Assembly (NCBI RefSeq): GCF_001610895.1
Contig: NZ_CP011273.1
Coordinates: 4,898,001 to 4,962,000, forward strand
Reading direction: 5' to 3'
DNA: 64,000 bases
From: Planctomyces sp. SH-PL62
GTDB taxonomy: Bacteria; Planctomycetota; Planctomycetia; Isosphaerales; Isosphaeraceae
A model generated the notes under the pieces. The model worked only from the letters and a program-made list of their open reading frames with translations, made no database searches and was not told the origin of the DNA. Shown here in pieces: positions 1 to 64,000 of this stretch (the first letter of the stretch is position 1; the number at the start of each line of letters is the position of its first letter). A program made the position numbers and the translations under genes.

Positions 1-166
1 CTATGACGTCTACACCGCCGACGAGTGCTTCCTGACCGGCTCCGCGGCCGAGGTCATCCCGGTCGTCGAATGCGACGGCAGGCCCCTCGGCGAAGGCAAG
101 CCCGGTCCCATCACCCGCGACCTTCGCCAGCGGTTCGGCCGGCTCGTCCACGAAGGCCCCGCCTGA
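1..166 (+). CDS. ilvE: Branched-chain amino acid aminotransferase, C-terminal fragment
   Basis: The reading frame is open from base 2 to the TGA at 164-166, so only the last 54 residues are present; the gene starts upstream of the window. The segment [14 protein letters not shown] matches the conserved C-terminal part of class IV PLP aminotransferases of the IlvE type, where the T-G-x-A-A-E-V motif contacts the cofactor phosphate. It is followed by the usual G-x-P-G-P-I-T tail. The family interconverts branched-chain amino acids and their 2-keto acids. A D-amino-acid or aminodeoxychorismate relative is less likely, because the tail wording is typical of IlvE. The universal stress gene follows after 27 bases. 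Confidence 0.8.
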
Positions 167-193
167 TCGACCCGCGTCCGCTAGGACCCTGCC

Positions 194-655
194 ATGATCA
201 GCTTCGCGAGAATCCTGGCGCCCTCGGACTTCAGCTCGCACTCCGAGGACGCGCTCCGCTACGCCTGCGGGCTGGCGGAGCGCTTCCAGGCGGAGTTGCA
301 CGTCATCCACGTCCTCTCCGAGATGGTGCCGGCCGGTCCCGATCCGCTGCTGATGCCCGTCATGCCCGCCCAGTACTACGAGGACGATGAGAAACGCGCC
401 ACGGAAGCCCTCGCGACGGTGATCAAGCCCGAGTGGGGGACGCCCAAAAGCGTGACCACCGCCATCCGCTGGGGCGTGGCGGCCGAGGCGATCGTGGACC
501 ACGCGGCCGAAATCAAGGCCGACCTGATCGTCATCGCCACCCACGGCCGGACCGGCCTGAGCCACGTCCTGCTCGGCTCCGTGGCCGAGCGGATCGTCCG
601 CGAAGCCCCCTGCCCCGTCCTAACCGTACGGACGGCCCCGTCGGGGGCCTCCTGA
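194..655 (+). CDS. Universal stress protein, UspA family
   Basis: A 153-residue single-domain Usp protein of normal family length. The N-terminus (ARILAPSDFSSHSEDALRYA) carries the first strand and the Asp that binds nucleotide. The C-terminal motif GRTGLSHVLLGSV fits the G-x2-G-x9-G-S/T ATP-binding signature, so it belongs to the ATP-binding subgroup. AGGA lies seven bases before the ATG. Members are cytoplasmic proteins involved in stress survival; the specific role here is unknown. The next gene begins one base after its stop, which suggests co-transcription with the NUDIX hydrolase. Confidence 0.93.
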   Translation: MISFARILAPSDFSSHSEDALRYACGLAERFQAELHVIHVLSEMVPAGPDPLLMPVMPAQYYEDDEKRATEALATVIKPEWGTPKSVTTAIRWGVAAEAIVDHAAEIKADLIVIATHGRTGLSHVLLGSVAERIVREAPCPVLTVRTAPSGAS

Positions 656-656
656 C

Positions 657-1196
657 GTGCCCGAACCGCTCCCCCCGCGGCGGGTGATCTACCGAGGGAC
701 CAAGCTGGACCTCGCGATGCAGCCCGTCCGCCTGGCGGACGGCGGCCTCGCCGAGCGTGAGGTCGTCATCCATCGAGGAGCCGTCGCGCTCGTGCCGATG
801 GTCGACCCCGACCACGTCTGCCTCATCGCCAACTTTCGCCACGCCATCGGCGAAACGCTCCTGGAAATCCCCGCCGGGACGATCGACGAGGGCGAGACGC
901 CCGAGCGGACCGCGCCTCGCGAACTCGCCGAGGAGACCGGCTTCCGCGCCGGGAAGGTGACGTTCCTCCGCGAGTGGCACGTGAGCCCCGGCATCCTGAC
1001 CGAGCGGATGTTCCTGTATCTCTGCGAGGACCTCACCCCCGGCCCCACCGATCACCAACCCGATGAACGCCTGGAGAACCGGATCGTCCCCTGGGACGAG
1101 GCCGTCGCCATGGTGCACGACGGCCGGATCAGCGACGCCAAGACGATGCTCGCCATCCTCCTCTGCGACGCGAGACGCCAGGGGGGCGAAGACTAG
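657..1196 (+). CDS. NUDIX hydrolase, ADP-ribose pyrophosphatase-like
   Basis: A 179-residue protein starting at GTG, one base after the stop of the Usp gene. It contains a complete NUDIX box: G-x5-E-x7-R-E-L-A-E-E-T-G-F (roughly residues 75-97), the metal-binding catalytic helix. The N-terminal R-x-I-Y-R-G and the V-x-M-V-D region are typical of the ADP-ribose/ADP-sugar pyrophosphatase branch, which splits ADP-ribose to AMP and ribose 5-phosphate. The substrate is inferred from family resemblance only. Its last four bases overlap tail to tail with the sulfatase gene on the other strand. Confidence 0.88.
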   Translation: MPEPLPPRRVIYRGTKLDLAMQPVRLADGGLAEREVVIHRGAVALVPMVDPDHVCLIANFRHAIGETLLEIPAGTIDEGETPERTAPRELAEETGFRAGKVTFLREWHVSPGILTERMFLYLCEDLTPGPTDHQPDERLENRIVPWDEAVAMVHDGRISDAKTMLAILLCDARRQGGED

Positions 1197-2614
1197 GACT
1201 TCGGGCCGCCTCCGAACTGCTCCCAGTACCATTCGTGGTAGGGATTCATCTTGGGACCGACGGCGTCCTCGTTCACCAGGCCGGGGTGGATCGAGGCCCA
1301 CCACGTCTCGTACTCGGCCCGGAGCCGCTCGACGACCTCGGGATGGTCGGCGATCACGTTCGACTTCTGGCCAGGGTCGGACTGGAGGTCGTAAAGCTCG
1401 GCGTCGTTCACCAGGGCGAAGCGATCGTCGCGGATCGAGACGCCTCGGAACTTGAACGCCGCCACCTCGCCGCGCCCCCATCGCCCGACGTGGGTCACCA
1501 GCGTCCGTCGGGGCCAGTCGACCGGCCGGTCCCGGAAGAAGGGGACGAGGCTCCGCCCCTCGACTTGGCCGCGGACCTCCTCGCCCGGCTCGACGCCCAG
1601 GATCTCGACGAGCGTCGGGAAGACGTCGACGTGCGCGGTCAGCCCCGACACGTCCCGCCCCCCCTGCACGCCCGCGGGCCATCGCCAGAACGAGGGGACG
1701 CGCGTCCCTCCCTCGTAGGGCTCGACCTTCCGCCCTCGCATGCCGGAGTTGAAGATGGGGACGCCCAGCGTCCCGCCGTTGTCGGTCAGGAAGATGACGA
1801 GCGTGTCGCGCTCGATGCCCCAGTCCCGGAGGGCCGAGGTCAGCTTCCCGAAGTTGTCGTCGATGTTCTCGATCATCCCGTAGAACCGGGCGACGTCCTC
1901 GGAGACCTCGTCCGCGTGCCGCTTCGCATAGTCCTCGGGGCACTGGAGCGGCACGTGCGCGGCGTTCGGCGTGATGAAGGCGAAGAACGGGGCGGCGGCT
2001 CTCCGACGGGCGTCCATCCACGCCAAAGCCCGGTCGAAGAATACGTCGGTGCAATACCCCTTGGTCTTCTCGAAGACGCCGTTGCGACGGATCGCCGGAT
2101 CGAAATACGTGTTGCCCGGCGCGTCGCCGCAACTCCCCGGATACGACTGGCCTATGCCCCCGCCGCCGTGGACGAATGTCTCGTCGAACCCGCGACGCTC
2201 GGGCTGGTACTCGGCCTCGTCGCCGAGGTGCCACTTGCCGAAGATGCCCGTCGCGTAGCCGTTCGCCTTGAGCACCTGGGCGAACGTCGTCGCCCTCAGA
2301 TCCAGACGCTCGCGTTCGTTGATCGTATGAGTCACCCCGGACTTGAACTCGTGCCGCCCCGTCAGCAAGGCGGCGCGGGTCGGCGCGCAGGTCGGACTCA
2401 CGTGGAAGCCGGTGAACCGCAGACTCTCGCGGGCGAAGGCGTCGACGTTCGGCGTGCGAACGATCGGGCTGCCGTTGATGGAGAAATCCCCATGGCCGAT
2501 ATCGTCCGGCATGACGACGACCACGTTGGGCCGGGCCGGATCGACCCCTGCGGAAGCCGTGGGGAGCGTCAGGCCGAGGCCCATGAGAAAGGCGAACGTC
2601 GAGCGACCCCGCAT
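1193..2614 (-). CDS. Sulfatase (arylsulfatase A-like), exported
   Basis: A 473-residue protein with an N-terminal signal peptide (hydrophobic stretch FAFLMGLGLTLPTASA). The core begins with NVVVVMPDDIGHGD, which supplies the metal-binding Asp pair. The motif CAPTRAALLTGR (near residue 75) is the Cys-x-Pro-x-Arg site, whose Cys is converted to formylglycine as catalytic residue. FLTDNGG near the middle adds further metal ligands. Type I sulfatases remove sulfate from polysaccharides or glycosaminoglycans and are abundant in planctomycetes. No transporter or glycosidase partner is adjacent, so the substrate cannot be guessed. The formylglycine-generating enzyme is not in the window. Confidence 0.93.
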   Translation of the reverse strand: MRGRSTFAFLMGLGLTLPTASAGVDPARPNVVVVMPDDIGHGDFSINGSPIVRTPNVDAFARESLRFTGFHVSPTCAPTRAALLTGRHEFKSGVTHTINERERLDLRATTFAQVLKANGYATGIFGKWHLGDEAEYQPERRGFDETFVHGGGGIGQSYPGSCGDAPGNTYFDPAIRRNGVFEKTKGYCTDVFFDRALAWMDARRRAAAPFFAFITPNAAHVPLQCPEDYAKRHADEVSEDVARFYGMIENIDDNFGKLTSALRDWGIERDTLVIFLTDNGGTLGVPIFNSGMRGRKVEPYEGGTRVPSFWRWPAGVQGGRDVSGLTAHVDVFPTLVEILGVEPGEEVRGQVEGRSLVPFFRDRPVDWPRRTLVTHVGRWGRGEVAAFKFRGVSIRDDRFALVNDAELYDLQSDPGQKSNVIADHPEVVERLRAEYETWWASIHPGLVNEDAVGPKMNPYHEWYWEQFGGGPKS

Positions 2615-2740
2615 GGAACGTCTCCCCAGACGACGGCGACCCCGCCGGACGCGACGGATGAGGATGCGACCATATCCCTCGCCGGGGCCCCGCTCAAGAC
2701 CCCTGTCTCGGCTGGCGGCGAGCGGCGCCTTCGAAAGCCA

Positions 2741-2766
2741 GCGACGCGGCCGAGGGGCCGCGTCGC
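2741..2766 (-). terminator. Hairpin terminator after the anti-sigma/sigma operon
   Basis: A perfect 11-base inverted repeat (GCGACGCGGCC, GAGG loop, GGCCGCGTCGC) lies 36 bases past the stop of the anti-sigma gene. On the minus strand it is followed by a short TTT. It probably ends that operon. A long U tract is absent, as is common in GC-rich genomes. Confidence 0.6.
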
Positions 2767-2801
2767 GTGGAGTCTCCAGGGATTCGTTCGGGCTTCGGGG
2801 T

Positions 2802-3773
2802 TCAGCGTCCCTGAGAGATGCCGAACGGATGGTCGCGGGGAAGGATGACGGAGTCGCGCTCGTGGACCCCGGGCTCCACCTTGCGGGCGTTGTTGAGATA
2901 GACGTCGATGTCGTCGGGGCCGACGTGGCGGGTCGGCAGCCAGCGGACGGCGCCGTCGCTGTAGAGGACGTTCTGGCCGGCGCCGAAGTGGTTGGGGCTG
3001 TTGCGGCCGACGTCGCCCAGGTGGGCGGCGTTGGGGGGCTGATCGGCCACGATCGGGATCATCGAGGCGGGGCGGGCCGATACGGGACCGAGCCGTCCCG
3101 AGGCGTGGCGATAGCCCGGATTGTAGCCGTAGTCCCAGCACACCATCTTCTGGAACTGGGCGGGGTCCTGCTTGCTCAGCGCGTCGGCCTGTTCGAAGGA
3201 TTCCATCCGGCGGGCGTGCTGCAAGTCGCAACGGCCGTTGTAGGGGCAGTCGAGGAGCGAGACGTCGCGGAGGAAACCCCCATCCTGCAAGAGGGCCGCG
3301 AAGAGGCCGCTCTGGGCGTCGCCGCGGTCGTCCGGGGGCGAGGGATACGCCTGATGGGTCGAGACGTACTGCCCCAGGCTGTTGCCGAGCTGCTGGAGGT
3401 TGAAGACGCAGCCCGCCTGATTCATCCGCTCTCGGGAGCGCTGCACGGCCGGCATCAACGTGAGGACGCCGGCGACGAAGATGCTGGCGGCGACGGCGAA
3501 GTCCGCCCAGCGGAACGGGACCCGCATCGGGGCGTAGTCGAGGATCGAGGGTGCGGCGGCCCGATTCTGGGCGACGAAGGAGACGGTTCGGCTCGCAAGG
3601 CCGGGGGGCGGGGCGACGTCATGGCCGTCGTCGAGGAGGCCGTCGATGGCGTGTCGGGCCCGCTGGATCCTGGCCGCGACTTCCGGATCCGCCCGACAGA
3701 CTTCCTCGACGGCTCGTCGCCGCGGGTCGTCGAGCTGGCCGAGAGCGAAATCAAGCAGTTCGTCGGCGTTCAT
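2802..3773 (-). CDS. Membrane-bound anti-sigma-like protein with DUF1559-like C-terminal domain
   Basis: The likely start is MNADELLDFALGQLDDP, four bases after the stop of the ECF sigma gene, giving 323 residues. The N-terminal ~70 residues resemble the cytoplasmic domain of planctomycete anti-sigma factors. One transmembrane helix follows (about residues 90-112, ADFAVAASIFVAGVLTLMP). The exported C-terminal part (Q-A-G-C-V-F-N-L-Q-Q-L-G, then a late N-x5-Q-N-V-L-Y-S-D-G-A-V-R-W) resembles the DUF1559/pseudopilin-like domain that is plentiful in Planctomycetes. Operon position and layout suggest that it holds the sigma factor at the membrane and senses a signal outside; this is inference. 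A longer upstream start would overlap the sigma gene and is less likely. Confidence 0.7.
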   Translation of the reverse strand: MNADELLDFALGQLDDPRRRAVEEVCRADPEVAARIQRARHAIDGLLDDGHDVAPPPGLASRTVSFVAQNRAAAPSILDYAPMRVPFRWADFAVAASIFVAGVLTLMPAVQRSRERMNQAGCVFNLQQLGNSLGQYVSTHQAYPSPPDDRGDAQSGLFAALLQDGGFLRDVSLLDCPYNGRCDLQHARRMESFEQADALSKQDPAQFQKMVCWDYGYNPGYRHASGRLGPVSARPASMIPIVADQPPNAAHLGDVGRNSPNHFGAGQNVLYSDGAVRWLPTRHVGPDDIDVYLNNARKVEPGVHERDSVILPRDHPFGISQGR

Positions 3774-3777
3774 GGCG

Positions 3778-4422
3778 TCAATCTTCTTTCCCGTCCCGCT
3801 TGGCGACCCTGGCCATCTGCTGGAGCTTGGCGAGGGCTGCATGAAGGCGCGATTTCACGGTTCCCACGGGAATCTTGAGGATCTCGGCGATTTCCCGGTA
3901 CTTCAGGTCTTGGTGGTAGGCGAGGATCAGGGTCTGACGCAGGGTGTCGGGCAGGCGTTCCACGCTCTCTCGCACCCACTCCCGACGTTCCTGAGCCTGG
4001 AGATCGGCCAGCGGCCCGGAATCGTCGTTGACGAGCATGTCCAGCAGCGAACCGGCGTCGGACTCCCCCTGCGAGGCGGCCAGGCGCTGGTCCAGGCTCA
4101 CGGTCGGATGCCTCCCCGCCTTCCGGAGCGCGTCGACGGCCTGATGCGTGGCGATCGCATAAAGCCAGGGTCGAAACGGGCGTCCGTCCTCGTACAACCC
4201 ACGCTTGAGGTGGATCTGGAGGAACGTGTTCTGGAACACGTCCTCCGCCATCGACGGGTCGCCCATGTATCGCGCCAGGTAGCGGTAAAGCTCCCGCTCG
4301 TAGCGATGGACCAATTCGTTGTAGACGTCCTCGTCACCGGTTTCGCGATACCGGCGCATCAGTTCCTCGTCCGTTTGATGGGCGAGGCCTTCCGCCGAAT
4401 CCGTGCCGATGACCTTGACCAT
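3778..4422 (-). CDS. ECF-type RNA polymerase sigma factor
   Basis: A 214-residue sigma-70 family protein. Region 2 is seen as HQTDEELMRRYRETGDEDVYN through MGDPSMAEDVFQNTFLQ and RPWLYAIATHQAVDALRK (about residues 15-105), the part that binds the -10 element and core polymerase. Region 4 is VERLPDTLRQTLILAYH followed by YREIAEILKIPVGTVKSRLH, the -35-binding helix-turn-helix. Regions 1.1 and 3 are missing, as expected for ECF factors. It is co-transcribed with the membrane anti-sigma protein that follows four bases later. The ATG at 4422 has no obvious Shine-Dalgarno sequence; an in-frame upstream start at 4527 would add residues unlike the family. Confidence 0.92.
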   Translation of the reverse strand: MVKVIGTDSAEGLAHQTDEELMRRYRETGDEDVYNELVHRYERELYRYLARYMGDPSMAEDVFQNTFLQIHLKRGLYEDGRPFRPWLYAIATHQAVDALRKAGRHPTVSLDQRLAASQGESDAGSLLDMLVNDDSGPLADLQAQERREWVRESVERLPDTLRQTLILAYHQDLKYREIAEILKIPVGTVKSRLHAALAKLQQMARVAKRDGKED

Positions 4423-4435
4423 AGTTACGCACCGT

Positions 4436-4462
4436 CGCGACCTAAGGTTCAAACTGAGTTCC
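4436..4462 (-). promoter_or_regulatory. Possible ECF-type autoregulated promoter
   Basis: On the minus strand, GGAACT (4462-4457) is followed after 15 bases by GTCGCG (4441-4436). GGAAC is the usual ECF -35 core and GTC a common -10 start, so the sigma factor could drive its own operon. The predicted start site would leave a very short leader before the ATG at 4422, which counts against it. Confidence 0.3.
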
Positions 4463-4550
4463 AAGAGCATCCCCGAGGGGCGTGGATCGGCTCGCTGAAT
4501 GATCGGTCGTCGAGTCGCGACCGTCAACCTGCGGCCGTGCCCGCATCGAC

Positions 4551-4572
4551 GCCGCCGCTCGATTCCGGCGGC
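4551..4572 (-). terminator. Weak hairpin just after the signal peptidase gene
   Basis: GCCGCCG and CGGCGGC form a seven-base stem with an eight-base loop, starting five bases after the stop of the signal peptidase gene on the minus strand. There is no T tract, so a role in termination is only possible. Confidence 0.3.
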
Positions 4573-4576
4573 CCCG

Positions 4577-6349
4577 TCAGTATATCCAGCGGACGGCCTC
4601 CACGTTAGGTCTCGCCGGCAGGACCAGGTCCGGACCCCACCGAAATCGCGGCCAGACGGGCCGCATGTGGGCCCAGTAGACGCCGAACGCGCGACCGATC
4701 ACCAGCGCCCGGGGAACTTCCCAGCTCTCCCGGCCCGAGTCGTCCCAGCCCCGGTCGGGCGCCGTGGGGGTCGTCTGGTCGACCCGCGTCCAGGCCCGGC
4801 CGTCGCGACTCCACGAGCTGTTATCCCCCAGCATCATGTAACGGCCCGCCTCGATCGGATAATCACGGGGCGTCCGCCATCGAAGGCCGCCGTACCGAGA
4901 CGGGTCGGCGAGCAGCGCGAAGAGGTCGCGAGGGGGTCGGCCCCGGTAGTCGAGCAGGTCGTCCGAATCGGGGTCGCCGGGGGACTGCGTGTAGTACACG
5001 TCGCGCTTGAGGACAAGCCCGCCGACCGCGACCTCGGCTCCGCTCACGGCGATCCGGGCCGGTTCCAGATCGTCCACGGTCGGGGTCAGGTACGCATCGC
5101 CCTCGCCCGATCCGTACGCCAGGCCGTCGCCGAAGGGACGGACGCCGTCCACCCAGAGGGTCAGCCGATCGTCGATGTTGGCGAAGGTCAGATCAAAGGA
5201 CCCCCGCTCCTTCACGGCGGTCGGCCGAGATTCCCCCAGGGGGTCGTCGCCGTGGAAGATGCGGGCCTCTCCCGTCGCCAGGTCGATCTCGCAGCGATTC
5301 GACACGCCCGCTTCGATCAGCTCGATCCGGACCCGGCCCGAAGGCCCGGCCACGTCGAGCCGGAGCGAAAGCGCCAGATCGCCGACCCAGTGGGGCTGGA
5401 ACCAGGGACGCGTGACGAAACGGACTTGCGGCAGGTTCTGGGGGGCGAGGTCGGTGTTGAACGAGCTAAAATCGGTGATCAAGGTCGGCTGAGGGGGATC
5501 GTCCGGCTCGCGGCCCGCCGCGAGCGCCTCCCACTGTTCCGGCGAGGGGACGACGTGCCGATAGCGAAGCTCGTCCCATCCTTCGTCGGACGCGGCCCGA
5601 TAGATCCCCGGCGTCGACTCCTCCCATCCCCCCAGGGACGTCCAGCGTCGCCACCGAGGGTCGGAGGCCAGACGGCGCGGCCGATAGGTGTCGTCGTGGA
5701 CGGGGATGTTGACCTGGAGCGACTCCTCGGGAGGCCGGCGCAGGATTTCGAAAGCCTCGCCGTCGTCGATGTCGCTCCGCCACAGATTCCCCTGCTTGAT
5801 CCGCAGGACTTCCCCGGGCATGCCGACGAGCCGTTTGATGTAGCGGACGGTCGGGTCTTCCGGGAGCTTGAAAACCGTCACGTCCCATCGCTTCGGCTCC
5901 ACGCGGCCAAGGCCCGGAACGAGCGGGATCGCGACGTCGGATTTCACCGTGTAAATGCGGTCGCCGGCGAAGCTGGGCCGGTCATCGATCCGCGCCGAGA
6001 ACCGACAGTTTTCACAGACGCCCCAGGTCACCCGGAGTCCGGTCCGTCCCCCCGCACCGACGGCCTCGACCTCGCAGTCGGCGTTGACGCGATAGGTCCA
6101 GCCGCACTCGGGGCACTCGACCTCCTTGTGGCGGCCCAGCAGGGTCGGGGCCATTGAGCCGGTGGGGATCACGAAGCCTTCCGCTTCGAGGCTCCAGACG
6201 AGGAAGCCGACGACGACCACGACGAGCGACTCGATCGACTCCCGCCGGTTCCGTCGGGTCTCCCGACGGGCCGCTTCCTCGTCGTCGCCCTCGGCCGGGC
6301 CCTGTGATGGCGACGCACGCCAGGACGTCGCGGTGGTGGATCGCGCCAT
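4577..6349 (-). CDS. lepB: Signal peptidase I (S26 family) with zinc-ribbon and large inserted domain
   Basis: The product has 590 residues from the ATG at 6349 (a TTG at 6376 would add nine). A single membrane helix (about 41-58) is followed by PTGSMAPTL with the nucleophile Ser65. The general base Lys lies in YIKRLVGMPGE (about residue 172). The third conserved box is MLGDNSSWSRDGR near the C-terminus. It cleaves signal peptides from exported proteins at the outer face of the membrane. Two inserts set it apart from the roughly 200-320 residue standard enzymes. The first is a Cys-rich stretch (CPEC...C...CENC) between the Ser and Lys boxes, likely a zinc ribbon. The second is about 300 residues between the Lys and GDN boxes, including a beta-rich, LamG-like segment. 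Confidence 0.92.
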   Translation of the reverse strand: MARSTTATSWRASPSQGPAEGDDEEAARRETRRNRRESIESLVVVVVGFLVWSLEAEGFVIPTGSMAPTLLGRHKEVECPECGWTYRVNADCEVEAVGAGGRTGLRVTWGVCENCRFSARIDDRPSFAGDRIYTVKSDVAIPLVPGLGRVEPKRWDVTVFKLPEDPTVRYIKRLVGMPGEVLRIKQGNLWRSDIDDGEAFEILRRPPEESLQVNIPVHDDTYRPRRLASDPRWRRWTSLGGWEESTPGIYRAASDEGWDELRYRHVVPSPEQWEALAAGREPDDPPQPTLITDFSSFNTDLAPQNLPQVRFVTRPWFQPHWVGDLALSLRLDVAGPSGRVRIELIEAGVSNRCEIDLATGEARIFHGDDPLGESRPTAVKERGSFDLTFANIDDRLTLWVDGVRPFGDGLAYGSGEGDAYLTPTVDDLEPARIAVSGAEVAVGGLVLKRDVYYTQSPGDPDSDDLLDYRGRPPRDLFALLADPSRYGGLRWRTPRDYPIEAGRYMMLGDNSSWSRDGRAWTRVDQTTPTAPDRGWDDSGRESWEVPRALVIGRAFGVYWAHMRPVWPRFRWGPDLVLPARPNVEAVRWIY

Positions 6350-6669
6350 GGAAGTCCTTCGCCGAAATCTCGTCAAGATTAGGGAGCCGTCTCGATGAAG
6401 ATACCAGGCGACGCCGACGATCGGTATGCGGGATGGGCGCGTGGGAGCACCTCCCGCCCGCGGGCCGTCAACCCATCGGCCCTGGGCCGCGGCTCACGCC
6501 CGGAGATCTCCCCTCTAGTCGAGACATCGGATCGGGCGATCGGCAGCAGAAGAAACCGAAAGCGATTGGATAGAATGGATGACGCCGGGGGAGACGCGAT
6601 CGCGACTCTCCGGGACGACGCCGACGCCGTTCGGCGCGTGCGAGCGAGTGATTCCCACGAGGACGGATT
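6350..6669. other. Intergenic region, no gene seen
   Basis: About 320 bases between the divergent signal peptidase and VanZ-like genes. It presumably holds both promoters, but I found no convincing -35/-10 pair, hairpin or conserved small reading frame. Confidence 0.5.
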
Positions 6670-7068
6670 ATGCGACATTGGCTCTATGCGGCGATCGGCT
6701 GGACCCTGCTCATCTTCGTCCTCTGCTGGATGCCGCGCACGATCGTCGACCAGGCGGGCGGGGAAGGCGGCTTCATGATCCCGAATCTGGACAAGGTCGC
6801 CCACTCCGGCCTGTTCGCCGGCTTCGCCTTCCTCTGGCTGAAGGCCGCCCCGGTCCGAAAGCGTCTCGCCCTCGTGGTACTCGCCGGCCTGGCGATCGCC
6901 GTCATCACCGAGTTGGGGCAGCTCATGCCCGTGGTGAACCGTGAAGCCGACATCGACGACGGCCTGTTCGATTTGCTCGGGATCGCCCTGGGCTCGATCG
7001 CCTACTTCGGGGTCTTCGGGAGAGAGCGGGTCGAAGAAGCCGTCGTGGCGCAAGCCAAGGGGGCCTGA
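6670..7068 (+). CDS. VanZ-like membrane protein
   Basis: A 132-residue protein with about four transmembrane helices (near residues 5-22, 46-60, 66-84 and 98-116). The central D-K-V-A-H-S-G-L-F-A-G-F-A-F-L-W motif and the later V-I-T-E-L-G-Q-L-x-P-V-x-R-x-x-D-I-D-D motif are hallmarks of the VanZ-like family (PF04892). VanZ itself gives low-level teicoplanin resistance; most relatives have no proven role. It stands alone between divergent and convergent neighbours. Its stop codon lies inside a perfect palindrome that probably acts as terminator. Confidence 0.85.
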   Translation: MRHWLYAAIGWTLLIFVLCWMPRTIVDQAGGEGGFMIPNLDKVAHSGLFAGFAFLWLKAAPVRKRLALVVLAGLAIAVITELGQLMPVVNREADIDDGLFDLLGIALGSIAYFGVFGRERVEEAVVAQAKGA

Positions 7069-7082
7069 TCAGGCCCCCTTGG
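7055..7082. terminator. Perfect palindromic bidirectional terminator
   Basis: CCAAGGGGGCCTGA followed directly by its exact complement TCAGGCCCCCTTGG, 28 bases in all. It overlaps the VanZ stop codon and lies 70 bases past the end of nuoN, the last gene of the convergent nuo operon. It can fold as an 11-12 base stem on either strand and could stop transcription from both sides. Confidence 0.65.
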
Positions 7083-7152
7083 TGCGAGAAAACGTTCGGA
7101 GAGCGTTGGGGCGTGCCGGTTCGACCCTCATGGGTCGCGCACGTCCCCTGAG

Positions 7153-8763
7153 TCAGTCGCGGGCCGCTCCCGTCGGAGACGCTTCGGTGCGGGCCCCCAC
7201 CACGACGGCGGGGGCGTCGTGGTTCTCCGGGATGGGTCGGACGTTGGCCGCGACGGCCGCCGCGCGGCAGGCGCGGGAGATCGGGGTGGAATAGATCCCC
7301 GACACGAGGCAGAGAGAGGCGCACGCGCCGGTCGCCAGCGCCACCGGCCAGCCCCCCACGGCCTGCACGGACTCCGAGGGGGTCTTGAAGTACATCAGGA
7401 CGATGATCCGCAGGTAGTAGAAAGCCCCCACAGCGGCGTTGAGCACGCCGATGATGGCCAGCAGCTGGAGCGACCAGGCCTCGTCTCCCGAGGCGGCCGA
7501 GAAGACCGACGCGAAGATCTGGAGCTTGCCGAAGAAGCCGACGAGGGGCGGGATGCCGCTGAGGCTCAGGAGACAGAGCGTCATCCCAAGCGCCACGATC
7601 GGCTGGCTCCAGCCCAGGCCCGACAGGTCGCCGATCGTCGTGACCGGCCGGCCGTCCGGCTTGCGGAGCGCCAGGATCACGCCGAACGCCCCCAGGGTCA
7701 TGAAGGCGTAAGCCGCCAGGTAGAACAGCACCGCCTCCACGCCGAAGTAGAACGACGAGCCGTGCGAGCCCCCCGCGAAGGCGGCCGTCACCCCGACCAT
7801 GAGATAGCCCGCATGCGCGATCGAGGAGTAAGCGAACAGCCGCTTGAGGTCGGCCTGGAGCAAGGCGACCGAATTGCCCAGGGTCATCGTGGCGACCGCG
7901 ATGATCCAGCAGAGCAAGACCGTCTTGTGGACGAGCGGGTCGTCCAGCCCCTTGAACGCCAACACGGACGTCAGCGCCCGGATCATCGCCACGAAGCCGA
8001 CGACCTTCGGCACCCACGACAGCAGGGCGGCGATCACCACCGGCGACGCCTGATACACGTCCGGGGCGTAGAAGTGGAGCGGCACCGCTGCCACGCGGAA
8101 GCAAAGCCCCGCCATCAGGAAGAGCACCGCCAGCAATCCCAGCGAAAGCTGCGGGACGTACGGCAAGGCCGTCAGGACCGAGAGGGCCTTGAGGTTCGTC
8201 GTCCCCGCGAGGCCGTAGAGGAAGGTCAACCCGTACAGCAGCAGGGCCGACGAGAAGATGCTCAGAAAGAAGTACTTGGTGACCGCCTCCTGCGTGGACG
8301 CCGTCCGCCGCGAGAGGTAGAGCAGCAGATAGGTCGGGATGCTGACCAGCTCCAGCCCCACGAAGAGCAGGATCATGTCGTTCGACGCGGCGACGAGCAT
8401 CGTCCCGGCCTGGATCATCAGGAACGAGCCGAAGAACTCCGCGGCGCGGTCGTCGGGAGGCTCGCGATGCGCCAGGCCGAGCAGCACGAGCCCGGTCAGG
8501 ATCACGAACAGCCGCACGTAGAACGACAGCGCGTCATTCAACGCCGCGCCGATGTAGACGTCGGGGTGGACGTCCCGCGAGGCCAGCAGTGCGAGCAGGC
8601 TCGCGACCAGCCCGACGGCCGACAGGCCGCACCATCCCCGGCGAGGGACGCGGACGAACGGAGCCGCCGTCATCATGACGATCGCCACCGCCAGCAGGAG
8701 GATCTCGGGCGACAGGACCAGGAGCGTCTCCTGGACCGTCCGATAGGCGAGCTGAAGGGTCAT
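7153..8763 (-). CDS. nuoN: NADH-quinone oxidoreductase subunit N
   Basis: A 536-residue polytopic membrane protein of the antiporter-like (Mrp/ND2) family. It starts with SPEILLLAVAIVMM and contains the conserved KYFFLSIFSSALLLYG region. The proton-channel segment includes APDVYQASPVVIAALLSWVPK, and LKRLFAYSSIAHAGYLMVG carries the conserved Lys and helix-breaking residues. It is one of the three proton-pumping subunits of the complex I membrane arm. It is the last gene of the operon, 40 bases after nuoM, and its C-terminus has a short hydrophilic tail. Length is slightly above the usual 480-500. Confidence 0.96.
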   Translation of the reverse strand: MTLQLAYRTVQETLLVLSPEILLLAVAIVMMTAAPFVRVPRRGWCGLSAVGLVASLLALLASRDVHPDVYIGAALNDALSFYVRLFVILTGLVLLGLAHREPPDDRAAEFFGSFLMIQAGTMLVAASNDMILLFVGLELVSIPTYLLLYLSRRTASTQEAVTKYFFLSIFSSALLLYGLTFLYGLAGTTNLKALSVLTALPYVPQLSLGLLAVLFLMAGLCFRVAAVPLHFYAPDVYQASPVVIAALLSWVPKVVGFVAMIRALTSVLAFKGLDDPLVHKTVLLCWIIAVATMTLGNSVALLQADLKRLFAYSSIAHAGYLMVGVTAAFAGGSHGSSFYFGVEAVLFYLAAYAFMTLGAFGVILALRKPDGRPVTTIGDLSGLGWSQPIVALGMTLCLLSLSGIPPLVGFFGKLQIFASVFSAASGDEAWSLQLLAIIGVLNAAVGAFYYLRIIVLMYFKTPSESVQAVGGWPVALATGACASLCLVSGIYSTPISRACRAAAVAANVRPIPENHDAPAVVVGARTEASPTGAARD

Positions 8764-8803
8764 CTCCGGCTTTCCGTTTAAGCGTTTACGTCGGGTGTCT
8801 GTA

Positions 8804-10507
8804 TCAGCGCGATTCGGGGGTCCGCATCGAGACGGCCGCCTCGATCCGGGCGGCGGCGTTCGGGGCGGGGTCGGCGGGAACGGTCTCGGCGACCGCCTCC
8901 GCCTCCGCCTTCTTGGCCTGCTCCGCGTTCATGATCTGGACGATGTCGGCGGCCGCCGGTCGGATCCTCGCGAAGAACGGCTCGGGGACGAGGCCGATGT
9001 AGAGGATCATGGCCGCCAGGGGCGCGAGCGACGCGATCTCGTACCACCCCAGCGGCCGGACTTCCGCATGGCCGTGGCCGTGGCCGTGGCCGTCCCCCTC
9101 GCCTTCACCGTGAGCGACCGGCTCCACCAGCGGGCCGAAGACCACGCGGCGGAGCAGCAGGAGCAGGTAGAAGGCGCCGAGGATCATGCCGAGCGTCGCC
9201 AGCGAGGCCGCCTTCCAGCTGTAGGCGAACATGCCGACCAGGATCGGGAACTCGCCGACGAAGCCGTTCAGCCCGGGGAGGGCGGCGGCCCCCATCGACG
9301 AGAAGATGAAGAAGAAGGCCAGGAGCGGGAACCGGTGCCAGATCCCGCCGATCGCGTTCATCTCGCGGGTGTGGTATCGGTCGTAGAGGATGCCGACGCA
9401 GGCGAAGAGCGCCCCGGTCGTCAGGCCGTGGTTCACCATCTGGATGATCGACCCGTTGAGCCCGGTGTCGTTCATGGCCAGCATGCCCAGGACGATGAAG
9501 CCCATGTGGCTGACCGAGCTGTAGGCCACCAGACGCTTCATGTCGGTCTGCGCCAACGCGGCGAGCGCCCCGTAGATGATCCCCACCACGCAGAGCGTCG
9601 CCAGCAGCGGGAAGAGGGCCGCCGCCCCCAGCGGCGTCATCCCCAGGTTGAAGCGGATCAGGCCGTAGCTCCCCACCTTGAGCAGCACGCCGGCGAGCAC
9701 GATCGAGCCGGCCGTCGGCGCCTCGACGTGCGCCAGCGGCAGCCAGGTGTGGAACGGGAAGAGCGGGACCTTGACCGCGAAGCCCGCGAACAGGAGCAGG
9801 AAGATGAGCACCTGCGGGCTGGTCCAGGAATCGACCTGATACCAGGCCGGCCAGGGCAAGCTCGCCAGCCCCCGGGTCAGTTCGGGGATCGAGAAGGTCA
9901 GCTGATGGTCCGGCGAATACTGCATGTGGACGACCACCAGCGCGATCACCCCGAGCAGCGTGAGCAGGCTCCCCGCCAGCGTGTACAGGAAGAAGTAGAC
10001 CGAGGCCCGCTGCCGCTCCGGGCCGCCCCAGAGGCCGATCAGGAAGAACAGCGGGATCAGGGTGAACTCGAAGAAGATGTAGAAGAGGACCACGTCCAGG
10101 GCCGCGAACAGCCCCAGCAGGCCCGTCTCCAGCGCCAGCAGGAACGCGTAGTAGAGCGGCGCCCGGTCCGAGATCGACTCCCAGGACGACAGGACCGCCG
10201 TGATCATCAGCAGGCCGGTGAGCACGAACAGCCAGATCGACAGGCCGTCCAGCCCCAGCGCGAAGCGGACGTCCGGGCGGTCGAGCCAGCTCAGGCCGTA
10301 CGGCCCCGCGTCCGGCCCGTAGGCGAACTGGGGGGTCGTGACGGCGGGCTCGAAGCCCGCCAGCAGGACGAGGCACGCGGCGAGCGACGCCAGGCTGAAA
10401 CCCAGCGCGATTCGACGCGACGCCCCCTTGTCCAGGCCGGGCGTCAGCACCAGCACCAGCGCGCCGATCAAGGGGAGGAAAACGGTGACCGCCAACAGTG
10501 TCGCCAT
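8804..10507 (-). CDS. nuoM: NADH-quinone oxidoreductase subunit M, with His-rich loop
   Basis: The product has 567 residues from the ATG at 10507, chosen because GAGG lies nine bases upstream; an ATG nine bases earlier has no room for a binding site. It is an antiporter-like subunit with about 14 membrane helices. ALETGLLGLFAALDVVLFYIFFEF holds the conserved Glu, the LPLAHVEAP box the channel region, and DMKRLVAYSSVSHMGFIVLG the second conserved Lys. It pumps protons in complex I. The C-terminal part has an unusual hydrophilic loop, HGEGEGDGHGHGHGH (around bases 9060-9115), that standard NuoM lacks. Confidence 0.96.
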   Translation of the reverse strand: MATLLAVTVFLPLIGALVLVLTPGLDKGASRRIALGFSLASLAACLVLLAGFEPAVTTPQFAYGPDAGPYGLSWLDRPDVRFALGLDGLSIWLFVLTGLLMITAVLSSWESISDRAPLYYAFLLALETGLLGLFAALDVVLFYIFFEFTLIPLFFLIGLWGGPERQRASVYFFLYTLAGSLLTLLGVIALVVVHMQYSPDHQLTFSIPELTRGLASLPWPAWYQVDSWTSPQVLIFLLLFAGFAVKVPLFPFHTWLPLAHVEAPTAGSIVLAGVLLKVGSYGLIRFNLGMTPLGAAALFPLLATLCVVGIIYGALAALAQTDMKRLVAYSSVSHMGFIVLGMLAMNDTGLNGSIIQMVNHGLTTGALFACVGILYDRYHTREMNAIGGIWHRFPLLAFFFIFSSMGAAALPGLNGFVGEFPILVGMFAYSWKAASLATLGMILGAFYLLLLLRRVVFGPLVEPVAHGEGEGDGHGHGHGHAEVRPLGWYEIASLAPLAAMILYIGLVPEPFFARIRPAAADIVQIMNAEQAKKAEAEAVAETVPADPAPNAAARIEAAVSMRTPESR

Positions 10508-10569
10508 CGAAACCATCCTCGGAAGCCTTCGCCGCTCGGCCGTCGCCCTCGCGGGTCGGTCGTGAGTCC

Positions 10570-12594
<2,025 letters not shown>

Positions 12595-12662
12595 GTCGCC
12601 GCTCCTCTTTGTTTCGACTCGCCAGTCTCGCAATCGTCGATGGACGCCCCCGGCGTCCGGCC

Positions 12663-13130
12663 TCAGCGACGGCGCTCGGTCCAGGGTTGGATCGGATGGG
12701 CCGGCTCGATGCCGGCCGGGGTGAGCTGGGGATACGACTCGACGCCCGCCGTCCCGTCCACCGGCGCGGCCTCGGCGGCCTGGTCGGCCAGGTCGGTCGT
12801 GTCCACGCCGGGCTCGCGGACGTCCTGCCAGAGCGTCACGTCCAGCGACGACCGCCGGTTGAACAGCACGACCACCAGCGCCATCGCGATCGAGGCCTCG
12901 CAGGCCGCGATGGTCAGGATCACGATCGTGAAGACCTGGCCGCTCCAGTTGCCGTGGTAGCGGCCGAAGGCGACCAGCGAGAGCGCCACCCCCTGGAGCA
13001 TCATCTCGGCCGACAGGAACATGACGATGAGATTGCGACGGGCGATGAACCCCAGCATCCCCAGCGCGAAGAGCGCCGCGCCCACCAGCAGGTAGTTCCT
13101 CAGCAGCTCGATCGTGAACGGGTCGGTCAT
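12663..13130 (-). CDS. nuoK: NADH-quinone oxidoreductase subunit K
   Basis: The first ~100 residues are a standard three-helix NuoK. These include RRNLIVMFLSAEMMLQGV with the conserved membrane Glu, and VILTIAACEASIAMALVVVLF with the second Glu. Both Glu residues belong to the E-channel that couples quinone reduction to proton transfer. At 155 residues it is about 50 longer than usual. The extra C-terminal tail is acidic and proline-containing and probably sits in the cytoplasm; its role is unknown. It lies 68 bases before nuoL and 76 after nuoJ. Confidence 0.95.
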   Translation of the reverse strand: MTDPFTIELLRNYLLVGAALFALGMLGFIARRNLIVMFLSAEMMLQGVALSLVAFGRYHGNWSGQVFTIVILTIAACEASIAMALVVVLFNRRSSLDVTLWQDVREPGVDTTDLADQAAEAAPVDGTAGVESYPQLTPAGIEPAHPIQPWTERRR

Positions 13131-13206
13131 GGCTTCTTCCAGCGGGTTCCAGGAAAAGGTGCGTCGCGGGGGCGTCGGCGATCGATCGATCGGGTCCGGT
13201 TCCGGG

Positions 13207-14085
13207 TCAGGCCTCGACGTTCGGAGGCGCGCCCGGCGCGGCGTCGGCTCGCTTCGGGTTGGCGATCAGCACGGCCGCGATCAGGGCGGCGAACAGGATC
13301 GACCCGGCGAGCTCCACCGTCAGCAGGTGGTCCGTGTAGAGCGCCTCGCCCAGGCCGGCGACGTTCGGCTTCGGCTTCGAGAGGTCGCCGTCGGCGTGGA
13401 GAGCCGAGGTCGGCCTCAGCGTCCGCTCGAGCGCCTTGCGGGCCTCGTTCGTCTCGGCGAGTTGGTAGAACGCCGCGATCTCGCGACCGCGGACCAGTCG
13501 GGATTCGGGCGTCGGCGCGTCGCCCGCGACGGGGGGGCCGTTCGGCGTCCCCTGGATGCTCGCCAGGCAGTAGGCCAGCGACCACAGCAGGAGGAAGCTG
13601 GTGAACACGGCCCGGCCCGGAGACCGCGCCGCGCGGTCGTAGACGGCCCGGCCTTCGGTCTGGGCCAGCATGATGACGAACAGGAACGTCACGATGATGG
13701 CCCCGGCGTAGACGATGACCGAGCCGGCGGCCAGGAACTGCGCGTCGGCCAGGAGGAACAGGCCGGCGACCGAGACGACGACGGCCGCGAACCAGAGGGC
13801 GCTGTAGACCGGGTTGCGGCTGGTCACGGTCATCACGCCGCAGCCCAGCGCGCCGCCGGCGAAGACGTAGAAGAACGACCCGGCGACCAGGTCGGCCAGC
13901 GGCGAGAGCGCCGGCGGCGAGAGCAGGGCGAGGAAGCCCAGGAGCCCCAGGCCGGCGAAGGTCGCGCCCAGGATGTAGATCGTCCGAGCCTTGGCCTCGC
14001 CCCGGCGGTGCGGGAGCAGGAGGTAGGTCCCGGTCGCCCCGAGGAGGATGCCGATCGTCGCGAGGATCAAGGAGCCGGTCGTCAT
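13207..14085 (-). CDS. nuoJ: NADH-quinone oxidoreductase subunit J
   Basis: A 292-residue membrane protein. The diagnostic part is FAGGALGCGVMTVTSRNPVY, then FLLADAQFLAAGSVIVYAGAIIVTFLFVIML, the conserved helix whose bulge moves between active and inactive complex I. Two extra N-terminal helices (residues 5-25 and 38-58) precede this core. A hydrophilic, Lys/Glu-containing stretch of about 80 residues lies between the last helices, followed by a final helix near residue 260. It is therefore longer than the ~180 residue E. coli protein. It is an accessory core subunit beside NuoK. Confidence 0.93.
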   Translation of the reverse strand: MTTGSLILATIGILLGATGTYLLLPHRRGEAKARTIYILGATFAGLGLLGFLALLSPPALSPLADLVAGSFFYVFAGGALGCGVMTVTSRNPVYSALWFAAVVVSVAGLFLLADAQFLAAGSVIVYAGAIIVTFLFVIMLAQTEGRAVYDRAARSPGRAVFTSFLLLWSLAYCLASIQGTPNGPPVAGDAPTPESRLVRGREIAAFYQLAETNEARKALERTLRPTSALHADGDLSKPKPNVAGLGEALYTDHLLTVELAGSILFAALIAAVLIANPKRADAAPGAPPNVEA

Positions 14086-14162
14086 GGGACTTCGTCGCCT
14101 GGTCGTTTAAAGGGTCGGGCGGGGTGTCTCTCGGCCCCCTGGAATGCGTCGGCCTCGATGGA

Positions 14163-14753
14163 TCAACTTATGGGGGATTCGAGGGCCTGGGTCGCGGCCG
14201 ACGAGTCGGCCGGCGGCGGCGGCGTCGTGAATCGCATCGGCTCGGCGTCGCGGGTCACGTCGAAGACCGAAAGGAGCTTCGTCTTGTCGAAGATCATCTC
14301 CTCGCGGGAAAGCCCGGTGAGGTCGTACAGCCCAGTCAGCTCGATGGCGTCGACGGGGCAGGCTTCCTCGCACATCCCGCAGTAGATGCACCTCAGCTCG
14401 TCGATGACGAAGCTCTCGGGGTACTTCTCGCGGTCGGGCCAGGACTCCGGGGCCGTCGACCCCACGATGTCGATGCAGTGCGCCGGGCAGGCCGTGGCGC
14501 AGAGCATGCAGGCGACGCACTTGGGCCGCCCTTCCTCGTCCTTGTTGAGGCGGTGCACGCCCCGGTAGACCGGGCTCGGGACGTGCTGGACCTCGGGGTA
14601 CTGCACGGTGATCGCCGTGTCCTGGAAGGCGACGCCGAAGATATGCTTGGCCGTGACGGCGAGGCCGGCGGCCACCTGGGGGAGGTAGAACCGGTCCCCC
14701 AGCGTCATCTTCGGCGGCTCGATCTTCTTGAGTTTCGGGTCGTCGACTCGCAC
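14163..14753 (-). CDS. nuoI: NADH-quinone oxidoreductase subunit I (two 4Fe-4S ferredoxin)
   Basis: The product has 196 residues from a GTG at 14753, preferred because AAGGAG lies about ten bases upstream; a TTG at 14801 is the alternative. Two ferredoxin motifs are present, CVACMLCATACPAHC and CIYCGMCEEACPVDA, which bind clusters N6a and N6b. They pass electrons from the NuoG chain to NuoB. The N-terminal amphipathic stretch would lie on the membrane surface. The tail after residue 160 is Pro/Ala-rich and not conserved. The gene lies between nuoH (69 bases) and nuoJ (77 bases). Confidence 0.95.
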   Translation of the reverse strand: MRVDDPKLKKIEPPKMTLGDRFYLPQVAAGLAVTAKHIFGVAFQDTAITVQYPEVQHVPSPVYRGVHRLNKDEEGRPKCVACMLCATACPAHCIDIVGSTAPESWPDREKYPESFVIDELRCIYCGMCEEACPVDAIELTGLYDLTGLSREEMIFDKTKLLSVFDVTRDAEPMRFTTPPPPADSSAATQALESPIS

Positions 14754-14822
14754 GTTCCTAGGGCTCCTTGCGGTCCCGCCGCGGCGGGGCGTGGAATTCA
14801 ACTCGGCGAGCGCCGGGGCCGC

Positions 14823-15875
14823 TCAGTTCCAGTACGTCCGGACCAGTTGCACGACGCCGGCGGTGGCCACCAGATTGATGAGCGCCAGCGGGATCATCGA
14901 CTTCCACGCCAGGTCCATCAGCTGGTCGTACCGGAACCGGGGGAGCGTCCAGCGGATCCACATGATGAACAGGATGACCAGGAACACCTTGCCGGTGATG
15001 ATCCCGACCTTGAGCACCGTGCTGAGCAGGCTGTTCGACTCCGGCGTCAGGCCGAGGAACGGGAGGTGCCAGCCGCCCCAGAACATGATCACGGTGATGA
15101 AGCTGATCGTGATGATGTGCAGGTACTCGCCGAGGAAGAACATGCCGAACTTCATCGCCGAGTACTCGGTGTGGAAGCCTCCCACCAGTTCCTGCTCGGA
15201 CTCGGGAAGGTCGAACGGCAGGCGGTTGGTCTCGGCGAAGGCGCTCGTGAAGAACAGGATGAAGCCCAGCGGCTGGACGAACACGCCCCAGACGTTGTTG
15301 CTCTGCCAGGCGATGATCTGGTTCATGTCGAGCGAGCCGGCAATGAGCAGCATCCCCAGGATCGACATCCCCAGCGGGATCTCGTAGCTGATCAGCTGGG
15401 CGCTCGACCGCATGCCGCCGATGAACGCGTACTTGTTGTTCGACGCCCAGCCGGCGAGGATCACGCCGTAGACCGCCAGGCTGCCGACCGCCAGTACGTA
15501 GAGCAGGCCCATGTCGACGTTGGGGGCGATCTGGAAGTCGATGATCTGGCCCGGGCCGACGGGGCCGAACGGCACGACGGCGAAGCCGATCATCGCCGTC
15601 ACGATCGCGATCCACGGGGCCAGGATGTAGAGGGGTTTGGTCACGTACTTCGGGACCACGTCCTCCTTGAGCAGCATCTTGGCGCCGTCGGCCAGGGGCT
15701 GGAGCAGGGCGGCCGGCAGCCCGAACTGGCTGCCGCAGCGGTTGGGCCCGATCCGGTCCTGCGCGTACGCGGCGACCTTCCGCTCGACGAGGATCAGGTA
15801 CGCGACCGTCCCCTGAGTCACCCCGACAATCACGAGGATCTTGATGAGGATCCCGATCAACACCCAAATCGTCAT
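14823..15875 (-). CDS. nuoH: NADH-quinone oxidoreductase subunit H
   Basis: A 350-residue membrane protein with eight or more helices. Conserved features are ILVERKVAAYAQDRIGPNRCG near the N-terminus, AEDVVPK-like LKEDVVPKYV, and ETNRLPFDLPESEQELVGGFHTEYS in the centre. The last holds the Glu and Arg residues that line the quinone chamber. It joins the quinone site in NuoB/NuoD to the proton-pumping arm. AAGGGTG stands six bases before the ATG. Length and motifs are normal for the family. Confidence 0.97.
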   Translation of the reverse strand: MTIWVLIGILIKILVIVGVTQGTVAYLILVERKVAAYAQDRIGPNRCGSQFGLPAALLQPLADGAKMLLKEDVVPKYVTKPLYILAPWIAIVTAMIGFAVVPFGPVGPGQIIDFQIAPNVDMGLLYVLAVGSLAVYGVILAGWASNNKYAFIGGMRSSAQLISYEIPLGMSILGMLLIAGSLDMNQIIAWQSNNVWGVFVQPLGFILFFTSAFAETNRLPFDLPESEQELVGGFHTEYSAMKFGMFFLGEYLHIITISFITVIMFWGGWHLPFLGLTPESNSLLSTVLKVGIITGKVFLVILFIMWIRWTLPRFRYDQLMDLAWKSMIPLALINLVATAGVVQLVRTYWN

Positions 15876-15950
15876 AAATTCACCCTTGCCGCATCGTCCC
15901 GGAGCCGTCCGACCCGATCAACTTCCGCCCGACCTTCGCCCGACCTCGAC

Positions 15951-17696
15951 TCAACGCGACTTGGCCGCGCCCATCGGCGCGTACCAGGCGTCCACGAACG
16001 GCGGCGGCCCGTCCTCGCGGGGGGCCGACGGATCCAGCGGCGCCCCGTACTCGGGGAGCGCCCCCCCCTTCGCCGCGGCGAACGTCGGGGCCGTCTCGGC
16101 CAGCTCGGCCAGCACGTCGCCCGACCTCGCAGGCCCGCCCGGGCGGTCGAGCAGGATCGCGAACAGGTCGAGATCCGGCAGCGAGCCGTCGCGGGGCGGG
16201 AGCGACGCCTCGGCGTACTGGATCCGGCCGTCCGCATTCACATAGCTGCCGGCCTTCTCGGCGTAGGTGCCGCCGGCGAGGACCACGTCGGCCTTGTGGG
16301 CCAGGGCGCTGATGCGGGAGTCCTGGACCACGACGAACCCCACCTTGTCGCGGACGGCCGAGGCGGTCGCCTCGTCGATCCACTCCTCGGGCGAGCCCGA
16401 CGCGACGTAGAGCGCCCCCACCTCGCCGGCCTCGACCTTCTTGAGGATGTCGTCGTACTCGACGACCGAGCCCTGGACGTGCTCCAAAACCGCCCGAACG
16501 CCCCGGACGTTGGGGGCCTTCTCGGCGTGGATGGTGAACGGCCGGGGGACCAGGAAGGTGGTGTCGCCCGAGCGTCCCTCGGTCTTTCCGGGGGTGAAGG
16601 TCTGGTCCTCGCCGCGGATCGTCACCGGGCCGACGGCCAGGACGGCGTCGGCGGCGACCCCCTTCAGGTACCGGGCCATCAGGTACGCTTCCTCGACGGT
16701 CAGGAAGGGGGAGAGGACGCCGGCGATCCGGCGGCCGTCGACGACGGCCTGCTTGAGCCCCCGATCCACGAGCTTGACCGCCTCGTCGATCGCCACGGCG
16801 ACGTGGTCGCCGCCCTTGAGGGCGTAGTTCGCCTCGAGCAGGTCTTCGGGGGCGGCGTCGTTCTTGTAGCCGTAGCGGCCCTCGTCGCAGATCCAGTAGT
16901 CGTTGACGTGGGGATTGTTCCGGGGCTTGACCCGCCAGACCTTCCCCTTGTTCTCCTCGACGCTGATGTTGCAGCCGGTCGAGCAGCGGGTGCAGACGGA
17001 GTCGTGCTTGGAGAGGAACCAGACGCGCTGCTTGTGGAGGAAGTCCTTGTCGAGCAGGGCGCCGACCGGGCAGAGGTCGACGACGTTGCCGGCCAGCGGG
17101 TTGTCGTCGAGCGTGACGCCGGGGAAGGTGGCGATCTCGGCGTGGCTCCCCCGGCGGGTGACCTGCAGCTCGGCCGTCTGGGTGATCTCGCGGGTGAACC
17201 GGACGCAGCGGGTGCACATGATGCACCGGTCCTGGTTGAGCTGGATCAGGTCCGAGACGTCCTTGCGGGGGTTGACGATCCGCTCCTCGAGGAAGCGGTG
17301 GGTGGACTGGCCGTGGTGGTAGCTGTAGTCCTGAAGCCCGCACTCGCCGGCCTGGTCGCAGACCGGGCAGTCGAGCGGATGGTTCAGGAGGAGCATCTCC
17401 ATGATCATCCGCTGGTGCTCCTGCACCTTCGGGCTGTCGGTGACGAGGACCGTCCCGTCCTTGGCCGGCGTCTGGCAGCCGGGGACGAGCTTGGGCATCA
17501 TCTTGACCTCGCCGGTCTTCGGGTCCTTGGCCCCGACCTCGACCTCGCACATGCGGCAGTTGGCCACGACCGACAGGGAGGGGTGCCAGCAGTAGTAGGG
17601 GATCTCGACGCCGACCCGCTTGGCCATCTGGATGGCGTTGAGCTTCTCCCCCTCGGGGATCGGGTATTCGGCGCCGTTGATGAGGATCGTGGCCAT
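15951..17696 (-). CDS. nuoG: NADH-quinone oxidoreductase subunit G, short form
   Basis: The product has 581 residues, starting MATILINGAEYPIPEGEKL. The N-terminal 2Fe-2S domain has CWHPSLSVVANCRMC. The next part has the His-ligated 4Fe-4S site (DCPVCDQAGECGLQD) and CIMCTRCVRFTREI. CTRCSTGCNISVEENKGKV then begins the molybdopterin-oxidoreductase-like domain. It carries iron-sulfur clusters of the peripheral arm. The C-terminal molybdopterin-like region is much shortened compared with the 780-910 residue forms of Thermus and E. coli. That domain binds no cofactor in complex I, so function is probably kept. It ends in a Pro-rich linker. Confidence 0.95.
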   Translation of the reverse strand: MATILINGAEYPIPEGEKLNAIQMAKRVGVEIPYYCWHPSLSVVANCRMCEVEVGAKDPKTGEVKMMPKLVPGCQTPAKDGTVLVTDSPKVQEHQRMIMEMLLLNHPLDCPVCDQAGECGLQDYSYHHGQSTHRFLEERIVNPRKDVSDLIQLNQDRCIMCTRCVRFTREITQTAELQVTRRGSHAEIATFPGVTLDDNPLAGNVVDLCPVGALLDKDFLHKQRVWFLSKHDSVCTRCSTGCNISVEENKGKVWRVKPRNNPHVNDYWICDEGRYGYKNDAAPEDLLEANYALKGGDHVAVAIDEAVKLVDRGLKQAVVDGRRIAGVLSPFLTVEEAYLMARYLKGVAADAVLAVGPVTIRGEDQTFTPGKTEGRSGDTTFLVPRPFTIHAEKAPNVRGVRAVLEHVQGSVVEYDDILKKVEAGEVGALYVASGSPEEWIDEATASAVRDKVGFVVVQDSRISALAHKADVVLAGGTYAEKAGSYVNADGRIQYAEASLPPRDGSLPDLDLFAILLDRPGGPARSGDVLAELAETAPTFAAAKGGALPEYGAPLDPSAPREDGPPPFVDAWYAPMGAAKSR

Positions 17697-17752
17697 CGTT
17701 CGTTCCGGTCCAAGGGGCTTGTATGGGGAAGGCTCGTCGCGGTCCGTCGTCC

Positions 17753-19156
17753 TCAGGCGGTCGGCCGTCCCGGCGAGTGGAGGGCGGCGGCCGGCGGGGG
17801 GGCGGCGATCGCGTTCCCGACCTGGACGAGGTCGACGCGGCGGCCGGCGGCGATGTCGAGCTGCAGCGGGGTCGGCCCGGCGCCCGGGGTCTGGTGGGTC
17901 CGGATGTACTCTTCCAGCTCCCCGCGGAACTTGCCCAGGGCGTTCTTGATCGGCCAGGCGGCGCCGTCGGCCAGGCCGCAGATGGTGGTGCCGGGGATGA
18001 TCCCCAGGTTGTTCGCCAGGTGGAGCATCACGTCCAGGTCCTCGACCCGGCCGCCGCCGTTCTTGATGCGGTGGATCGTCTTGCTCATCCAGGCCGTCCC
18101 CTCGCGGCAGGGGGTGCACTGGCCGCAGCTCTCGTGCGCGAAGAACCGGGCGGTGTTGATCAGGTAGTCGATGATCGGCGTGTGGTCGTCGATCACCGTG
18201 ACGGCCGCCGTCCCCAGGCCCAGGCAGCCGGGCTTGCGGAGGCTCTCGAAGTCGAGCGGGGTGTCCAGCTCGTCGGCCGAGAGGAGGCCCATGCTGATGC
18301 CGCCGGGGACCGCCGCCTTGGCCTTCCTCCCCTTCCAGACGCCGCCGGCGTGGTCGTCGATCAGCTCGCGGCAGGTGACGCCCAGCGGCAGCTCGACGCA
18401 GACCTGCTTCTCGACGTGGCCCGACACCGTGTAGAGCTTCGGGCCGTAGCTCTTGGGGGTGCCGATCGACTTGAACCACGACGCCCCCCGCTCGACGATG
18501 TGGGGGACGCAGCAGAGGGTCTCGATGTTGTTGACGACCGTCGGCTTGCGGAAGGCGCCCTCGATGGCCGGGAACGGGGGCTTGATCCGGGGCCAGCCCC
18601 GCTTCCCCTCCAGGCTCTCGATCAGGCCCGTCTCCTCACCGCAGATGTAGGCCCCGGCGCCCCGATGGACCCAGACGTCCAGGTCGAAGCCGCTGCCGTA
18701 GACGTTCTTCCCGAGGTGGCCGGCGGCCCGCGCCTCGGCGATCGCCTCCTCGATGATCCGGGTCGCCTCGATGTACTCGAACCGGAGGTAGACGTAGGCC
18801 GTCGACGCCCGGGTGGCGAAGCAGGAGATCAGGATCCCCTCCAGGAACATGTGCGGGTCGCGTTCCAGGAGGTAGCGGTTGTTGAACGTCGCCGGCTCGC
18901 TCTCGTCGCCGTTGACGCACATCAGGGTCTCCTTCCGATCCTTCGGAAGGAACGTCCACTTGAGCCCGCACGGGAAGCCCGCGCCGCCGCGACCGCGCAG
19001 CTCCGAGTCCTTGACGAGGTTGACGACGGCGTCGGGGTCCATCGTCGTCAGCGCCTTGCGCGCGGCCTGGTATCCGCCGCGCGACTCGTAGACCTTGAGC
19101 GAGCGGGCGTCGGGCACGTTCCAGTTGCGGCTGAGGACGGGTTCAAACGTGGCCAC
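17753..19156 (-). CDS. nuoF: NADH-quinone oxidoreductase subunit F (NADH-binding)
   Basis: The product has 467 residues from a GTG at 19156, with AGGAG about 11 bases upstream. LRGRGGAGFPCGLKWTF is the FMN/NADH-binding glycine-rich site. NGDESEPATFNNR and GAGAYICGEETGLIESLEG complete the nucleotide pocket. SCGQCTPCREGTAWM plus a later Cys in GTTICGLADG bind cluster N3. It takes hydride from NADH on FMN and passes electrons to NuoE/NuoG. The reading frame stays open well upstream of 19156 through nuoE, but that part is not NuoF-like. Confidence 0.96.
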   Translation of the reverse strand: MATFEPVLSRNWNVPDARSLKVYESRGGYQAARKALTTMDPDAVVNLVKDSELRGRGGAGFPCGLKWTFLPKDRKETLMCVNGDESEPATFNNRYLLERDPHMFLEGILISCFATRASTAYVYLRFEYIEATRIIEEAIAEARAAGHLGKNVYGSGFDLDVWVHRGAGAYICGEETGLIESLEGKRGWPRIKPPFPAIEGAFRKPTVVNNIETLCCVPHIVERGASWFKSIGTPKSYGPKLYTVSGHVEKQVCVELPLGVTCRELIDDHAGGVWKGRKAKAAVPGGISMGLLSADELDTPLDFESLRKPGCLGLGTAAVTVIDDHTPIIDYLINTARFFAHESCGQCTPCREGTAWMSKTIHRIKNGGGRVEDLDVMLHLANNLGIIPGTTICGLADGAAWPIKNALGKFRGELEEYIRTHQTPGAGPTPLQLDIAAGRRVDLVQVGNAIAAPPPAAALHSPGRPTA

Positions 19157-19224
19157 GGGCTTGGGATCTCCTGGGGCGTCGGCGATCGATTCGGGGCGTC
19201 CGGGGGCGTCGGACCGGTCTCCGG

Positions 19225-19764
19225 TCACGCACGGGGCGGTTCGTCGCGCCGCCCCTTCTTCAACTCGTCGAGCATCGCGTCGACCCCCGCCTCGTCGAGC
19301 GGGCCGTAGACCCGGCCGTCGTCCGCCAGGGCCGCGGGGGCGTGGTCGCAGATCCCCAGGCATTCGGCGAACTCGACGGTGAGCTTGCCGTCGGGGGTGG
19401 TCTCGCCGGGGTGGATCCCCAGCCGCTCGCAGGCGTGGCCCAGCAGCTCGTCGCCCCCTCGAAGCATGCACGAGAGCGAACGGCAGACCCAGACCCGGAC
19501 GTCGCCGATCGGCGCCTGCGGGAAGAAGCCGTAGAAGCTCATCGTGTCGTGGACTTCGGCCGGCGCGATCTCCAGCAGCTCGGCGATCTCGGTCATCGCC
19601 TGCAAGGGGACGCAACGCAGGTGTTCATGCACCAGGTGCAGCGCCGGCAGGGTCACGGCCCGCTTGCTCGGGTAGCGCGGGAAGAGGGAACGGATCTTCT
19701 CCCGGAGCGGCTCCGTGAGGAGCGCGATCCGCTGCGGCGGGCGGGGCGGGGCTTCGGCTGCCAT
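19225..19764 (-). CDS. nuoE: NADH-quinone oxidoreductase subunit E (2Fe-2S)
   Basis: A 179-residue thioredoxin-fold ferredoxin. The four Cys ligands of cluster N1a are in VCRSLSCMLRGG and FAECLGICDHAPA, the usual C-x4-C ... C-x3-C pattern. The N-terminal helical part includes ALHLVHEHLRCVPLQAMTEI and APAEVHDTMSFYGFF, typical of NuoE. It forms the NADH dehydrogenase module with NuoF. AAGGAA precedes the ATG. The gene lies between nuoD and nuoF. Confidence 0.95.
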   Translation of the reverse strand: MAAEAPPRPPQRIALLTEPLREKIRSLFPRYPSKRAVTLPALHLVHEHLRCVPLQAMTEIAELLEIAPAEVHDTMSFYGFFPQAPIGDVRVWVCRSLSCMLRGGDELLGHACERLGIHPGETTPDGKLTVEFAECLGICDHAPAALADDGRVYGPLDEAGVDAMLDELKKGRRDEPPRA

Positions 19765-19838
19765 CGGACGGGGTTCCTTGCGTTCGGCGGGGTTCGCCGG
19801 GTTCGATCTTGCTCCATTCCCACGCGGCGCCGGCCCGC

Positions 19839-21059
19839 TCAGCGGTCGAGCTCGGCGGCGATGATGCTCAGGCTCCCCAGCACGGCCACCACGTCGGCGA
19901 GCATGTGGTTCTTGATGATGTGCGGGAAGACCGAGAAATGGATGAACGAGGGGGGACGGGTGCGGGCCCGCCAGGCGAACTCCGTCCCGTCGGCCACCAG
20001 GTAGTATCCCAGCTCGCCGTTGGGGCCTTCGACGGCCGCGTAGACCTCTTCCACCGGCGTCTCGAACCCACGGTTGGGCATCACCAGCTCGAAGTGCTGG
20101 ATCAGCCCTTCCATGCTGTTGTAGGTCGTCGCCTTGTCCGGCAGGTTGAGCTTGTCGGCGATCGGCAGGTTGACCGGCCCCGACGGGAGCTTGGCCATCG
20201 CCTGCTCGATGATCCGGACGCTCTGCTGCATCTCCTCCATGCGGACCATGAACCGGGCCCAGCAGTCCCCTTCCTCGCAGTACGGGACCTCGAAGTCGAA
20301 GTCCGGATACGCCAGGTACGGGGCGTCCTTGCGGAGGTCGCAGTGGACGCCGCTGGCCCGGGCGATCGGGCCGGAGCAGGAGTAGGCGATCGCGTCGGCC
20401 TTGCTGAGCGTCCCCACCCCCCGCATCCGGTCCAGGAAGATCCGGTTGCGGAACAGGAGCTTCCTCATGTCCGAGAAGACCTTCGGGAAGGAGTGCAGCA
20501 CCTTCCGGACGCGGTCGAGGACGCGATCGTTGAAGTCGTACAGGACGCCGCCGACGCGGGTGTAGCCGGGATGGAACCGGTAGCCCGACATCTCCTCGTA
20601 CACGTCGTAGATCTGCTCGCGGAGGTTGAACGCGAACAGGAACGCCGTGAACGCCCCCAGGTCGAGCGCCGCGGCCCCGGTGCAGAGGAGGTGGTCGGAG
20701 ATCCGCGCCAGCTCGCCGATGATCACCCGGATGTACTGGCAGCGCGGGGTCAGCTCGAGGCCCAGCAGGGTCTCGACCGCGTGGTGCCAGGCCACCTCGT
20801 TCATCGGCGGGCTGATGTAGTTCTTGCGGTCGACGATCGTGACGTACTGGTTGTAGTTCAGGTGCTCGCCGAGCTTCTCGAAGCCCGAGTGCAGGTAGCC
20901 GATGTCGGGGGTCGCCTTGACGATCCGCTCACCCTCGAGCTCCAGGATCAGCCGCAGCGTCGTGTGCGTGGCCGGGTGCTGGGGGCCGAAGTTCAAAGTC
21001 CAGGTCGCCTGCCTGGCCTCGGATTCCAGTTCGGGCTCGTCGAGCAAGTGGACCGGCAT
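19839..21059 (-). CDS. nuoD: NADH-quinone oxidoreductase subunit D (quinone-site, 49 kDa)
   Basis: A 406-residue NuoD of standard length. FGPQHPATHTTLRLILELEGE contains the His near the quinone head group, followed by DIGYLHSGFEKLGE. The protein ends in SLSIIAAELDR, the usual conserved tail that reaches the quinone pocket. It is related to the large subunit of NiFe hydrogenases but lacks the metal-binding Cys pairs. It is separate from NuoC, not fused as in E. coli. GAGAGAG stands six bases before the ATG. Confidence 0.97.
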   Translation of the reverse strand: MPVHLLDEPELESEARQATWTLNFGPQHPATHTTLRLILELEGERIVKATPDIGYLHSGFEKLGEHLNYNQYVTIVDRKNYISPPMNEVAWHHAVETLLGLELTPRCQYIRVIIGELARISDHLLCTGAAALDLGAFTAFLFAFNLREQIYDVYEEMSGYRFHPGYTRVGGVLYDFNDRVLDRVRKVLHSFPKVFSDMRKLLFRNRIFLDRMRGVGTLSKADAIAYSCSGPIARASGVHCDLRKDAPYLAYPDFDFEVPYCEEGDCWARFMVRMEEMQQSVRIIEQAMAKLPSGPVNLPIADKLNLPDKATTYNSMEGLIQHFELVMPNRGFETPVEEVYAAVEGPNGELGYYLVADGTEFAWRARTRPPSFIHFSVFPHIIKNHMLADVVAVLGSLSIIAAELDR

Positions 21060-21131
21060 GACGTCTCTCTCAGGCCTCGCTTGGGGGAAAGTCGTCGATT
21101 CGATGCGGACCGGCGACGGGGGCCGTCGGCC

Positions 21132-21665
21132 TCAGGACTCTTCCCGGGTCAGCCGGGGGAAGTTGTGGCGCTCGCCTCGGCCTCGCAGGGGGTAGTCCTT
21201 GCGGAGCGGGTAAGCCGCGAATTCGTCGGGCATGAGGATCCGCCGAAGGTCGGGGTGGCCTTCGAATCGGATGCCGTACATGTCGAAGACCTCGCGCTCC
21301 AGCCAGTCGGCCCCTTTCCAGAGGGGAAAGGCCGAAGGGAGCGTGGGATCGGGGTCGTCGACCCCCGCCTTGACGACCACGAAGCCGCCGGCGTCGAGGT
21401 TGCGAAGGACGTAGTGGACCTCGAAACGGCTGCCGACGCGGCCGGGGTAGCCGAGATAGTCGGCCCCTCCCAGCTCGGACAGGTAGTTGCAGCCGCAACG
21501 ATCCTTGAGGGCGGTCAACACCTCGATCAGCCGCTCCTTGGCGACGAAGATCCGGATGTTGTCGCGGAACCGGGAGACGCAGAACGCTTCCTCGCCGAGG
21601 TGGGCGGAGAGGGTCGCCAGGATCGTCTCGCTCGCGCCGGCGGGGGCGGCTTCGACGGTGCTCAT
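21132..21665 (-). CDS. nuoC: NADH-quinone oxidoreductase subunit C
   Basis: A 177-residue protein whose start codon overlaps the nuoB stop by four bases, which fixes the start at 21665. The C-terminal part [31 protein letters not shown], then [11 protein letters not shown], is the diagnostic 30 kDa subunit signature. It is a structural subunit that docks NuoD and NuoB in the peripheral arm and holds no cofactor. The N-terminal 30 residues are low-complexity and variable. Confidence 0.96.
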
Positions 21666-22360
21666 CGGGTCTCCTCCAGGCCGAGCTGCGACGGCCCGCC
21701 GGGGAGTCGGTAACCGAAGCGGTCCTCGTCGCCGCGCTCGGCGGCGATGCCGGCGCCGGGCTCGGCCTCGCGCTGGGCCAGGATGTAACGCTCGCGGGCG
21801 CGAAGCTCGGGAAGGCCCTCGTTGCCGAAGGTCGTCCCCCCCTTCTGCACCTTCCCCTGGATGTCCATCAGGGCCCGGAGGATCTGCTCGGGGCGCGGGG
21901 GACAGCCGGGGATGTAGACGTCGACCGGGATGAAGCGGTCGACCCCCTGGACCACGGCGTAGGTGTCGAAGATCCCGCCGGTGCTGGCGCAGGCGCCCAT
22001 GCTGATGCACCACTTGGGCTCGGGCATCTGGAGCCAGATCCGCTGCAGGACGGGCATCATCTTCATGGCCACGCGGCCGGCGACGATCATCAGGTCGCAC
22101 TGGCGGGGGCTGAACCGCATGACCTCGGCCCCGAATCGGGCGATGTCGAATCGGCTGGCGCCGACGGCCATCAGCTCGATGCCGCAGCAGGCGGTGGCGA
22201 ACGGCATCGGCCAGAGGCTGTACTTGCGGCACCAGCTCACGACCGAGTCCATCGTCGTCAGGAAGACGTTCTCCGGGACCTCGGGCTCGCCGGCGGGCGT
22301 CACGATCAGGTCGGAGCCGGCCCGCGGGCCGCCGGCCGTCGTCGACGGATTCATCGCCAT
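21662..22360 (-). CDS. nuoB: NADH-quinone oxidoreductase subunit B (cluster N2)
   Basis: A 232-residue protein. The N2 cluster ligands are in [11 protein letters not shown] (tandem Cys), [10 protein letters not shown] and [12 protein letters not shown]2 is the last iron-sulfur cluster and donates electrons to quinone. The start at 22360 (MAMNPST) overlaps the end of nuoA by ten bases; the ATG two codons later is an alternative. The C-terminal ~50 residues after the conserved core are acidic and charged, an extension seen in many planctomycete-like NuoB proteins (recollection, not verified). Confidence 0.96.
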
Positions 22361-22779
22361 TCGAAGACCCCCTTCTTCCACGCGTAGGCGAAGGCCGCCG
22401 TCAGGATCGCCACGAACACCATGATCTCGCAGAACACCAGGGCCCGGAACAGCGGTGGCACCCCGGCCGCGACCGTCGTCCCCGCCACCGCGGCGGCGGA
22501 CGCCGCCAGGGCCGGCTCGGCGCTCCACTGGGCGACGGCCCAGGGGTACAGATACAGCAGCTCGACGTCGAACAGCAGGAACGCGATCGCGACGAGATAG
22601 AAGCGGACGTCGAATCGCTGGCGGGCGTCGCCGATCGGGTCCATGCCCGATTCGTACGGCATCTGCTTGACCCGCGTCTCCTTGCGAGGCCCCAGCAACG
22701 CGCTGAGCACCAGCATGCTCAACCCAGTGCCGACGGCGATCGCCAGGAACAGGAAGATCGGCGTGAAGTCGGTGCTCAT
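22351..22779 (-). CDS. nuoA: NADH-quinone oxidoreductase subunit A
   Basis: A 142-residue protein with three transmembrane helices (about 7-27, 62-84 and 108-130). The loop [24 protein letters not shown] is the conserved NuoA signature, with the Cys replaced by Ser as in many bacteria. [15 protein letters not shown] carries the conserved acidic residues of the second helix. It is the first gene of the operon. The upstream 43 bases lead to a CRP/FNR-like palindrome that may control the whole operon. The loop between helices two and three is Ala-rich and longer than usual. Confidence 0.95.
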
Positions 22780-22822
22780 CGTCTCTGGAAGGACCCCCGC
22801 ACGATGGATCGTCGGGTCGACC

Positions 22823-22840
22823 TTGTGAAGGGTTTCACAA
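22823..22840. promoter_or_regulatory. CRP/FNR-family operator upstream of the nuo operon
   Basis: TTGTGAAGGGTTTCACAA is a perfect seven-base inverted repeat around a four-base centre. Its core, TGTGA-N6-TCACA, equals the consensus recognised by CRP-type and HcpR-type regulators. It ends 43 bases before the nuoA start, a position from which a regulator could activate or block the operon promoter. The regulator itself is not in the window. Confidence 0.6.
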
Positions 22841-23110
22841 AGTCCCCGCCGAAAAAAGACGCGCTTCGCGTCGGAATCGGCCGTCCCCGATCGGGACGTC
22901 GCCGTTATCGCATCCCGGATCCGCATCCAACGTCCGACAGGCAGGGCTGTCGTGTACGACGATGGAGCTCGGGATGCGATCCGCACGGACCGCGTCTTGA
23001 TGTCTCGGACCCAATTGTAAGGTCCGTTTCGCTACCGTCAACGCTCTAGAGATTTCCGGGGCGGCCCGACGGGCCTTCGCCGGGCTCGTCGCGAGCTCTC
23101 CGGGACGGGT
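22841..23110. other. Intergenic region upstream of nuoA
   Basis: About 270 bases between the nuo operator and the end of the next minus-strand gene. It must contain the nuo promoter or its upstream part. I found no convincing -35/-10 pair and no small reading frame. Confidence 0.4.
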
Positions 23111-23890
23111 TCAGGGGGTCAGGGGCGGGGCCGGCGGGACCGTCGCGTCGTCCGATCGCAGGGCCCGATCGAGGACCTCGGAGGGGGCGGGGCCGGTCGT
23201 CGCGGGGGGGGCGGGGGCGGCGGGCCGATTGGACCGTCGGGACCGGGGGGAATCGGGCGGGCGTGGGGATTCCTCGCCCGGGAGCGCCGGCGCGGGGGCG
23301 GGGGCTTCGGCCCGACCTCGCACCGGATCGAGCGGCGGCGCGACGGGCAGCCCATCGTCGACGGCGGTTCGGCCCCGCCGCCCCCCGCGGGCGTTCGGGT
23401 CGTCGGAAAGTCCGCGAGCGGAACGATTCTGGGCCTGGGTGTACTCCTTGAAGAGGGCCGCGCGCTTGCGCGGGTCCTTCTCGCGGAGATAGCGGAAATA
23501 GACGTCGCTGACTTCGTTGCGACGGTTCTCGAAGCGGGCGTCGGCCTTGGAGTTGGGCTTGTACAAACGGTTGTAGTCGCGGTCGTAGGCCCGGTTCGCC
23601 CGATCGTAGCGGTTGCCCCGCTCATCGAGCCCTTCCAGAAAGTTCTGGAACTGGTTGGCGTTGCGCACGCCGGCGCGGTTGAGGGTGGCGTTGCCGCCGG
23701 CGTCGTAGGCCCCGGGCGCGACCCCGAAGACGTAGGGGTCGTACTGGGAGTTGTAGGGCCGGAACGGGTCGGGCCCGAATCCCTGGCCGGAGGCGTTCCC
23801 GGGGAGGGCCGAAAGGAGCAGCAGCGCGGCCGGCGCGAGGAGCGTCGGGAGATGCCGGCGGACGAGTTCGTACAGTCGTGTCGAGATCAT
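23111..23890 (-). CDS. Exported low-complexity protein of unknown function
   Basis: I do not recognise this family. The start at 23890 is preferred because GAGG lies six bases upstream, giving 259 residues. A signal peptide is likely (LLAPAALLLLSALPGNASG). The mature part begins with an aromatic, Asn/Pro-rich section (DPFRPYNSQYDPYVFG). A highly charged Arg/Tyr/Asp section with many Y-D-R and N-R-x-Y repeats follows (residues ~85-150), then a long Pro/Ala/Arg-rich tail without predicted fold. This looks like a cell-surface or matrix protein, but that is a guess. Its product was not found to match any enzyme motif. Confidence 0.6.
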   Translation of the reverse strand: MISTRLYELVRRHLPTLLAPAALLLLSALPGNASGQGFGPDPFRPYNSQYDPYVFGVAPGAYDAGGNATLNRAGVRNANQFQNFLEGLDERGNRYDRANRAYDRDYNRLYKPNSKADARFENRRNEVSDVYFRYLREKDPRKRAALFKEYTQAQNRSARGLSDDPNARGGRRGRTAVDDGLPVAPPLDPVRGRAEAPAPAPALPGEESPRPPDSPRSRRSNRPAAPAPPATTGPAPSEVLDRALRSDDATVPPAPPLTP

Positions 23891-23975
23891 GACGGGCCTC
23901 ACCACCGATCGGTTCGCCGGGGACGGGCTGGGTCGAATCGACGCGTCCCTTGGATTGTACGCGTCGCCGACTCCT

Positions 23976-24007
23976 GCGAGAAGCCGTCGTGCGCGACGGC
24001 TTCTCGC
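23976..24007. terminator. Strong hairpin between proB and the low-complexity gene
   Basis: GCGAGAAGCCGTCG and CGACGGCTTCTCGC form a perfect 14-base stem with a TGCG loop. It lies about 130 bases after proB and 86 bases before the start of the next minus-strand gene. It may end proB transcription or fold in the leader of the following gene. There is no T tract. Confidence 0.5.
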
Positions 24008-24138
24008 GCGGAAGCCGATCCCGACTCGCCCTGAACATCGGCCGCTCTCCCCGTCGGGGTGTACGGCTCTTTCGCGAATGCGGCGCCGGGAGGCCCGGTC
24101 CGGCCGGTCGTTCCGCCGGGGAGGGTCGCTCGATCGGG

Positions 24139-25398
24139 TCAGAGGATCAGCAGCAGGTTGTCGCGGTGGACGACTTCGTCATAGATCGACGGGCCGAGCA
24201 AGGCCCGAGCCTCGAGCGAGTGTCGGCCCTGGACGGCGCGGGCGTCCTTGGCGTCGTAGTTCGAGAGGCCGCGGGCGAACTCGCAGCCTTCCGGGTCGCA
24301 GACCGCGACCACGTCCCCCTTCTCGAACTCGCCGACGACCTCGACGACGCCGATCGCCAGCAGGCTTCGCATCCCGGTCTCCAGCGCCTTGCGGGCGCCG
24401 GCGTCGACGACGATCCGGCCTCGGGGCCGCGCCGTCAGGCCGATCCAGCGCTTGCGGGCGGGGTGGTTGCTGCCGTGCGCGAGGAACAGCGTGCCGACCT
24501 CCTCGCCGGCCAGGATTCGGGTCAGGGGCTCGGGGCGGGTCCCGGACGCGATGACGACCGAGCCGCCGGCCTGGGTGACGAGCCTGGCGGACGCCAGCTT
24601 GCTCTGCATCCCGCCGGTCCCCAGGGCGCTGCGGCCCCCGCAGGCGAGGGCCATGACCTCGTCGCCGATCTGGGGGACGCACGAGACGACCTCGGCCGGG
24701 CCCGGCTTGGCGGGATCGGTCAGGTAAAGGCCGTCGACCACGCTCAGGATGACGAGGAGCTGGGCCTGGATCAGGTTGGCGACCATCGCGGCGAGGCGGT
24801 CGTTGTCGCCGAACTTGATCTCGTCCACGCTGATCGTGTCGTTCTCGTTGATGATCGGGACCGCGTTCCATTCGAAGAGGGCGTGGAGCGTGTTCCGCAT
24901 GTTCAGATAGCGCGCCCGGCCGTCGAAGTCCTCGTGCGTGAGGAGGACCTGGGCGGCGTTGCGCCCCCGCCGACGCATCCCCTCGTCGTAGCAACGCATG
25001 AGGTAGGACTGGCCGATGGCGGCGGCGGCCTGGAGCTGGCGGAGGTTGTCCGGCCTCCCCTTGAGCCCCAGCCGGCCGATCCCCGCGCCGACGGCTCCCG
25101 AGCTGACCAGGGCGACCTTCCGTCCGGTGTCGAGGATCTTGCAGATCTGCTCGGCCAGGTGGTCGATCCGGTCCAGGTCGAGGCGCCCGTCTCGCCCCGC
25201 CAGGACGCTCGTCCCCACCTTGACCACCCAGGTCTGGGCCGACAGGACCACCTCGTCGCGCACCAGGTCGCGGACCGGCGGCGTGCTCGGCGTCGGGGAC
25301 GGGATCGCGGCGGCTTCGTCGACCATGCGCGTGGTCCAGGGCCGGGACGGCCGCCCGGCGTCGGTCTTCGTCTTCAAGGGTAGGCTCTCATTCCGCAC
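24139..25398 (-). CDS. proB: Glutamate 5-kinase with PUA domain
   Basis: The amino-acid kinase domain (about residues 55-305) starts with WVVKVGTSVLAG and includes ALVSSGAVGAGIGRLGL. INENDTISVDEIKFGDND is the glutamate-binding and phosphate-transfer region, followed by GTGGMQSKLASARL. A C-terminal PUA domain begins with GRIVVDAGARKALETGMRSLL. The enzyme makes glutamate 5-phosphate, the first step of proline synthesis. Including the GTG at 25398 it has 419 residues, about 45 more than usual. The N-terminal extension is not conserved and no start has a clear binding site; ATG 25326 is an alternative. proA is not adjacent. Confidence 0.94.
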   Translation of the reverse strand: MRNESLPLKTKTDAGRPSRPWTTRMVDEAAAIPSPTPSTPPVRDLVRDEVVLSAQTWVVKVGTSVLAGRDGRLDLDRIDHLAEQICKILDTGRKVALVSSGAVGAGIGRLGLKGRPDNLRQLQAAAAIGQSYLMRCYDEGMRRRGRNAAQVLLTHEDFDGRARYLNMRNTLHALFEWNAVPIINENDTISVDEIKFGDNDRLAAMVANLIQAQLLVILSVVDGLYLTDPAKPGPAEVVSCVPQIGDEVMALACGGRSALGTGGMQSKLASARLVTQAGGSVVIASGTRPEPLTRILAGEEVGTLFLAHGSNHPARKRWIGLTARPRGRIVVDAGARKALETGMRSLLAIGVVEVVGEFEKGDVVAVCDPEGCEFARGLSNYDAKDARAVQGRHSLEARALLGPSIYDEVVHRDNLLLIL

Positions 25399-25511
25399 CG
25401 TCGACGGTGCGTCCTGGCAACGGGACCGCGGCTTCGATCGACAGGCTGGGAGGAGTCGTCCGTTTCCCCTCGTCGTGCCGCCTGAATTCCCAACGACCCT
25501 GTTGGTGAAGG

Positions 25512-25540
25512 TTGTCGGAAGCCGCCGTCACTATTATAAT
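25512..25540 (+). promoter_or_regulatory. Sigma-70-type promoter of purF
   Basis: TTGTCG, 17 bases, then a perfect TATAAT at 25535-25540. Transcription would start near 25547, giving a leader of about 114 bases to the ATG at 25661. The stretch is notably AT-richer than its surroundings. Confidence 0.7.
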
Positions 25541-25660
25541 CACGGGTCGGCGGCGGCCTAGATGAAACCGGGCCCGCGTCTCCTCCTCGGACGTCGTCTC
25601 TCCACCACTACAACTCGACGGTCCCGCCCTCCGGGGGCCGAATCAGGGATCCCACCTCAT

Positions 25661-27256
25661 ATGGGTGAGCTTCACCATGAGTGCGGCGTTGCGGCGGTGT
25701 TTCATGCTCCGGGAGCGGCCGCCTCGCCGCTGTGCCCCATTCCCGGCGACGTCAACAGCGTCGCCCGGCTGGTGCCGAGGATGCTCCTGGACATGCAGAA
25801 CCGCGGCCAGCTCGCCGCCGGAATGGCCAGCTTCCGGCCCGACCGGAACGCCCTGATCCGGGTCCACAAGGAACTGGGTACGGTGGCCGAGGCCTTCCGC
25901 CTCAATCACAAGTCCGAATTCGAATCGATCATGACCGGCGTCGACGGCCCGATCGCCATCGGCCACGTCCGCTACGCCACCTGCGGCGGCGACGACCGGT
26001 ACAACGCCCAGCCGTTCGAGCGCGACCACGGCCGCCGGACCAAGTGGTTCGCCTTCGCCTTCAACGGCCAGCTCGCCAACTACAAGACGCTGAAGGAAGA
26101 GCTGCTCTCCAAGGGGGACTACCACCTCAAGCGGGACACCGACACCGAAATCATCATGCACGCCCTGGCCTACGAGCTGCAGAACGAGGACGTCGACCCC
26201 GACTGGGTCGGCATCTTCCGGAGGCTCTCGGAATGGTTCGACGGGGCGTACAACATCGTCCTGATCACCGCCCACGGCGAGCTGGTCGTCGCCCGCGACC
26301 CGCTGGGGTTCCGCCCCCTCTGCATCGCCGAGAACGGCCCCCTGTTCGCCGTCGCCAGCGAGAGTTCCCCGCTGGCCAACCTGGGATTTCAGAAGATCCA
26401 CTCGCTGGAGCCCGGCACGATCGCCATCGCCAACGCGTCCGGCCTCCGGATCGAGCGCTACGCCCCCTCGCCCCGCCAGGCGCACTGCTTCTTCGAGTGG
26501 ATCTACTTCGCCAACGTCGCCAGCACGCTCGACGACCGCTCGGTCTACCTCAGCCGGGCCGGCCTGGGCAAGGAGATGGCGCGGCTGGAGACGGTTCCGC
26601 TCGACGAGGGGACCATCGTGGTCCCGGTCCCCGACACCGCCAAGGCCGCGGCCGACGCGATGGCCTTCGCTCTGGGGCTCCCCTCGGTCGAGGGCCTGAT
26701 GCGCAACCGCTACGTCGGCCGGACGTTCATCGAGGGGACGGCCGACCGCGCCGCCAAGGCCCGCCTCAAGTACACCCCCCTGCCCGAGGTCCTCGCCGGC
26801 AAGCGGGTCCTGCTGGTCGAGGACAGCATCGTCCGCTCCACGACGATGCGGGCCCTGGTCCACGAGATCCGCGACCGCGGCCGCGCCCGCGAAATCCACC
26901 TCCGCGTCGCCTGCCCGCCGATCATCGCGCCGTGTTATTACGGCATCGACATGTCCACGCGGAACGAGCTGTTCGCCACCAAGTACGCCGAGTTCGACGG
27001 CGAACGCTACATCGTCTCCGAGGAGGCGCAGGCCGAGATGGCCCGCGAACTCGGGGCCGACAGCCTCCGCTATCTCCCCGTCGACTCGATCGCCCGCTCG
27101 GTCAGCCTGGCCCCGGACCGCCTCTGCCGCGCCTGCATCACCGGCGATTATCCCACCGAGACTGGCCGCGACCTCTACCAGATCGAATGCAACCCGGACG
27201 CCGCCGGCGCCTCCGCCCGCAAGCGGGCCTACGAGACGGCCGTCGCGACCTCCTGA
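25661..27256 (+). CDS. purF: Amidophosphoribosyltransferase
   Basis: The product has 531 residues from [14 protein letters not shown]; the catalytic Cys8 would be exposed by removal of a short propeptide, as in Bacillus PurF. The N-terminal glutaminase domain has [19 protein letters not shown]. The C-terminal phosphoribosyltransferase domain has [19 protein letters not shown], the PRPP-binding loop. The enzyme transfers ammonia from glutamine to PRPP, the first committed step of purine synthesis. An upstream ATG at 25562 would add an Arg-rich, unconserved extension. A Cys-x2-Cys near the C-terminus ([10 protein letters not shown]) could ligand a metal or 4Fe-4S cluster as in Bacillus-type enzymes (inference). 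Confidence 0.93.
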
Positions 27257-27292
27257 CGACGCGGATCATCCCGCGAACCCGAACAGCGAGCG

Positions 27293-27316
27293 AGGCCCCG
27301 GGATTTCCCGGGGCCT
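27293..27316. terminator. Bidirectional hairpin terminator between purF and trmB
   Basis: AGGCCCCGGGA and TCCCGGGGCCT form a perfect 11-base stem around a minimal TT spacer. It sits 36 bases after purF and 87 bases after the convergent trmB, so it can serve both. Confidence 0.65.
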
Positions 27317-27402
27317 TCGCGTTTCGCCGTCGCGCCGGCGTCGCGACGCTCGGGTGCCACGAATTCGTCCCCGAACCCGTGTCCGTCCGAAGCCTTTTGG
27401 TA

Positions 27403-28035
27403 TCACGCCAGGCGGTAGCTCGACCGATAGACCGGCCGCCCCTCGATGCGATACTTGCGCTCGAAGTTGGTGAGGTAGTCGCTGTCGCTCTCGGGCTCGC
27501 CGAGCGGCGGGGGGTCGATCTCCACGAACCGGGCGTCGCCCGCCACCAGTTCGCGGATCACGCCGAAGTACTCCTCCACGTCGGTCGCGACGTGCAGCTC
27601 GCCCTGGGGCCGGAGGGCCCTGGCGATCGAGCCGAGGAGAGTCTCGTTGAAGACCCGGCGCTTCTTGTGCCGCTTCTTCCACCAGGGGTCCGGGAAGTAG
27701 ACGTGGACCTCGCTCAGGCTCGCGGCGAGGGTCCGCCGCGCCATCAGGGCGCCGGCGTCTCCGGGCCACATGCGGACGTTGGTCAGGCCCGCCTTCACGA
27801 CCCGCTCGGCGGCGAGCCGGGCGTACTTCTTGGCGATCTCGATCCCGAAGAAGCCGTGGTCGGGGCGCTTCGACGCCGCGTTCGCCAGGAAGAGTCCCTT
27901 CCCCGAGCCGATCTCCAGCACGACGGGGCGGTCGTCGCCGAAGAGTTCGGCCCAGCGCAACGGCTCGTCGCCGGGGAAGCCCTGGGGGTCGAGGAGCACG
28001 GAAGAGACGTCGAGATCGGCGCGAGGGCGTGTCAT
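27403..28035 (-). CDS. trmB: tRNA (guanine-N7)-methyltransferase
   Basis: The product has 210 residues from MTRPRADLDVSS. The Rossmann methyltransferase core starts with VVLEIGSGKGLFL, the SAM-binding glycine-rich loop. The motif VHVYFPDPWWKKRHKKRR is the diagnostic TrmB signature; the Asp and basic cluster act on the tRNA. DSDYLTNFERKYRIEGRPVYR is the conserved C-terminus. The enzyme makes 7-methylguanosine at tRNA position 46. It follows the FabZ-like gene by 41 bases on the same strand, so they may be co-transcribed. Confidence 0.95.
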   Translation of the reverse strand: MTRPRADLDVSSVLLDPQGFPGDEPLRWAELFGDDRPVVLEIGSGKGLFLANAASKRPDHGFFGIEIAKKYARLAAERVVKAGLTNVRMWPGDAGALMARRTLAASLSEVHVYFPDPWWKKRHKKRRVFNETLLGSIARALRPQGELHVATDVEEYFGVIRELVAGDARFVEIDPPPLGEPESDSDYLTNFERKYRIEGRPVYRSSYRLA

Positions 28036-28076
28036 GAGGGGCAATCTTCGGCGACGGGAGGGACGGGCGGGGGCGG

Positions 28077-28574
28077 TCAGCTCGCGGAGTCTTGCTGCGA
28101 CATGTTGACTCCGATCATCCGGCCGTGGAAGACCATGTTGCCCCCCACGAAACCCTGGACGTCGAAGATGGTCTGGCGGCGGTGCAGGCGGGTCGCCTTG
28201 CCGATGAGGAGCAGGCGGTCTCCAGGCCGCACCTGCCCTCGAAATCGGACGTCTTCCATCCCGCCGAAGCCGACGAAACCTTCCTTGATCAGGTGGGTGC
28301 TCACGCAATAGCAGCTCGCGAGCTGCGCAGCAGCCTCGCACATCAGCACGCCGGGGAGGAGCGGATAGCCGGGCATGTGGCCGCGGACCCAGAACTCGTC
28401 GGGCAGGACGTCTTTATAGCCGACGATCAGCTTTTCCGCCTCGTCGATGAGCACGATCGCCGTGAGCTGCTCCATCTCGAACCGCTGGGGGTTGACCTCG
28501 CGTAGTTGGTCCCTGTCGAGCAGGACCTTCGCGGTGTCGATCGATTCAGGGTCGAGCAGGGGCGCGGGAGGCAT
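28077..28574 (-). CDS. FabZ/FabA-like 3-hydroxyacyl-ACP dehydratase
   Basis: A 165-residue hotdog-fold protein. The active-site helix region GHMPGYPLLPGVLMCEAAAQL carries the catalytic His and Glu spaced as in FabZ. The C-terminal part (RFRGQVRPGDRLLLIGKATRL) matches the F-R-x-x-V-x-P-G-D motif of the family. It would dehydrate 3-hydroxyacyl chains on acyl carrier protein. An extra N-terminal segment of about 45 residues and the lack of other fatty-acid genes nearby suggest a paralogue with a specialised role rather than the housekeeping fabZ (inference). Confidence 0.85.
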   Translation of the reverse strand: MPPAPLLDPESIDTAKVLLDRDQLREVNPQRFEMEQLTAIVLIDEAEKLIVGYKDVLPDEFWVRGHMPGYPLLPGVLMCEAAAQLASCYCVSTHLIKEGFVGFGGMEDVRFRGQVRPGDRLLLIGKATRLHRRQTIFDVQGFVGGNMVFHGRMIGVNMSQQDSAS

Positions 28575-28823
28575 TACGCGGGTTTCCTTTCTCTAGCTCT
28601 ACGCAACGTCGACCCGAGGCGAGCAAAACCGACGCGAGGCCGGGATCGCCGGGCGCATCGGCCCTCTGCGGGTCGGTCGAAGGCCCCTCCAGCCCCATTC
28701 GGCGTGGTCGGCAAAAAGCAAAGCGATGGTCGGGAGCCATTTCGCTGCTATCATGACTCGCGGGAGACGGTTCGACAAGAGGTATCACCACCCCCGAGCG
28801 GCCGGCCCGAACGATGGCGAAGG

Positions 28824-29654
28824 ATGGTGAAAGTGGTCCGTCGCGTGCTGGGGACGATGGTCGTTTACGGCTACCCGAGAGCCCCATTCGCCGCCGAACT
28901 CGACCTCGCCGCCTGGATCGGCGCCGAGGTCCTGGAGATCCTCCCGCTCTGGAAGGTCGAGCCCGACCCGACGCTCCTCCGCGACCAGGTCGCGGATCGC
29001 GGTCTCACGCTCCACAGCGCCCATGGATGCTGGGGAGGCCAGTCGATCCGGGCCGATCGGGTCGACCTGGGCTCGCCGGAGCCGAGCGTCCATGAGGCGT
29101 CCGTCGACGACCTCAGGCGCTGTCTCGACTGGCTGGCCGCCGCCGGGGGCCGGACGCTGGTGGTCCATCCCGGCGGGCTCTCCGACGAGGCCGACCGCGA
29201 GCCCCGCCGCGACGCCCTCGCCCGCGGGCTCTCCGCGCTGGCCGACCACGCGAGGGGGACGGGCCTGGTCGTCGCCGTCGAGAACATGCCGCCGGGGGTC
29301 CATCCCGGAAGCCGCATGGGGGATCTCGCCCGGCTCGTCCGCGAGCTGTCCCGCGTCGAGCTGGGCCTGACCCTCGACGTGGCCCACGCCCATCTTTCGG
29401 CCGACGCCGTCGGCGAGACTCTGGCCGCCGCCGACCTCCTGACGACCACCCACGTCCATGACAACGACGGCGGCAAGGACTCCCATCATCCCCCCGGTCA
29501 CGGCACGATCGACTGGCCCTCCTGGTTCAGCGCCCTCGACGCGATCGGCTACCGGGGCCCGATCGTCCTGGAGTGCATCCGGCGAATCCGCGAGGACCGC
29601 TCGCAGTATCGACCCGAAGTCCTCGCGCCGTTCGTCCGCCCCGCGCCCCGGTAA
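28824..29654 (+). CDS. Sugar phosphate isomerase/epimerase-like TIM barrel
   Basis: A 276-residue AP-endonuclease-2/xylose-isomerase-like barrel. Likely metal ligands are the Glu in VVAVENMPPG, the Asp and His in LTLDVAHAHL, the His in THVHDNDG and the Glu in IVLECI. The HPPGHGTIDW segment is typical of the family, which includes hydroxypyruvate isomerase, inosose dehydratase and sugar epimerases. The substrate cannot be told. The start at 28824 has AAGG directly before it; an ATG at 28857 is a possible alternative. It stands alone, divergent from the FabZ-like gene. Confidence 0.85.
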   Translation: MVKVVRRVLGTMVVYGYPRAPFAAELDLAAWIGAEVLEILPLWKVEPDPTLLRDQVADRGLTLHSAHGCWGGQSIRADRVDLGSPEPSVHEASVDDLRRCLDWLAAAGGRTLVVHPGGLSDEADREPRRDALARGLSALADHARGTGLVVAVENMPPGVHPGSRMGDLARLVRELSRVELGLTLDVAHAHLSADAVGETLAAADLLTTTHVHDNDGGKDSHHPPGHGTIDWPSWFSALDAIGYRGPIVLECIRRIREDRSQYRPEVLAPFVRPAPR

Positions 29655-29826
29655 CCTGGGCCGGTCGTGCGGATCGTGCGCCGGGGCCCGCGAAACCGGT
29701 GCGGCCCGAGACGAGCCGGCGGCCCGATCGAGTCGATAAATCCCTTGCAGGGATGCGCGAGGCGTACGTCCCGTGGAATCGGGGCGCGTCTCGACAAGGA
29801 CGGAACTATCCGAAGGGAGTCGGAAC

Positions 29827-31698
29827 ATGACGCCGAAGCTCAACCGTCGCCAGGCGATGGGGACTGCGGCCGTGGCGGCGGGGGCGGTCGCGGCCGCGAC
29901 CCAGACGCCCGAAGCCTCCGCGGCCGGCCGCGTGGAGCTGGGCCGCCAGGCCCATCGCGACGGCGTCCGGGGCCGCATGACCGGCGCCCAGGCGGCCGCC
30001 GCCGCCATCCGATGCCAGGGCGTCCCCTGCGTCTTCGGCATCCCCGGCGCGCAGAACAACGAGCTTTGGGACGCCTTCAAGGCCTATGAAGTCCCGTACA
30101 TGCTGGTCGCGCATGAGGCGTCCGCCAGCGTCATGGCCGACGCCGCGGCCCGCGCCACCGGGGTCCCCGGCGCCTTCTCGGTCGTGCCCGGCCCCGGCCT
30201 CACGAACTGCCTGACGGGGCTCGGCGAGGCCCTTTACGACGGAATCCCGCTGGTGGCGATCATCACCGACATCGACCGCTCGGCCGACGCCCCCATCGGG
30301 CAGGTCCACGGCCTGGCGAACGAGGCCCTGCTGCGGCCGGTGGTGAAGGCCCATTTCGTCGTCCGCCACCAGGCCGAGATCCCCGGGACGATCTTCCACG
30401 CCTTCCGGCTCTCCCAGGCGGGCGAGCCCGGCCCGGTCGGCGTCGTGATCCCCTACCCCTTCTTCAGCGAGGTCTGGGACTACGACCAGGCCCCCCCTCC
30501 CCCGATGCCGTCGCCGTTCGACGAGGCGGCGTATCGGCGGATCGTCGGCCACCTTCAGGACAGGAAGAAGCGGATCGGGATCTACGCCGGGCTCGGCTGC
30601 GTGGACGCCGGGCCGTCGCTGACCGCCGTCGCCGAGATGCTCCAGGCGCCGGTGGCCACCTCGGTCAGCGGCAAGGGAGTCATCGCCGACGCCCACCCCC
30701 TGGCCGTGGGCTGGGGCTACGGCAAGCAAGGGACCCGCGCCGCCGAGAAGGCGTTCAAGGACGTGGACCTCGTCCTGGCCGTCGGCGTCCGCTACAGCGA
30801 GGTCTCGACGGCGAACTACGCCCTCCCCAAGATCGACGTCGTTCATGTGGACGTCAATCCCCAGAACCTGGGGAAGAACATGGCGACCAGCCACTGCCTG
30901 GCGTCGGACTCCCGCGTCTTCCTCGATCGGCTCCTGGGCGACGCCGCGGCCGTCCGGAGGCCCCCCGACCCGGCGCTCTGGGGCAAGATCGACAGGCTGC
31001 GGAAGGTCGACCGCTGCGTCGCCCGCACCCAGCAGATCACCCAGTGCGTCGACCCGATGTTCTTCCTCAGCCAGATGCGCTGCGTCCTCGGCCCCGAGGA
31101 ACTGGTGTTCGTCGACGTCACCGCGTCGACCCATTGGGCCTCCGAGGCGGTCGAGGTCCAGGGGACTCGCCGGTACTTCACCCCGGCGGACAACCAGAGC
31201 ATGGGCTGGGCGATCCCGGCGTCGATCGGCGCGCAGCGCGTCCGGCCGGACCGGCGGGTCGTCTGCGTCACCGGCGACGGCTGCTTCCTGATGTCGGCGA
31301 TGGAGATGTCCACGGCCGCCCGGATGGGGCTGCCGGTGAAGTTCTTCGTCTTCGACGACGGCGCCTACCACTACATGCAGATGCTCCAGGAGCCGCTCTA
31401 CCGCCGCACCACCGCGACCGAGATCGCGCGGATCGACTACGCGGCGTTCGCCGCCGCGGTCGGCGTCGGCTACAACCAGATCGCCACCAACGCCGACGTC
31501 GTCCCCGGCATCCAGCGTGCGTTCGGGCTGGCCGGGCCGACCCTAACCCACGTCCTCGTGAGCTACGACGGCCGCGAGATCCGCTGGCTGAACGCCCTCC
31601 GCGCCAAGTACATCGGCGACATGCCCAACCGCGAGAAGGTCCGCCTGGCCGCCCGCGTCGGCGTCCGGGCCGTCACCCCTCGCGACGACAACGACTGA
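29827..31698 (+). CDS. Thiamine-diphosphate-dependent enzyme with Tat-like signal
   Basis: A 623-residue protein; AAGGGAG lies seven bases before the ATG. The N-terminus (KLNRRQAMGTAAVAAGAVAAA) has twin Arg followed by a hydrophobic stretch and an Ala-rich cleavage region, like a Tat signal. The rest has the acetolactate-synthase fold. The N-terminal PYR domain has FGIPGAQNNELWDAF and the cofactor-activating Glu in VAHEASASVMADAAAR. A central domain with GIYAGLGCVDAG follows. The C-terminal PP domain has VTGDGCFLMSAMEM for thiamine diphosphate and magnesium. Which 2-keto acid it uses is unknown. Enzymes of this class are normally cytoplasmic, so export would be unusual. Confidence 0.85.
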   Translation: MTPKLNRRQAMGTAAVAAGAVAAATQTPEASAAGRVELGRQAHRDGVRGRMTGAQAAAAAIRCQGVPCVFGIPGAQNNELWDAFKAYEVPYMLVAHEASASVMADAAARATGVPGAFSVVPGPGLTNCLTGLGEALYDGIPLVAIITDIDRSADAPIGQVHGLANEALLRPVVKAHFVVRHQAEIPGTIFHAFRLSQAGEPGPVGVVIPYPFFSEVWDYDQAPPPPMPSPFDEAAYRRIVGHLQDRKKRIGIYAGLGCVDAGPSLTAVAEMLQAPVATSVSGKGVIADAHPLAVGWGYGKQGTRAAEKAFKDVDLVLAVGVRYSEVSTANYALPKIDVVHVDVNPQNLGKNMATSHCLASDSRVFLDRLLGDAAAVRRPPDPALWGKIDRLRKVDRCVARTQQITQCVDPMFFLSQMRCVLGPEELVFVDVTASTHWASEAVEVQGTRRYFTPADNQSMGWAIPASIGAQRVRPDRRVVCVTGDGCFLMSAMEMSTAARMGLPVKFFVFDDGAYHYMQMLQEPLYRRTTATEIARIDYAAFAAAVGVGYNQIATNADVVPGIQRAFGLAGPTLTHVLVSYDGREIRWLNALRAKYIGDMPNREKVRLAARVGVRAVTPRDDND

Positions 31699-31844
31699 CC
31701 GCGCGGATCGACCGGCTCGCGGAAGGTCGGCCGGGCCCCGACGGTTGCTCTTCCGCGAAGTCCGGCTTCCTCGTAAGATCCGCCCGGTCGGGCCAGGGGA
31801 CGAACGGGCCTCGTCGCGGTCCGAGGCAGGGAGACGGTTGTCTC

Positions 31845-32726
31845 GTGAACATGGACGTCTGCAACGAAACGACGACCGAGGCCGGGGAGTCCTTCCCCGC
31901 GCCCCCGTCGGTGCGATGGTCCCAGGTCTGGCGCCGCCGCCTGGACAACGACCGGGGCGAGCTCGTCCGGTTCTGGCCGGTCGTCCAGAACATGGTCGTC
32001 CAGGAGCTTCGGGTCCGCTATCAGCGGTCGTTCATGGGCTTCCTCTGGACGCTCATCAACCCGCTCCTGATGATGGCGGTCCTCTCGGTCGTCTTCTCGA
32101 ACCTGATGCCGGCCCCCCCGCCGGGGAGCGGCAGCTACAGCCTCTACCTCCTGGCCGGGATGGTCCCCTGGACCTTCATGGCCGGGTCGATCGGCGAGTC
32201 GGCCGTCTGCATCATCATGAACGAGGTGTTGATCCGGAAGATCTACATCCCCAAGCTGGTCTTCCCGCTGGTCCGGGTGCTGATCAACCTGGTGACGAGC
32301 GTCCTCTCGCTGGTCGCGCTCTTCCTGATCATGGTGCCCCTGGGCGCGCGGCCGTCGATCTCGATGATCTTCCTGCCGGTGGCGATCGCGCTCTACTTCG
32401 CCTTCACGCTCGGGCTGAGCCTGCTGGTGGCGACGGCCAACACCTTCTTCCGCGACTGCGGCCATCTGGTCGGCGTCTTCATCCAGGCCTGGTACTTCGC
32501 CACCCCGATCATCTACCGCGCGGGCGACTTCAAGGAGTCGCTCCAGTGGCGGTTCTGGCTCAACCCGGCCTTCTATTTCATCGAGATTTTCCACGACATC
32601 CTGTGCGACGGGGCCTGGCCGCAGCTCAGCCTGGTGCTGACCGCCGCCGCCCTGGCGACCGCCAGTCTGGGGATCGGCTATGCCACGTTCAAGTCCAACG
32701 AAGACAAGATGGTTTTCCGACTCTGA
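31845..32726 (+). CDS. ABC-2 type polysaccharide export permease, Wzm/TagG-like
   Basis: A 293-residue membrane protein. After a hydrophilic N-terminus, the conserved VVQELRVRYQRSFMGFLWTLINPLLMM marks the cytoplasmic helix and first membrane segment of Wzm/TagG/KpsM permeases. About six helices follow, with WYFATPIIYRAGDF before the last pair. With the ATPase encoded next it would export an O-antigen-like or teichoic-acid-like polymer across the inner membrane. The start is GTG 31845, with AGGGAG about 11 bases upstream; ATG 31851 is equally possible. No glycosyltransferases lie beside it. Confidence 0.9.
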   Translation: MNMDVCNETTTEAGESFPAPPSVRWSQVWRRRLDNDRGELVRFWPVVQNMVVQELRVRYQRSFMGFLWTLINPLLMMAVLSVVFSNLMPAPPPGSGSYSLYLLAGMVPWTFMAGSIGESAVCIIMNEVLIRKIYIPKLVFPLVRVLINLVTSVLSLVALFLIMVPLGARPSISMIFLPVAIALYFAFTLGLSLLVATANTFFRDCGHLVGVFIQAWYFATPIIYRAGDFKESLQWRFWLNPAFYFIEIFHDILCDGAWPQLSLVLTAAALATASLGIGYATFKSNEDKMVFRL

Positions 32727-32766
32727 GGGCCGGAGCCGGGGTCTTCGGAAGGATCGGATCAAAGCC

Positions 32767-33555
32767 GTGGACCCCCTGATCGAGCTCCGAGGCGTCTCCC
32801 TCAAGTTCGTCAACTACTCCGACAAGACCTACACCCTCAAGCGCGCCTTCCTGGAGCTGCTCCTGCGCCGCGAGCGCCAGGTCCCCAACTCCGAGTTCTG
32901 GGCGCTGCGCGACATCGACCTGCGCATCCGTCGCGGCGAGCGGATCGGCGTCGTCGGCTCCAACGGCGCGGGCAAGAGCACCCTGCTGCGCCTGCTGGCG
33001 AAGATCTACCCCCCCACCAGCGGCCTCCTCGAAGTCCGGGGGATGGTCGCCCCGCTCATCGAGATGGGGGCGGGCTTCAACCCCGAGCTCTCCGGCTTCG
33101 ACAACATCCTGCTCAACGGAGCCATGCTCGGATTCTCGCGCAAGCAGATGCTGGCGAAGGTCGACGGCATCCACGAGTTCACCGGCCTCCGCGAGTTCGC
33201 CGACCTCCCGCTCAAGTATTACTCCAGCGGCATGTACGCCCGCCTGGCGTTCGGGGTGGCCACCGAGATCGACCCCGAGATCCTGCTGGTCGACGAGTCC
33301 CTGGGCGTCGGCGACGCCACGTTCCGCGAGAAGGCCAAGGAACGCATCCGGGGCGTCATGGAACGCTCCCACGCGGTCATCCTGGTCTCCCACGAGCTGA
33401 GCACCCTGCGCGAGCTCTGCGACCGCGGCCTCTGGATGCACAAGGGCCGACTCGTCGGCGACGGACCGATCGACGAGATCCTCGACGCCTACCTCGAATC
33501 CGTGAGCGCCCCCGAGCCCGCCGCCGCCGCCCCGGCCGCCGAGGTCAGCGGCTGA
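32767..33555 (+). CDS. ABC polysaccharide exporter ATPase, Wzt/TagH-like
   Basis: A 262-residue ATPase from GTG 32767. Walker A is GSNGAGKST, the signature is YYSSGMYARLAF (the variant typical of Wzt/KpsT/TagH) and Walker B is EILLVDESLGVGD. The N-terminal section (FVNYSDKTYTLKRAFLELL) is the usual amphipathic extension of this group. It energises the permease encoded 40 bases upstream. It lacks the C-terminal carbohydrate-binding domain of O9a-type Wzt, ending instead in a short Ala/Pro tail. Its last 11 bases overlap the convergent permease gene on the other strand. Confidence 0.92.
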   Translation: MDPLIELRGVSLKFVNYSDKTYTLKRAFLELLLRRERQVPNSEFWALRDIDLRIRRGERIGVVGSNGAGKSTLLRLLAKIYPPTSGLLEVRGMVAPLIEMGAGFNPELSGFDNILLNGAMLGFSRKQMLAKVDGIHEFTGLREFADLPLKYYSSGMYARLAFGVATEIDPEILLVDESLGVGDATFREKAKERIRGVMERSHAVILVSHELSTLRELCDRGLWMHKGRLVGDGPIDEILDAYLESVSAPEPAAAAPAAEVSG

Positions 33556-34669
33556 CCGCGATCGACCGCCGGAACCGTTGCAGGCTGAACGCCAGGAACC
33601 CCGCGCCGACCAGCGTGACGACCAGGAAGTCCGGCCAGACCGCCCCGATCCCCGCCCCCCGGTAGATGATCGACTGCGAGAAGGCGACGAAGTGCCGCGA
33701 CGGGAGGAGATACGTGATCCGCTGGAGCGCCTCCGGCTGGCTCTCGACCGGCGTCGAGCCCCCCGAGAGGAGTTGCAGCACGATCAGGATCAGGATGATC
33801 AAAAGCGCGAACTGGGCCATCGTCCGGGCGACGGTCCCCAGGAACACCCCCAGCGCCGTGGCGAAGAACAGGTAGAGGATCACCCCCCCCAGGAACAGCC
33901 ACGGCGACCCCGCGATCGGCACCTGGAGCACCCCCCGGATCACGATCAGCAGGGACGCCCACACCGCCGCGAGGATCACCAGCGCGTTCGACCAGATCTT
34001 GGCCGCGGCGATCTCGAAGGCGGTCAGCGGCATCACCAGCAGGTGTTCGATCGTCCCGTGCTCGCGCTCCCGGATCAGCGCCGCGCCCGTCAGCACCGTG
34101 GTCAGGAGCGTCACCTGATTGATCATGGCGACGATGCTGTTGAACCACGAGGTGTCGCCGTTGGGGTTGAACGCCTTGCGGACGACGAGTCGCGAGGGGT
34201 AGCGGAAATTCGGGTCGGATCGGGACAGGAACTCGGCCACCTGGCCGGAGATGATGTTCTGGATGTAGGACGCGCCGATGCTCGCCTGGAGCATGGCCGT
34301 CGCGTCGACGACGACCAGCACCTCGGCCTGCCGACCCGCCCTCAGGTCCTGCTCATACCGGGGCGGGATCTCGACCACGAACATCAACCGGCCCGAGTCC
34401 ATCGCCTCGTCCACCTCGTCCGAGCGGATCAGGACGGGCTTCTGGAATCGGGGCGGGTAGAACGCCTGGAACAGCTTGCGAGAGAGCGCCGAGCCGTCCT
34501 CGTCGACGAACCCGATCGAGGCGTTGTAGACCTCCGACGAGGTCCCCCGCGCCTGCGTGTAGATCGACGCCGTGAAGGCGTAGATCACGAACAGGACGAG
34601 CACCTTGTCGCTGCGAAGGCTCCGCAGCTCCTTGACGCCGAGCCAGAAGATGTTGGCGAGCGATTCCAC
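33545..34669 (-). CDS. ABC-2 type efflux permease, YhhJ/YbhR-like
   Basis: A 374-residue membrane protein with one N-terminal helix, a large exported domain (about residues 45-175) and five C-terminal helices. The segment TVLTGAALIREREHGTIEHLLVMPL is the conserved coupling region of ABC-2 exporters of the DrrB/YhhJ group. It is the third gene of an operon with HlyD-like and double-ATPase proteins, the same set as E. coli yhiI-rbbA-yhhJ. The complex may export a drug or hydrophobic compound; the substrate is not known. The gap to the upstream gene is 92 bases. Confidence 0.88.
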   Translation of the reverse strand: MESLANIFWLGVKELRSLRSDKVLVLFVIYAFTASIYTQARGTSSEVYNASIGFVDEDGSALSRKLFQAFYPPRFQKPVLIRSDEVDEAMDSGRLMFVVEIPPRYEQDLRAGRQAEVLVVVDATAMLQASIGASYIQNIISGQVAEFLSRSDPNFRYPSRLVVRKAFNPNGDTSWFNSIVAMINQVTLLTTVLTGAALIREREHGTIEHLLVMPLTAFEIAAAKIWSNALVILAAVWASLLIVIRGVLQVPIAGSPWLFLGGVILYLFFATALGVFLGTVARTMAQFALLIILILIVLQLLSGGSTPVESQPEALQRITYLLPSRHFVAFSQSIIYRGAGIGAVWPDFLVVTLVGAGFLAFSLQRFRRSIAVSR

Positions 34670-34761
34670 GTTGCGGCCTGACCTGGGTTAATGGGCTTCG
34701 ATCTCGACCCTCGCCGGTTCGGCCGGACGACCTTTCGAGGGACCTGTTCCGCTTCGACGGC

Positions 34762-37524
34762 CTACTCCTCCTGGGGGCGCAGCGCGGCGAGGGCGACCAG
34801 CATCAGGACCGGGACGAAGGCCGCCAGCACCAGGGCGTCGTACAGGAGCAGCCTCGGGCCCAGGCCCTTCGTGAAGGCCCCGACGCTGGCGTGCATGTAG
34901 TACGTGGTCGGCCAGACCGAGCCGATGACCCGCGCCGATCCCACGAGCGTGGAGACCGGCTGGAGCATCCCCGAGAACTGGACGGTCGGGACCATCGTGA
35001 CGATCGTCGTGACGAACACGGCGGCGACCTGCGATCGCGTGATCCCCGAGATCACCAGCCCCAGCGCCGTCGTCGCCGTGACGTACAGGAGCGAGCAGAG
35101 CATGAGCGCGGCGGCGCTCCCCTTGATCGGCACGCCGAAGAGGAGGACCGCCACCGCGGACAGCAGGACGAAATTGATCATCCCGATCGCGATGTACGGG
35201 AGCTGCTTGCCGATCAGGAAGTCGAGCCGGGAGGTCGGCGAGACGTAGAAGTTGACGATCGAGCCCAGCTCCTTCTCGCGCGCCACGCTCACCGCCATGA
35301 GGATCGCCGGGATCAGGATCAGGAGCATCGGCGGCACGCTCGGCGCCATGGCGTAGATGCTCTCGAAGGTCGGATTGTAGCGGTAACGCCCCTGCACGCT
35401 CGACGTGGCGGCGAACGTCTCGCCGGCGAACTCGGTGCGATAGACCTCCTCCATGTGGGTCAGGTGGGTGGCCTCGGCGTACTGCTTGATGGTCTCGGCG
35501 CGAAAGGGGCTGGAGCCGTCGATGATGGCGCGGGCCTCGGCTTCCTGGCCTCGCTTCAGGTTGCGGCCGAAGTTGGGCATGACCTCCAGAACCAGGGAGA
35601 GGTCGTTGGACCTCAGCCGTTCGTCGCCCGAGTCGGGGGACTGGACGGGGGGGAGCCGGAGGAAGGACCGCGACGCGCCGAAGGCCTCGTCAAGGCCCCG
35701 GCTCGCGGGGGTCTGATCGTCGTCGAGCAGCGCGTAGCGGACGTCCTCCACGTCGGTCGTGATGCCGTAGCCGAAGATCACCATCAGGAGCATCGAGCCG
35801 ACGAACGCGAACGCCAGGCGGACCGGGTCGCGGAGGATCTCCAGGGTCTCGCGACGGCTGTACGCGAGGAGCCGTCGCGGGCTGAGGTAGGCGTTCCCGG
35901 TCGCGTGAGCGGCGCTCGCATCGCCCGCGACGGCCGAGGCGAGCGCCGCGCGCGCTTCCTCGTCCTGGCCCGATCCGGCGCCCTCGCCGATGGCCATTTC
36001 CATGTAGGTGATGAACGCCGACTCCAGGTCGGGGGCGTCGACGGCCTCGATCAGCTTCACCGGGGCGTCGCACGCCAGCACCTTCCCCGCGTGCATCAGC
36101 GAGATCCGGTCGCACCGGAGCGCCTCGCTCATGAAGTGGGTCGTGATGAAGATCGTGATCGACTCCCGCCGCGAAAGATCGATCAGCAGCTCCCAGAAGC
36201 CGTCGCGCGCGATCGGGTCGACGCCCGAGGTCGGCTCGTCCAGGATCAGGATCTCGGGTTCGTGGATCACGGCCACGGCCAGCGAGAGCCGCTGGCGAAG
36301 CCCCAGCGGCAGCTCCTCCGACGAGTGGTGGAGGTAGGGCCGGAGGCCGAAGCGTTCGACCAGGCCGTCGATCCGTCCGGGGACCTCGCCGGGGGGGAGG
36401 TGGAACAGCCTCGCGTGCAGCCAGAGGTTCTGCGAGACGGTCAGTTCGCCGTAAAGCGAGAACGCCTGCGACATGTAGCCGACGCGCCTGCGGACCTCCA
36501 GGCTCCCCGCGTCGACCGGCTCGCCGAACAGAAAGGCCTCGCCGGACGTCGCCGGCAGGAGGCCGGTCAGCATCTTCATCGTGGTCGACTTGCCGCAGCC
36601 GTTCGAGCCGAGGAAGCCGAAGATCTCCCCCTTCGGGATCGTGAAGGTGACGGCGTCCACGGCCGTGAAGTCGCCGAACTTCTTCGTGAGCCCCTTCGCC
36701 ACGATGGCCGGCGGCCCCTCGACCTCGACCCGCGGCGGAATCGTCAGCCGCTTCCGGTCGCCGCGCACCGACTCGGGGAGCAACTCGACGAACGCCTCCT
36801 CGAGATCCTCGGTCCCGGTGCGCTCCAGGATCTGGGCGACGGTCCCCGTCGCCAGGATCCGGCCGGCGTCCATCGCGATCAGCCAGTCGAACTGCTGGGC
36901 CTCGTCCATGTAGGCCGTCGAGACCAGCACGCTCATCGTCGGGCGCGACTCGCGGATGGCGTCGATCAGGCTCCAGAACTGGCGGCGCGAGAGCGGGTCC
37001 ACCCCCGTCGTGGGCTCGTCGAGGATCAGCAAGTCGGGATCGTGGATCAGCGAGGCGCAGAGGCTCACCTTCTGCTTCATCCCCCCGGAGAGCTTGCCCG
37101 CGGGGCGGTCGGGGAACGGCCCCAGCCCCGTCGCCTGGAGCAACGCGGGGATCCGCGCCCGACGCTCCGCCGACGACAGGCCGAACAGCCTGGCGAAGAA
37201 GTCGATGTTCTCGTAGACGCTCAGCTCGGGATAGAGATTCTTGCCGAGCCCCTGCGGCATGTAAGCGATCCGGGTGCAGACGTCGCGACGATGCCCGACG
37301 TCCGCCATGTCGCCGCCGAGCACGACGATCCGCCCCCCCTGGATCCGCTTCGAACCGGCCACCAGGCCCATGAGCGTCGACTTGCCGACGCCGTCCGGCC
37401 CGATCAGCCCGATCATGCAGCCCGACGGGAACTCGACCGTCACGCCGTCGAGCGCCCGCGTCGAACGATCGTAGGCGTGGACGACCGAGTCGACCGTCGC
37501 GACGGGTGCCTCCCCGATTGCCAT
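34762..37524 (-). CDS. Fused double ATPase and ABC-2 permease, RbbA-like
   Basis: A 920-residue protein with two ATPase domains and a membrane domain. Domain one (about 5-235) has GPDGVGKST, LSGGMKQK and LLILDEPTTGVD. Domain two (about 270-500) has GSNGCGKST and ILILDEPTSGVD; its signature is degenerate (LPLGLRQRLSL), so the two sites may not be equal. The C-terminal part (about 560-920) has a membrane helix, a large exported loop and five further helices including ILMAVSVAREKELGSIVNFYVSP. Length and order equal those of E. coli RbbA (YhiH), once described as a ribosome-associated ATPase but by context an exporter. Confidence 0.9.
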   Translation of the reverse strand: MAIGEAPVATVDSVVHAYDRSTRALDGVTVEFPSGCMIGLIGPDGVGKSTLMGLVAGSKRIQGGRIVVLGGDMADVGHRRDVCTRIAYMPQGLGKNLYPELSVYENIDFFARLFGLSSAERRARIPALLQATGLGPFPDRPAGKLSGGMKQKVSLCASLIHDPDLLILDEPTTGVDPLSRRQFWSLIDAIRESRPTMSVLVSTAYMDEAQQFDWLIAMDAGRILATGTVAQILERTGTEDLEEAFVELLPESVRGDRKRLTIPPRVEVEGPPAIVAKGLTKKFGDFTAVDAVTFTIPKGEIFGFLGSNGCGKSTTMKMLTGLLPATSGEAFLFGEPVDAGSLEVRRRVGYMSQAFSLYGELTVSQNLWLHARLFHLPPGEVPGRIDGLVERFGLRPYLHHSSEELPLGLRQRLSLAVAVIHEPEILILDEPTSGVDPIARDGFWELLIDLSRRESITIFITTHFMSEALRCDRISLMHAGKVLACDAPVKLIEAVDAPDLESAFITYMEMAIGEGAGSGQDEEARAALASAVAGDASAAHATGNAYLSPRRLLAYSRRETLEILRDPVRLAFAFVGSMLLMVIFGYGITTDVEDVRYALLDDDQTPASRGLDEAFGASRSFLRLPPVQSPDSGDERLRSNDLSLVLEVMPNFGRNLKRGQEAEARAIIDGSSPFRAETIKQYAEATHLTHMEEVYRTEFAGETFAATSSVQGRYRYNPTFESIYAMAPSVPPMLLILIPAILMAVSVAREKELGSIVNFYVSPTSRLDFLIGKQLPYIAIGMINFVLLSAVAVLLFGVPIKGSAAALMLCSLLYVTATTALGLVISGITRSQVAAVFVTTIVTMVPTVQFSGMLQPVSTLVGSARVIGSVWPTTYYMHASVGAFTKGLGPRLLLYDALVLAAFVPVLMLVALAALRPQEE

Positions 37525-37554
37525 CAGCGGTCCCCTCCTCCGGGGCTAGTCAGG

Positions 37555-38736
37555 CTAGATCGAGGGTTTCGGTTCCGAGGTCGGAGCCGGTGCCGATGCC
37601 GGCGCCGGTTCCGGAGCCGACGGCTTCGCCTCGGGTCCGCCCTCCTTGGGGGCGTCGACCGGCTTCGGCGGTTCGACCGGGGTCGGTTCCGTCTTGGGCT
37701 TCGGGGCCGGCTCGGGCGCGGTTTTCGCCTTGGCCGCCTCGTCCGCCACGACCTGCGGGAAGCGGCGGTCGAGGTTCGCCGGCCAGGGGGTCGCGGGGTC
37801 GAGCTTGACGTAGCCGACGCCTCGGACGCCCGTCTTGATCTTCTCGATGTAGGGGAGGATCAGCTCCTCCGGGACCTTGAGCTTCACGCGGAACATCAGC
37901 TTGTCGCGCTCGGTTCGGGTCTCCACCTGCTTGGGGGTGAACTGGGCCTCCGGGGAGACGAAGGTGACGTTGGCCCGCGCCGAGTAGTCCGGGTAGGCGT
38001 CGAGCCTGATCCGCGCCTCGGCCCCGATCTCGATCCGCGCAGCCTCGTCCGAGGGGAGGAAGATCTCCATGTAGACGTCGTCGAGGTTGACGAGGGTCAA
38101 GACCTTGCCCCCCGCCCCGAGGACTTCGCGCTCTTGCGCCAGTCGATAGAGGACGCGGCCGTTGACGGGGGAGAGGAGCGTGGAATCGGCGAGCTTGGCG
38201 CGAACGTCCTGGAGATCGGCCGTGGCGGCCTCGATCGTCCGCATGTTCACCTGCAGCTTGGCCTTCACCGAGTCGACCGCGGCGACGCTGATGTCGCGCT
38301 TGGTCTGCGACTTCTCCATCTCCTCGCGTGAAACGACGCGACGGCTGAAAAGCTCCCGGTTGCGGGCGAACTCCTGGTTCTGATAGCGGACGATGGCCTC
38401 CCGCTCCACGATTTCGGCCTTGATCTGGTTCTCGTTCTCCTGGGCCTCGGCGATCTTGGCCTTGCCGCTCGCCAGCTTGGCCTCCAGCTCGTCCGTGTCC
38501 ATCTGGGCGAGGACCTGGCCCTTGCGGACCAGGTCGCCCTCCTCGGCGAAGATCCGGACGACGCGACCGGGGTACTTGGCCGACACGTCCACCTGGACCG
38601 ATTCGACGCGGCCGTTCCCCGAGACGATGCCCGCCGGCAGCTTCTTCCGGAGCTGCGCCTGGTAGGCGTACCAGGCCGCCGTCCCGACCGCGACCAGGGC
38701 CGCCACGATCAGCGTTCGAACCAGCATCCTACGCAT
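37555..38736 (-). CDS. HlyD-family membrane fusion protein (periplasmic adaptor)
   Basis: A 393-residue adaptor and first gene of the exporter operon, 30 bases before the double-ATPase gene. One N-terminal membrane anchor (residues 7-25) is followed by the first half of a lipoyl domain (YPGRVVRIFAEEGDLVRKGQVLAQMDTDEL). A coiled-coil hairpin (about 75-180) and the second lipoyl half (STLLSPVNGRVLYR) come next, then a beta-barrel. The last ~60 residues are Pro/Ala/Lys/Glu-rich and unusual for the family. It should link the inner-membrane exporter to an outer-membrane channel, which is not encoded here. Confidence 0.92.
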   Translation of the reverse strand: MRRMLVRTLIVAALVAVGTAAWYAYQAQLRKKLPAGIVSGNGRVESVQVDVSAKYPGRVVRIFAEEGDLVRKGQVLAQMDTDELEAKLASGKAKIAEAQENENQIKAEIVEREAIVRYQNQEFARNRELFSRRVVSREEMEKSQTKRDISVAAVDSVKAKLQVNMRTIEAATADLQDVRAKLADSTLLSPVNGRVLYRLAQEREVLGAGGKVLTLVNLDDVYMEIFLPSDEAARIEIGAEARIRLDAYPDYSARANVTFVSPEAQFTPKQVETRTERDKLMFRVKLKVPEELILPYIEKIKTGVRGVGYVKLDPATPWPANLDRRFPQVVADEAAKAKTAPEPAPKPKTEPTPVEPPKPVDAPKEGGPEAKPSAPEPAPASAPAPTSEPKPSI

Positions 38737-39721
38737 GAGCGACCTTCATCCCGTCTGTCGGCAGGCCGACGTCGATTCGACGTCCCACGGCGAGTGGACC
38801 CGACCACCCGCCACGCCCGACGTCCGGACGAGTCGACCTTGAATTGTGCAACCGCGCCTTGAAAATCGCAACCGCCCCGCCGCCCGTCCCGGAGGCGCGC
38901 CGAAGGCTGTCGACGTCCCACCCAGGGCCGATCCGAGGGAGTTCTCGCTAATCGGCGGATCGGTCGTAATGTCAAGGAAGGGAGGCGTGCGCGCACGCCG
39001 CCGACGCTCCTTGGCAATTCGCCGTTTCGTGACCGCCCGAGAGTCCGCCCTCGGGCGCGGCACTCCCCGACCATTGAAAATCCGCCGAACGAACCCAATC
39101 TACTCCACCGTACTCCCCGTTTCCAAAACTCGGCCCGGAATTTCGGCCCGTCGAGAATCGAGGCGCGATCAAACCCAATCGATCCTGGGTCGACGTGCGG
39201 ACCCGCCGGGGAGACGGCGTCCACGCGATCGCCCCGAAACGCGCGACGAGAGACCCGAATCCGCCGAACGAAGCCAATCGACCAAATCCCGAAAGCCTCT
39301 TGCCACAAACAGTTTCCGCCGAATAATGGGCCGATTCCGACTTGCAATCGAACCCATTCCGTCGTCGACGGCCGTCGACGACGGGGGCGGGAATCGTCGC
39401 AAAACCGGACCGGACGCAGGGAGGAGGCCCGCCGACGAAAACGACCGAACGAACCCAATCGCCGGCCCCCGCGAGGGCCTGGTAACCGGGACTCCACGAG
39501 TCCCGACAGGAGGCGCCGCACCGAAAACGAACCCAATCGAAGCCAGACGTCGGGATCGCGGGGGAGCCGGGGGGCGATTCCGGCTTCTCGACCTGACATT
39601 GACCGCGACCGGGCCGCCGGGCATGATCCGCCTTCCGGGACCGGCGAGTCCGCCCCGGTGCAACGGTCGCCGGCTTGCCGCCCGAATAGAGCCGCCGCAG
39701 GGGTCGAGGGAGTGACCCGAC
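38737..39721. repeat. Gene-free region with six spaced CCGAACGAACCCAATCG-like repeats
   Basis: About 985 bases between two divergent genes. Imperfect copies of a short repeat, all in the same direction, occur at about 39082-39100, 39167-39181, 39258-39280, 39346-39361, 39445-39461 and 39524-39540. The best copies read CCGAACGAACCCAATC, and the core AACCCAATC is exact in four. Start-to-start distances are about 85, 91, 88, 99 and 79 bases. A 22-base palindrome lies at 39361-39382. Open frames crossing the region are low-complexity and Arg-rich, and I regard them as chance. There are no cas genes and the repeats are too short for CRISPR. Confidence 0.65.
39361..39382. repeat. 22-base perfect palindrome
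   Basis: GTCGTCGACGG followed directly by its complement CCGTCGACGAC. It begins at the end of the fourth copy of the spaced repeat. It could bind a dimeric protein or form a cruciform; nothing else indicates its use. Confidence 0.6.
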
Positions 39722-41677
39722 ATGTCGATCGCCCATCTCGTTCTGACGGCTTCCACGCTCTTGGGATGGTCGGACATCACGATCCAGGCCGCTCGCGGAG
39801 ATCGCGGGCTCACCGCGTTCCAGCAGAGCGTCGCCGGGATTGACCGGCCCAGCCCTCGTACGCTGGAAACCCTCCGCCGCTATGACCTTGAGAAACGCTA
39901 CCGGAAGGACGTCGAGCACACGCTCCTCAGCCTGGAGAAGCTCGCCCGCGCCCAGCCCAGCGCCGAGATCGTCTACGCCCTGGCCGAGCTCTCCTGGCTC
40001 GACGGCTGCAAGAACGACCGCTGGCGCAAGGCCGTGGCCGTGGGACGCTACCAGGACGCCGTCGCCTACGCGTACGACTACCTGTTCGACCCCGAACTGG
40101 CCGGCGGCCGGGCCCCCGCCGACCCCCGCTACCGGCTCGCCTGCGAGATCTACAACGCGGGCCTCGAACGGATCATCCGGGCCGCCCAGTCCAAGAACCC
40201 GATCGACCCTCAGGGCAAGATCAAGCTGAAGGCCGGCGACCGCGAGCAGGAGTTGCAGGTCTCGCTCCGAGACTCCCCCTGGAAGGCCGCGGACATCCAC
40301 AAACTCCTGCCCACCAGCGACTACGAGGTCGGCGGCCTGGCGACCAGCCGGAACCAGTACGGCATCGGCGTCCCCTTGATCGCGGTCCGCGAGAGCGACC
40401 CGAAGCAGGCCGACCGCCCGGCGAACGAGCAGTTCTATCCGGCCGAGATGGCCTTCCCCTTGACGGCGTTCCTCGTCCCCGACTCGCGACTCCGCGAGCC
40501 CGGCGAGGCCGTCGATCAGGTCCGCCAGTGCACCCTCCAGCTCGTCGACCCGATCCAGTACCAGGTCGTCGGCGAGCCCGGAAACCAGATCGCGCTGGAG
40601 ATCGACCTGACCACCCCGCTGGCCTACATGTGGTCCAACACCGACCTGGAACGCTTCCGCTGGTCGGGCTTGATTCGTCCCGAGCAACTCCTGGAGCGGG
40701 CCAACCTCCTGATGATCCGCCCCTATGAGCCGGGCAAGATCCCGGTCGTCATGGTCCACGGCCTCATCAGCAGCCCGCTCGCCTGGATCCCCATGCTGAA
40801 CGAGCTTCAGCGCGACCCGGACATCCGGGACCGCTACCAGTTCTTCCTCTACATGTACCCCACCGGCGTCCCCCTGCCGATCGCCGCGGCCAATCTCCGC
40901 GACGCCCTGGCGCAAGCCAAGGCGACCTACGACCCCGACGGCCGCGACCCGGCCTTCGACCGCATGGTCCTCCTCGGACACTCGATGGGCGGGCTGCTCA
41001 GCCACTGCATGGTCGTCTCCAGCGGCGAACAACTCTGGCAGCTCAACTCCGACCAGACCTTCGACGACATCCTCGGGCCGCCCGACGTCCTCGCCCAGCT
41101 CCGCAAGCTCCTCTTCTTCGAGCCCCTGCCGTTCGTCAAACGGGTCGTCTTCCTGGCCACTCCCCACCGGGGCTCGGACCTCTCGCGGAGCGTGATCGGC
41201 CGGGTCAGCACGAACCTGATCTCGGACCCGGACTACATCCACAAGCTCCTCAGCCAGCTTGTGAAGGACAACCCGGACGCCTTCAACCGCCGCTTCCGAC
41301 GGTTCCCATCCAGCATCGAGACCCTGGCGACCGACTCCCCCATCCTGATGGCGATCCTCGACATGCAGCCGGCCGCCGGCGTCGTCTTCCACTCCATCAT
41401 CGGCTCGATCCGGCCCGACGACCGCCGCCAGACCACCGACGGCGTCGTCCCCTATCGCAGCTCCCACCTGGAAGGGGCGGCCTCCGAGAAGATCGTCCGG
41501 TCCGACCACGGCGTCCAGAAAGACGCCCTGGCGATCCGCGAGGTCCGGCGGATTCTTCAGGAGCACCTGGGCCTCGCGGACCCCGCCGACTCCCGCGACC
41601 CGGCCGAACCGCCGGCCGTCGCCTCCCCGGCCTCGGCCGCGGACGCCCTCTCGGATCTCCCCGCCCTGCCCCGCTGA
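39722..41677 (+). CDS. Alpha/beta hydrolase, lipase-like
   Basis: A 651-residue protein. The hydrolase domain lies in the C-terminal half. IPVVMVHGLISSPLAW forms the oxyanion-hole strand, VLLGHSMGGLLSH carries the nucleophile Ser (about residue 424), and the C-terminal IVRSDHGVQ supplies the catalytic His. The long N-terminal half (about 1-330) has helical, TPR-like character at its start and no motif I know. The overall layout is like planctomycete esterase/lipases of unknown substrate. No clear signal peptide is seen, although the first ~20 residues are mildly hydrophobic. It stands alone downstream of the repeat region. Confidence 0.85.
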   Translation: MSIAHLVLTASTLLGWSDITIQAARGDRGLTAFQQSVAGIDRPSPRTLETLRRYDLEKRYRKDVEHTLLSLEKLARAQPSAEIVYALAELSWLDGCKNDRWRKAVAVGRYQDAVAYAYDYLFDPELAGGRAPADPRYRLACEIYNAGLERIIRAAQSKNPIDPQGKIKLKAGDREQELQVSLRDSPWKAADIHKLLPTSDYEVGGLATSRNQYGIGVPLIAVRESDPKQADRPANEQFYPAEMAFPLTAFLVPDSRLREPGEAVDQVRQCTLQLVDPIQYQVVGEPGNQIALEIDLTTPLAYMWSNTDLERFRWSGLIRPEQLLERANLLMIRPYEPGKIPVVMVHGLISSPLAWIPMLNELQRDPDIRDRYQFFLYMYPTGVPLPIAAANLRDALAQAKATYDPDGRDPAFDRMVLLGHSMGGLLSHCMVVSSGEQLWQLNSDQTFDDILGPPDVLAQLRKLLFFEPLPFVKRVVFLATPHRGSDLSRSVIGRVSTNLISDPDYIHKLLSQLVKDNPDAFNRRFRRFPSSIETLATDSPILMAILDMQPAAGVVFHSIIGSIRPDDRRQTTDGVVPYRSSHLEGAASEKIVRSDHGVQKDALAIREVRRILQEHLGLADPADSRDPAEPPAVASPASAADALSDLPALPR

Positions 41678-41827
41678 CGCCGCGCCTCAAGAATCCCCCC
41701 TCCCCGTCGAACCTCTTTCCGGGAAAACGACGGGCGGGGGCGGAACCGACTGGACAAATCGTCAGGCGGACCGCATAGTCCCCTCCGTGTCATCTGTTCT
41801 TGCGAACACCACTCACGAGGGGAAAGC

Positions 41828-42394
41828 ATGAAGACGACGCTGCGGATGCTCTCGGGGACGCTCCTGGGGCTGGCTGCCATGGCGGGGACGATCGAGGCGC
41901 AGGAGGCCGCGAAGCCGACCGCCGAGCATCGCGAAATGGCCAAGGAGGTCGGCGTGTGGGACGCCGAAGTCAAGGTCTGGACCCAGGGGCCCGACGGCCC
42001 CCCCGAGACCTCGAAGGGCGTGGAGGAGATCACGCTGATGCCCGGCGGCCTCTGGATCCTCAGCAAGTTCGAGGGCGAGATGGCGGGCCACTCCTTCACC
42101 GGGCGGGGCATCAGCGGATACGACCCGGACAAGAAGAAATTCATCGACGTCTGGGTCGACTCGACGGACCCTCACATGATGATCCTGGAGGGGGATTACG
42201 ACCAGGCCGCGAAGACCCTCACGAGCTTCGGCAAGTCGACAGACCCCCGCACCGGCAAACCCTACGACGTGAAGACCGTGACCGTCCTCAAGGGGGACGA
42301 CGAGCGGGAATTCACGTTCCTCCTGAAGAACGACGAGACCCAGGGGGAGTATCTCAAGATCCTCCAGATGACCTATCGTCGCAGGGCCAAATGA
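41828..42394 (+). CDS. DUF1579 family exported protein
   Basis: A 188-residue protein with a signal peptide (MLSGTLLGLAAMAGTIEAQ). The mature part starts with EHREMAKEVGVWDAEVKVW and contains GGLWILSKFEGEMAGHSFTGRGISGYD, the typical pattern of DUF1579, a lipocalin-like beta-barrel family common in Planctomycetes. Function is unknown. The binding site AGGGG(AA) precedes the ATG by a few bases. It is a single gene between the hydrolase and RNase Y. Confidence 0.85.
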   Translation: MKTTLRMLSGTLLGLAAMAGTIEAQEAAKPTAEHREMAKEVGVWDAEVKVWTQGPDGPPETSKGVEEITLMPGGLWILSKFEGEMAGHSFTGRGISGYDPDKKKFIDVWVDSTDPHMMILEGDYDQAAKTLTSFGKSTDPRTGKPYDVKTVTVLKGDDEREFTFLLKNDETQGEYLKILQMTYRRRAK

Positions 42395-42439
42395 CCGCGA
42401 CCCCCGCGAGGCAGGGGGCGGGGGCGGATCGGCGGGCGA

Positions 42440-42467
42440 TTGACCCGCCCCGCCCTTCTGATAAAGT
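42440..42467 (+). promoter_or_regulatory. Possible promoter of the rny-ymdB region
   Basis: TTGACC, 16 bases, then TAAAGT. The -35 matches the consensus at five of six places, the -10 at four. It would give a leader of about 220 bases before rny. Confidence 0.35.
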
Positions 42468-42694
42468 AGAGGCCGGGCCTCGGGCGTCGATCAGACGCGG
42501 GGGTCGTTCCGCGCAGACGCGCGTCCGAGCCTTCCGCGCTTGCGGAGTCGGACTCGCCCCGTGGTTCGCCCAGGGCTCGCCCCCTCCCGTCCCTTCAGCG
42601 AGACCTCCATCGAAGGTCGGGCCCGAAGGGTGACCGGACGCCGGCTCGACCGGACGGAAGTCGTCGCGAATCAGACCTGGAAAGGCCGGCCGGC

Positions 42695-44251
42695 GTGTAC
42701 GGACAGATGACTGGAGGCCTGATCGGGCTGATCCTGGGAGTCCTTGGCGCCTGGGCCGCCTTCTACGTTTCGGCCCGGCACCGGGCGACGACCGCCCGAG
42801 GGCTCGTCGAACAGATCCTCAGCAACGCCCACCGCGAAGCCGAGACCATCCGGATGCAGGCGGACCTCGCCTCCAAGGAGGACGCGCTCCGCCACCGCCA
42901 CGCCCTGGAAGCGGAGATGGAGGAGACCCGGCGCGACCTCCGCGAGCAGGAACGCCGGCTGGAAAAGCGTGGAGACCTGCTGGACCAGCGGCTCGACCTC
43001 CTCAACGACAAGGAACGGCAGCTCGAAGACGTCCGCCGCCGCCAGGCCGATCAGGAATCCGAGATCCAGGAGCGTCGGCTCGCCACGGATCGGCTCGAAG
43101 CCCGACGCCTGGAGGAATTGCAACGGATCGGCGGCCTCGCGCCCGAGGAGGCCCGTCAGCTGCTGCTGGCCCGGGTCGAGGAAGACCTGCGGGGCGAAGC
43201 GGGCGAACGGATCCTCCGGCACGAGGCCAAGGTGCGGGAGACCTCCAGGGAGCGTGCGGTCGAGATCCTGGCCGTGGCCATCCAGCGCTTCGCGGCGTCC
43301 CACACCGCCGAGATCACCGTCAGCACCGTCGACATCCCCAACGACGAGATGAAGGGCCGGATCATCGGCCGCGAGGGCCGCAACATCCGGGCCTTCGAAA
43401 AGGCGACCGGCGTCGACGTGATCGTGGACGACACCCCCGGCGTCGTGATCGTCACCGGCTTCGACAACGTCCGCCGGGAGGTCGCCAAGCTCGCCCTGGA
43501 ACGGCTCATCCAGGACGGCCGCATCCACCCCTCCCGCATCGAGGAGATCGTCAAGGACACCCACGACGAGATGGACGAGCACATTCGCAAGGTCGGCCGC
43601 GACGCCGCCCGCGAGGTGGACGTCGTGGGCCTCCACGACAAGATCCTGGACTACCTGGGCAAGCTCAAGTTCCGCACCAGCTACTCGCAGAACGTCCTGC
43701 GGCACTCGATCGAGGTGGCCTTCCTCGCCGGCATGATGGCCGAGGAGATCGGCCTCGACGGCGCCCTCGGCCGCCGCTGCGGCCTCCTGCACGACCTCGG
43801 CAAGGCGGCCGATCACGAGATGGAAGGGGGCCACCCCGCCGTGGGCGCCGAGCTTCTCAGGCGCTACGGCGAGGGCAAGGAGGTCACCCATGCCGCCCTC
43901 GGCCACCACGACGACCTCCGCGTCGACGCCCCCTACACCGTGCTCGTCGCCGCCGCCGACGCCGTCAGCGCCAGCCGGCCCGGAGCCCGCCGGGAGACGC
44001 TGGAGAAGTACGTCCGCCGCCTGGAGGAGCTGGAATCGCTCGCCCTGGGATTCCCCGGCGTCGAGCAGGCCTACGCCATCCAGGCCGGCCGCGAAGTCCG
44101 CGTCATGGTCGACAGCCGACAGGTCGACGACCCCTCCGCCGCGACCCTCTGCCGCGAGATCGCCAAGGCCATCCAGTCCCAGTTGACCTACCCCGGCGAG
44201 GTCAAGGTCACCGTCCTCCGCGAGACCCGAAACGTCGAATACGCCCGCTGA
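42695..44251 (+). CDS. rny: Ribonuclease Y
   Basis: A 518-residue protein starting at GTG. One N-terminal membrane helix (about 6-25) is followed by a long charged coiled coil (about 28-200). The KH RNA-binding domain has [23 protein letters not shown]. The HD domain has [29 protein letters not shown] and HAALGHHDD, the metal-binding catalytic residues. RNase Y is a membrane-anchored endonuclease that starts mRNA decay. It is followed, after the remnant of a regulator on the other strand, by ymdB, its usual neighbour. Confidence 0.97.
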
Positions 44252-44471
44252 ACGCCCCCCCGACAGGCTCGGGGCCGCCCTCGTCCGGCTCTCGGCGCCA
44301 GTCGCCGAACTGCTTGACCCGGACGGGCGGACCGTCCGGGAACTCGGCCGTGATGGAGAGCTTCCCCCCCATCGCCTCGACGTACCGCCGGAGGGTCGAG
44401 ACGTACACGTCGGCCCGCCGTCGGTCGGCCCGCCGTCGGAGCCTGGCCTCCTGTTGGACGGACCTCGTCAT
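44208..44471 (-). pseudogene. Remnant of an XRE-type regulator (antitoxin-like)
   Basis: An 87-residue frame whose end overlaps the end of rny by 44 bases. YVSTLRRYVEAMGGKLSITAEFPDG closely resembles the segment that follows the helix-turn-helix in short XRE/HigA-like regulators. The helix-turn-helix itself is missing. In its place is MTRSVQQEARLRRRADRRRAD, where a perfect 15-base tandem duplication (44409-44438) encodes RRRAD twice. I read this as a gene decayed by an internal deletion. A small expressed protein is possible but less likely. Confidence 0.5.
44409..44438. repeat. Two perfect 15-base tandem copies
   Basis: GTCGGCCCGCCGTCG is repeated directly, at 44409-44423 and 44424-44438. 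It lies in the regulator remnant where the helix-turn-helix should be, and may mark the deletion point. Confidence 0.75.
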
Positions 44472-44639
44472 CGCTCGGTTCCGCGCCTGCACGACGCTTC
44501 CCGGCCGGGCCTCGTCATGCGATGATCGACGGTTCGAGATCCCGACGCGCGACGGATCGTCCGACAGGTCAAGGCATCCAAAGAGCAACATCCGAAACCG
44601 ACTCCAGAGGCCTCGTCTTCATCGATCGAGAAGGTTCCC

Positions 44640-45530
44640 ATGGCGACCGATCCGGCACGCAAGTCCCCCCTGAAGATCCTGTTCATCGGCGACGTCGTCG
44701 GGGCCCCGGGTCGCAAGATCGTCGCGCAGTTGCTCCCCAGGCTGATCCCGCGATGGGGGATCGGACTGGTGGTCTGCAACGCCGAGAACTCGGCGGGGGG
44801 CTCGGGGCTCACCCTGCGCTGCTTCGAGGAGTTGACCGAGGCGGGGGCCGACGTCCTGACGATGGGGGACCACGTCTACCGCAAGGATGAGATCCATCAG
44901 GTCTTCGACCGATCGGACCGGGTCCTCAAGCCCGCCAATCTGCCCCCCGAGGCCCCCGGCCCGGACCTCGCGATCGTCGAGGCCCGCGACGGCACGACGG
45001 TGGCCGTCTTCTCGTTGCTGGGGCGGACCTTCATGAAGCCCGTCGACTGTCCCTTCCGCGCCGCCGACCGGCTCCTGGACCAGATCGGCCCCGGCGTCCG
45101 GGTCGTCTTCGTCGACTTCCACGCCGAGGCCACCAGCGACAAGCAACTCCTGGGTCGCTACCTCGACGGCCGCGTCTCGGCCGTCCTGGGCACCCACACC
45201 CACGTCGCCACGGCGGACGAGCAGGTCCTCCCCGGCGGCACGGCCTTCCAGAGCGACGTCGGCATGAGTGGGCCTCACGACGGGATTTTGGGCCGACGTT
45301 ACGACCGAGTCCTGGCCGCGACGCTCTCCTCCGTCCCGACCCATTTCGACGTGGCCACCGGCGACCCTCGGCTGAACGGCGCCCTGATCTCGATCGACCC
45401 CGAGAGCGGCCGCGCCCTGGCGATCCAGCGCGTGAGCATCAATCAGGACGAGGCGCGGCGGATCCTCACCGGCGCGGCCGACCAACTCGCCGACCCTTCC
45501 GGCTCGGGACCGATAGGGCCTCGCGGCTGA
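44640..45530 (+). CDS. ymdB: YmdB-like metallophosphoesterase (TIGR00282 family)
   Basis: A 296-residue protein. ILFIGDVVGAPGRK and VVCNAENSAGG at the N-terminus, DVLTMGDHVYRKDEI, FVDFHAEATSDK and VLGTHTHVATADEQV contain the Asp, Asn and His residues that hold the two metals. Bacillus YmdB is a phosphodiesterase active on 2',3'-cyclic nucleotides and influences biofilm and motility. It lies close to rny, as in many bacteria, which supports an RNA-related role. The N-terminal eight residues before the first strand are extra. Confidence 0.93.
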   Translation: MATDPARKSPLKILFIGDVVGAPGRKIVAQLLPRLIPRWGIGLVVCNAENSAGGSGLTLRCFEELTEAGADVLTMGDHVYRKDEIHQVFDRSDRVLKPANLPPEAPGPDLAIVEARDGTTVAVFSLLGRTFMKPVDCPFRAADRLLDQIGPGVRVVFVDFHAEATSDKQLLGRYLDGRVSAVLGTHTHVATADEQVLPGGTAFQSDVGMSGPHDGILGRRYDRVLAATLSSVPTHFDVATGDPRLNGALISIDPESGRALAIQRVSINQDEARRILTGAADQLADPSGSGPIGPRG

Positions 45531-45531
45531 A

Positions 45532-46542
45532 TCAGGCTCCCAGGCCGCGTCGGCCGGCGAGCCCTCGAAGCCGCGAGAGCCCTCGGGCGATCCCGTCGTC
45601 GAACGCCCGTTCGTCGTCGAATCGACGGCCTTCGAGATACCGCCAGCGAATCCAGCGCTCGGCGATGAGCACGTCGGCCAGCTCCTCGAACGCGACGGCC
45701 GCCTCAAGCTCCGCCGCTCCCACGGGCCGAATCCGCCGATACTCCGCGAGCCCCTCGGCGCGCAACGCCTCGCCCTCGCCGCCGGGGAGCCACTCCCCCC
45801 AGAGCCGGGCCAGGTCGGCCGCGACGGACTCCACGTCCATCGCCCCGTAATCGACGAGGCCGGTCAGGGCGTCGCCGACGAAGAGGAAGTGCTCCGGACG
45901 GGCGTCGCGGAGGCAAGGCTGCAACGGGAGCGCGGCCCGACTCGCCTTCCACGTCGACGCCAAAACCACCGGCGCGACACGACGCGCCAGCTCCAGCCAG
46001 GTGGACGCAGGCCCCGCAAGCGAGTCGTCCGATCGCGCTTCCAGGGCCCTTGCGATCGCTTCGAAGCCCCCCCGCGCCAGGCGGTCCAGCTCGTCCCGAC
46101 GGACGGCCAGGCCGGGACTCTCGCCGTGACGGGCGTCGACCCGCGCGATCCGTACATGGACTTCCGCCAGCGCCCCGAAGGCGGCGCGGACCCTGGCGGC
46201 GGTAGGGAGCGATCCGGCGACGGCGGCGCCGGGAAGCCAGGGGACCACCTCCCAGCAACAGCCCCTCAGCGAGACCGCCGTCTCCCCGAGGAGCATGTGG
46301 ATCGGCCGGGGGACGAACGGGAGATCGGCGAGCAGGCGAAGCCAGGCGTGGATCCTCTCGACGCGATCGAGCCCGGTCGTCGGCGGCCAGGCGCGGGCCA
46401 GGCGGTCGCCGTTCGTCGATCGGTAACGCCAGAGGAGCGAGCCGCTGAGGCCGCCGGCGGCGCTCAGCGCAGTGGGCGATTCGAGGGGGCGTTCGGAGGG
46501 AGGATAGCGGTCGAACAGGTCGACGAGTCCGAGGGGGGTCAC
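45532..46542 (-). CDS. Aminoglycoside-phosphotransferase-like kinase
   Basis: A 336-residue protein with the APH fold in reduced form. The catalytic-loop region reads CLRDARPEHFLFVGDALTGLVDYGAMDVES. In it R-D-x-x-P-E-H-F takes the place of the usual H-x-D-x4-N, and the D-Y-G Asp is the metal ligand of the next strand. The N-terminal lobe is Leu/Arg-rich with a weak nucleotide loop (AAGGLSGSLLWRYR). Similar genes phosphorylate small alcohols or sugars; the substrate is unknown. It overlaps the acyltransferase gene by four bases (ATGA), so both are translated from one message. Confidence 0.75.
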   Translation of the reverse strand: MTPLGLVDLFDRYPPSERPLESPTALSAAGGLSGSLLWRYRSTNGDRLARAWPPTTGLDRVERIHAWLRLLADLPFVPRPIHMLLGETAVSLRGCCWEVVPWLPGAAVAGSLPTAARVRAAFGALAEVHVRIARVDARHGESPGLAVRRDELDRLARGGFEAIARALEARSDDSLAGPASTWLELARRVAPVVLASTWKASRAALPLQPCLRDARPEHFLFVGDALTGLVDYGAMDVESVAADLARLWGEWLPGGEGEALRAEGLAEYRRIRPVGAAELEAAVAFEELADVLIAERWIRWRYLEGRRFDDERAFDDGIARGLSRLRGLAGRRGLGA

Positions 46543-47333
46543 TCGACCGGCCCCATCCCGGCAGGCTCCTCGATCCGCGCCGGGACCCCGCCGAACTCGC
46601 GGAAGCTCCGCTCCTGGAGATCGCGGAGGGCCTGATCGAACCGCTCGCAGACGCGCGCGAGAACGTCTTTATCGGCGGCCTGGGACGGGTGGAAGTCGGA
46701 GAGGTCGAGCGGCTCGCCGAACATGACGCGAGAGCGCGACGGCGACCAGAGCGCCGGGCCGATGTCGATCGTCGCCGGCGTCCCCGAGATGAACGCGGGG
46801 ACGACCGGAACCCCCGACCGGACCGCGATGAACGCCGCCCCCGCCCTCATCGGCCCGAGCCTTCGGCCCGACTCGGGCGTGATCCGACCTTCAGGGAAGA
46901 TCGGCAGGACCTTCCCCTCCGCCAACGTCCGCAGGGCGGCGCGGGTCGCCTGGATGTCCCGGCCGTCGCGATTCACCGGGATGCATTCCGTCAGGAGGCA
47001 GAACGAATGGACGATCGGTAGATCGTACATTTCCTTGGCGATCATGAATCCCAGGACCCGACGGCATCGCGATTGCAGAAGGAGATGGTCGATGCAGCAG
47101 GTATGGTTGGCGATCAGGATGGCCGCCCCGCGTTCGGGGAGCGGGGCCCAGCCGTTGGATCGCAGGCGGTGCAAGGATCGGGTGTAGAAGCGGGTCAGCC
47201 ACCAGATGGGCAGGAGGCTCGGCACGATCTCACCCGGCCTCGAGACGCGAGGCGACGGACGTCGGCCGGGGCTCAACAAGGCGGGAATCAGGAGGAGTAC
47301 GATGGTCAGACCGATCGGGACCCAGACGCTCAT
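46539..47333 (-). CDS. PlsC-like 1-acylglycerol-3-phosphate acyltransferase
   Basis: A 264-residue protein with an N-terminal membrane helix (about 3-21). The acyltransferase motif I is ANHTCCIDHLLL, the catalytic H-x4-D. Motif III is LPIFPEGRITPES, which binds the glycerol phosphate, and VPVVPAFISGT is motif IV. Enzymes of this family add the second acyl chain to lysophosphatidic acid; some act on other lipids. It is the first gene of a two-gene operon with the kinase-like gene. Confidence 0.9.
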   Translation of the reverse strand: MSVWVPIGLTIVLLLIPALLSPGRRPSPRVSRPGEIVPSLLPIWWLTRFYTRSLHRLRSNGWAPLPERGAAILIANHTCCIDHLLLQSRCRRVLGFMIAKEMYDLPIVHSFCLLTECIPVNRDGRDIQATRAALRTLAEGKVLPIFPEGRITPESGRRLGPMRAGAAFIAVRSGVPVVPAFISGTPATIDIGPALWSPSRSRVMFGEPLDLSDFHPSQAADKDVLARVCERFDQALRDLQERSFREFGGVPARIEEPAGMGPVE

Positions 47334-47467
47334 GACGGCACAGCCGGTTGGATAAACGTGACAAGGGACGTTCCATATTATGGACGTCCCTCATCGGACC
47401 ATCTTCCAGGGGCCTGGGTCAAGAGCCGGACGAGGGCGAAGCCGGCCGGTGACGAGGGGTATGCAGA

Positions 47468-48634
47468 TCAGGCGGCCTGCCGACGACCGTGACGCCGGAG
47501 GGTCAGCCCCCCGCCAAGCCCGGCCAGGATCCAGACGGCCACGGTGGAGGGCTCCGGAACGGCCGAGGCCAGGACCTGGGCGCCGTCGATGCCGAACCCC
47601 GTCATGGAGTCGCAGAACCCACAGCCGCACTGGGCCGCCAGGAGGCCGGTCTTGAGCAGCTCCGCCCCGACCGTCTCCGAGCTGGCGCCGTTGCTCAGGG
47701 TCTTCATCAGCGATACGGCCGCGGGGCTGAACTTGGTGTTAGGGTCGGTCAGCAGATTCCAGTTGGCGACCGCCGCGTCGATGTAGTCGCCGGTCTGGTC
47801 GGGATGGTCGCCGACGCCGAAGGCGTGCATCAGCTCGTGCGCCACGTTGTGGGCTACGGCCCAGGAGAGCTGGTCGGCGTTGCTGGCGTAGTTGAGCTTG
47901 TCGATGAAGCTGAAGCCGTCGTCGCCGACGCTGGTGATGCCGATCGCGTCGGGGTTGGCGCTGTACGAGGCCCCCGAGACGACGCTCATCATGTGCGAGG
48001 CGGGAACGCCCGGGTCGCTCGTCAGCTTGACGTCGATCCCGCTGAGCTGGAACGTCCGCTCCACCTTGCTGAGAACGTCGTTCGCGAAGCCCGCCTGCTG
48101 GTCCGCCGTGGGCGTGCCGCCGAACGCCGCGATCGCGGCCGGGCTCTGATACCACGGCTTCGGGTCGCCCACGGTCAGCGAGGAGGCCTCGGCGTAGGGC
48201 TGGCCCCCCAGGTTGATGAACGCGTCAGCCGTGGAGGTCGTGGCCCCGAAGGTCGGCTGTCGGGTGTACGTGAGGGCGGCCGGCGTGGCGTTGATCGTCG
48301 AGGAGACCGCGGCGGCCGAGATCACCGGCTTGTCCACGTTCGGGATCGCGGGGGCGGCGACCGGAATCAAAGCCGCGGAGACGGGGACGGGCGCGGCGAC
48401 CGGTGCCGCGACGGGGGGGCTTGTCGGGCGATAGTAAAAGCTCGCCGGCAGATTCGTGATCGCGTTGGCGGAGGTCGGCGGGGCGTAGATGTTGCCCGCG
48501 GTACTCAACTGATTGGCATACCAGGCGGTCAACGTGGCTTGAGAATCGAACCAGGACAACGGCGCAGCCGCAGCCGAGCAGGACAGGGCCACCCATGCCG
48601 CGATCCCACCTGTCAGCGTCCTGATTCCATTCAT
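47468..48634 (-). CDS. PEP-CTERM-anchored metzincin-like metalloprotease
   Basis: A 388-residue exported protein. Strong AGGGAGG lies before the ATG and a signal peptide is present (GGIAAWVALSCSAAAAP). An Ala/Pro/Val-rich linker (about 50-90) precedes the catalytic part. There VAHELMHAFGVGDH fits the zinc motif H-E-x2-H-x2-G-x2-D/H, with Asp as possible third ligand as in snapalysin-like enzymes. The C-terminus has VPEPSTVAVW, a hydrophobic helix and RRHGRR, a PEP-CTERM sorting signal cut by an exosortase. It is probably a surface or secreted protease. No exosortase gene is in the window. Confidence 0.82.
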   Translation of the reverse strand: MNGIRTLTGGIAAWVALSCSAAAAPLSWFDSQATLTAWYANQLSTAGNIYAPPTSANAITNLPASFYYRPTSPPVAAPVAAPVPVSAALIPVAAPAIPNVDKPVISAAAVSSTINATPAALTYTRQPTFGATTSTADAFINLGGQPYAEASSLTVGDPKPWYQSPAAIAAFGGTPTADQQAGFANDVLSKVERTFQLSGIDVKLTSDPGVPASHMMSVVSGASYSANPDAIGITSVGDDGFSFIDKLNYASNADQLSWAVAHNVAHELMHAFGVGDHPDQTGDYIDAAVANWNLLTDPNTKFSPAAVSLMKTLSNGASSETVGAELLKTGLLAAQCGCGFCDSMTGFGIDGAQVLASAVPEPSTVAVWILAGLGGGLTLRRHGRRQAA

Positions 48635-49332
48635 GCGAACCTCCCTGTTCAGCCTTCAAGCCGTCATCCATGAACGGCTCGACCGATCTGTTTGCTATCA
48701 GCCATTCGCCGCTGGCCTTATCGCCGACCCCGGGTGCTTTGATGGCCGTTCCGGCGGAAGCCTCGCACCGACGTCCTCGTCGTGCCGTTCCGCAGGACAT
48801 TCCTCTCTTCTAGCAACGAGCGGGCCGAAACGCCGGGAGACGAGCTGATTTTCGGCCAAACCCAAGAACCAGCTTTCCGAACGAGTCCGGAAACTCCTTT
48901 CGTCAAGCTGTTTACGTCCATCGACGCTCACGGTCAAAACTCAAAATCATCCGCGATCCCGATCTGAGCCTGGCCTAGCCTCACAGGGAGGTTTTTACAA
49001 TCGGCCATGTAATTGAAACAATCGACACGCGGCCGACAATCCGCACGACCGTCGTCATCGACGGCCCTAGAGACGGCTCAGCCGATCGCGACGAGTCGTG
49101 GATTTCGCCCGTTCGAGAGGACTCGACACGGACCGTCGGGGAAGGCCGACACGTCGAGATTCGCAGGCTCTCGCATGGGGGGATGCGATCGAGCCCCAGG
49201 GCAGGATGGTGGGAAGGGAGGAAGAGGTCGACGCGACCGACGTCGCGCCGGAATTCCGCCAGATATGGCTAAGGGGCGGTGGGGGGGGCGGCGCGTCCGT
49301 TCTACCGGGGGGTCACGCCGCCGGTCACGGCT
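48635..49332. other. Long intergenic region, no gene seen
   Basis: About 700 bases upstream of the metalloprotease. The part at 48890-49020 is less GC-rich than its surroundings and includes AGGGAGG followed by ATGTAA, a start directly next to a stop. I see no conserved protein, tRNA or strong hairpin. Reading frames here are short and without known motifs. Confidence 0.5.
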
Positions 49333-49569
49333 TCAGGCCGCCGACCTGGATTCCTGGACCAGCCCGCGGGCGAGGTCCGCGACGGACTTCATGTCGGCCA
49401 CGACGTCGAGATCGATGCTCACGCCGTGGCGATCCTCGATCAGCATGACGACCCGCACCACGTCGAGCGAGTCGAGCGCCAGGTCTTCGAGGAGGAGGGT
49501 GTCGGCGGTGATCACCTTGGACCGCGCCTTCTCGGAGACCGATCGGATCAGGTCCGACACGGTCGCCAT
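49333..49569 (-). CDS. Acyl carrier protein
   Basis: A 78-residue protein of typical ACP size from the ATG at 49569, with GAGG five bases upstream. ALDSLDVVRVVMLIED contains the D-S-L-D motif, whose Ser takes the phosphopantetheine arm, and is followed by the acidic helix II. It would carry acyl chains for the ketosynthase or acyltransferase encoded 2-3 kb away, or for another pathway. Upstream in-frame starts add low-complexity sequence. It is probably a specialised ACP, because the housekeeping acpP usually sits with fabD/fabG/fabF (inference). Confidence 0.88.
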   Translation of the reverse strand: MATVSDLIRSVSEKARSKVITADTLLLEDLALDSLDVVRVVMLIEDRHGVSIDLDVVADMKSVADLARGLVQESRSAA

Positions 49570-49834
49570 CGCCCCCTCGAATGTGTTCGCGGCTGCCAGC
49601 GATTGGATCACGAGAGACCTCCTGCCCACAAGGGCGACCGTCGAAACACCTGCGACTCCATCGAGAAACGCATCGCTGGTTATCGGAACCGCCGAGGCCC
49701 GATCTTGAAGCCAACTCGGCGAGCCCGACGGGCGGTCGGGATCCCGAGGAGGCGCCGCCGGGGAGGCTGAGGCGTCGGTCGCAACCCGATGCAACCCTTG
49801 AAAAAGAGACTTCTTTCGAAAGGTCGGTAGGTCG

Positions 49835-49863
49835 TTGAAGGGCCTCCGAGGGCTCACTAGAAT
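49835..49863 (+). promoter_or_regulatory. Sigma-70-type promoter of the lipoprotein gene
   Basis: TTGAAG, 17 bases, TAGAAT. The -10 matches the consensus at five of six places and the spacing is ideal. The leader to the ATG at 49988 would be about 118 bases. Confidence 0.6.
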
Positions 49864-49987
49864 GGACCCGGCTTAAGGCGAATCGAGGCCGTCACGCACT
49901 CGTGGCGAGCGGGCGCCGCAAGGTTCCGGCCACGTCGATGATCGACGTCCTCGACCGCCACCCCCCCAACGTAGGAGTGAGATCACG

Positions 49988-50281
49988 ATGAAGATGGGAT
50001 TGAAGGTTCTTCTTTCGGCCTCGACGTTCGGTCTCTGCCTCGCGATCACCGGCTGCAACACCGAAGAGGTCCCGCCCGTCGTCACGCCGCCGGCCACCCC
50101 GCCCGCCGCCACCGCGCCGGCCGAGACCCCCAAGGTCGACGTGCCGCCGGTCGTCGAAGCTCCCCCGGCGGAGACGCCGAAGGTCGAGGAGCCGAAGGTC
50201 GAGGAGCCCAAGGTCGAAGCTCCCCCGGCGGAAGCGCCGAAGGTCGAGGAGCCGAAGGCCGAAGAGCCCAAGACCCCCTGA
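49988..50281 (+). CDS. Small Pro/Glu/Lys-rich lipoprotein
   Basis: A 97-residue protein with a lipoprotein signal peptide ending in the lipobox LAITGC, so the Cys (about residue 23) should be lipidated. The mature chain is almost wholly low complexity: a Pro/Ala part followed by repeats of PKVEEPKVEAPPAE type. It has no enzyme motif and probably forms an extended, charged spacer at the envelope. AGGAG lies ten bases before the ATG. The function is unknown. Confidence 0.75.
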   Translation: MKMGLKVLLSASTFGLCLAITGCNTEEVPPVVTPPATPPAATAPAETPKVDVPPVVEAPPAETPKVEEPKVEEPKVEAPPAEAPKVEEPKAEEPKTP

Positions 50282-50320
50282 GCTTGGGCGTCGGACTCGG
50301 TCCGCGAAGAATCAAAACCG

Positions 50321-50345
50321 TTCGGGGGTCGTTCCGACCCCCGAA
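50321..50345. terminator. Bidirectional hairpin terminator
   Basis: TTCGGGGGTCG and CGACCCCCGAA form a perfect 11-base stem with a three-base loop. It lies midway between the convergent lipoprotein and fumarylacetoacetase-family genes and can serve both. Confidence 0.7.
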
Positions 50346-50386
50346 TTCCATCTCAAGGCCCGACCCGGGCGGGGGCCTCGCGAATC

Positions 50387-51256
50387 TCAGCTGGTGGCCT
50401 CGCCGCAGGCCAGAGCAGGATTCTCGAGCCTGCCGAGCCCCTCGATCTCGATCCGCACCACGTCGCCCGATCTCAGGGCGAATTCGTCGGGCGGGATGAT
50501 TCCGGTCCCGGTCAGCAGGATCACCCCCTCGGGGAATGATTGATCCCGACCGAGCCAGGCGATCAGGTCTTCGTATCGTCGAGCCATCCGTGACGTCGAG
50601 GTCTTCCCCTCGAACGCGATCTCGCCCGACCGTCGGATCTCCAGGCGGATTTCCAGGTCGCTCGGATCGGCGATCGACGCCGCCAGGATGATCGCCGGTC
50701 CCAGGGCGCAGCAGCCGTCATAGACTTTCGCCTGGGGCAGATAGAGCGGGTTCTCCCCCTCGATGTCCCGCGAGCTGACGTCGTTCCCGATCGTGAAGCC
50801 GACCAGTTCGAGCTTCGGCGACAGGACGAGCGCCAGCTCGGGCTCGGGGACGGTCCAGCGGGCGTCGCGACGGATGCGGATCGGTTCCCCAGGCCCGACG
50901 ACCCGATGGGGCGTCGCCTTGAAAAACAACTCCGGCCGCTCGGCGCGGTAGACCAGATCGTAGAACGTCGCGGCCTGGCGCGATTCCTCCTCGCGGGCCG
51001 TTTTGCTCCGTTCATAGGTCACGCCCGCCCCCCAGACCTCCTGACGGTCCATCGGCGGGAGCAGCCGGATCGAGTCGAGCTTCAAGCGGTCGACGGCCCG
51101 GTCGGCCAGCCCTGCGACCGTGGCGGCCGGGTCGACGCCGTGGAGGATTTCCGATAAACGGGAGGGCCCGGCCCCGAGCGGGGCCACCTCTCCGGCTTGC
51201 AACAGGCCCACTCGGGGCGTCGGATCGGCGTCGGTCGCGAATTTGACGAGATGCAT
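50387..51256 (-). CDS. Fumarylacetoacetate hydrolase family protein
   Basis: A 289-residue protein with a small N-terminal domain and a C-terminal FAH domain. Metal-binding acids appear in VPEPELALVLSP (two Glu) and in GNDVSSRDIEGENPLYLPQAK (Asp). GILLTGTGIIPPDEFALRSGD near the end matches the typical G-T-P-x-G-x-G region, modified. Family members hydrolyse or decarboxylate acylpyruvates and related keto acids of aromatic or sugar catabolism. The exact reaction cannot be told. It is a single gene transcribed away from the ketosynthase. Confidence 0.87.
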   Translation of the reverse strand: MHLVKFATDADPTPRVGLLQAGEVAPLGAGPSRLSEILHGVDPAATVAGLADRAVDRLKLDSIRLLPPMDRQEVWGAGVTYERSKTAREEESRQAATFYDLVYRAERPELFFKATPHRVVGPGEPIRIRRDARWTVPEPELALVLSPKLELVGFTIGNDVSSRDIEGENPLYLPQAKVYDGCCALGPAIILAASIADPSDLEIRLEIRRSGEIAFEGKTSTSRMARRYEDLIAWLGRDQSFPEGVILLTGTGIIPPDEFALRSGDVVRIEIEGLGRLENPALACGEATS

Positions 51257-51408
51257 GGCTCGGGTCCCTCGGACGGGAGAGGCGGCAAGGGGATCGGCTT
51301 GCGGACGACGCCGCCATCATACGATCATCGGGGACGGGAAATCAGCAAGCCGGCGGGCCGAGGCGACGGGACGTCGGGGATCGAATCGGTCGAGGGAGCG
51401 AGACGACG

Positions 51409-52668
51409 ATGGCGGAACGGGTCTACGTGGTGGGGCATGGCGCGATCACCTGCCTGGGCAAGGACATGGACGCCACCTGGCGGGCGCTGATCGCCGGCGA
51501 GTCGGGGATTCGTCGGCACGCCTCGCTCGATCGCGGGCAGTATCTCCAGGACGTCGCCGGCCTGGTCGAGGACCTGGGGCCGGCCTCGCGAACCGAGGAC
51601 CGGGAGTTCGCGAGGCTCTCGGCCCGGTTCCTGTCGCTGGCGATGACGGCGGCCCGCGCGGCCTGGGCCGACGCCGGGATGCCGGGAGTCGAGGACCGCA
51701 TCGACCGCGAGCGGGTCGCGGTGGCCGTCGGCTCGGCGTTCGGCGGGATGGATTTCCTCGAAGCCCAGCAGGCCCGGATGCGGAAGCGGACCGACCTGTC
51801 GGTGAGCCCGTTCCTGGTCCCCGGCCTGCTGATCAATCAGGCGGGCGGGCAGATCTCCCAGCAGTTGAAGCTGTATGGGCCGGGCGTCGCGCCGGCGAAC
51901 GCCTGCGCGTCGGGCGCCCACGCGATCATCCTGGGCGCGATGATGCTCAAGGCGGGCGACGCCGACCTGGCCCTCTGCGGCGCGGCGGAAAGCGCGTTCA
52001 CGCCGGCGATCGTCAACGGCTTCTCGACCATGAAGGCCCTGTTCAGCCCCAAACCGGGCGACCGCGCCGAGGCGGACCCCTCCCAGGCCAGCCGACCCTT
52101 CAGCCGGGACCGCGCGGGGTTCGTCATGTCGGAGGGGGCGGGGATGGTCGTCCTCGCCACGAGGCGGGCCCTGGATCGGCTGGGATTGACCCCGCAGGCC
52201 GAACTCGCGGGCTACGCCGTCAACTCCGACGGCTTCCACATGGCGACCCCCAGCCCCGACCGCATCCGACGTTGCCTCACGCTCGGGCTGGAGAAGGCCG
52301 AGGTCGCGCCCGGGGAGGTCGACTACTACAACGCCCACGGCACCAGCACCACGATCAATGATCAGGTCGAGACAGGCGTCTTGAAGGAGGTCTTCGGCGA
52401 CCACGCGCGACGGCTGCCGGTCAGCTCGATCAAGGGGGCGATCGGCCACACCCTCGGCGCGGCTTCAGCCGTGGAGGCCGCCGTCTGCCTCCGCGCCCTC
52501 CGCGATCAGATCGTCCCGCCCACGGCCAACCACCTGCCCGACCCGGAGCTTGACCTCGACTACGTCCCGAACCAGGCTCGGGCGGTGCGCCTGGACACGG
52601 TGATGAGCGCCTCGTTCGGATTCGGGGGGACCAACAACGTCCTGGTGCTCCGCCGCCCTCGCGACTGA
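51409..52668 (+). CDS. Beta-ketoacyl-ACP synthase, FabF-like
   Basis: A 419-residue thiolase-fold enzyme. The active-site Cys is in ANACASGAHAII (about residue 166), the two His in YNAHGTSTTINDQ and IKGAIGHTLGAASA, and SFGFGGTNNVLVL closes the C-terminus. This is the full Cys-His-His triad of an elongating ketosynthase. It would condense malonyl-ACP with an acyl chain. Because it is followed by an LpxL-like acyltransferase and not by other fab genes, a role in a special lipid is likely (inference). Confidence 0.93.
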   Translation: MAERVYVVGHGAITCLGKDMDATWRALIAGESGIRRHASLDRGQYLQDVAGLVEDLGPASRTEDREFARLSARFLSLAMTAARAAWADAGMPGVEDRIDRERVAVAVGSAFGGMDFLEAQQARMRKRTDLSVSPFLVPGLLINQAGGQISQQLKLYGPGVAPANACASGAHAIILGAMMLKAGDADLALCGAAESAFTPAIVNGFSTMKALFSPKPGDRAEADPSQASRPFSRDRAGFVMSEGAGMVVLATRRALDRLGLTPQAELAGYAVNSDGFHMATPSPDRIRRCLTLGLEKAEVAPGEVDYYNAHGTSTTINDQVETGVLKEVFGDHARRLPVSSIKGAIGHTLGAASAVEAAVCLRALRDQIVPPTANHLPDPELDLDYVPNQARAVRLDTVMSASFGFGGTNNVLVLRRPRD

Positions 52669-52799
52669 GCGACGGCCCCAGGATTTTGGCGTTGCCAGCG
52701 AGGGCGAGGCGTGACAAACTCCGGCGCTGCCCGGTCGGCTCGGGACGTCACGGCGACGTCGCGCGGCGGCCCTGCGCGGCCAAGGACGAGGTGACGTCG

Positions 52800-53722
52800 A
52801 TGGATCGACGCGGAGTCAAGATCCGAAAGAGGTTCCTGCGAGGGGCGCTGCCGGTCGTCCGGCTGCTCCCCCTCCCCACGGCGGCCCGGATCGTCTCGGG
52901 GATCGGGCGTTTCGAGCATCGGTGGAACAAGGGCCTGCGAGTCCGGTTCGACGAGGCCGTCGAGCGCGGGGGGCGAGTGCTGGGCTGCGATTGGGACGTC
53001 CCCGCCGTGAGCAACCGACTCGCGGGGAATCACATCCTCTGGCGGTCCCGCGACCTGCTCGTCGACGTGGCGTCCGACTCCCGCGCCCTGGCCATGTTCG
53101 ACGTCGAGGGCCGCGAGCATCTGGACGCCGCCCGGGCGCTCGGCAAGGGCTGCATCGTCCTGACCAGCCACTTCGGCGCGCACATGCTGCCGGCCCACTG
53201 GCTCTATCGCAACGATTATCCGCTCCGCCTGTACATGGAGCGGCCGCGAAGCCTGTCGCGGTTCATGGCCTCGCGATTCGAACGCGAGGGCCGCTCAGCC
53301 AGGACAAGCTGTTCATCTCCCGCAAGAGCGGCCCGACCGACTCCGCCAGCAGCATCCTGCGGGCGGCCCGCGTGCTCAAGTCGGGCCTGATGCTCTTCCT
53401 CGCCGGGGACGTCCGCTGGAGCGGCCAGCTCACGGCCGAGGCCCGGTTCATGGACCGCCCCTACCGCTTCTCGACGACCTGGATCAGCCTGGGGGCGATG
53501 ACCCAGGCGCCGATCGTCGTGGTCTTCTGCCGGATGGGGGAAGACTCCCGCTACCACATCGAATTCCGTCCCCATTTCGTCCTGCCGCGCGACGCCCAGG
53601 ACGAATACCAGGCGGGCGCCCACGTGCAGGGCTTCCTGGAACTCCTTCAGGAACAGATCCGGCGTCACCCGGCGGACAGCAACGAGTATCTCTTCTGGGA
53701 TGGGGAGGAGGCCGCGGCCTGA
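52800..53722 (+). pseudogene. LpxL-like lysophospholipid/lipid A acyltransferase, frameshifted
   Basis: The N-terminal part (MDRRGVKIRKRFLRG to SRFEREG, 52800 to about 53290) and the C-terminal part (PLSQDKLFISRKSG to WDGEEAAA) lie in different frames. One missing base near 53288-53293 would join them into one protein of about 307 residues. The N-terminal part has GKGCIVLTSHFGAHMLPAHW, in the place of the acyltransferase H-x4-D/E motif; the acidic residue seems absent. FLAGDVRWSG and the final RFSTTWISLGAMTQAPIVVVF also fit LpxL/HtrB enzymes. It may be a true pseudogene or a sequencing error. The ketosynthase gene ends 131 bases upstream. Confidence 0.75.
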
Positions 53723-53803
53723 CGCCTGCGGACGAACCCACGGCCGCTCGGGCGTGTCCGATCGGCGAGGACCCGGTCCAGGCCGCCGCGAGTGCAGGCG
53801 AGC

Positions 53804-53831
53804 TTGACAGGCCCTCGCCCGCCGGTAGAGT
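53804..53831 (+). promoter_or_regulatory. Sigma-70-type promoter of the aminotransferase gene
   Basis: A perfect TTGACA, 16 bases, then TAGAGT. The start site would be about 53838, some 40 bases before the ATG at 53880. Confidence 0.6.
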
Positions 53832-53879
53832 ACCCTCGAACCCGTCCCGACCGCCCCTTTGAAGCCGATTCGATCCAAG

Positions 53880-55181
53880 ATGACACGACCCATCCATCTC
53901 AGCGCGGCGACCGCCCGGACCAGCGCCCCCTCGATCAGCAGCCTGATCAAGCTCGCGCTGGAGCGTCCGCAGATCGTGTCCCTGGCGGCGGGATTCGTCG
54001 ACCAGCAGTCGCTCCCGGTCGAGACCACGGCCCTCGCCGCGGCCCAGATTTTGGGAGACGCGCCGGCGGGGCGTGCCGCGCTGCAATACGGAACGACGAT
54101 TGGCGACGAGGCCCTGCGGGCGATCCTGATCGAACGGCTGGAGGTCCAGCACGGGGTCCCCCCCGGCAGTTACCGGCGGGCCGTGGATCGGACGATCCTG
54201 ACCACCGGGTCCGCCCAGCTCATCTACCTCGTCGGCGAGGCGCTCCTCGACCCCGGCGACGTCGTGATCGTCGAGGCGCCGACCTACTTCGTCTTCCTCG
54301 GCCCCCTGGAGACCCGAGGGGCCCGCGCGATCCGCACGCCCATCGACGGCCAGGGGCTCCGGATCGACGCCCTGGAAGCGACCTTCGAGCGGCTCCGCGC
54401 CGAGGGCTCGCTCGACAAGGTCAAACTCGTCTACACGATCCCCGAGCACTCGAACCCCACGGGGATCAGCCTGGCCGCCGAGCGTCGCAAGCCGCTGGTG
54501 GACCTGGTCCGGCGCTGGTCGGACGAGGCGGGCCACCGCATCTATCTCCTGGAGGACTCCGCCTACCACGGACTCTCCTACGACTCGAAGGAGGCCGACA
54601 GCCTCTGGAGCCTCGACTCCGAGGGGGAGACGGTGATCCTGGCCCGGACCTTCAGCAAGACGTACAGCCCGGGGATGAAGCTGGGCTACGGCGTGCTCCC
54701 CGGCGGCCTGGTGGATCCCGTCCTCACGCTCAAGGGGAACCACGATTTCGGGACTTCGAACTTCATCCAGAAGCTGATCCGTCTGGTCCTCGCCAACGGC
54801 GAGTACGACCGCCAGGTCGAGCGGTTGAAGGGCGTCTACGCCCGGAAGCGGGACGTCTTCCTGGAGGCCCTGGAACGCCACTTCGAGCCGATTCGCGACC
54901 GCGTGAGCTGGACGCGGCCCCACGGCGGGCTCTACGTCTGGATGACGCTGCCGGAGTCGGTCGATACCGGATTCGACGGGCCGCTGTTCCGACGCTGCCT
55001 CGAGCAAGACGTGATCTACGTGCCCGGGGAGTTCGCCTTCGCCCCGGAACCGTCCGCGCCGCCTCGCAACCACCTGAGGCTGACTTACGGCGTCCCCGAC
55101 GAGGCCGCGCTGGCGGAAGGCGCCCGGCGGCTCGCCGAGGCCGTCCGCGAGACGCTCGATTCGCCCGAAGGGCCGGCCTGA
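53880..55181 (+). CDS. PLP-dependent aminotransferase, class I/II (2-aminoadipate type)
   Basis: A 433-residue fold-type I enzyme. LTTGSAQLIYLVGEALLDPGD opens the cofactor domain, YTIPEHSNPTGISL holds the conserved Asn-Pro-x-Gly, LLEDSAYHGLSY the Asp that binds the pyridine nitrogen, and RTFSKTYSPGMKLGY the PLP Lys. RNHLRLTYG has the Arg that binds the substrate carboxylate. It resembles the LysN/aromatic aminotransferase branch, so it probably transaminates a bulky amino acid. A TTG at 53859 is an alternative start. No helix-turn-helix is present, so it is not a MocR regulator. Confidence 0.9.
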   Translation: MTRPIHLSAATARTSAPSISSLIKLALERPQIVSLAAGFVDQQSLPVETTALAAAQILGDAPAGRAALQYGTTIGDEALRAILIERLEVQHGVPPGSYRRAVDRTILTTGSAQLIYLVGEALLDPGDVVIVEAPTYFVFLGPLETRGARAIRTPIDGQGLRIDALEATFERLRAEGSLDKVKLVYTIPEHSNPTGISLAAERRKPLVDLVRRWSDEAGHRIYLLEDSAYHGLSYDSKEADSLWSLDSEGETVILARTFSKTYSPGMKLGYGVLPGGLVDPVLTLKGNHDFGTSNFIQKLIRLVLANGEYDRQVERLKGVYARKRDVFLEALERHFEPIRDRVSWTRPHGGLYVWMTLPESVDTGFDGPLFRRCLEQDVIYVPGEFAFAPEPSAPPRNHLRLTYGVPDEAALAEGARRLAEAVRETLDSPEGPA

Positions 55182-55306
55182 GCGACGGACGGAGGCTCGC
55201 CCGAATCGGCCCCCGCCCGGATGCGGAGGCCGTCGGAAGACGCGAGCCGTGGAGCAGAACGAGCCCATCCCCAGGGGGCATGGACGCTGAACCGGGAGGT
55301 CTCGAC

Positions 55307-56524
55307 TTGGGTATCCTTCAACGCTACGTCTGGGGAGAGGTCTTCCGCGCCTTCGCCATGGCGCTGATCACGATGACGGGCATCTTCGTCCTCTTCATGG
55401 TCGCCGCCGAGGCCATGAACAGCCACATGCTCTCCCCGCGAGACATCCTCCACCTGGTCCCCTTCATCATCCCGAGCACCCTCCCCTACACCACGCCGGT
55501 CTCGCTGCTGTTCGCGGTGACCGTGGTCTACGGGCGGATCGCCGGCGACAACGAGATCATCGCGGTCAAGACCGCGGGCCTCAGCGTCATGACCGTGATC
55601 TGGCCCACTATCCTGCTCGGCGCCGTGGTCAGCGTCAGCCTCTGGCAGCTCAGCCGGACCTGGATCCCCGCCAGCGCCCACCAGGCCAAGATGGTCCTCT
55701 TCCGCGACCTGGAAGATGTCGTCTACAAGTTCCTCAAGCGCGACAAGCAGTTCTCGCTGCCGGGGAGCCCGTTCTTCATCAAGGTCCTCGACGTGGAGGA
55801 CCGGGTGCTGATCCAGCCCACCTTCAAGCAGAAGAAGCCGCTGCCGGACGGCGGCTACACCTACACGGGGACCATCCAGGCCAAGACGGCCCGGCTCCGG
55901 TTCGACCTGGATCGCAAGGTCGTCGTCGTCTACCTGGAGGGGGCGGAGGCGCAGAACCACGGCGGCGCCCAGGAGGTGACGCTCCTCCCCGAGAGCGGCC
56001 ACACCTTCGAGATCCCGTTCCCCGAGAAGAAGGGGGAGTTCGCGGTGAAGTCGATCCAGGAGCACACCAACGCCGAGCTGAACGAGGAGTTGGCGAACGC
56101 CCGCGAGCACCTCGCGAACGACCGCAGACGCGAGGCGATCGGCGTCGGCCTGCTGTTCGCCGCCGGCAAGATGGGCGACGTCAAGTGGGGGGACGTCCAC
56201 GAGGTCTTCGCCAAAAACCTCCACTGGAAGAAGAAGTGCGACGAGCTGGAGACCGAGAAGCAGCTCCGCACGTCGATGGCCTTCGGCAGCCTCCTGTTCG
56301 TCGTCCTGGGCGCGCCGATCGGGATCCGGTTCGCCAAGCGGGACTTCCTAAGCGCCTTCATGACCTGCTTCCTGCCGATCATCGGCCTCTATTACCCGCT
56401 GATGCTCCTGGGCATCAACATGGGGAAGGAGGGGACGATGGCCCCGTACAAGGCGCTCTGGATCAGCAACCTCGTCCTGGCGCTCCTGGCCGGCTGGGTG
56501 TATCCGCGGATCATCAAGTATTGA
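55307..56524 (+). CDS. LptF/LptG family permease, first copy
   Basis: A 405-residue protein. The TTG at 55307 is preferred because GGGAGG lies seven bases upstream and the product then starts with MGILQRYVW, like the family; ATG 55280 is the alternative. Membrane helices lie near 12-35, 55-80 and 98-120, with three more near the C-terminus (AFGSLLFVVLGAPIGIRF to the end). A large periplasmic, beta-rich domain lies between. LptF and LptG form the permease that lifts lipopolysaccharide out of the inner membrane with the ATPase LptB. It pairs with the next gene, 30 bases downstream. Confidence 0.88.
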   Translation: MGILQRYVWGEVFRAFAMALITMTGIFVLFMVAAEAMNSHMLSPRDILHLVPFIIPSTLPYTTPVSLLFAVTVVYGRIAGDNEIIAVKTAGLSVMTVIWPTILLGAVVSVSLWQLSRTWIPASAHQAKMVLFRDLEDVVYKFLKRDKQFSLPGSPFFIKVLDVEDRVLIQPTFKQKKPLPDGGYTYTGTIQAKTARLRFDLDRKVVVVYLEGAEAQNHGGAQEVTLLPESGHTFEIPFPEKKGEFAVKSIQEHTNAELNEELANAREHLANDRRREAIGVGLLFAAGKMGDVKWGDVHEVFAKNLHWKKKCDELETEKQLRTSMAFGSLLFVVLGAPIGIRFAKRDFLSAFMTCFLPIIGLYYPLMLLGINMGKEGTMAPYKALWISNLVLALLAGWVYPRIIKY

Positions 56525-56554
56525 TCGGCTTCCGCCGGGAGGGAGGGACGCGTC

Positions 56555-57727
56555 GTGCGAATCCTGGATCGACAGCGGTTCTGGGCCTTCGGGAAGGCCT
56601 ACATCACCTGCTACATCTCGTTCGTCGGCCTCTGGATCGTGCTCGACGCGTTCTCGAACGTCGATGAGTTCACGAAGCGGACCGTCGGCTTCGGCCAGCT
56701 GATGTCGGCGATGGGCCGGTACTACCTGATCCGTCAGGCCGAGTACTTCGACAAGCTCGGCGGCGTCATCAGCATGATGGCGGCGATCTTCACGGTCACC
56801 TGGATGCAGCGCGCCAACGAGCAGATCGCGATGCTCGCGGCGGGGATCAGCACGAACCGGATCATCCGGCCGGTGGTCGTCTGCTCGATCCTCGTGAGCT
56901 TCCTGTCCATCGCCAATCAGGAGCTGATCATCCCCCGTTACGCCGAGGAGTTGCAGAAGTCGCACGCCGACGACGGCACCAGCACGATCGCCGTGCTGTC
57001 GACGCCCTACGACTCGCGCGGGCTGATGCTCTCGGGTCGGGAAGCCGACCGCGCGGCGAAGACCATCCTGAAGCGGTTCAATGTGACGGTGCCCGTCCAG
57101 GTGTTCGGGTCGATCCGCGAGATCGAGGGCCTCCAGGCGACGTACATCCCGCCGGAGCACCCCACGGCCCCCCTTCGCGGCGGCTGGCTGATCCGCGCCA
57201 CGAAGATCTCGCCGCCGGTCCCCGAGGAGGATCTCAAGAACCCCGATTCCCCGGTCGTGATGGTTCAGGACCTGAACGGCTTCCCGCCGCCGGTCGGCGA
57301 CGCGTCGAAGCTCGAAGGCGACGTCGTCTTCGTCCGGACCACCCTCTCGTTCGAGGCGATGACGCGGAAGACGAGCTGGTATCAGTACGGCTCGATGCTC
57401 GACCTCGTGCGCGGGCTCGTCGACCCGTCGACCGACCGGACCGACCGCAACTACATCGAGATGGCGATCCACTCCCGCGCCATGCGGCCGTTCCTCGCGC
57501 TGACGCTCATGTTCATGAGCCTGCCGCTGGTGCTCGGCGGCTACGGCCGAAACATGTTCATCAACCTGGGATTCGCCCTGGGCAACGCGGCCCTCTTCTA
57601 CGGGTGCGGGATCTTCTGCCAGTACCTCGGCGGCGAGGCCGTGATCTCCCCGGCTCTCTCCGCCTGGCTCCCCCTGTTCGTCTTCGGCGTGGTGGCGACG
57701 CATCGCTGGGGGCAGATCCGGACCTGA
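56555..57727 (+). CDS. LptF/LptG family permease, second copy
   Basis: A 390-residue protein from GTG. MRILDRQRFWAFGKAYITCY matches the typical start of LptG, with six membrane helices in two groups of three around a periplasmic domain (about 130-290). The last helices include ALTLMFMSLPLVLGGYG. With the preceding gene it forms a heterodimeric pair, as lptF and lptG do elsewhere. No lptB, lptA or lptC is present here. It ends ten bases from the convergent UbiB-like gene. Confidence 0.87.
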   Translation: MRILDRQRFWAFGKAYITCYISFVGLWIVLDAFSNVDEFTKRTVGFGQLMSAMGRYYLIRQAEYFDKLGGVISMMAAIFTVTWMQRANEQIAMLAAGISTNRIIRPVVVCSILVSFLSIANQELIIPRYAEELQKSHADDGTSTIAVLSTPYDSRGLMLSGREADRAAKTILKRFNVTVPVQVFGSIREIEGLQATYIPPEHPTAPLRGGWLIRATKISPPVPEEDLKNPDSPVVMVQDLNGFPPPVGDASKLEGDVVFVRTTLSFEAMTRKTSWYQYGSMLDLVRGLVDPSTDRTDRNYIEMAIHSRAMRPFLALTLMFMSLPLVLGGYGRNMFINLGFALGNAALFYGCGIFCQYLGGEAVISPALSAWLPLFVFGVVATHRWGQIRT

Positions 57728-57737
57728 GTCGCGGCCT

Positions 57738-59381
57738 TCAACTCCGCGACATGTTCCAGACCAACCAGAGGCTCAGGGCCAGGCCGAGGCCGTAGCCGAC
57801 CTGGGCCAGCGAGGTCGCTCCGCCGCGGTAGATCAACGACGAGGCGACGAGGAGCCCCGAGATCACGATGCCGACCGCCAGGGTGTTGCTGGCCCGGGTG
57901 AGCTGCCTCACCAGCCGCTCGAAGCCCTGGAGGTCGAACTTCACGTTCAGCTCACCCCGCTTGATCGACTCCAGCGAATGGCTGAGCAGGTCGGGCAGCA
58001 GGGTGGCGATCCGCTGGAGGTCCTCGGCGGTCCCGGCCGCCTGATCGAACAGCCGCCTTGGGCTGTAACGACGGACCGCGAGCTTGCGGAGGATCGGCTC
58101 CAGCTGGCGGGCGATGTCGAACTTGGGGTCGAGGGCCCGTCCGGTGCTCTCGATCGTCACGAGGGAACGGATCAGCAAGACGAGGTCGGGGGGGATCTGG
58201 AGGTGATGGCGGCGGATCATCCCGACCAACTCGCCCAGCAGCACCCCCAGGTCGATCGACGCGAGCGTCAGGTCGCAATAGGTCTGGACCAGCTCCCCGA
58301 CGTCGCGGCGGAGCTCCTTGGGATCGACCTCCTCGCCGCGCACGTCCAGGTCCTCCAGCGCCTTCAGGACCCGATCGACGTCCTGCCCGAGCAGGCCGAT
58401 CAGGAGATCGGCGATCCGCTCGCGAGTCCGCAGGTCGAGCTGGCCGAACATGCCGTAGTCGAGCGGGGCGACCACCCCGCCGGGGAGCACGCGGAGGTTG
58501 CCCGGGTGCGGATCGGCGTGGAAGAACCCGAACTGGAAGATCTGCTTGATGAGGATCCTGGCGCCCGTCACGGCGACCTGCGCCGGGTCGAGCCCCATCG
58601 CGCGGAGGCCCTCGACGTCGTCGACGCGGACGCCCGCGATGAACTCCATCGCCAGCACGCGAGGGGTGGAAAGCTCATCGACGGCGAACGGGACGTGGGC
58701 GGTGCGGTCGGCGGCGAACTGGGTCTGGCAGCGGCGGAGCGTGCGCAGCTCGACGCTGAAATCGAGCTCGCGCTTGATCGTCCGCTCGAACTCCCGAACG
58801 AGCGACATCGGCCGGTACACCGCCAGGTTCGGCAGGTGGCGTTCGGCGAGCTGGGCCAGATTCTTGAGGATGTCGAGATCGGCCGCGACGACCTTGTGGA
58901 GATCGGGCCGTCGGATCTTCAAAGCGACGACCCGGCCGTCGTGGAGGACCGCCCGATGGACCTGCGAGATCGACGCCGAGGCGATCGGCGTGGGGTCGAT
59001 GGAGGCGAGGCAGGCGTCGAGCGGCCTGCCGTATTCCTCGACGAGGATCGCCTCCGCCTGGGCGAACGGGAACGGGCGGACGTCGTCGCGGAGCGCGGAA
59101 AGCTCGGTGGTGTAGTTCTCCGGCAGGAGGTCGGGCCGGGTGCTCAGGAGCTGGCCGAGCTTCACGAACGTGGGGCCGAGATCCTCGCAGATGAGCCGGA
59201 GCCGTCGAGGACGGTCATGGAGCGCCACCTCCTCGCCCAGGGCGACCCGCTCCAACGGCTTGACGATGCTCTCCAGGCGGAGCGCCGCGACGACGTCCTG
59301 ATAGCCGTAGCGGATCAGCGTGGTGAGGATCTGCCGATACCGGGGGAGGTCCCGGAGATGTCCGACCGTCTCTCGAATCAA
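57738..59381 (-). CDS. UbiB/ABC1 family atypical kinase
   Basis: A 547-residue protein. LGPTFVKLGQLLSTRPD is the K-x-G-Q motif that is specific to the family. PIASASISQVHRAVL is the Ala-rich loop that replaces the usual glycine-rich loop, FFHADPHPGNLRVL is the catalytic loop and PLDYGMFGQL the metal-binding D-x-G. Two C-terminal membrane helices (about 495-515 and 523-543) anchor it. Members support ubiquinone or isoprenoid-lipid homeostasis through an ATPase activity. With complex I in the same window a quinone link is tempting, but the two loci are 35 kb apart. Confidence 0.92.
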   Translation of the reverse strand: MIRETVGHLRDLPRYRQILTTLIRYGYQDVVAALRLESIVKPLERVALGEEVALHDRPRRLRLICEDLGPTFVKLGQLLSTRPDLLPENYTTELSALRDDVRPFPFAQAEAILVEEYGRPLDACLASIDPTPIASASISQVHRAVLHDGRVVALKIRRPDLHKVVAADLDILKNLAQLAERHLPNLAVYRPMSLVREFERTIKRELDFSVELRTLRRCQTQFAADRTAHVPFAVDELSTPRVLAMEFIAGVRVDDVEGLRAMGLDPAQVAVTGARILIKQIFQFGFFHADPHPGNLRVLPGGVVAPLDYGMFGQLDLRTRERIADLLIGLLGQDVDRVLKALEDLDVRGEEVDPKELRRDVGELVQTYCDLTLASIDLGVLLGELVGMIRRHHLQIPPDLVLLIRSLVTIESTGRALDPKFDIARQLEPILRKLAVRRYSPRRLFDQAAGTAEDLQRIATLLPDLLSHSLESIKRGELNVKFDLQGFERLVRQLTRASNTLAVGIVISGLLVASSLIYRGGATSLAQVGYGLGLALSLWLVWNMSRS

Positions 59382-59464
59382 AGGGTCACCCGAAGTCCGA
59401 AGGGGCCGTCCGCCGACGGCGAGAAGGACGGAACGCGTCTCGGGCGCCCCGCGAACCGTCCGCC

Positions 59465-59493
59465 TTGCGGTTTTCTCACAAATTGATTAAACT
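59465..59493 (+). promoter_or_regulatory. Likely promoter of the small CxxC protein gene
   Basis: TTGCGG, 17 bases, TAAACT, in an AT-rich stretch. The leader to the ATG at 59550 would be about 50 bases. Confidence 0.45.
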
Positions 59494-59549
59494 CTCGCTT
59501 ATTGGTCGAAACGCTGACGTCGACCTAGTCCTCTTTGGGGATCTTTCGC

Positions 59550-59867
59550 ATGCCGATCCAAGAACAGGCCGGAATTCAGGTCATCGAATCCGTCGACGAC
59601 TTCGCCGAAGCGCGCGTGGAGGCGATCGGGTTCATCTTCCACGGTACAATCCCGGTCGTCAAAGGAAAGGGCTCGGCCGCGTCCAACCTGCTCCACTTCG
59701 CCCGATGCCCCCGGCTTGAGAAGATCAACGAAGAGCAGACCAAGATCTGGTTTCGCAGCGTCCGCGTGGCGCACAAGCACCTCGACGAGACCGTCGGCGC
59801 CAAGCGCTGGAAGTGGTGCAAGTACTGCGAGAAGGAAATCACCCAGCGGGTTCTCGACGAGGTCTGA
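59550..59867 (+). CDS. Small conserved-looking protein with Cys motifs, unknown function
   Basis: I do not recognise this family. The product has 105 residues from MPIQEQAGIQVIES. It has a mixed alpha/beta pattern with FIFHGTIPVVKGKG in the first half. A Cys in FARCPRLEK and a C-x2-C in WKWCKYCEKEI follow. Together the three Cys and nearby His could bind zinc. The codon and residue use is ordinary for the window, so I believe it is a real gene. It is single, with its own promoter. The role is unknown. Confidence 0.65.
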   Translation: MPIQEQAGIQVIESVDDFAEARVEAIGFIFHGTIPVVKGKGSAASNLLHFARCPRLEKINEEQTKIWFRSVRVAHKHLDETVGAKRWKWCKYCEKEITQRVLDEV

Positions 59868-60000
59868 GCCGCCGCGGCCGGTCGCGGTCGTCCCGCCGAA
59901 GTCTCGATGGGCGGGAGACCTGCGTCCGAACGTCCCCTGAAGGGTCGCGCCGTACTCGCTCCGCCCCCGTCTCCGTCTCCGCCCGCCTTTCGCGCCCCGC

Positions 60001-60525
60001 TCACTTGGACGGGGTTACGTCCTGCAAGAGGCGCTCGAACGCGGAATCGCCCCGGAGGAAGTCGAAATCGGCTTCTGCGGCGATCATGCGCCGCATCTCC
60101 GGCTTCAGGCGAAGCGCGGTCGCCAGCGCTTCCAACGCCTTCGCGGTATTGGCGGCCAGGCTCCAGTAGCAGGCCAGGTTGTAGTGGATGAGCGAGTTTT
60201 CCGGCTCTTGCCGCGAGGCTCGTTCCAGGGCGTCCACGGCCTCTGCCAAACGGTTCGTCCGCTTGTAGCACCAGCCCTGGGCCAGGGCGACCGCCACATC
60301 CTCGGGGCGTAGCGACGCGGCCGTCTCCAGGCACGCCAGCGCTTCGCGGTGCCGGTTCAGGCAGCGCAACGCCTCCCCCTTGAGGAAGTTCGCCTCGAAC
60401 GTCATCAGGGGCCATTCCGACCGACTCTCCAGCACTCGCAGCGCGTAGGTCGGCATCTCCAGCATGAGATAGCCTTCGGCCTCGTCGAGTTGCCGGCGGA
60501 TCTGGGATGGGGTGCTGGTACTCAT
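60001..60525 (-). CDS. Tetratricopeptide repeat protein
   Basis: A 174-residue helical protein with about three to four TPR units, for example ALRCLNRHREALACLETAASLRPED, VALAQGWCYKRTNRLAEAVDAL and HYNLACYWSLAANTAKALEAL. There is no signal peptide or membrane helix, so it should be cytoplasmic and serve protein-protein contacts. Its tail FDFLRGDSAFERLL is typical of planctomycete and other bacterial TPR proteins of unknown partner. It is transcribed alone, with about 200 bases of leader region. Confidence 0.88.
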   Translation of the reverse strand: MSTSTPSQIRRQLDEAEGYLMLEMPTYALRVLESRSEWPLMTFEANFLKGEALRCLNRHREALACLETAASLRPEDVAVALAQGWCYKRTNRLAEAVDALERASRQEPENSLIHYNLACYWSLAANTAKALEALATALRLKPEMRRMIAAEADFDFLRGDSAFERLLQDVTPSK

Positions 60526-60726
60526 CGTTTCGACGCTCCGGGCGGGAGGCGCCCCTGCGCGGGAGTCCGCCGCGAGGGACCGCTTCGGCGCGGTGGGGTG
60601 CGCCCAGGCCCCGCCTCTCAGTGTATCCTACACCTCTCGACCGGGGAAAAAAATGGGGACGAGCGTCCGCTGCACCACGACCCGGCTTCGGGGCGGCGGC
60701 CCGGCCGGACCGGGCGCGGCCTCGGT

Positions 60727-61914
60727 TCAGATCACCTGGTTGGCCCCGCGATCGCCTCCCTGCCGGGCCAGAGAGGCGTAGCGGGCCAGGTGGGCCCCCT
60801 CCTTCTCATTCAGGTCGAGCTCGGTGGCGATGAGGTCGGGGATGGCGAGGCCGTCGGTCGATCGCCGGGCGAGGGCCAGGGCCCGATTCTCGATCCCCTC
60901 GCGATTCTGGAGGCCTTCGAGCCAGTGCCTGGGGATGGCGTCGACGCCGTAGTGGGCGCCGGCGATGGCCCCCAGGATGGCGCCCGTGGTGTCGGCGTCG
61001 CCGCCCAGGTTGACGATCTCGATGATCGCTTCCTCGAAGGAGTCGGTGGTGAGGAGGACGTAGAGACAGGTGGGGATGCAGGCCGGGGGGAAGCCCATCG
61101 TGGGCCGCTTGCAGTCGGGCTCGGCGCCGTGACGGTTGGCCTCTTCGGCCAGGGCCGGCAGGGCCCGCTCGCGAGACGTCTCCAGCAGGGTCTCGGCGTG
61201 GGCCAGGGCCTTCGACATCGCCCGTGCGTGCTGATTCAGGGAGATGACCACCTCGGCGTAGCCGTCGGTCGTCATGCGGGCCTCGTCGCGGGCGACGTCC
61301 GACGCCAGCCAGAGCAGGAGGCTGGGATCGCGCGCCTCTCCGGCCATCATCCGGCGGACGCCATGGGCCACGGCCAGGGCGCCGCTGAGGCTGCGGACGT
61401 CGCGGTGGGTGGTCAGGCTGGCTTCCATGACCGACCTGAAGAGGCCGTCGAGGTCTTCTCCGAAATACATCCCGACCGGGGCGATCCGCATGGCGGCGCC
61501 GATCCCCGCCTTGGTCTGCCCGCTCCAACGGGGCGAGCCCCCTTGCTGGAGGTCGAGGAGGACCTGGCGGAAGCTGCGGCCGATCCCCCGGTGGACGCCC
61601 AGGAACGGACCCTTGGCGTCGGCCATCGCCAGGTAGATCTCCGCGAGACGCTCCTGGTCGGCCCGTCCACGGTCCAGGAGCACGTCCGCGAGGGCCAGCG
61701 ACTGCTGGGTGTCGTCCGAGTAGAGGCCCCGCATCCGCCAGCGATACGGCTTCCGCTTCCAGGCCTGGACGCCGTCGACGTAATTCTGGACCCGACCATA
61801 ATGCGTCTTGATCTGCTGGGCCGTGAGCCCTTCGAGCGGCGCCCCGAGGGCGTCGCCGACGGCCAGGCCCAGAAGGCATCCGCGGGCACGGTCGATTCGA
61901 GACGTTTCCGGCAT
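60727..61914 (-). CDS. ADP-ribosylglycohydrolase family protein
   Basis: The product has 395 residues from MPETSRIDRARG; AGGAG lies ten bases upstream. GCLLGLAVGDALGAPLEG opens the all-helical domain, GLYSDDTQQSLALADVL has the first metal-binding Asp pair, and NLGGDADTTGAILGAIAGA the second metal site (D-x-D-T). This set is typical of DraG/ARH enzymes, which remove ADP-ribose from proteins or act on ADP-ribose compounds with magnesium. It may reverse an ADP-ribosylation; no transferase is in the window. Confidence 0.92.
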   Translation of the reverse strand: MPETSRIDRARGCLLGLAVGDALGAPLEGLTAQQIKTHYGRVQNYVDGVQAWKRKPYRWRMRGLYSDDTQQSLALADVLLDRGRADQERLAEIYLAMADAKGPFLGVHRGIGRSFRQVLLDLQQGGSPRWSGQTKAGIGAAMRIAPVGMYFGEDLDGLFRSVMEASLTTHRDVRSLSGALAVAHGVRRMMAGEARDPSLLLWLASDVARDEARMTTDGYAEVVISLNQHARAMSKALAHAETLLETSRERALPALAEEANRHGAEPDCKRPTMGFPPACIPTCLYVLLTTDSFEEAIIEIVNLGGDADTTGAILGAIAGAHYGVDAIPRHWLEGLQNREGIENRALALARRSTDGLAIPDLIATELDLNEKEGAHLARYASLARQGGDRGANQVI

Positions 61915-62425
61915 CGTGGCAATGCTCCTCGGGTGCCGACCCGCTTTCCGTGGGCTCGGCGACGTCCCGCGTCGGGACGAACGCAAGATAACCACCTGGA
62001 CCGACCTAGCCAACCGTTTTCTCGCCCCGAAGACCCCCCGGGCCTCCGCTGCGACGACGCCGTGGCAGTGCCGGCGCGTGCCCCCCGCATCACTTAGGCT
62101 CGATCCGGGCGCCGCCGATAATTCCTGGCGAATGCGGCGGTTCTTACCGAGAGGCGCGCGGGAGGCCTAGAGAGAATCGACCGGCCGGTGCGCTGGAGAG
62201 CCCCACCCCTCTTCTGTCGCAAGTCCCGTACCTCTCAGAGGCGGTGGGGGGCTCCCTCCGACGACGTCCGCGGCGGCGGAGTCCGCAACCCCAGTTATCG
62301 GATCGGCGCCCCTCCCGGAGCATACAACTGCTCGGCGATTCCAGACCCCCCGCGGAAGGCTCGGGCGCAACCGGAGCGATCGTCGCGATCCGGTGCGAGT
62401 TGATCTCCGGCCGCGCCCCACCGCC
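61915..62425. other. Intergenic region, 511 bases, no gene seen
   Basis: A non-coding stretch between two minus-strand genes. It contains a possible promoter for the ADP-ribosylglycohydrolase at 61985-62013. The rest has no reading frame with known motifs and no strong hairpin. Confidence 0.5.
61985..62013 (-). promoter_or_regulatory. Possible promoter of the ADP-ribosylglycohydrolase gene
   Basis: On the minus strand TTGGCT, 17 bases, TATCTT. Four of six bases match in each element. It would start transcription about 65 bases before the ATG. Confidence 0.35.
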
Positions 62426-62713
62426 TTACTTCTTCAAGACTCCACTGACGTGGAACTCGGCGATCGAGTTCCCCGGAACGTTGCTGGGGACCACCTCGGT
62501 ATAGACGTTGGCCTTGCGGCCGTCGGTGAGCACCAGGCGGTAGCAACGGTCATGGCTCAGCGATTGCAGACGCTCGGTCGGCATCTCGAAATAGCCGTAG
62601 AGCGTCTTGCGGCCCCCCTTGTGATCGTGGCACGCGAGATAGCCGTCGATCCCCTCCAGGACGACGTCCTCGCCGTCGATCAACGCGCCGCGAATGTGTT
62701 CCATCCGTTCCAT
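62426..62713 (-). CDS. Small protein of unknown function
   Basis: I do not recognise this family. It has 95 residues, no signal peptide or membrane helix, and an alternating pattern that suggests a small beta-barrel (GEDVVLEGIDGYLACHD, then RCYRLVLTDGRKANVY). GGGGAGG stands six bases before the ATG, the strongest binding site nearby, so it is probably well translated. No neighbour suggests a role. Confidence 0.65.
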   Translation of the reverse strand: MERMEHIRGALIDGEDVVLEGIDGYLACHDHKGGRKTLYGYFEMPTERLQSLSHDRCYRLVLTDGRKANVYTEVVPSNVPGNSIAEFHVSGVLKK

Positions 62714-63071
62714 CGTGAACCTCCCCGGGGCGACCCAGGTCGACCCCGATTGGGCCTTGGCGATGCGTAACAGAACTCGCAGTAGATCGGGCGCGAAGCC
62801 GGGTGTTCGGCTCCTGATCGAATGACGCTCCCCAAAGGGCGTCCTGCGTCAGACGTCCTTCACCCCGACTTCGACGCGGGTGGTGCGGCTCCCATCGTAG
62901 GTCCAGGCTGCTGAACAAGCAAGAATGGCACATCGGCATATCAGGAGGATCCAGAGTTCTCGGGCCGTCGCACGATTCGAACCATGGATGCCTCGTTTGA
63001 TTGATGCTTTATTCTGCCTTCCAGAGCCTACTTTGTCAACCGACGCGCCGATGGTGCCGGCCCAAGCCCCA
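62714..63071. other. Intergenic region, 358 bases, no gene seen
   Basis: Non-coding region between two minus-strand genes. The part at 62990-63040 is AT-richer than its surroundings and may contain the promoter of the small downstream gene. No tRNA or hairpin is supported. Confidence 0.4.
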
Positions 63072-63626
63072 TCAGACGTGCGGGAACGTCTCGATCAGAG
63101 ATTGGGAGCGGAGGATGGCCAGGTCGTCGGGGAAGGAATGGAAGGTCTGGATCGAGAGTCCTCGCGCGATGTTCTCGACCTGGATCGTGCTGATCGGCCT
63201 GGGGGCCATGCGGTTGGTGACCGGGAACGCGTGGAACAGACGGCCGCGGCGAGGGTCCAGGATCACCTCCTCACAAAGGTGGCGGAAGACCTCCGGATCG
63301 ACCCGCTCCACTTCCAGACAGGCCTGATAGACCGCGCGGCCTCCGAGCCGGAGTTCGGTCGTCTGCTCGCGGCGGACGGACGCGTTGAGGAGCAGCCCCT
63401 GGATCGGGAGCGTCGTCTCCGGGCCGCCGAGGACCTCCGTGAGCCGCACGACGGAGGAGCCGAAGACGACGACGTGGCCCCCTTCGACGATGCGGACGTC
63501 CACTTCCCAAGGACCCGCCGCGATGCGATCGTGCGCGCGGATGGAGAACCACTCGGGATGCAGCGCCCCCTGGAACACCTGGAACGTCCTGTCGGCCACC
63601 CGTGCGCCGCCGGATCTCACTCCCAT
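63072..63626 (-). CDS. Conserved-looking protein, possibly DUF2617
   Basis: The product has 184 residues from MGVRSGGARVADRTFQVF. It has a mixed beta pattern: FQVFQGALHPEWFSI, VDVRIVEGGHVVVFG, TTELRLGGRAVYQACLEVERV. The opening resembles what I recall of the DUF2617 family, which has no known function; this is unverified. A longer in-frame start at 63923 would add Arg/Gly-rich sequence unlike a folded domain. There is no signal peptide. The upstream gene on the other strand is divergent. Confidence 0.65.
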   Translation of the reverse strand: MGVRSGGARVADRTFQVFQGALHPEWFSIRAHDRIAAGPWEVDVRIVEGGHVVVFGSSVVRLTEVLGGPETTLPIQGLLLNASVRREQTTELRLGGRAVYQACLEVERVDPEVFRHLCEEVILDPRRGRLFHAFPVTNRMAPRPISTIQVENIARGLSIQTFHSFPDDLAILRSQSLIETFPHV

Positions 63627-63928
63627 GGAACCACGTCCTCCGTCACGGGCGATCCCGGATCGCCCCGGCGTCATCGATGACGACTCCGCAAAGGTCCGAT
63701 GACCGGGCGGGGCTACTGAGGGACAGTATAGGTGACCTCGCACTCCCCGGCAAATTCGGCCGCCGTCGCCTCGGTGCTCTTCAACCGACGGCCCGCGCGT
63801 GCGCGATCGGATTCGTCCCCGCCTTGGCTTGACCCTCTTTTCGACCGCTCGTACACTGCCTCGCGAAACGCCGGGGGGGTCGACCGCCCGCCGGACCTCA
63901 TCGCCATGGACCAGGATGGTCAAGGATC

Positions 63929-64000
63929 ATGGGAACGACGATCACCGCCGAGCCGCCCCTCCCGCTCCGCGCCTGGCGCGCCGTCCGTTCGCGAGGGGGC
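63929..64000 (+). CDS. Start of an unidentified gene, cut by the window end
   Basis: AAGG stands three bases before an ATG and the frame (MGTTITAEPPLPLRAWRAV) stays open for 24 residues to the window edge. Too little is present to name it. It is placed divergently from the possible DUF2617 gene, so a promoter should lie between them. Confidence 0.35.
   Translation, partial: MGTTITAEPPLPLRAWRAVRSRGG

Follow-up and report, generated by a model that had tools for sequence, protein, structure and literature searches.

Helically phased arrays of a short motif at near-regular intervals along Paludisphaera chromosomes: putative sites of a chromosome-organising protein

What are six copies of one short sequence doing in a spacer that holds no gene? 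The window analysed here, a 64-kb stretch of SH-PL62 DNA, contains a 985-bp spacer between two divergent genes (37555-38736 on the - strand and 39722-41677 on the + strand). A gene caller trained on SH-PL62 finds no gene in this window spacer, in agreement with the gene-free region that a sequence-only reading of this DNA had proposed. CGAACGAASCCAAT (motif A, in which S is C or G) occurs there in six copies, all on the + strand, from 39086 to 39539. The features are given below; mismatches are scored against the 14-bp core, with C or G allowed at position 9, and the window box B was aligned by eye alongside the orthologs of P. soli, P. borealis and G005.

38738..39721, no strand: gene-free spacer holding the entire array (open reading frame list and gene caller trained on SH-PL62)
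38944..38995, + strand: box B, a promoter-like head of the array (family motif; window copy aligned by eye), with a -35-like CTCGCT at 38944-38949, a -10-like TAATGT at 38967-38972 and then GGGAGGCGTGCGCGC
39075..39085, + strand: GAAAANCGC-like box (TGAAAATCCGC), immediately 5′ of A site 1 (family consensus gAAAa.CGC)
39086..39101, + strand: A site 1, 14-mer core exact
39166..39181, + strand: A site 2, 2/14 mismatches, 80 bp from site 1
39265..39280, + strand: A site 3, core exact in the G form, 99 bp from site 2
39345..39360, + strand: A site 4, weak, 3/14 mismatches, 80 bp from site 3
39446..39461, + strand: A site 5, core exact, 101 bp from site 4
39524..39539, + strand: A site 6, 2/14 mismatches, 78 bp from site 5

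The start-to-start spacings are thus 80, 99, 80, 101 and 78 bp. The near-even spacing that had been claimed stands, but its upper limit does not: the copies had been placed 79-99 bp apart, and the real range is 78-101 bp. As that reading had said, the intervening sequences are not alike. The six copies are real and far above dinucleotide shuffles. With up to one mismatch, CGAACCCAATCG has six matches across the 64-kb window, one at 34507 and the other five within the array, against a dinucleotide-shuffle mean of 0.66, and six matches were reached in none of 100 shuffles; the 17-mer, with up to three mismatches, has five matches against 0.35 expected, and again none of 100 shuffles gave as many. 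Strict patterns recover only five copies of the array, site 4 being weak. No opposite-strand site was found in the array at up to three mismatches, and the whole is a degenerate form, a head with six direct A sites, scoring 21.5 bits for the module. By eye, a sub-motif like CGCTCCTTGGCAATTCG lies at 39006-39023; several elements have it too, in the stretch from box B to the first A. A sigma-70-like match (10/12, TTGCCA-16-AATAAT) is found at 39300-39327, in the AT-richer part of the array.

Is the array peculiar to this spacer? The profile scan that had been suggested was run on the SH-PL62 genome (6,784,659 bases in five contigs, with a chromosome of 6,507,102 bases) and on its relatives, and the suspicion of a dispersed repeat family of this lineage was borne out. 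The 16-mer, with up to three mismatches, has 327 matches in the whole genome against 12 for the reversed pattern, which is not the random background rate that the sequence-only reading had named as the alternative. The exact 14-mer occurs 124 times in SH-PL62, 117 times in P. borealis and 202 times in P. soli, with no reversed-pattern match in any of them. A model built from 28 copies gives 140 matches in SH-PL62 among the best 150 of 3466 candidates, a number that serves as a guide only since a few are reverse readings of one element. Model matches number 50-141 in each of six Paludisphaera genomes, and 20 of the family's 45 genomes have at least one; 16 of those 45 contain the exact 14-mer, with up to 69 copies in other genera and one control match overall. 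Two genomes of the same genus, G001 and G004, have no exact 14-mer; therefore, the motif drifts within the genus.

The matches listed in G007, which belongs to a different genus of the family, include the variant CGAGCGAAGCCAATCG at ten places; this suggests that the motif has drifted there. Tight tandem arrays of the 14-mer are seen in other genera (G029:C1:3705940-3706073, G037:C196 and G033:C1153), with units of 24, ~32, 42, 54, 65 and 87 bp. Among named genomes, in a search that may leave out records near SH-PL62, a gapped three-part pattern had no match; a second gapped pattern, under the same restriction, had ten places, all in P. soli JC670. A literature search, with most subscription papers outside its coverage and with PMC5352709 included, returned no published description of the family.

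The commonest form of the element in SH-PL62 is a 106-bp module, A-64-A′-26-A, in which A′ is A reversed and complemented. It runs from GAAAANCGC-A through an AT-rich loop of 48 bp to A′ at +64 and, after a further ~10 bp, to a second A at +90. The loop reaches 63% AT in surroundings of 69.2% GC (1.13 Mb, ~17% of the genome). A′ is recognisable in 75 of 133-135 elements in SH-PL62 and in 70 of 84 in P. soli; the offset from A to A′ is 64 in 68, 65 in 25 and 63 in 9 of 133 elements. In P. borealis, 16 of 17 sampled segments have no opposite-strand site and consist of direct A sites only; these arrays comprise 82 A sites, four of them inside called genes.

Box B measures about 50 bp and has an invariant A and T four bases apart. 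In SH-PL62, it stands 5′ of 72 out of 96 first units but of none of 39 later ones, and its -10-like part lies 88-93 bp 5′ of the first A in 28 of those 72 cases. The corresponding counts in P. soli are 33 of 60 and 0 of 23. Conversely, an element follows 47 of 49 strong box B matches in the 1.13 Mb sampled. We infer that box B is a promoter-like head of the array.

Where do the elements lie relative to genes? The placement set consists of 141 non-overlapping elements, 137 of them scoring at least 25 bits, obtained with the trained gene caller and an iterated HMM in 1.13 Mb of element-centred DNA. The elements are intergenic, overlap with a called gene exceeding 30 bp in only 2 of 137, and within arrays they have a single orientation, adjacent pairs pointing one way in 41 of 41 cases. 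Spacers are convergent for 43 of the 137, tandem for 71 and divergent for 23, and the tandem elements show no preference between the two orientations (39 vs 32). In this sample, which is centred on elements, 31 of 59 convergent, 50 of 230 tandem and 14 of 119 divergent spacers are occupied. For 60 clusters, the gene on the 3′ side has its end towards the cluster, and in 37 of these its stop codon lies within 22 bp. On the 5′ side, the neighbouring stop codon is at least 110 bp away in 54 of 55 clusters, which leaves room for box B. For the two arrays on the P. borealis plasmid PALBO1 (648-740 and 50203-50455), the incomplete gene table of PLSDB has no CDS over them.

Are the elements kept during evolution, and which part of them? 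SH-PL62 was compared with P. soli through element-centred DNA, 1.13 Mb of the former and 1.15 Mb (14%) of the latter. Both flanks were found in the sampled P. soli DNA for 49 of 137 elements, and 47 of these 49 have an element in the same spacer; the reverse check gave 35 of 36. Since the samples are element-centred, both shares are inflated. Of the two misses, one is matched by P. soli elements in the adjoining spacer; for the other, the nearest are several kb off. Given two misses and 14% of P. soli sampled, we estimate that roughly 85-90% of elements would be common to both species. In 69 of 71 pairings the elements agree in relative orientation; the pairings are all combinations per spacer and so are not independent.

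The orthologous positions thus persist, and within them the motif is what is conserved. In an ungapped comparison of 35 one-to-one SH-PL62/P. soli pairs, the identity of A5 reaches 0.93, loop columns are at 0.41 and 0.33 against 0.36 and 0.31 in shuffled pairs, and far-upstream columns are at 0.26 against 0.28, while flanking DNA is 73-92% identical; the ungapped comparison depresses distant columns, and some pairs are visibly alignable still. The median loop identity to the nearest paralog is 0.53 against 0.51 after column shuffling in SH-PL62, and 0.56 against 0.56 in P. soli. In SH-PL62, the upper end of the distribution exceeds chance (90th percentile 0.63 vs 0.55; maximum 0.84 vs 0.58), so some copies may be duplicates, and this excess is almost absent from P. 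soli (maximum 0.70 vs 0.67). With the motif conserved, the loops near-saturated and the paralogs at chance, we conclude that the majority of copies are ancient and that selection for the motif maintains them. That the phased sites are under selection is well supported. The window locus itself has orthologs in the same spacer and orientation, with two good sites in P. soli, five in P. borealis, four weaker A sites (1-3 mismatches) in G005 and two in G004, near a contig edge; the orthologous spacer in G001 has no A site.

A 289-aa open reading frame at 38846-39715 reads TNPI and is passed over by the trained gene caller, which fits the spurious proteins of this kind that the sequence-only reading mentions. 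Since motif offsets vary by 1 bp and the loops are near-saturated, there is no conserved reading frame; together with the lack of any called gene in the window spacer, this disposes of the conserved coding gene that had been raised as a counter-explanation. Nor, as judged by sequence, is the array likely to be a simple tandem repeat or a CRISPR, as had been said already: its 14-bp sites are degenerate and 78-101 bp apart, and the family forms 93-100 dispersed clusters.

How are these clusters distributed? The SH-PL62 chromosome has 93 of them when model matches are used and 100 when all listed pattern places are added. They are under-dispersed: the coefficient of variation of the gaps is 0.59-0.60 against 0.94 expected, and none of 5000 null sets is as even. 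Gaps below 20 kb number 5-6 where 21-24 are expected, the median gap is 57-59 kb, 39-47 gaps fall within 40-70 kb, and the largest is 225 kb, so that there is no large empty region. P. borealis, with 82 clusters, behaves likewise (CV 0.67 vs 0.95, p 0.0002; median gap 73 kb; one gap below 20 kb vs 14 expected). These lists hold the best 150 of ~3400-4400 model candidates and the first 100 pattern places listed, so they miss some clusters. G001, where detection is poorer, shows the same trend short of significance (C2, p 0.09; C1, p 0.25). Secondary replicons carry arrays too, namely C2 and C4 in SH-PL62 and the 112-kb PALBO1, whose two arrays are ~50 kb apart. By chromosome half, the halves being set without a located origin, strands are balanced (25/28 and 22/18 clusters); on this ground, a KOPS-like polar signal was rejected.

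Within the arrays, the spacing follows a second rule. Same-strand distances from A to A form a ladder at ~45, 57, 68, 80, 90, 101, 112 and 124 bp. The best period of the pooled distances is 11.2 bp (R 0.46, n=157), the dominant 85-95 class being excluded in two species. P. borealis alone, with duplicated loci removed, gives 11.25 bp (R 0.48, n=65) and exceeds all 2000 jittered sets; SH-PL62, with each distinct spacing counted once, gives R 0.47, and the ladder of P. soli is weaker (p 0.03). Distances from box B to A above 97 bp are also phased with two species pooled (<0.001), P. soli alone falling short of significance (p 0.09). In other genera, the ladder has a shorter step than the 11.2 bp of Paludisphaera, 10.35-10.4 bp (p 0.01, 36 spacing classes); it includes only 14-mer places among matches listed with a neighbour, and tandem expansions are among them. 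Fits to E. coli lac loop repression data reported in PMC1762422 give an in-vivo helical repeat of 11.08-11.60 bp/turn. The genus ladder is near this value, so the A sites would share one face of the DNA, which suggests that proteins sit along a single side of supercoiled DNA. The period of A-form RNA is also near 11 bp, as is that of supercoiled DNA.

What, then, are the arrays for? Our tentative answer, held with a little less than even confidence, is that the ~100 arrays in Paludisphaera are putative binding-site arrays for a chromosome-organising protein, placed at near-regular intervals. Among the three options that the sequence-only reading had offered, a putative multi-site binding array is the best supported, through the helical phasing. 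The putative protein would occupy neighbouring A sites along the same helical face, and A′ with A, where A′ is present, would be an inverted pair of sites. Bound arrays may then play an architectural role as distributed anchors or boundaries, in the form of loop or domain boundaries or in segregation. Box B, found only at the array head, could serve local transcription or the binding of a partner protein. It is tempting to go one step further, and somewhat more cautiously still, and to propose a previously undescribed chromosome-wide system of the Isosphaeraceae, in which ~100 quasi-periodic phased arrays act as anchors (domain boundaries or a dispersed centromere) and selection keeps site and position while the rest of the element turns over.

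Could each array instead be a non-coding RNA gene, with box B as promoter, A5 as an RNA motif, A′ and A3 as a 3′ hairpin and tandem modules co-transcribed? Such a gene would account for the restriction of box B to first units and its invariant A and T, spaced as in a -10 element, for the distance of at least 110 bp from a stop codon on the 5′ side (54/55 clusters) with 3′ ends abutting stop codons, and for the uniform direction of adjacent copies (41/41). In SH-PL62, moreover, A′-A3 pairs number 860 against 818 ± 8.6 when permuted (75/135 elements, those in which A′ can be recognised), and the region of the 3′ hairpin folds more stably than shuffled sequence (mean z -1.8, and -2.2 in P. soli). 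This pairing beyond chance would be explained as well by an RNA as by a cruciform, and complementarity between A′ and A3 could also arise by template-switch repair of close quasi-palindromes. However, P. soli has no A′-A3 covariation (752 vs 747 ± 6.8; 70/84 elements), whole predicted transcripts have mean z of only -0.6 and -0.7 with both strands alike, and A′ is absent from 16 of 17 sampled P. borealis segments. A search of Rfam with the window spacer and 16 loci gave no match near the gathering score, and a family of small RNAs should give neither helical phasing nor even spacing along the chromosome. The short RNA elements of the sequence-only reading thus keep the promoter-like head, but strand-specific structure and a fold beyond the 3′ hairpin do not hold, and we judge an RNA gene unlikely, if still worth bearing in mind. 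When the asymmetry of GT vs AC pairs was used as a strand test, permuted values were about those observed. An attenuator-like switch was rejected, as the A5:A′ hairpin has no covariation (z -0.3, 75/133 elements).

Three further explanations were weighed. Phased multi-site arrays, some of them in divergent spacers such as that of the window, at loci kept between species, are what operators of adjacent genes would look like, in an ordinary regulon of one transcription factor. Yet divergent spacers hold just 23 of 137 elements and convergent ones 43, 3′ ends are often at stop codons, tandem orientations are balanced (39 vs 32), and the spacing along the chromosome is near-regular, so that we see only a small chance for a regulon. 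A mobile or once-mobile repeat (a MITE, or a REP/BIME-like element) that spread through the genome would explain the many intergenic copies near gene ends, the partial palindrome, the tandem copy numbers that vary between species and the paralog tail above chance. Typical copies, however, are not recent, their median paralog loop identity being at chance; orthologous positions are kept with the motif alone conserved, no Y1 transposase domain was found in the genome, and transposition would not produce even spacing. We therefore find a mobile origin improbable. The enrichment in convergent spacers (31/59 occupied in the element-centred sample) and the ends near stop codons would also suit a transcription terminator or insulator between genes. 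Against this, 23 of 137 elements are in divergent spacers, where there is no 3′ end, no terminator-like site was found in the window spacer, and the direct-motif arrays of P. borealis have no hairpins; to a terminator we attach the slightest probability.

The reading as chromosome-organising sites has precedents. MatP with its matS sites is a case of dispersed chromosomal sites read by one protein for a chromosome-scale task. The arrays may resemble the Noc, SlmA and MatP systems in their many dispersed short sites, and Noc and SlmA would be their nearest functional analogues. PMC4726725 describes ~70 NBS with a 14-bp consensus (Noc) and 24-52 SBS (SlmA), both palindromic and under-represented near Ter. 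Unlike these, the A core is asymmetric, and there are phased multi-site arrays, a head element and no large empty region (ori and ter not being located); the A core is thus not a palindromic site, but many SH-PL62 modules do hold an inverted A′-A pair. Iteron and DnaA-box arrays and plasmid centromeres would be similar, as direct repeats of an asymmetric site beside AT-rich DNA, but there are one or few of them per replicon, whereas here there are ~100 chromosomal arrays.

REP/BIME elements are similar in other respects, being intergenic, partly palindromic and present in over 100 copies per genome, with a suggested chromosome-organising role (PMC2817692, PMC6907758); REP palindromes carry GT(A/G)G heads (PMC2817692), and BIMEs are discussed as supercoil barriers (PMC6907758). 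The arrays share the intergenic copy number above 100 and the partial palindromes but have no GT(A/G)G head; no Y1 transposase was found in the genome, their adjacent pairs are direct in 41 of 41 cases, and the palindrome is absent in sampled P. borealis. A REP/RAYT origin was rejected on these grounds, the lack of alternating orientation included: PF01797 (RAYT Y1, IS200/IS605-like) has no match in SH-PL62, while the control matched in 5 of 14 known genomes. In E. coli, the repeat-encoded RNA naRNA4/REP325 is proposed to join DNA segments (PMC6907758); the phasing of the arrays points to DNA.

E. coli topological domains measure 10-400 kb, and it is not settled what their barriers are (PMC6907758). 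If our reading is true, there is in these bacteria a sequence-defined, helically phased mark every ~60-70 kb, which makes loop or domain boundaries directly testable, and the motif is a handle for finding the binding protein. The lineage sits in a phylum with unusual cell biology, and its chromosome organisation is little known. For annotators, there is a warning: open frames across arrays are not genes.

Other repeats accompany the arrays. A second intergenic repeat, in stretches of ~50-130 bp that are mostly 80-97% identical across copies and species, occurs near arrays, often within a few hundred bases of them (L065 1333-1402, L064 1162-1290, L057 1879-2011), and also at the relatives' loci L095, L121 and L143. 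In addition, a repeat of ~140 bp near arrays, 85% identical between SH-PL62 and P. soli, is seen at L066 1664-1802, L077 1283-1422 and L147 734-873.
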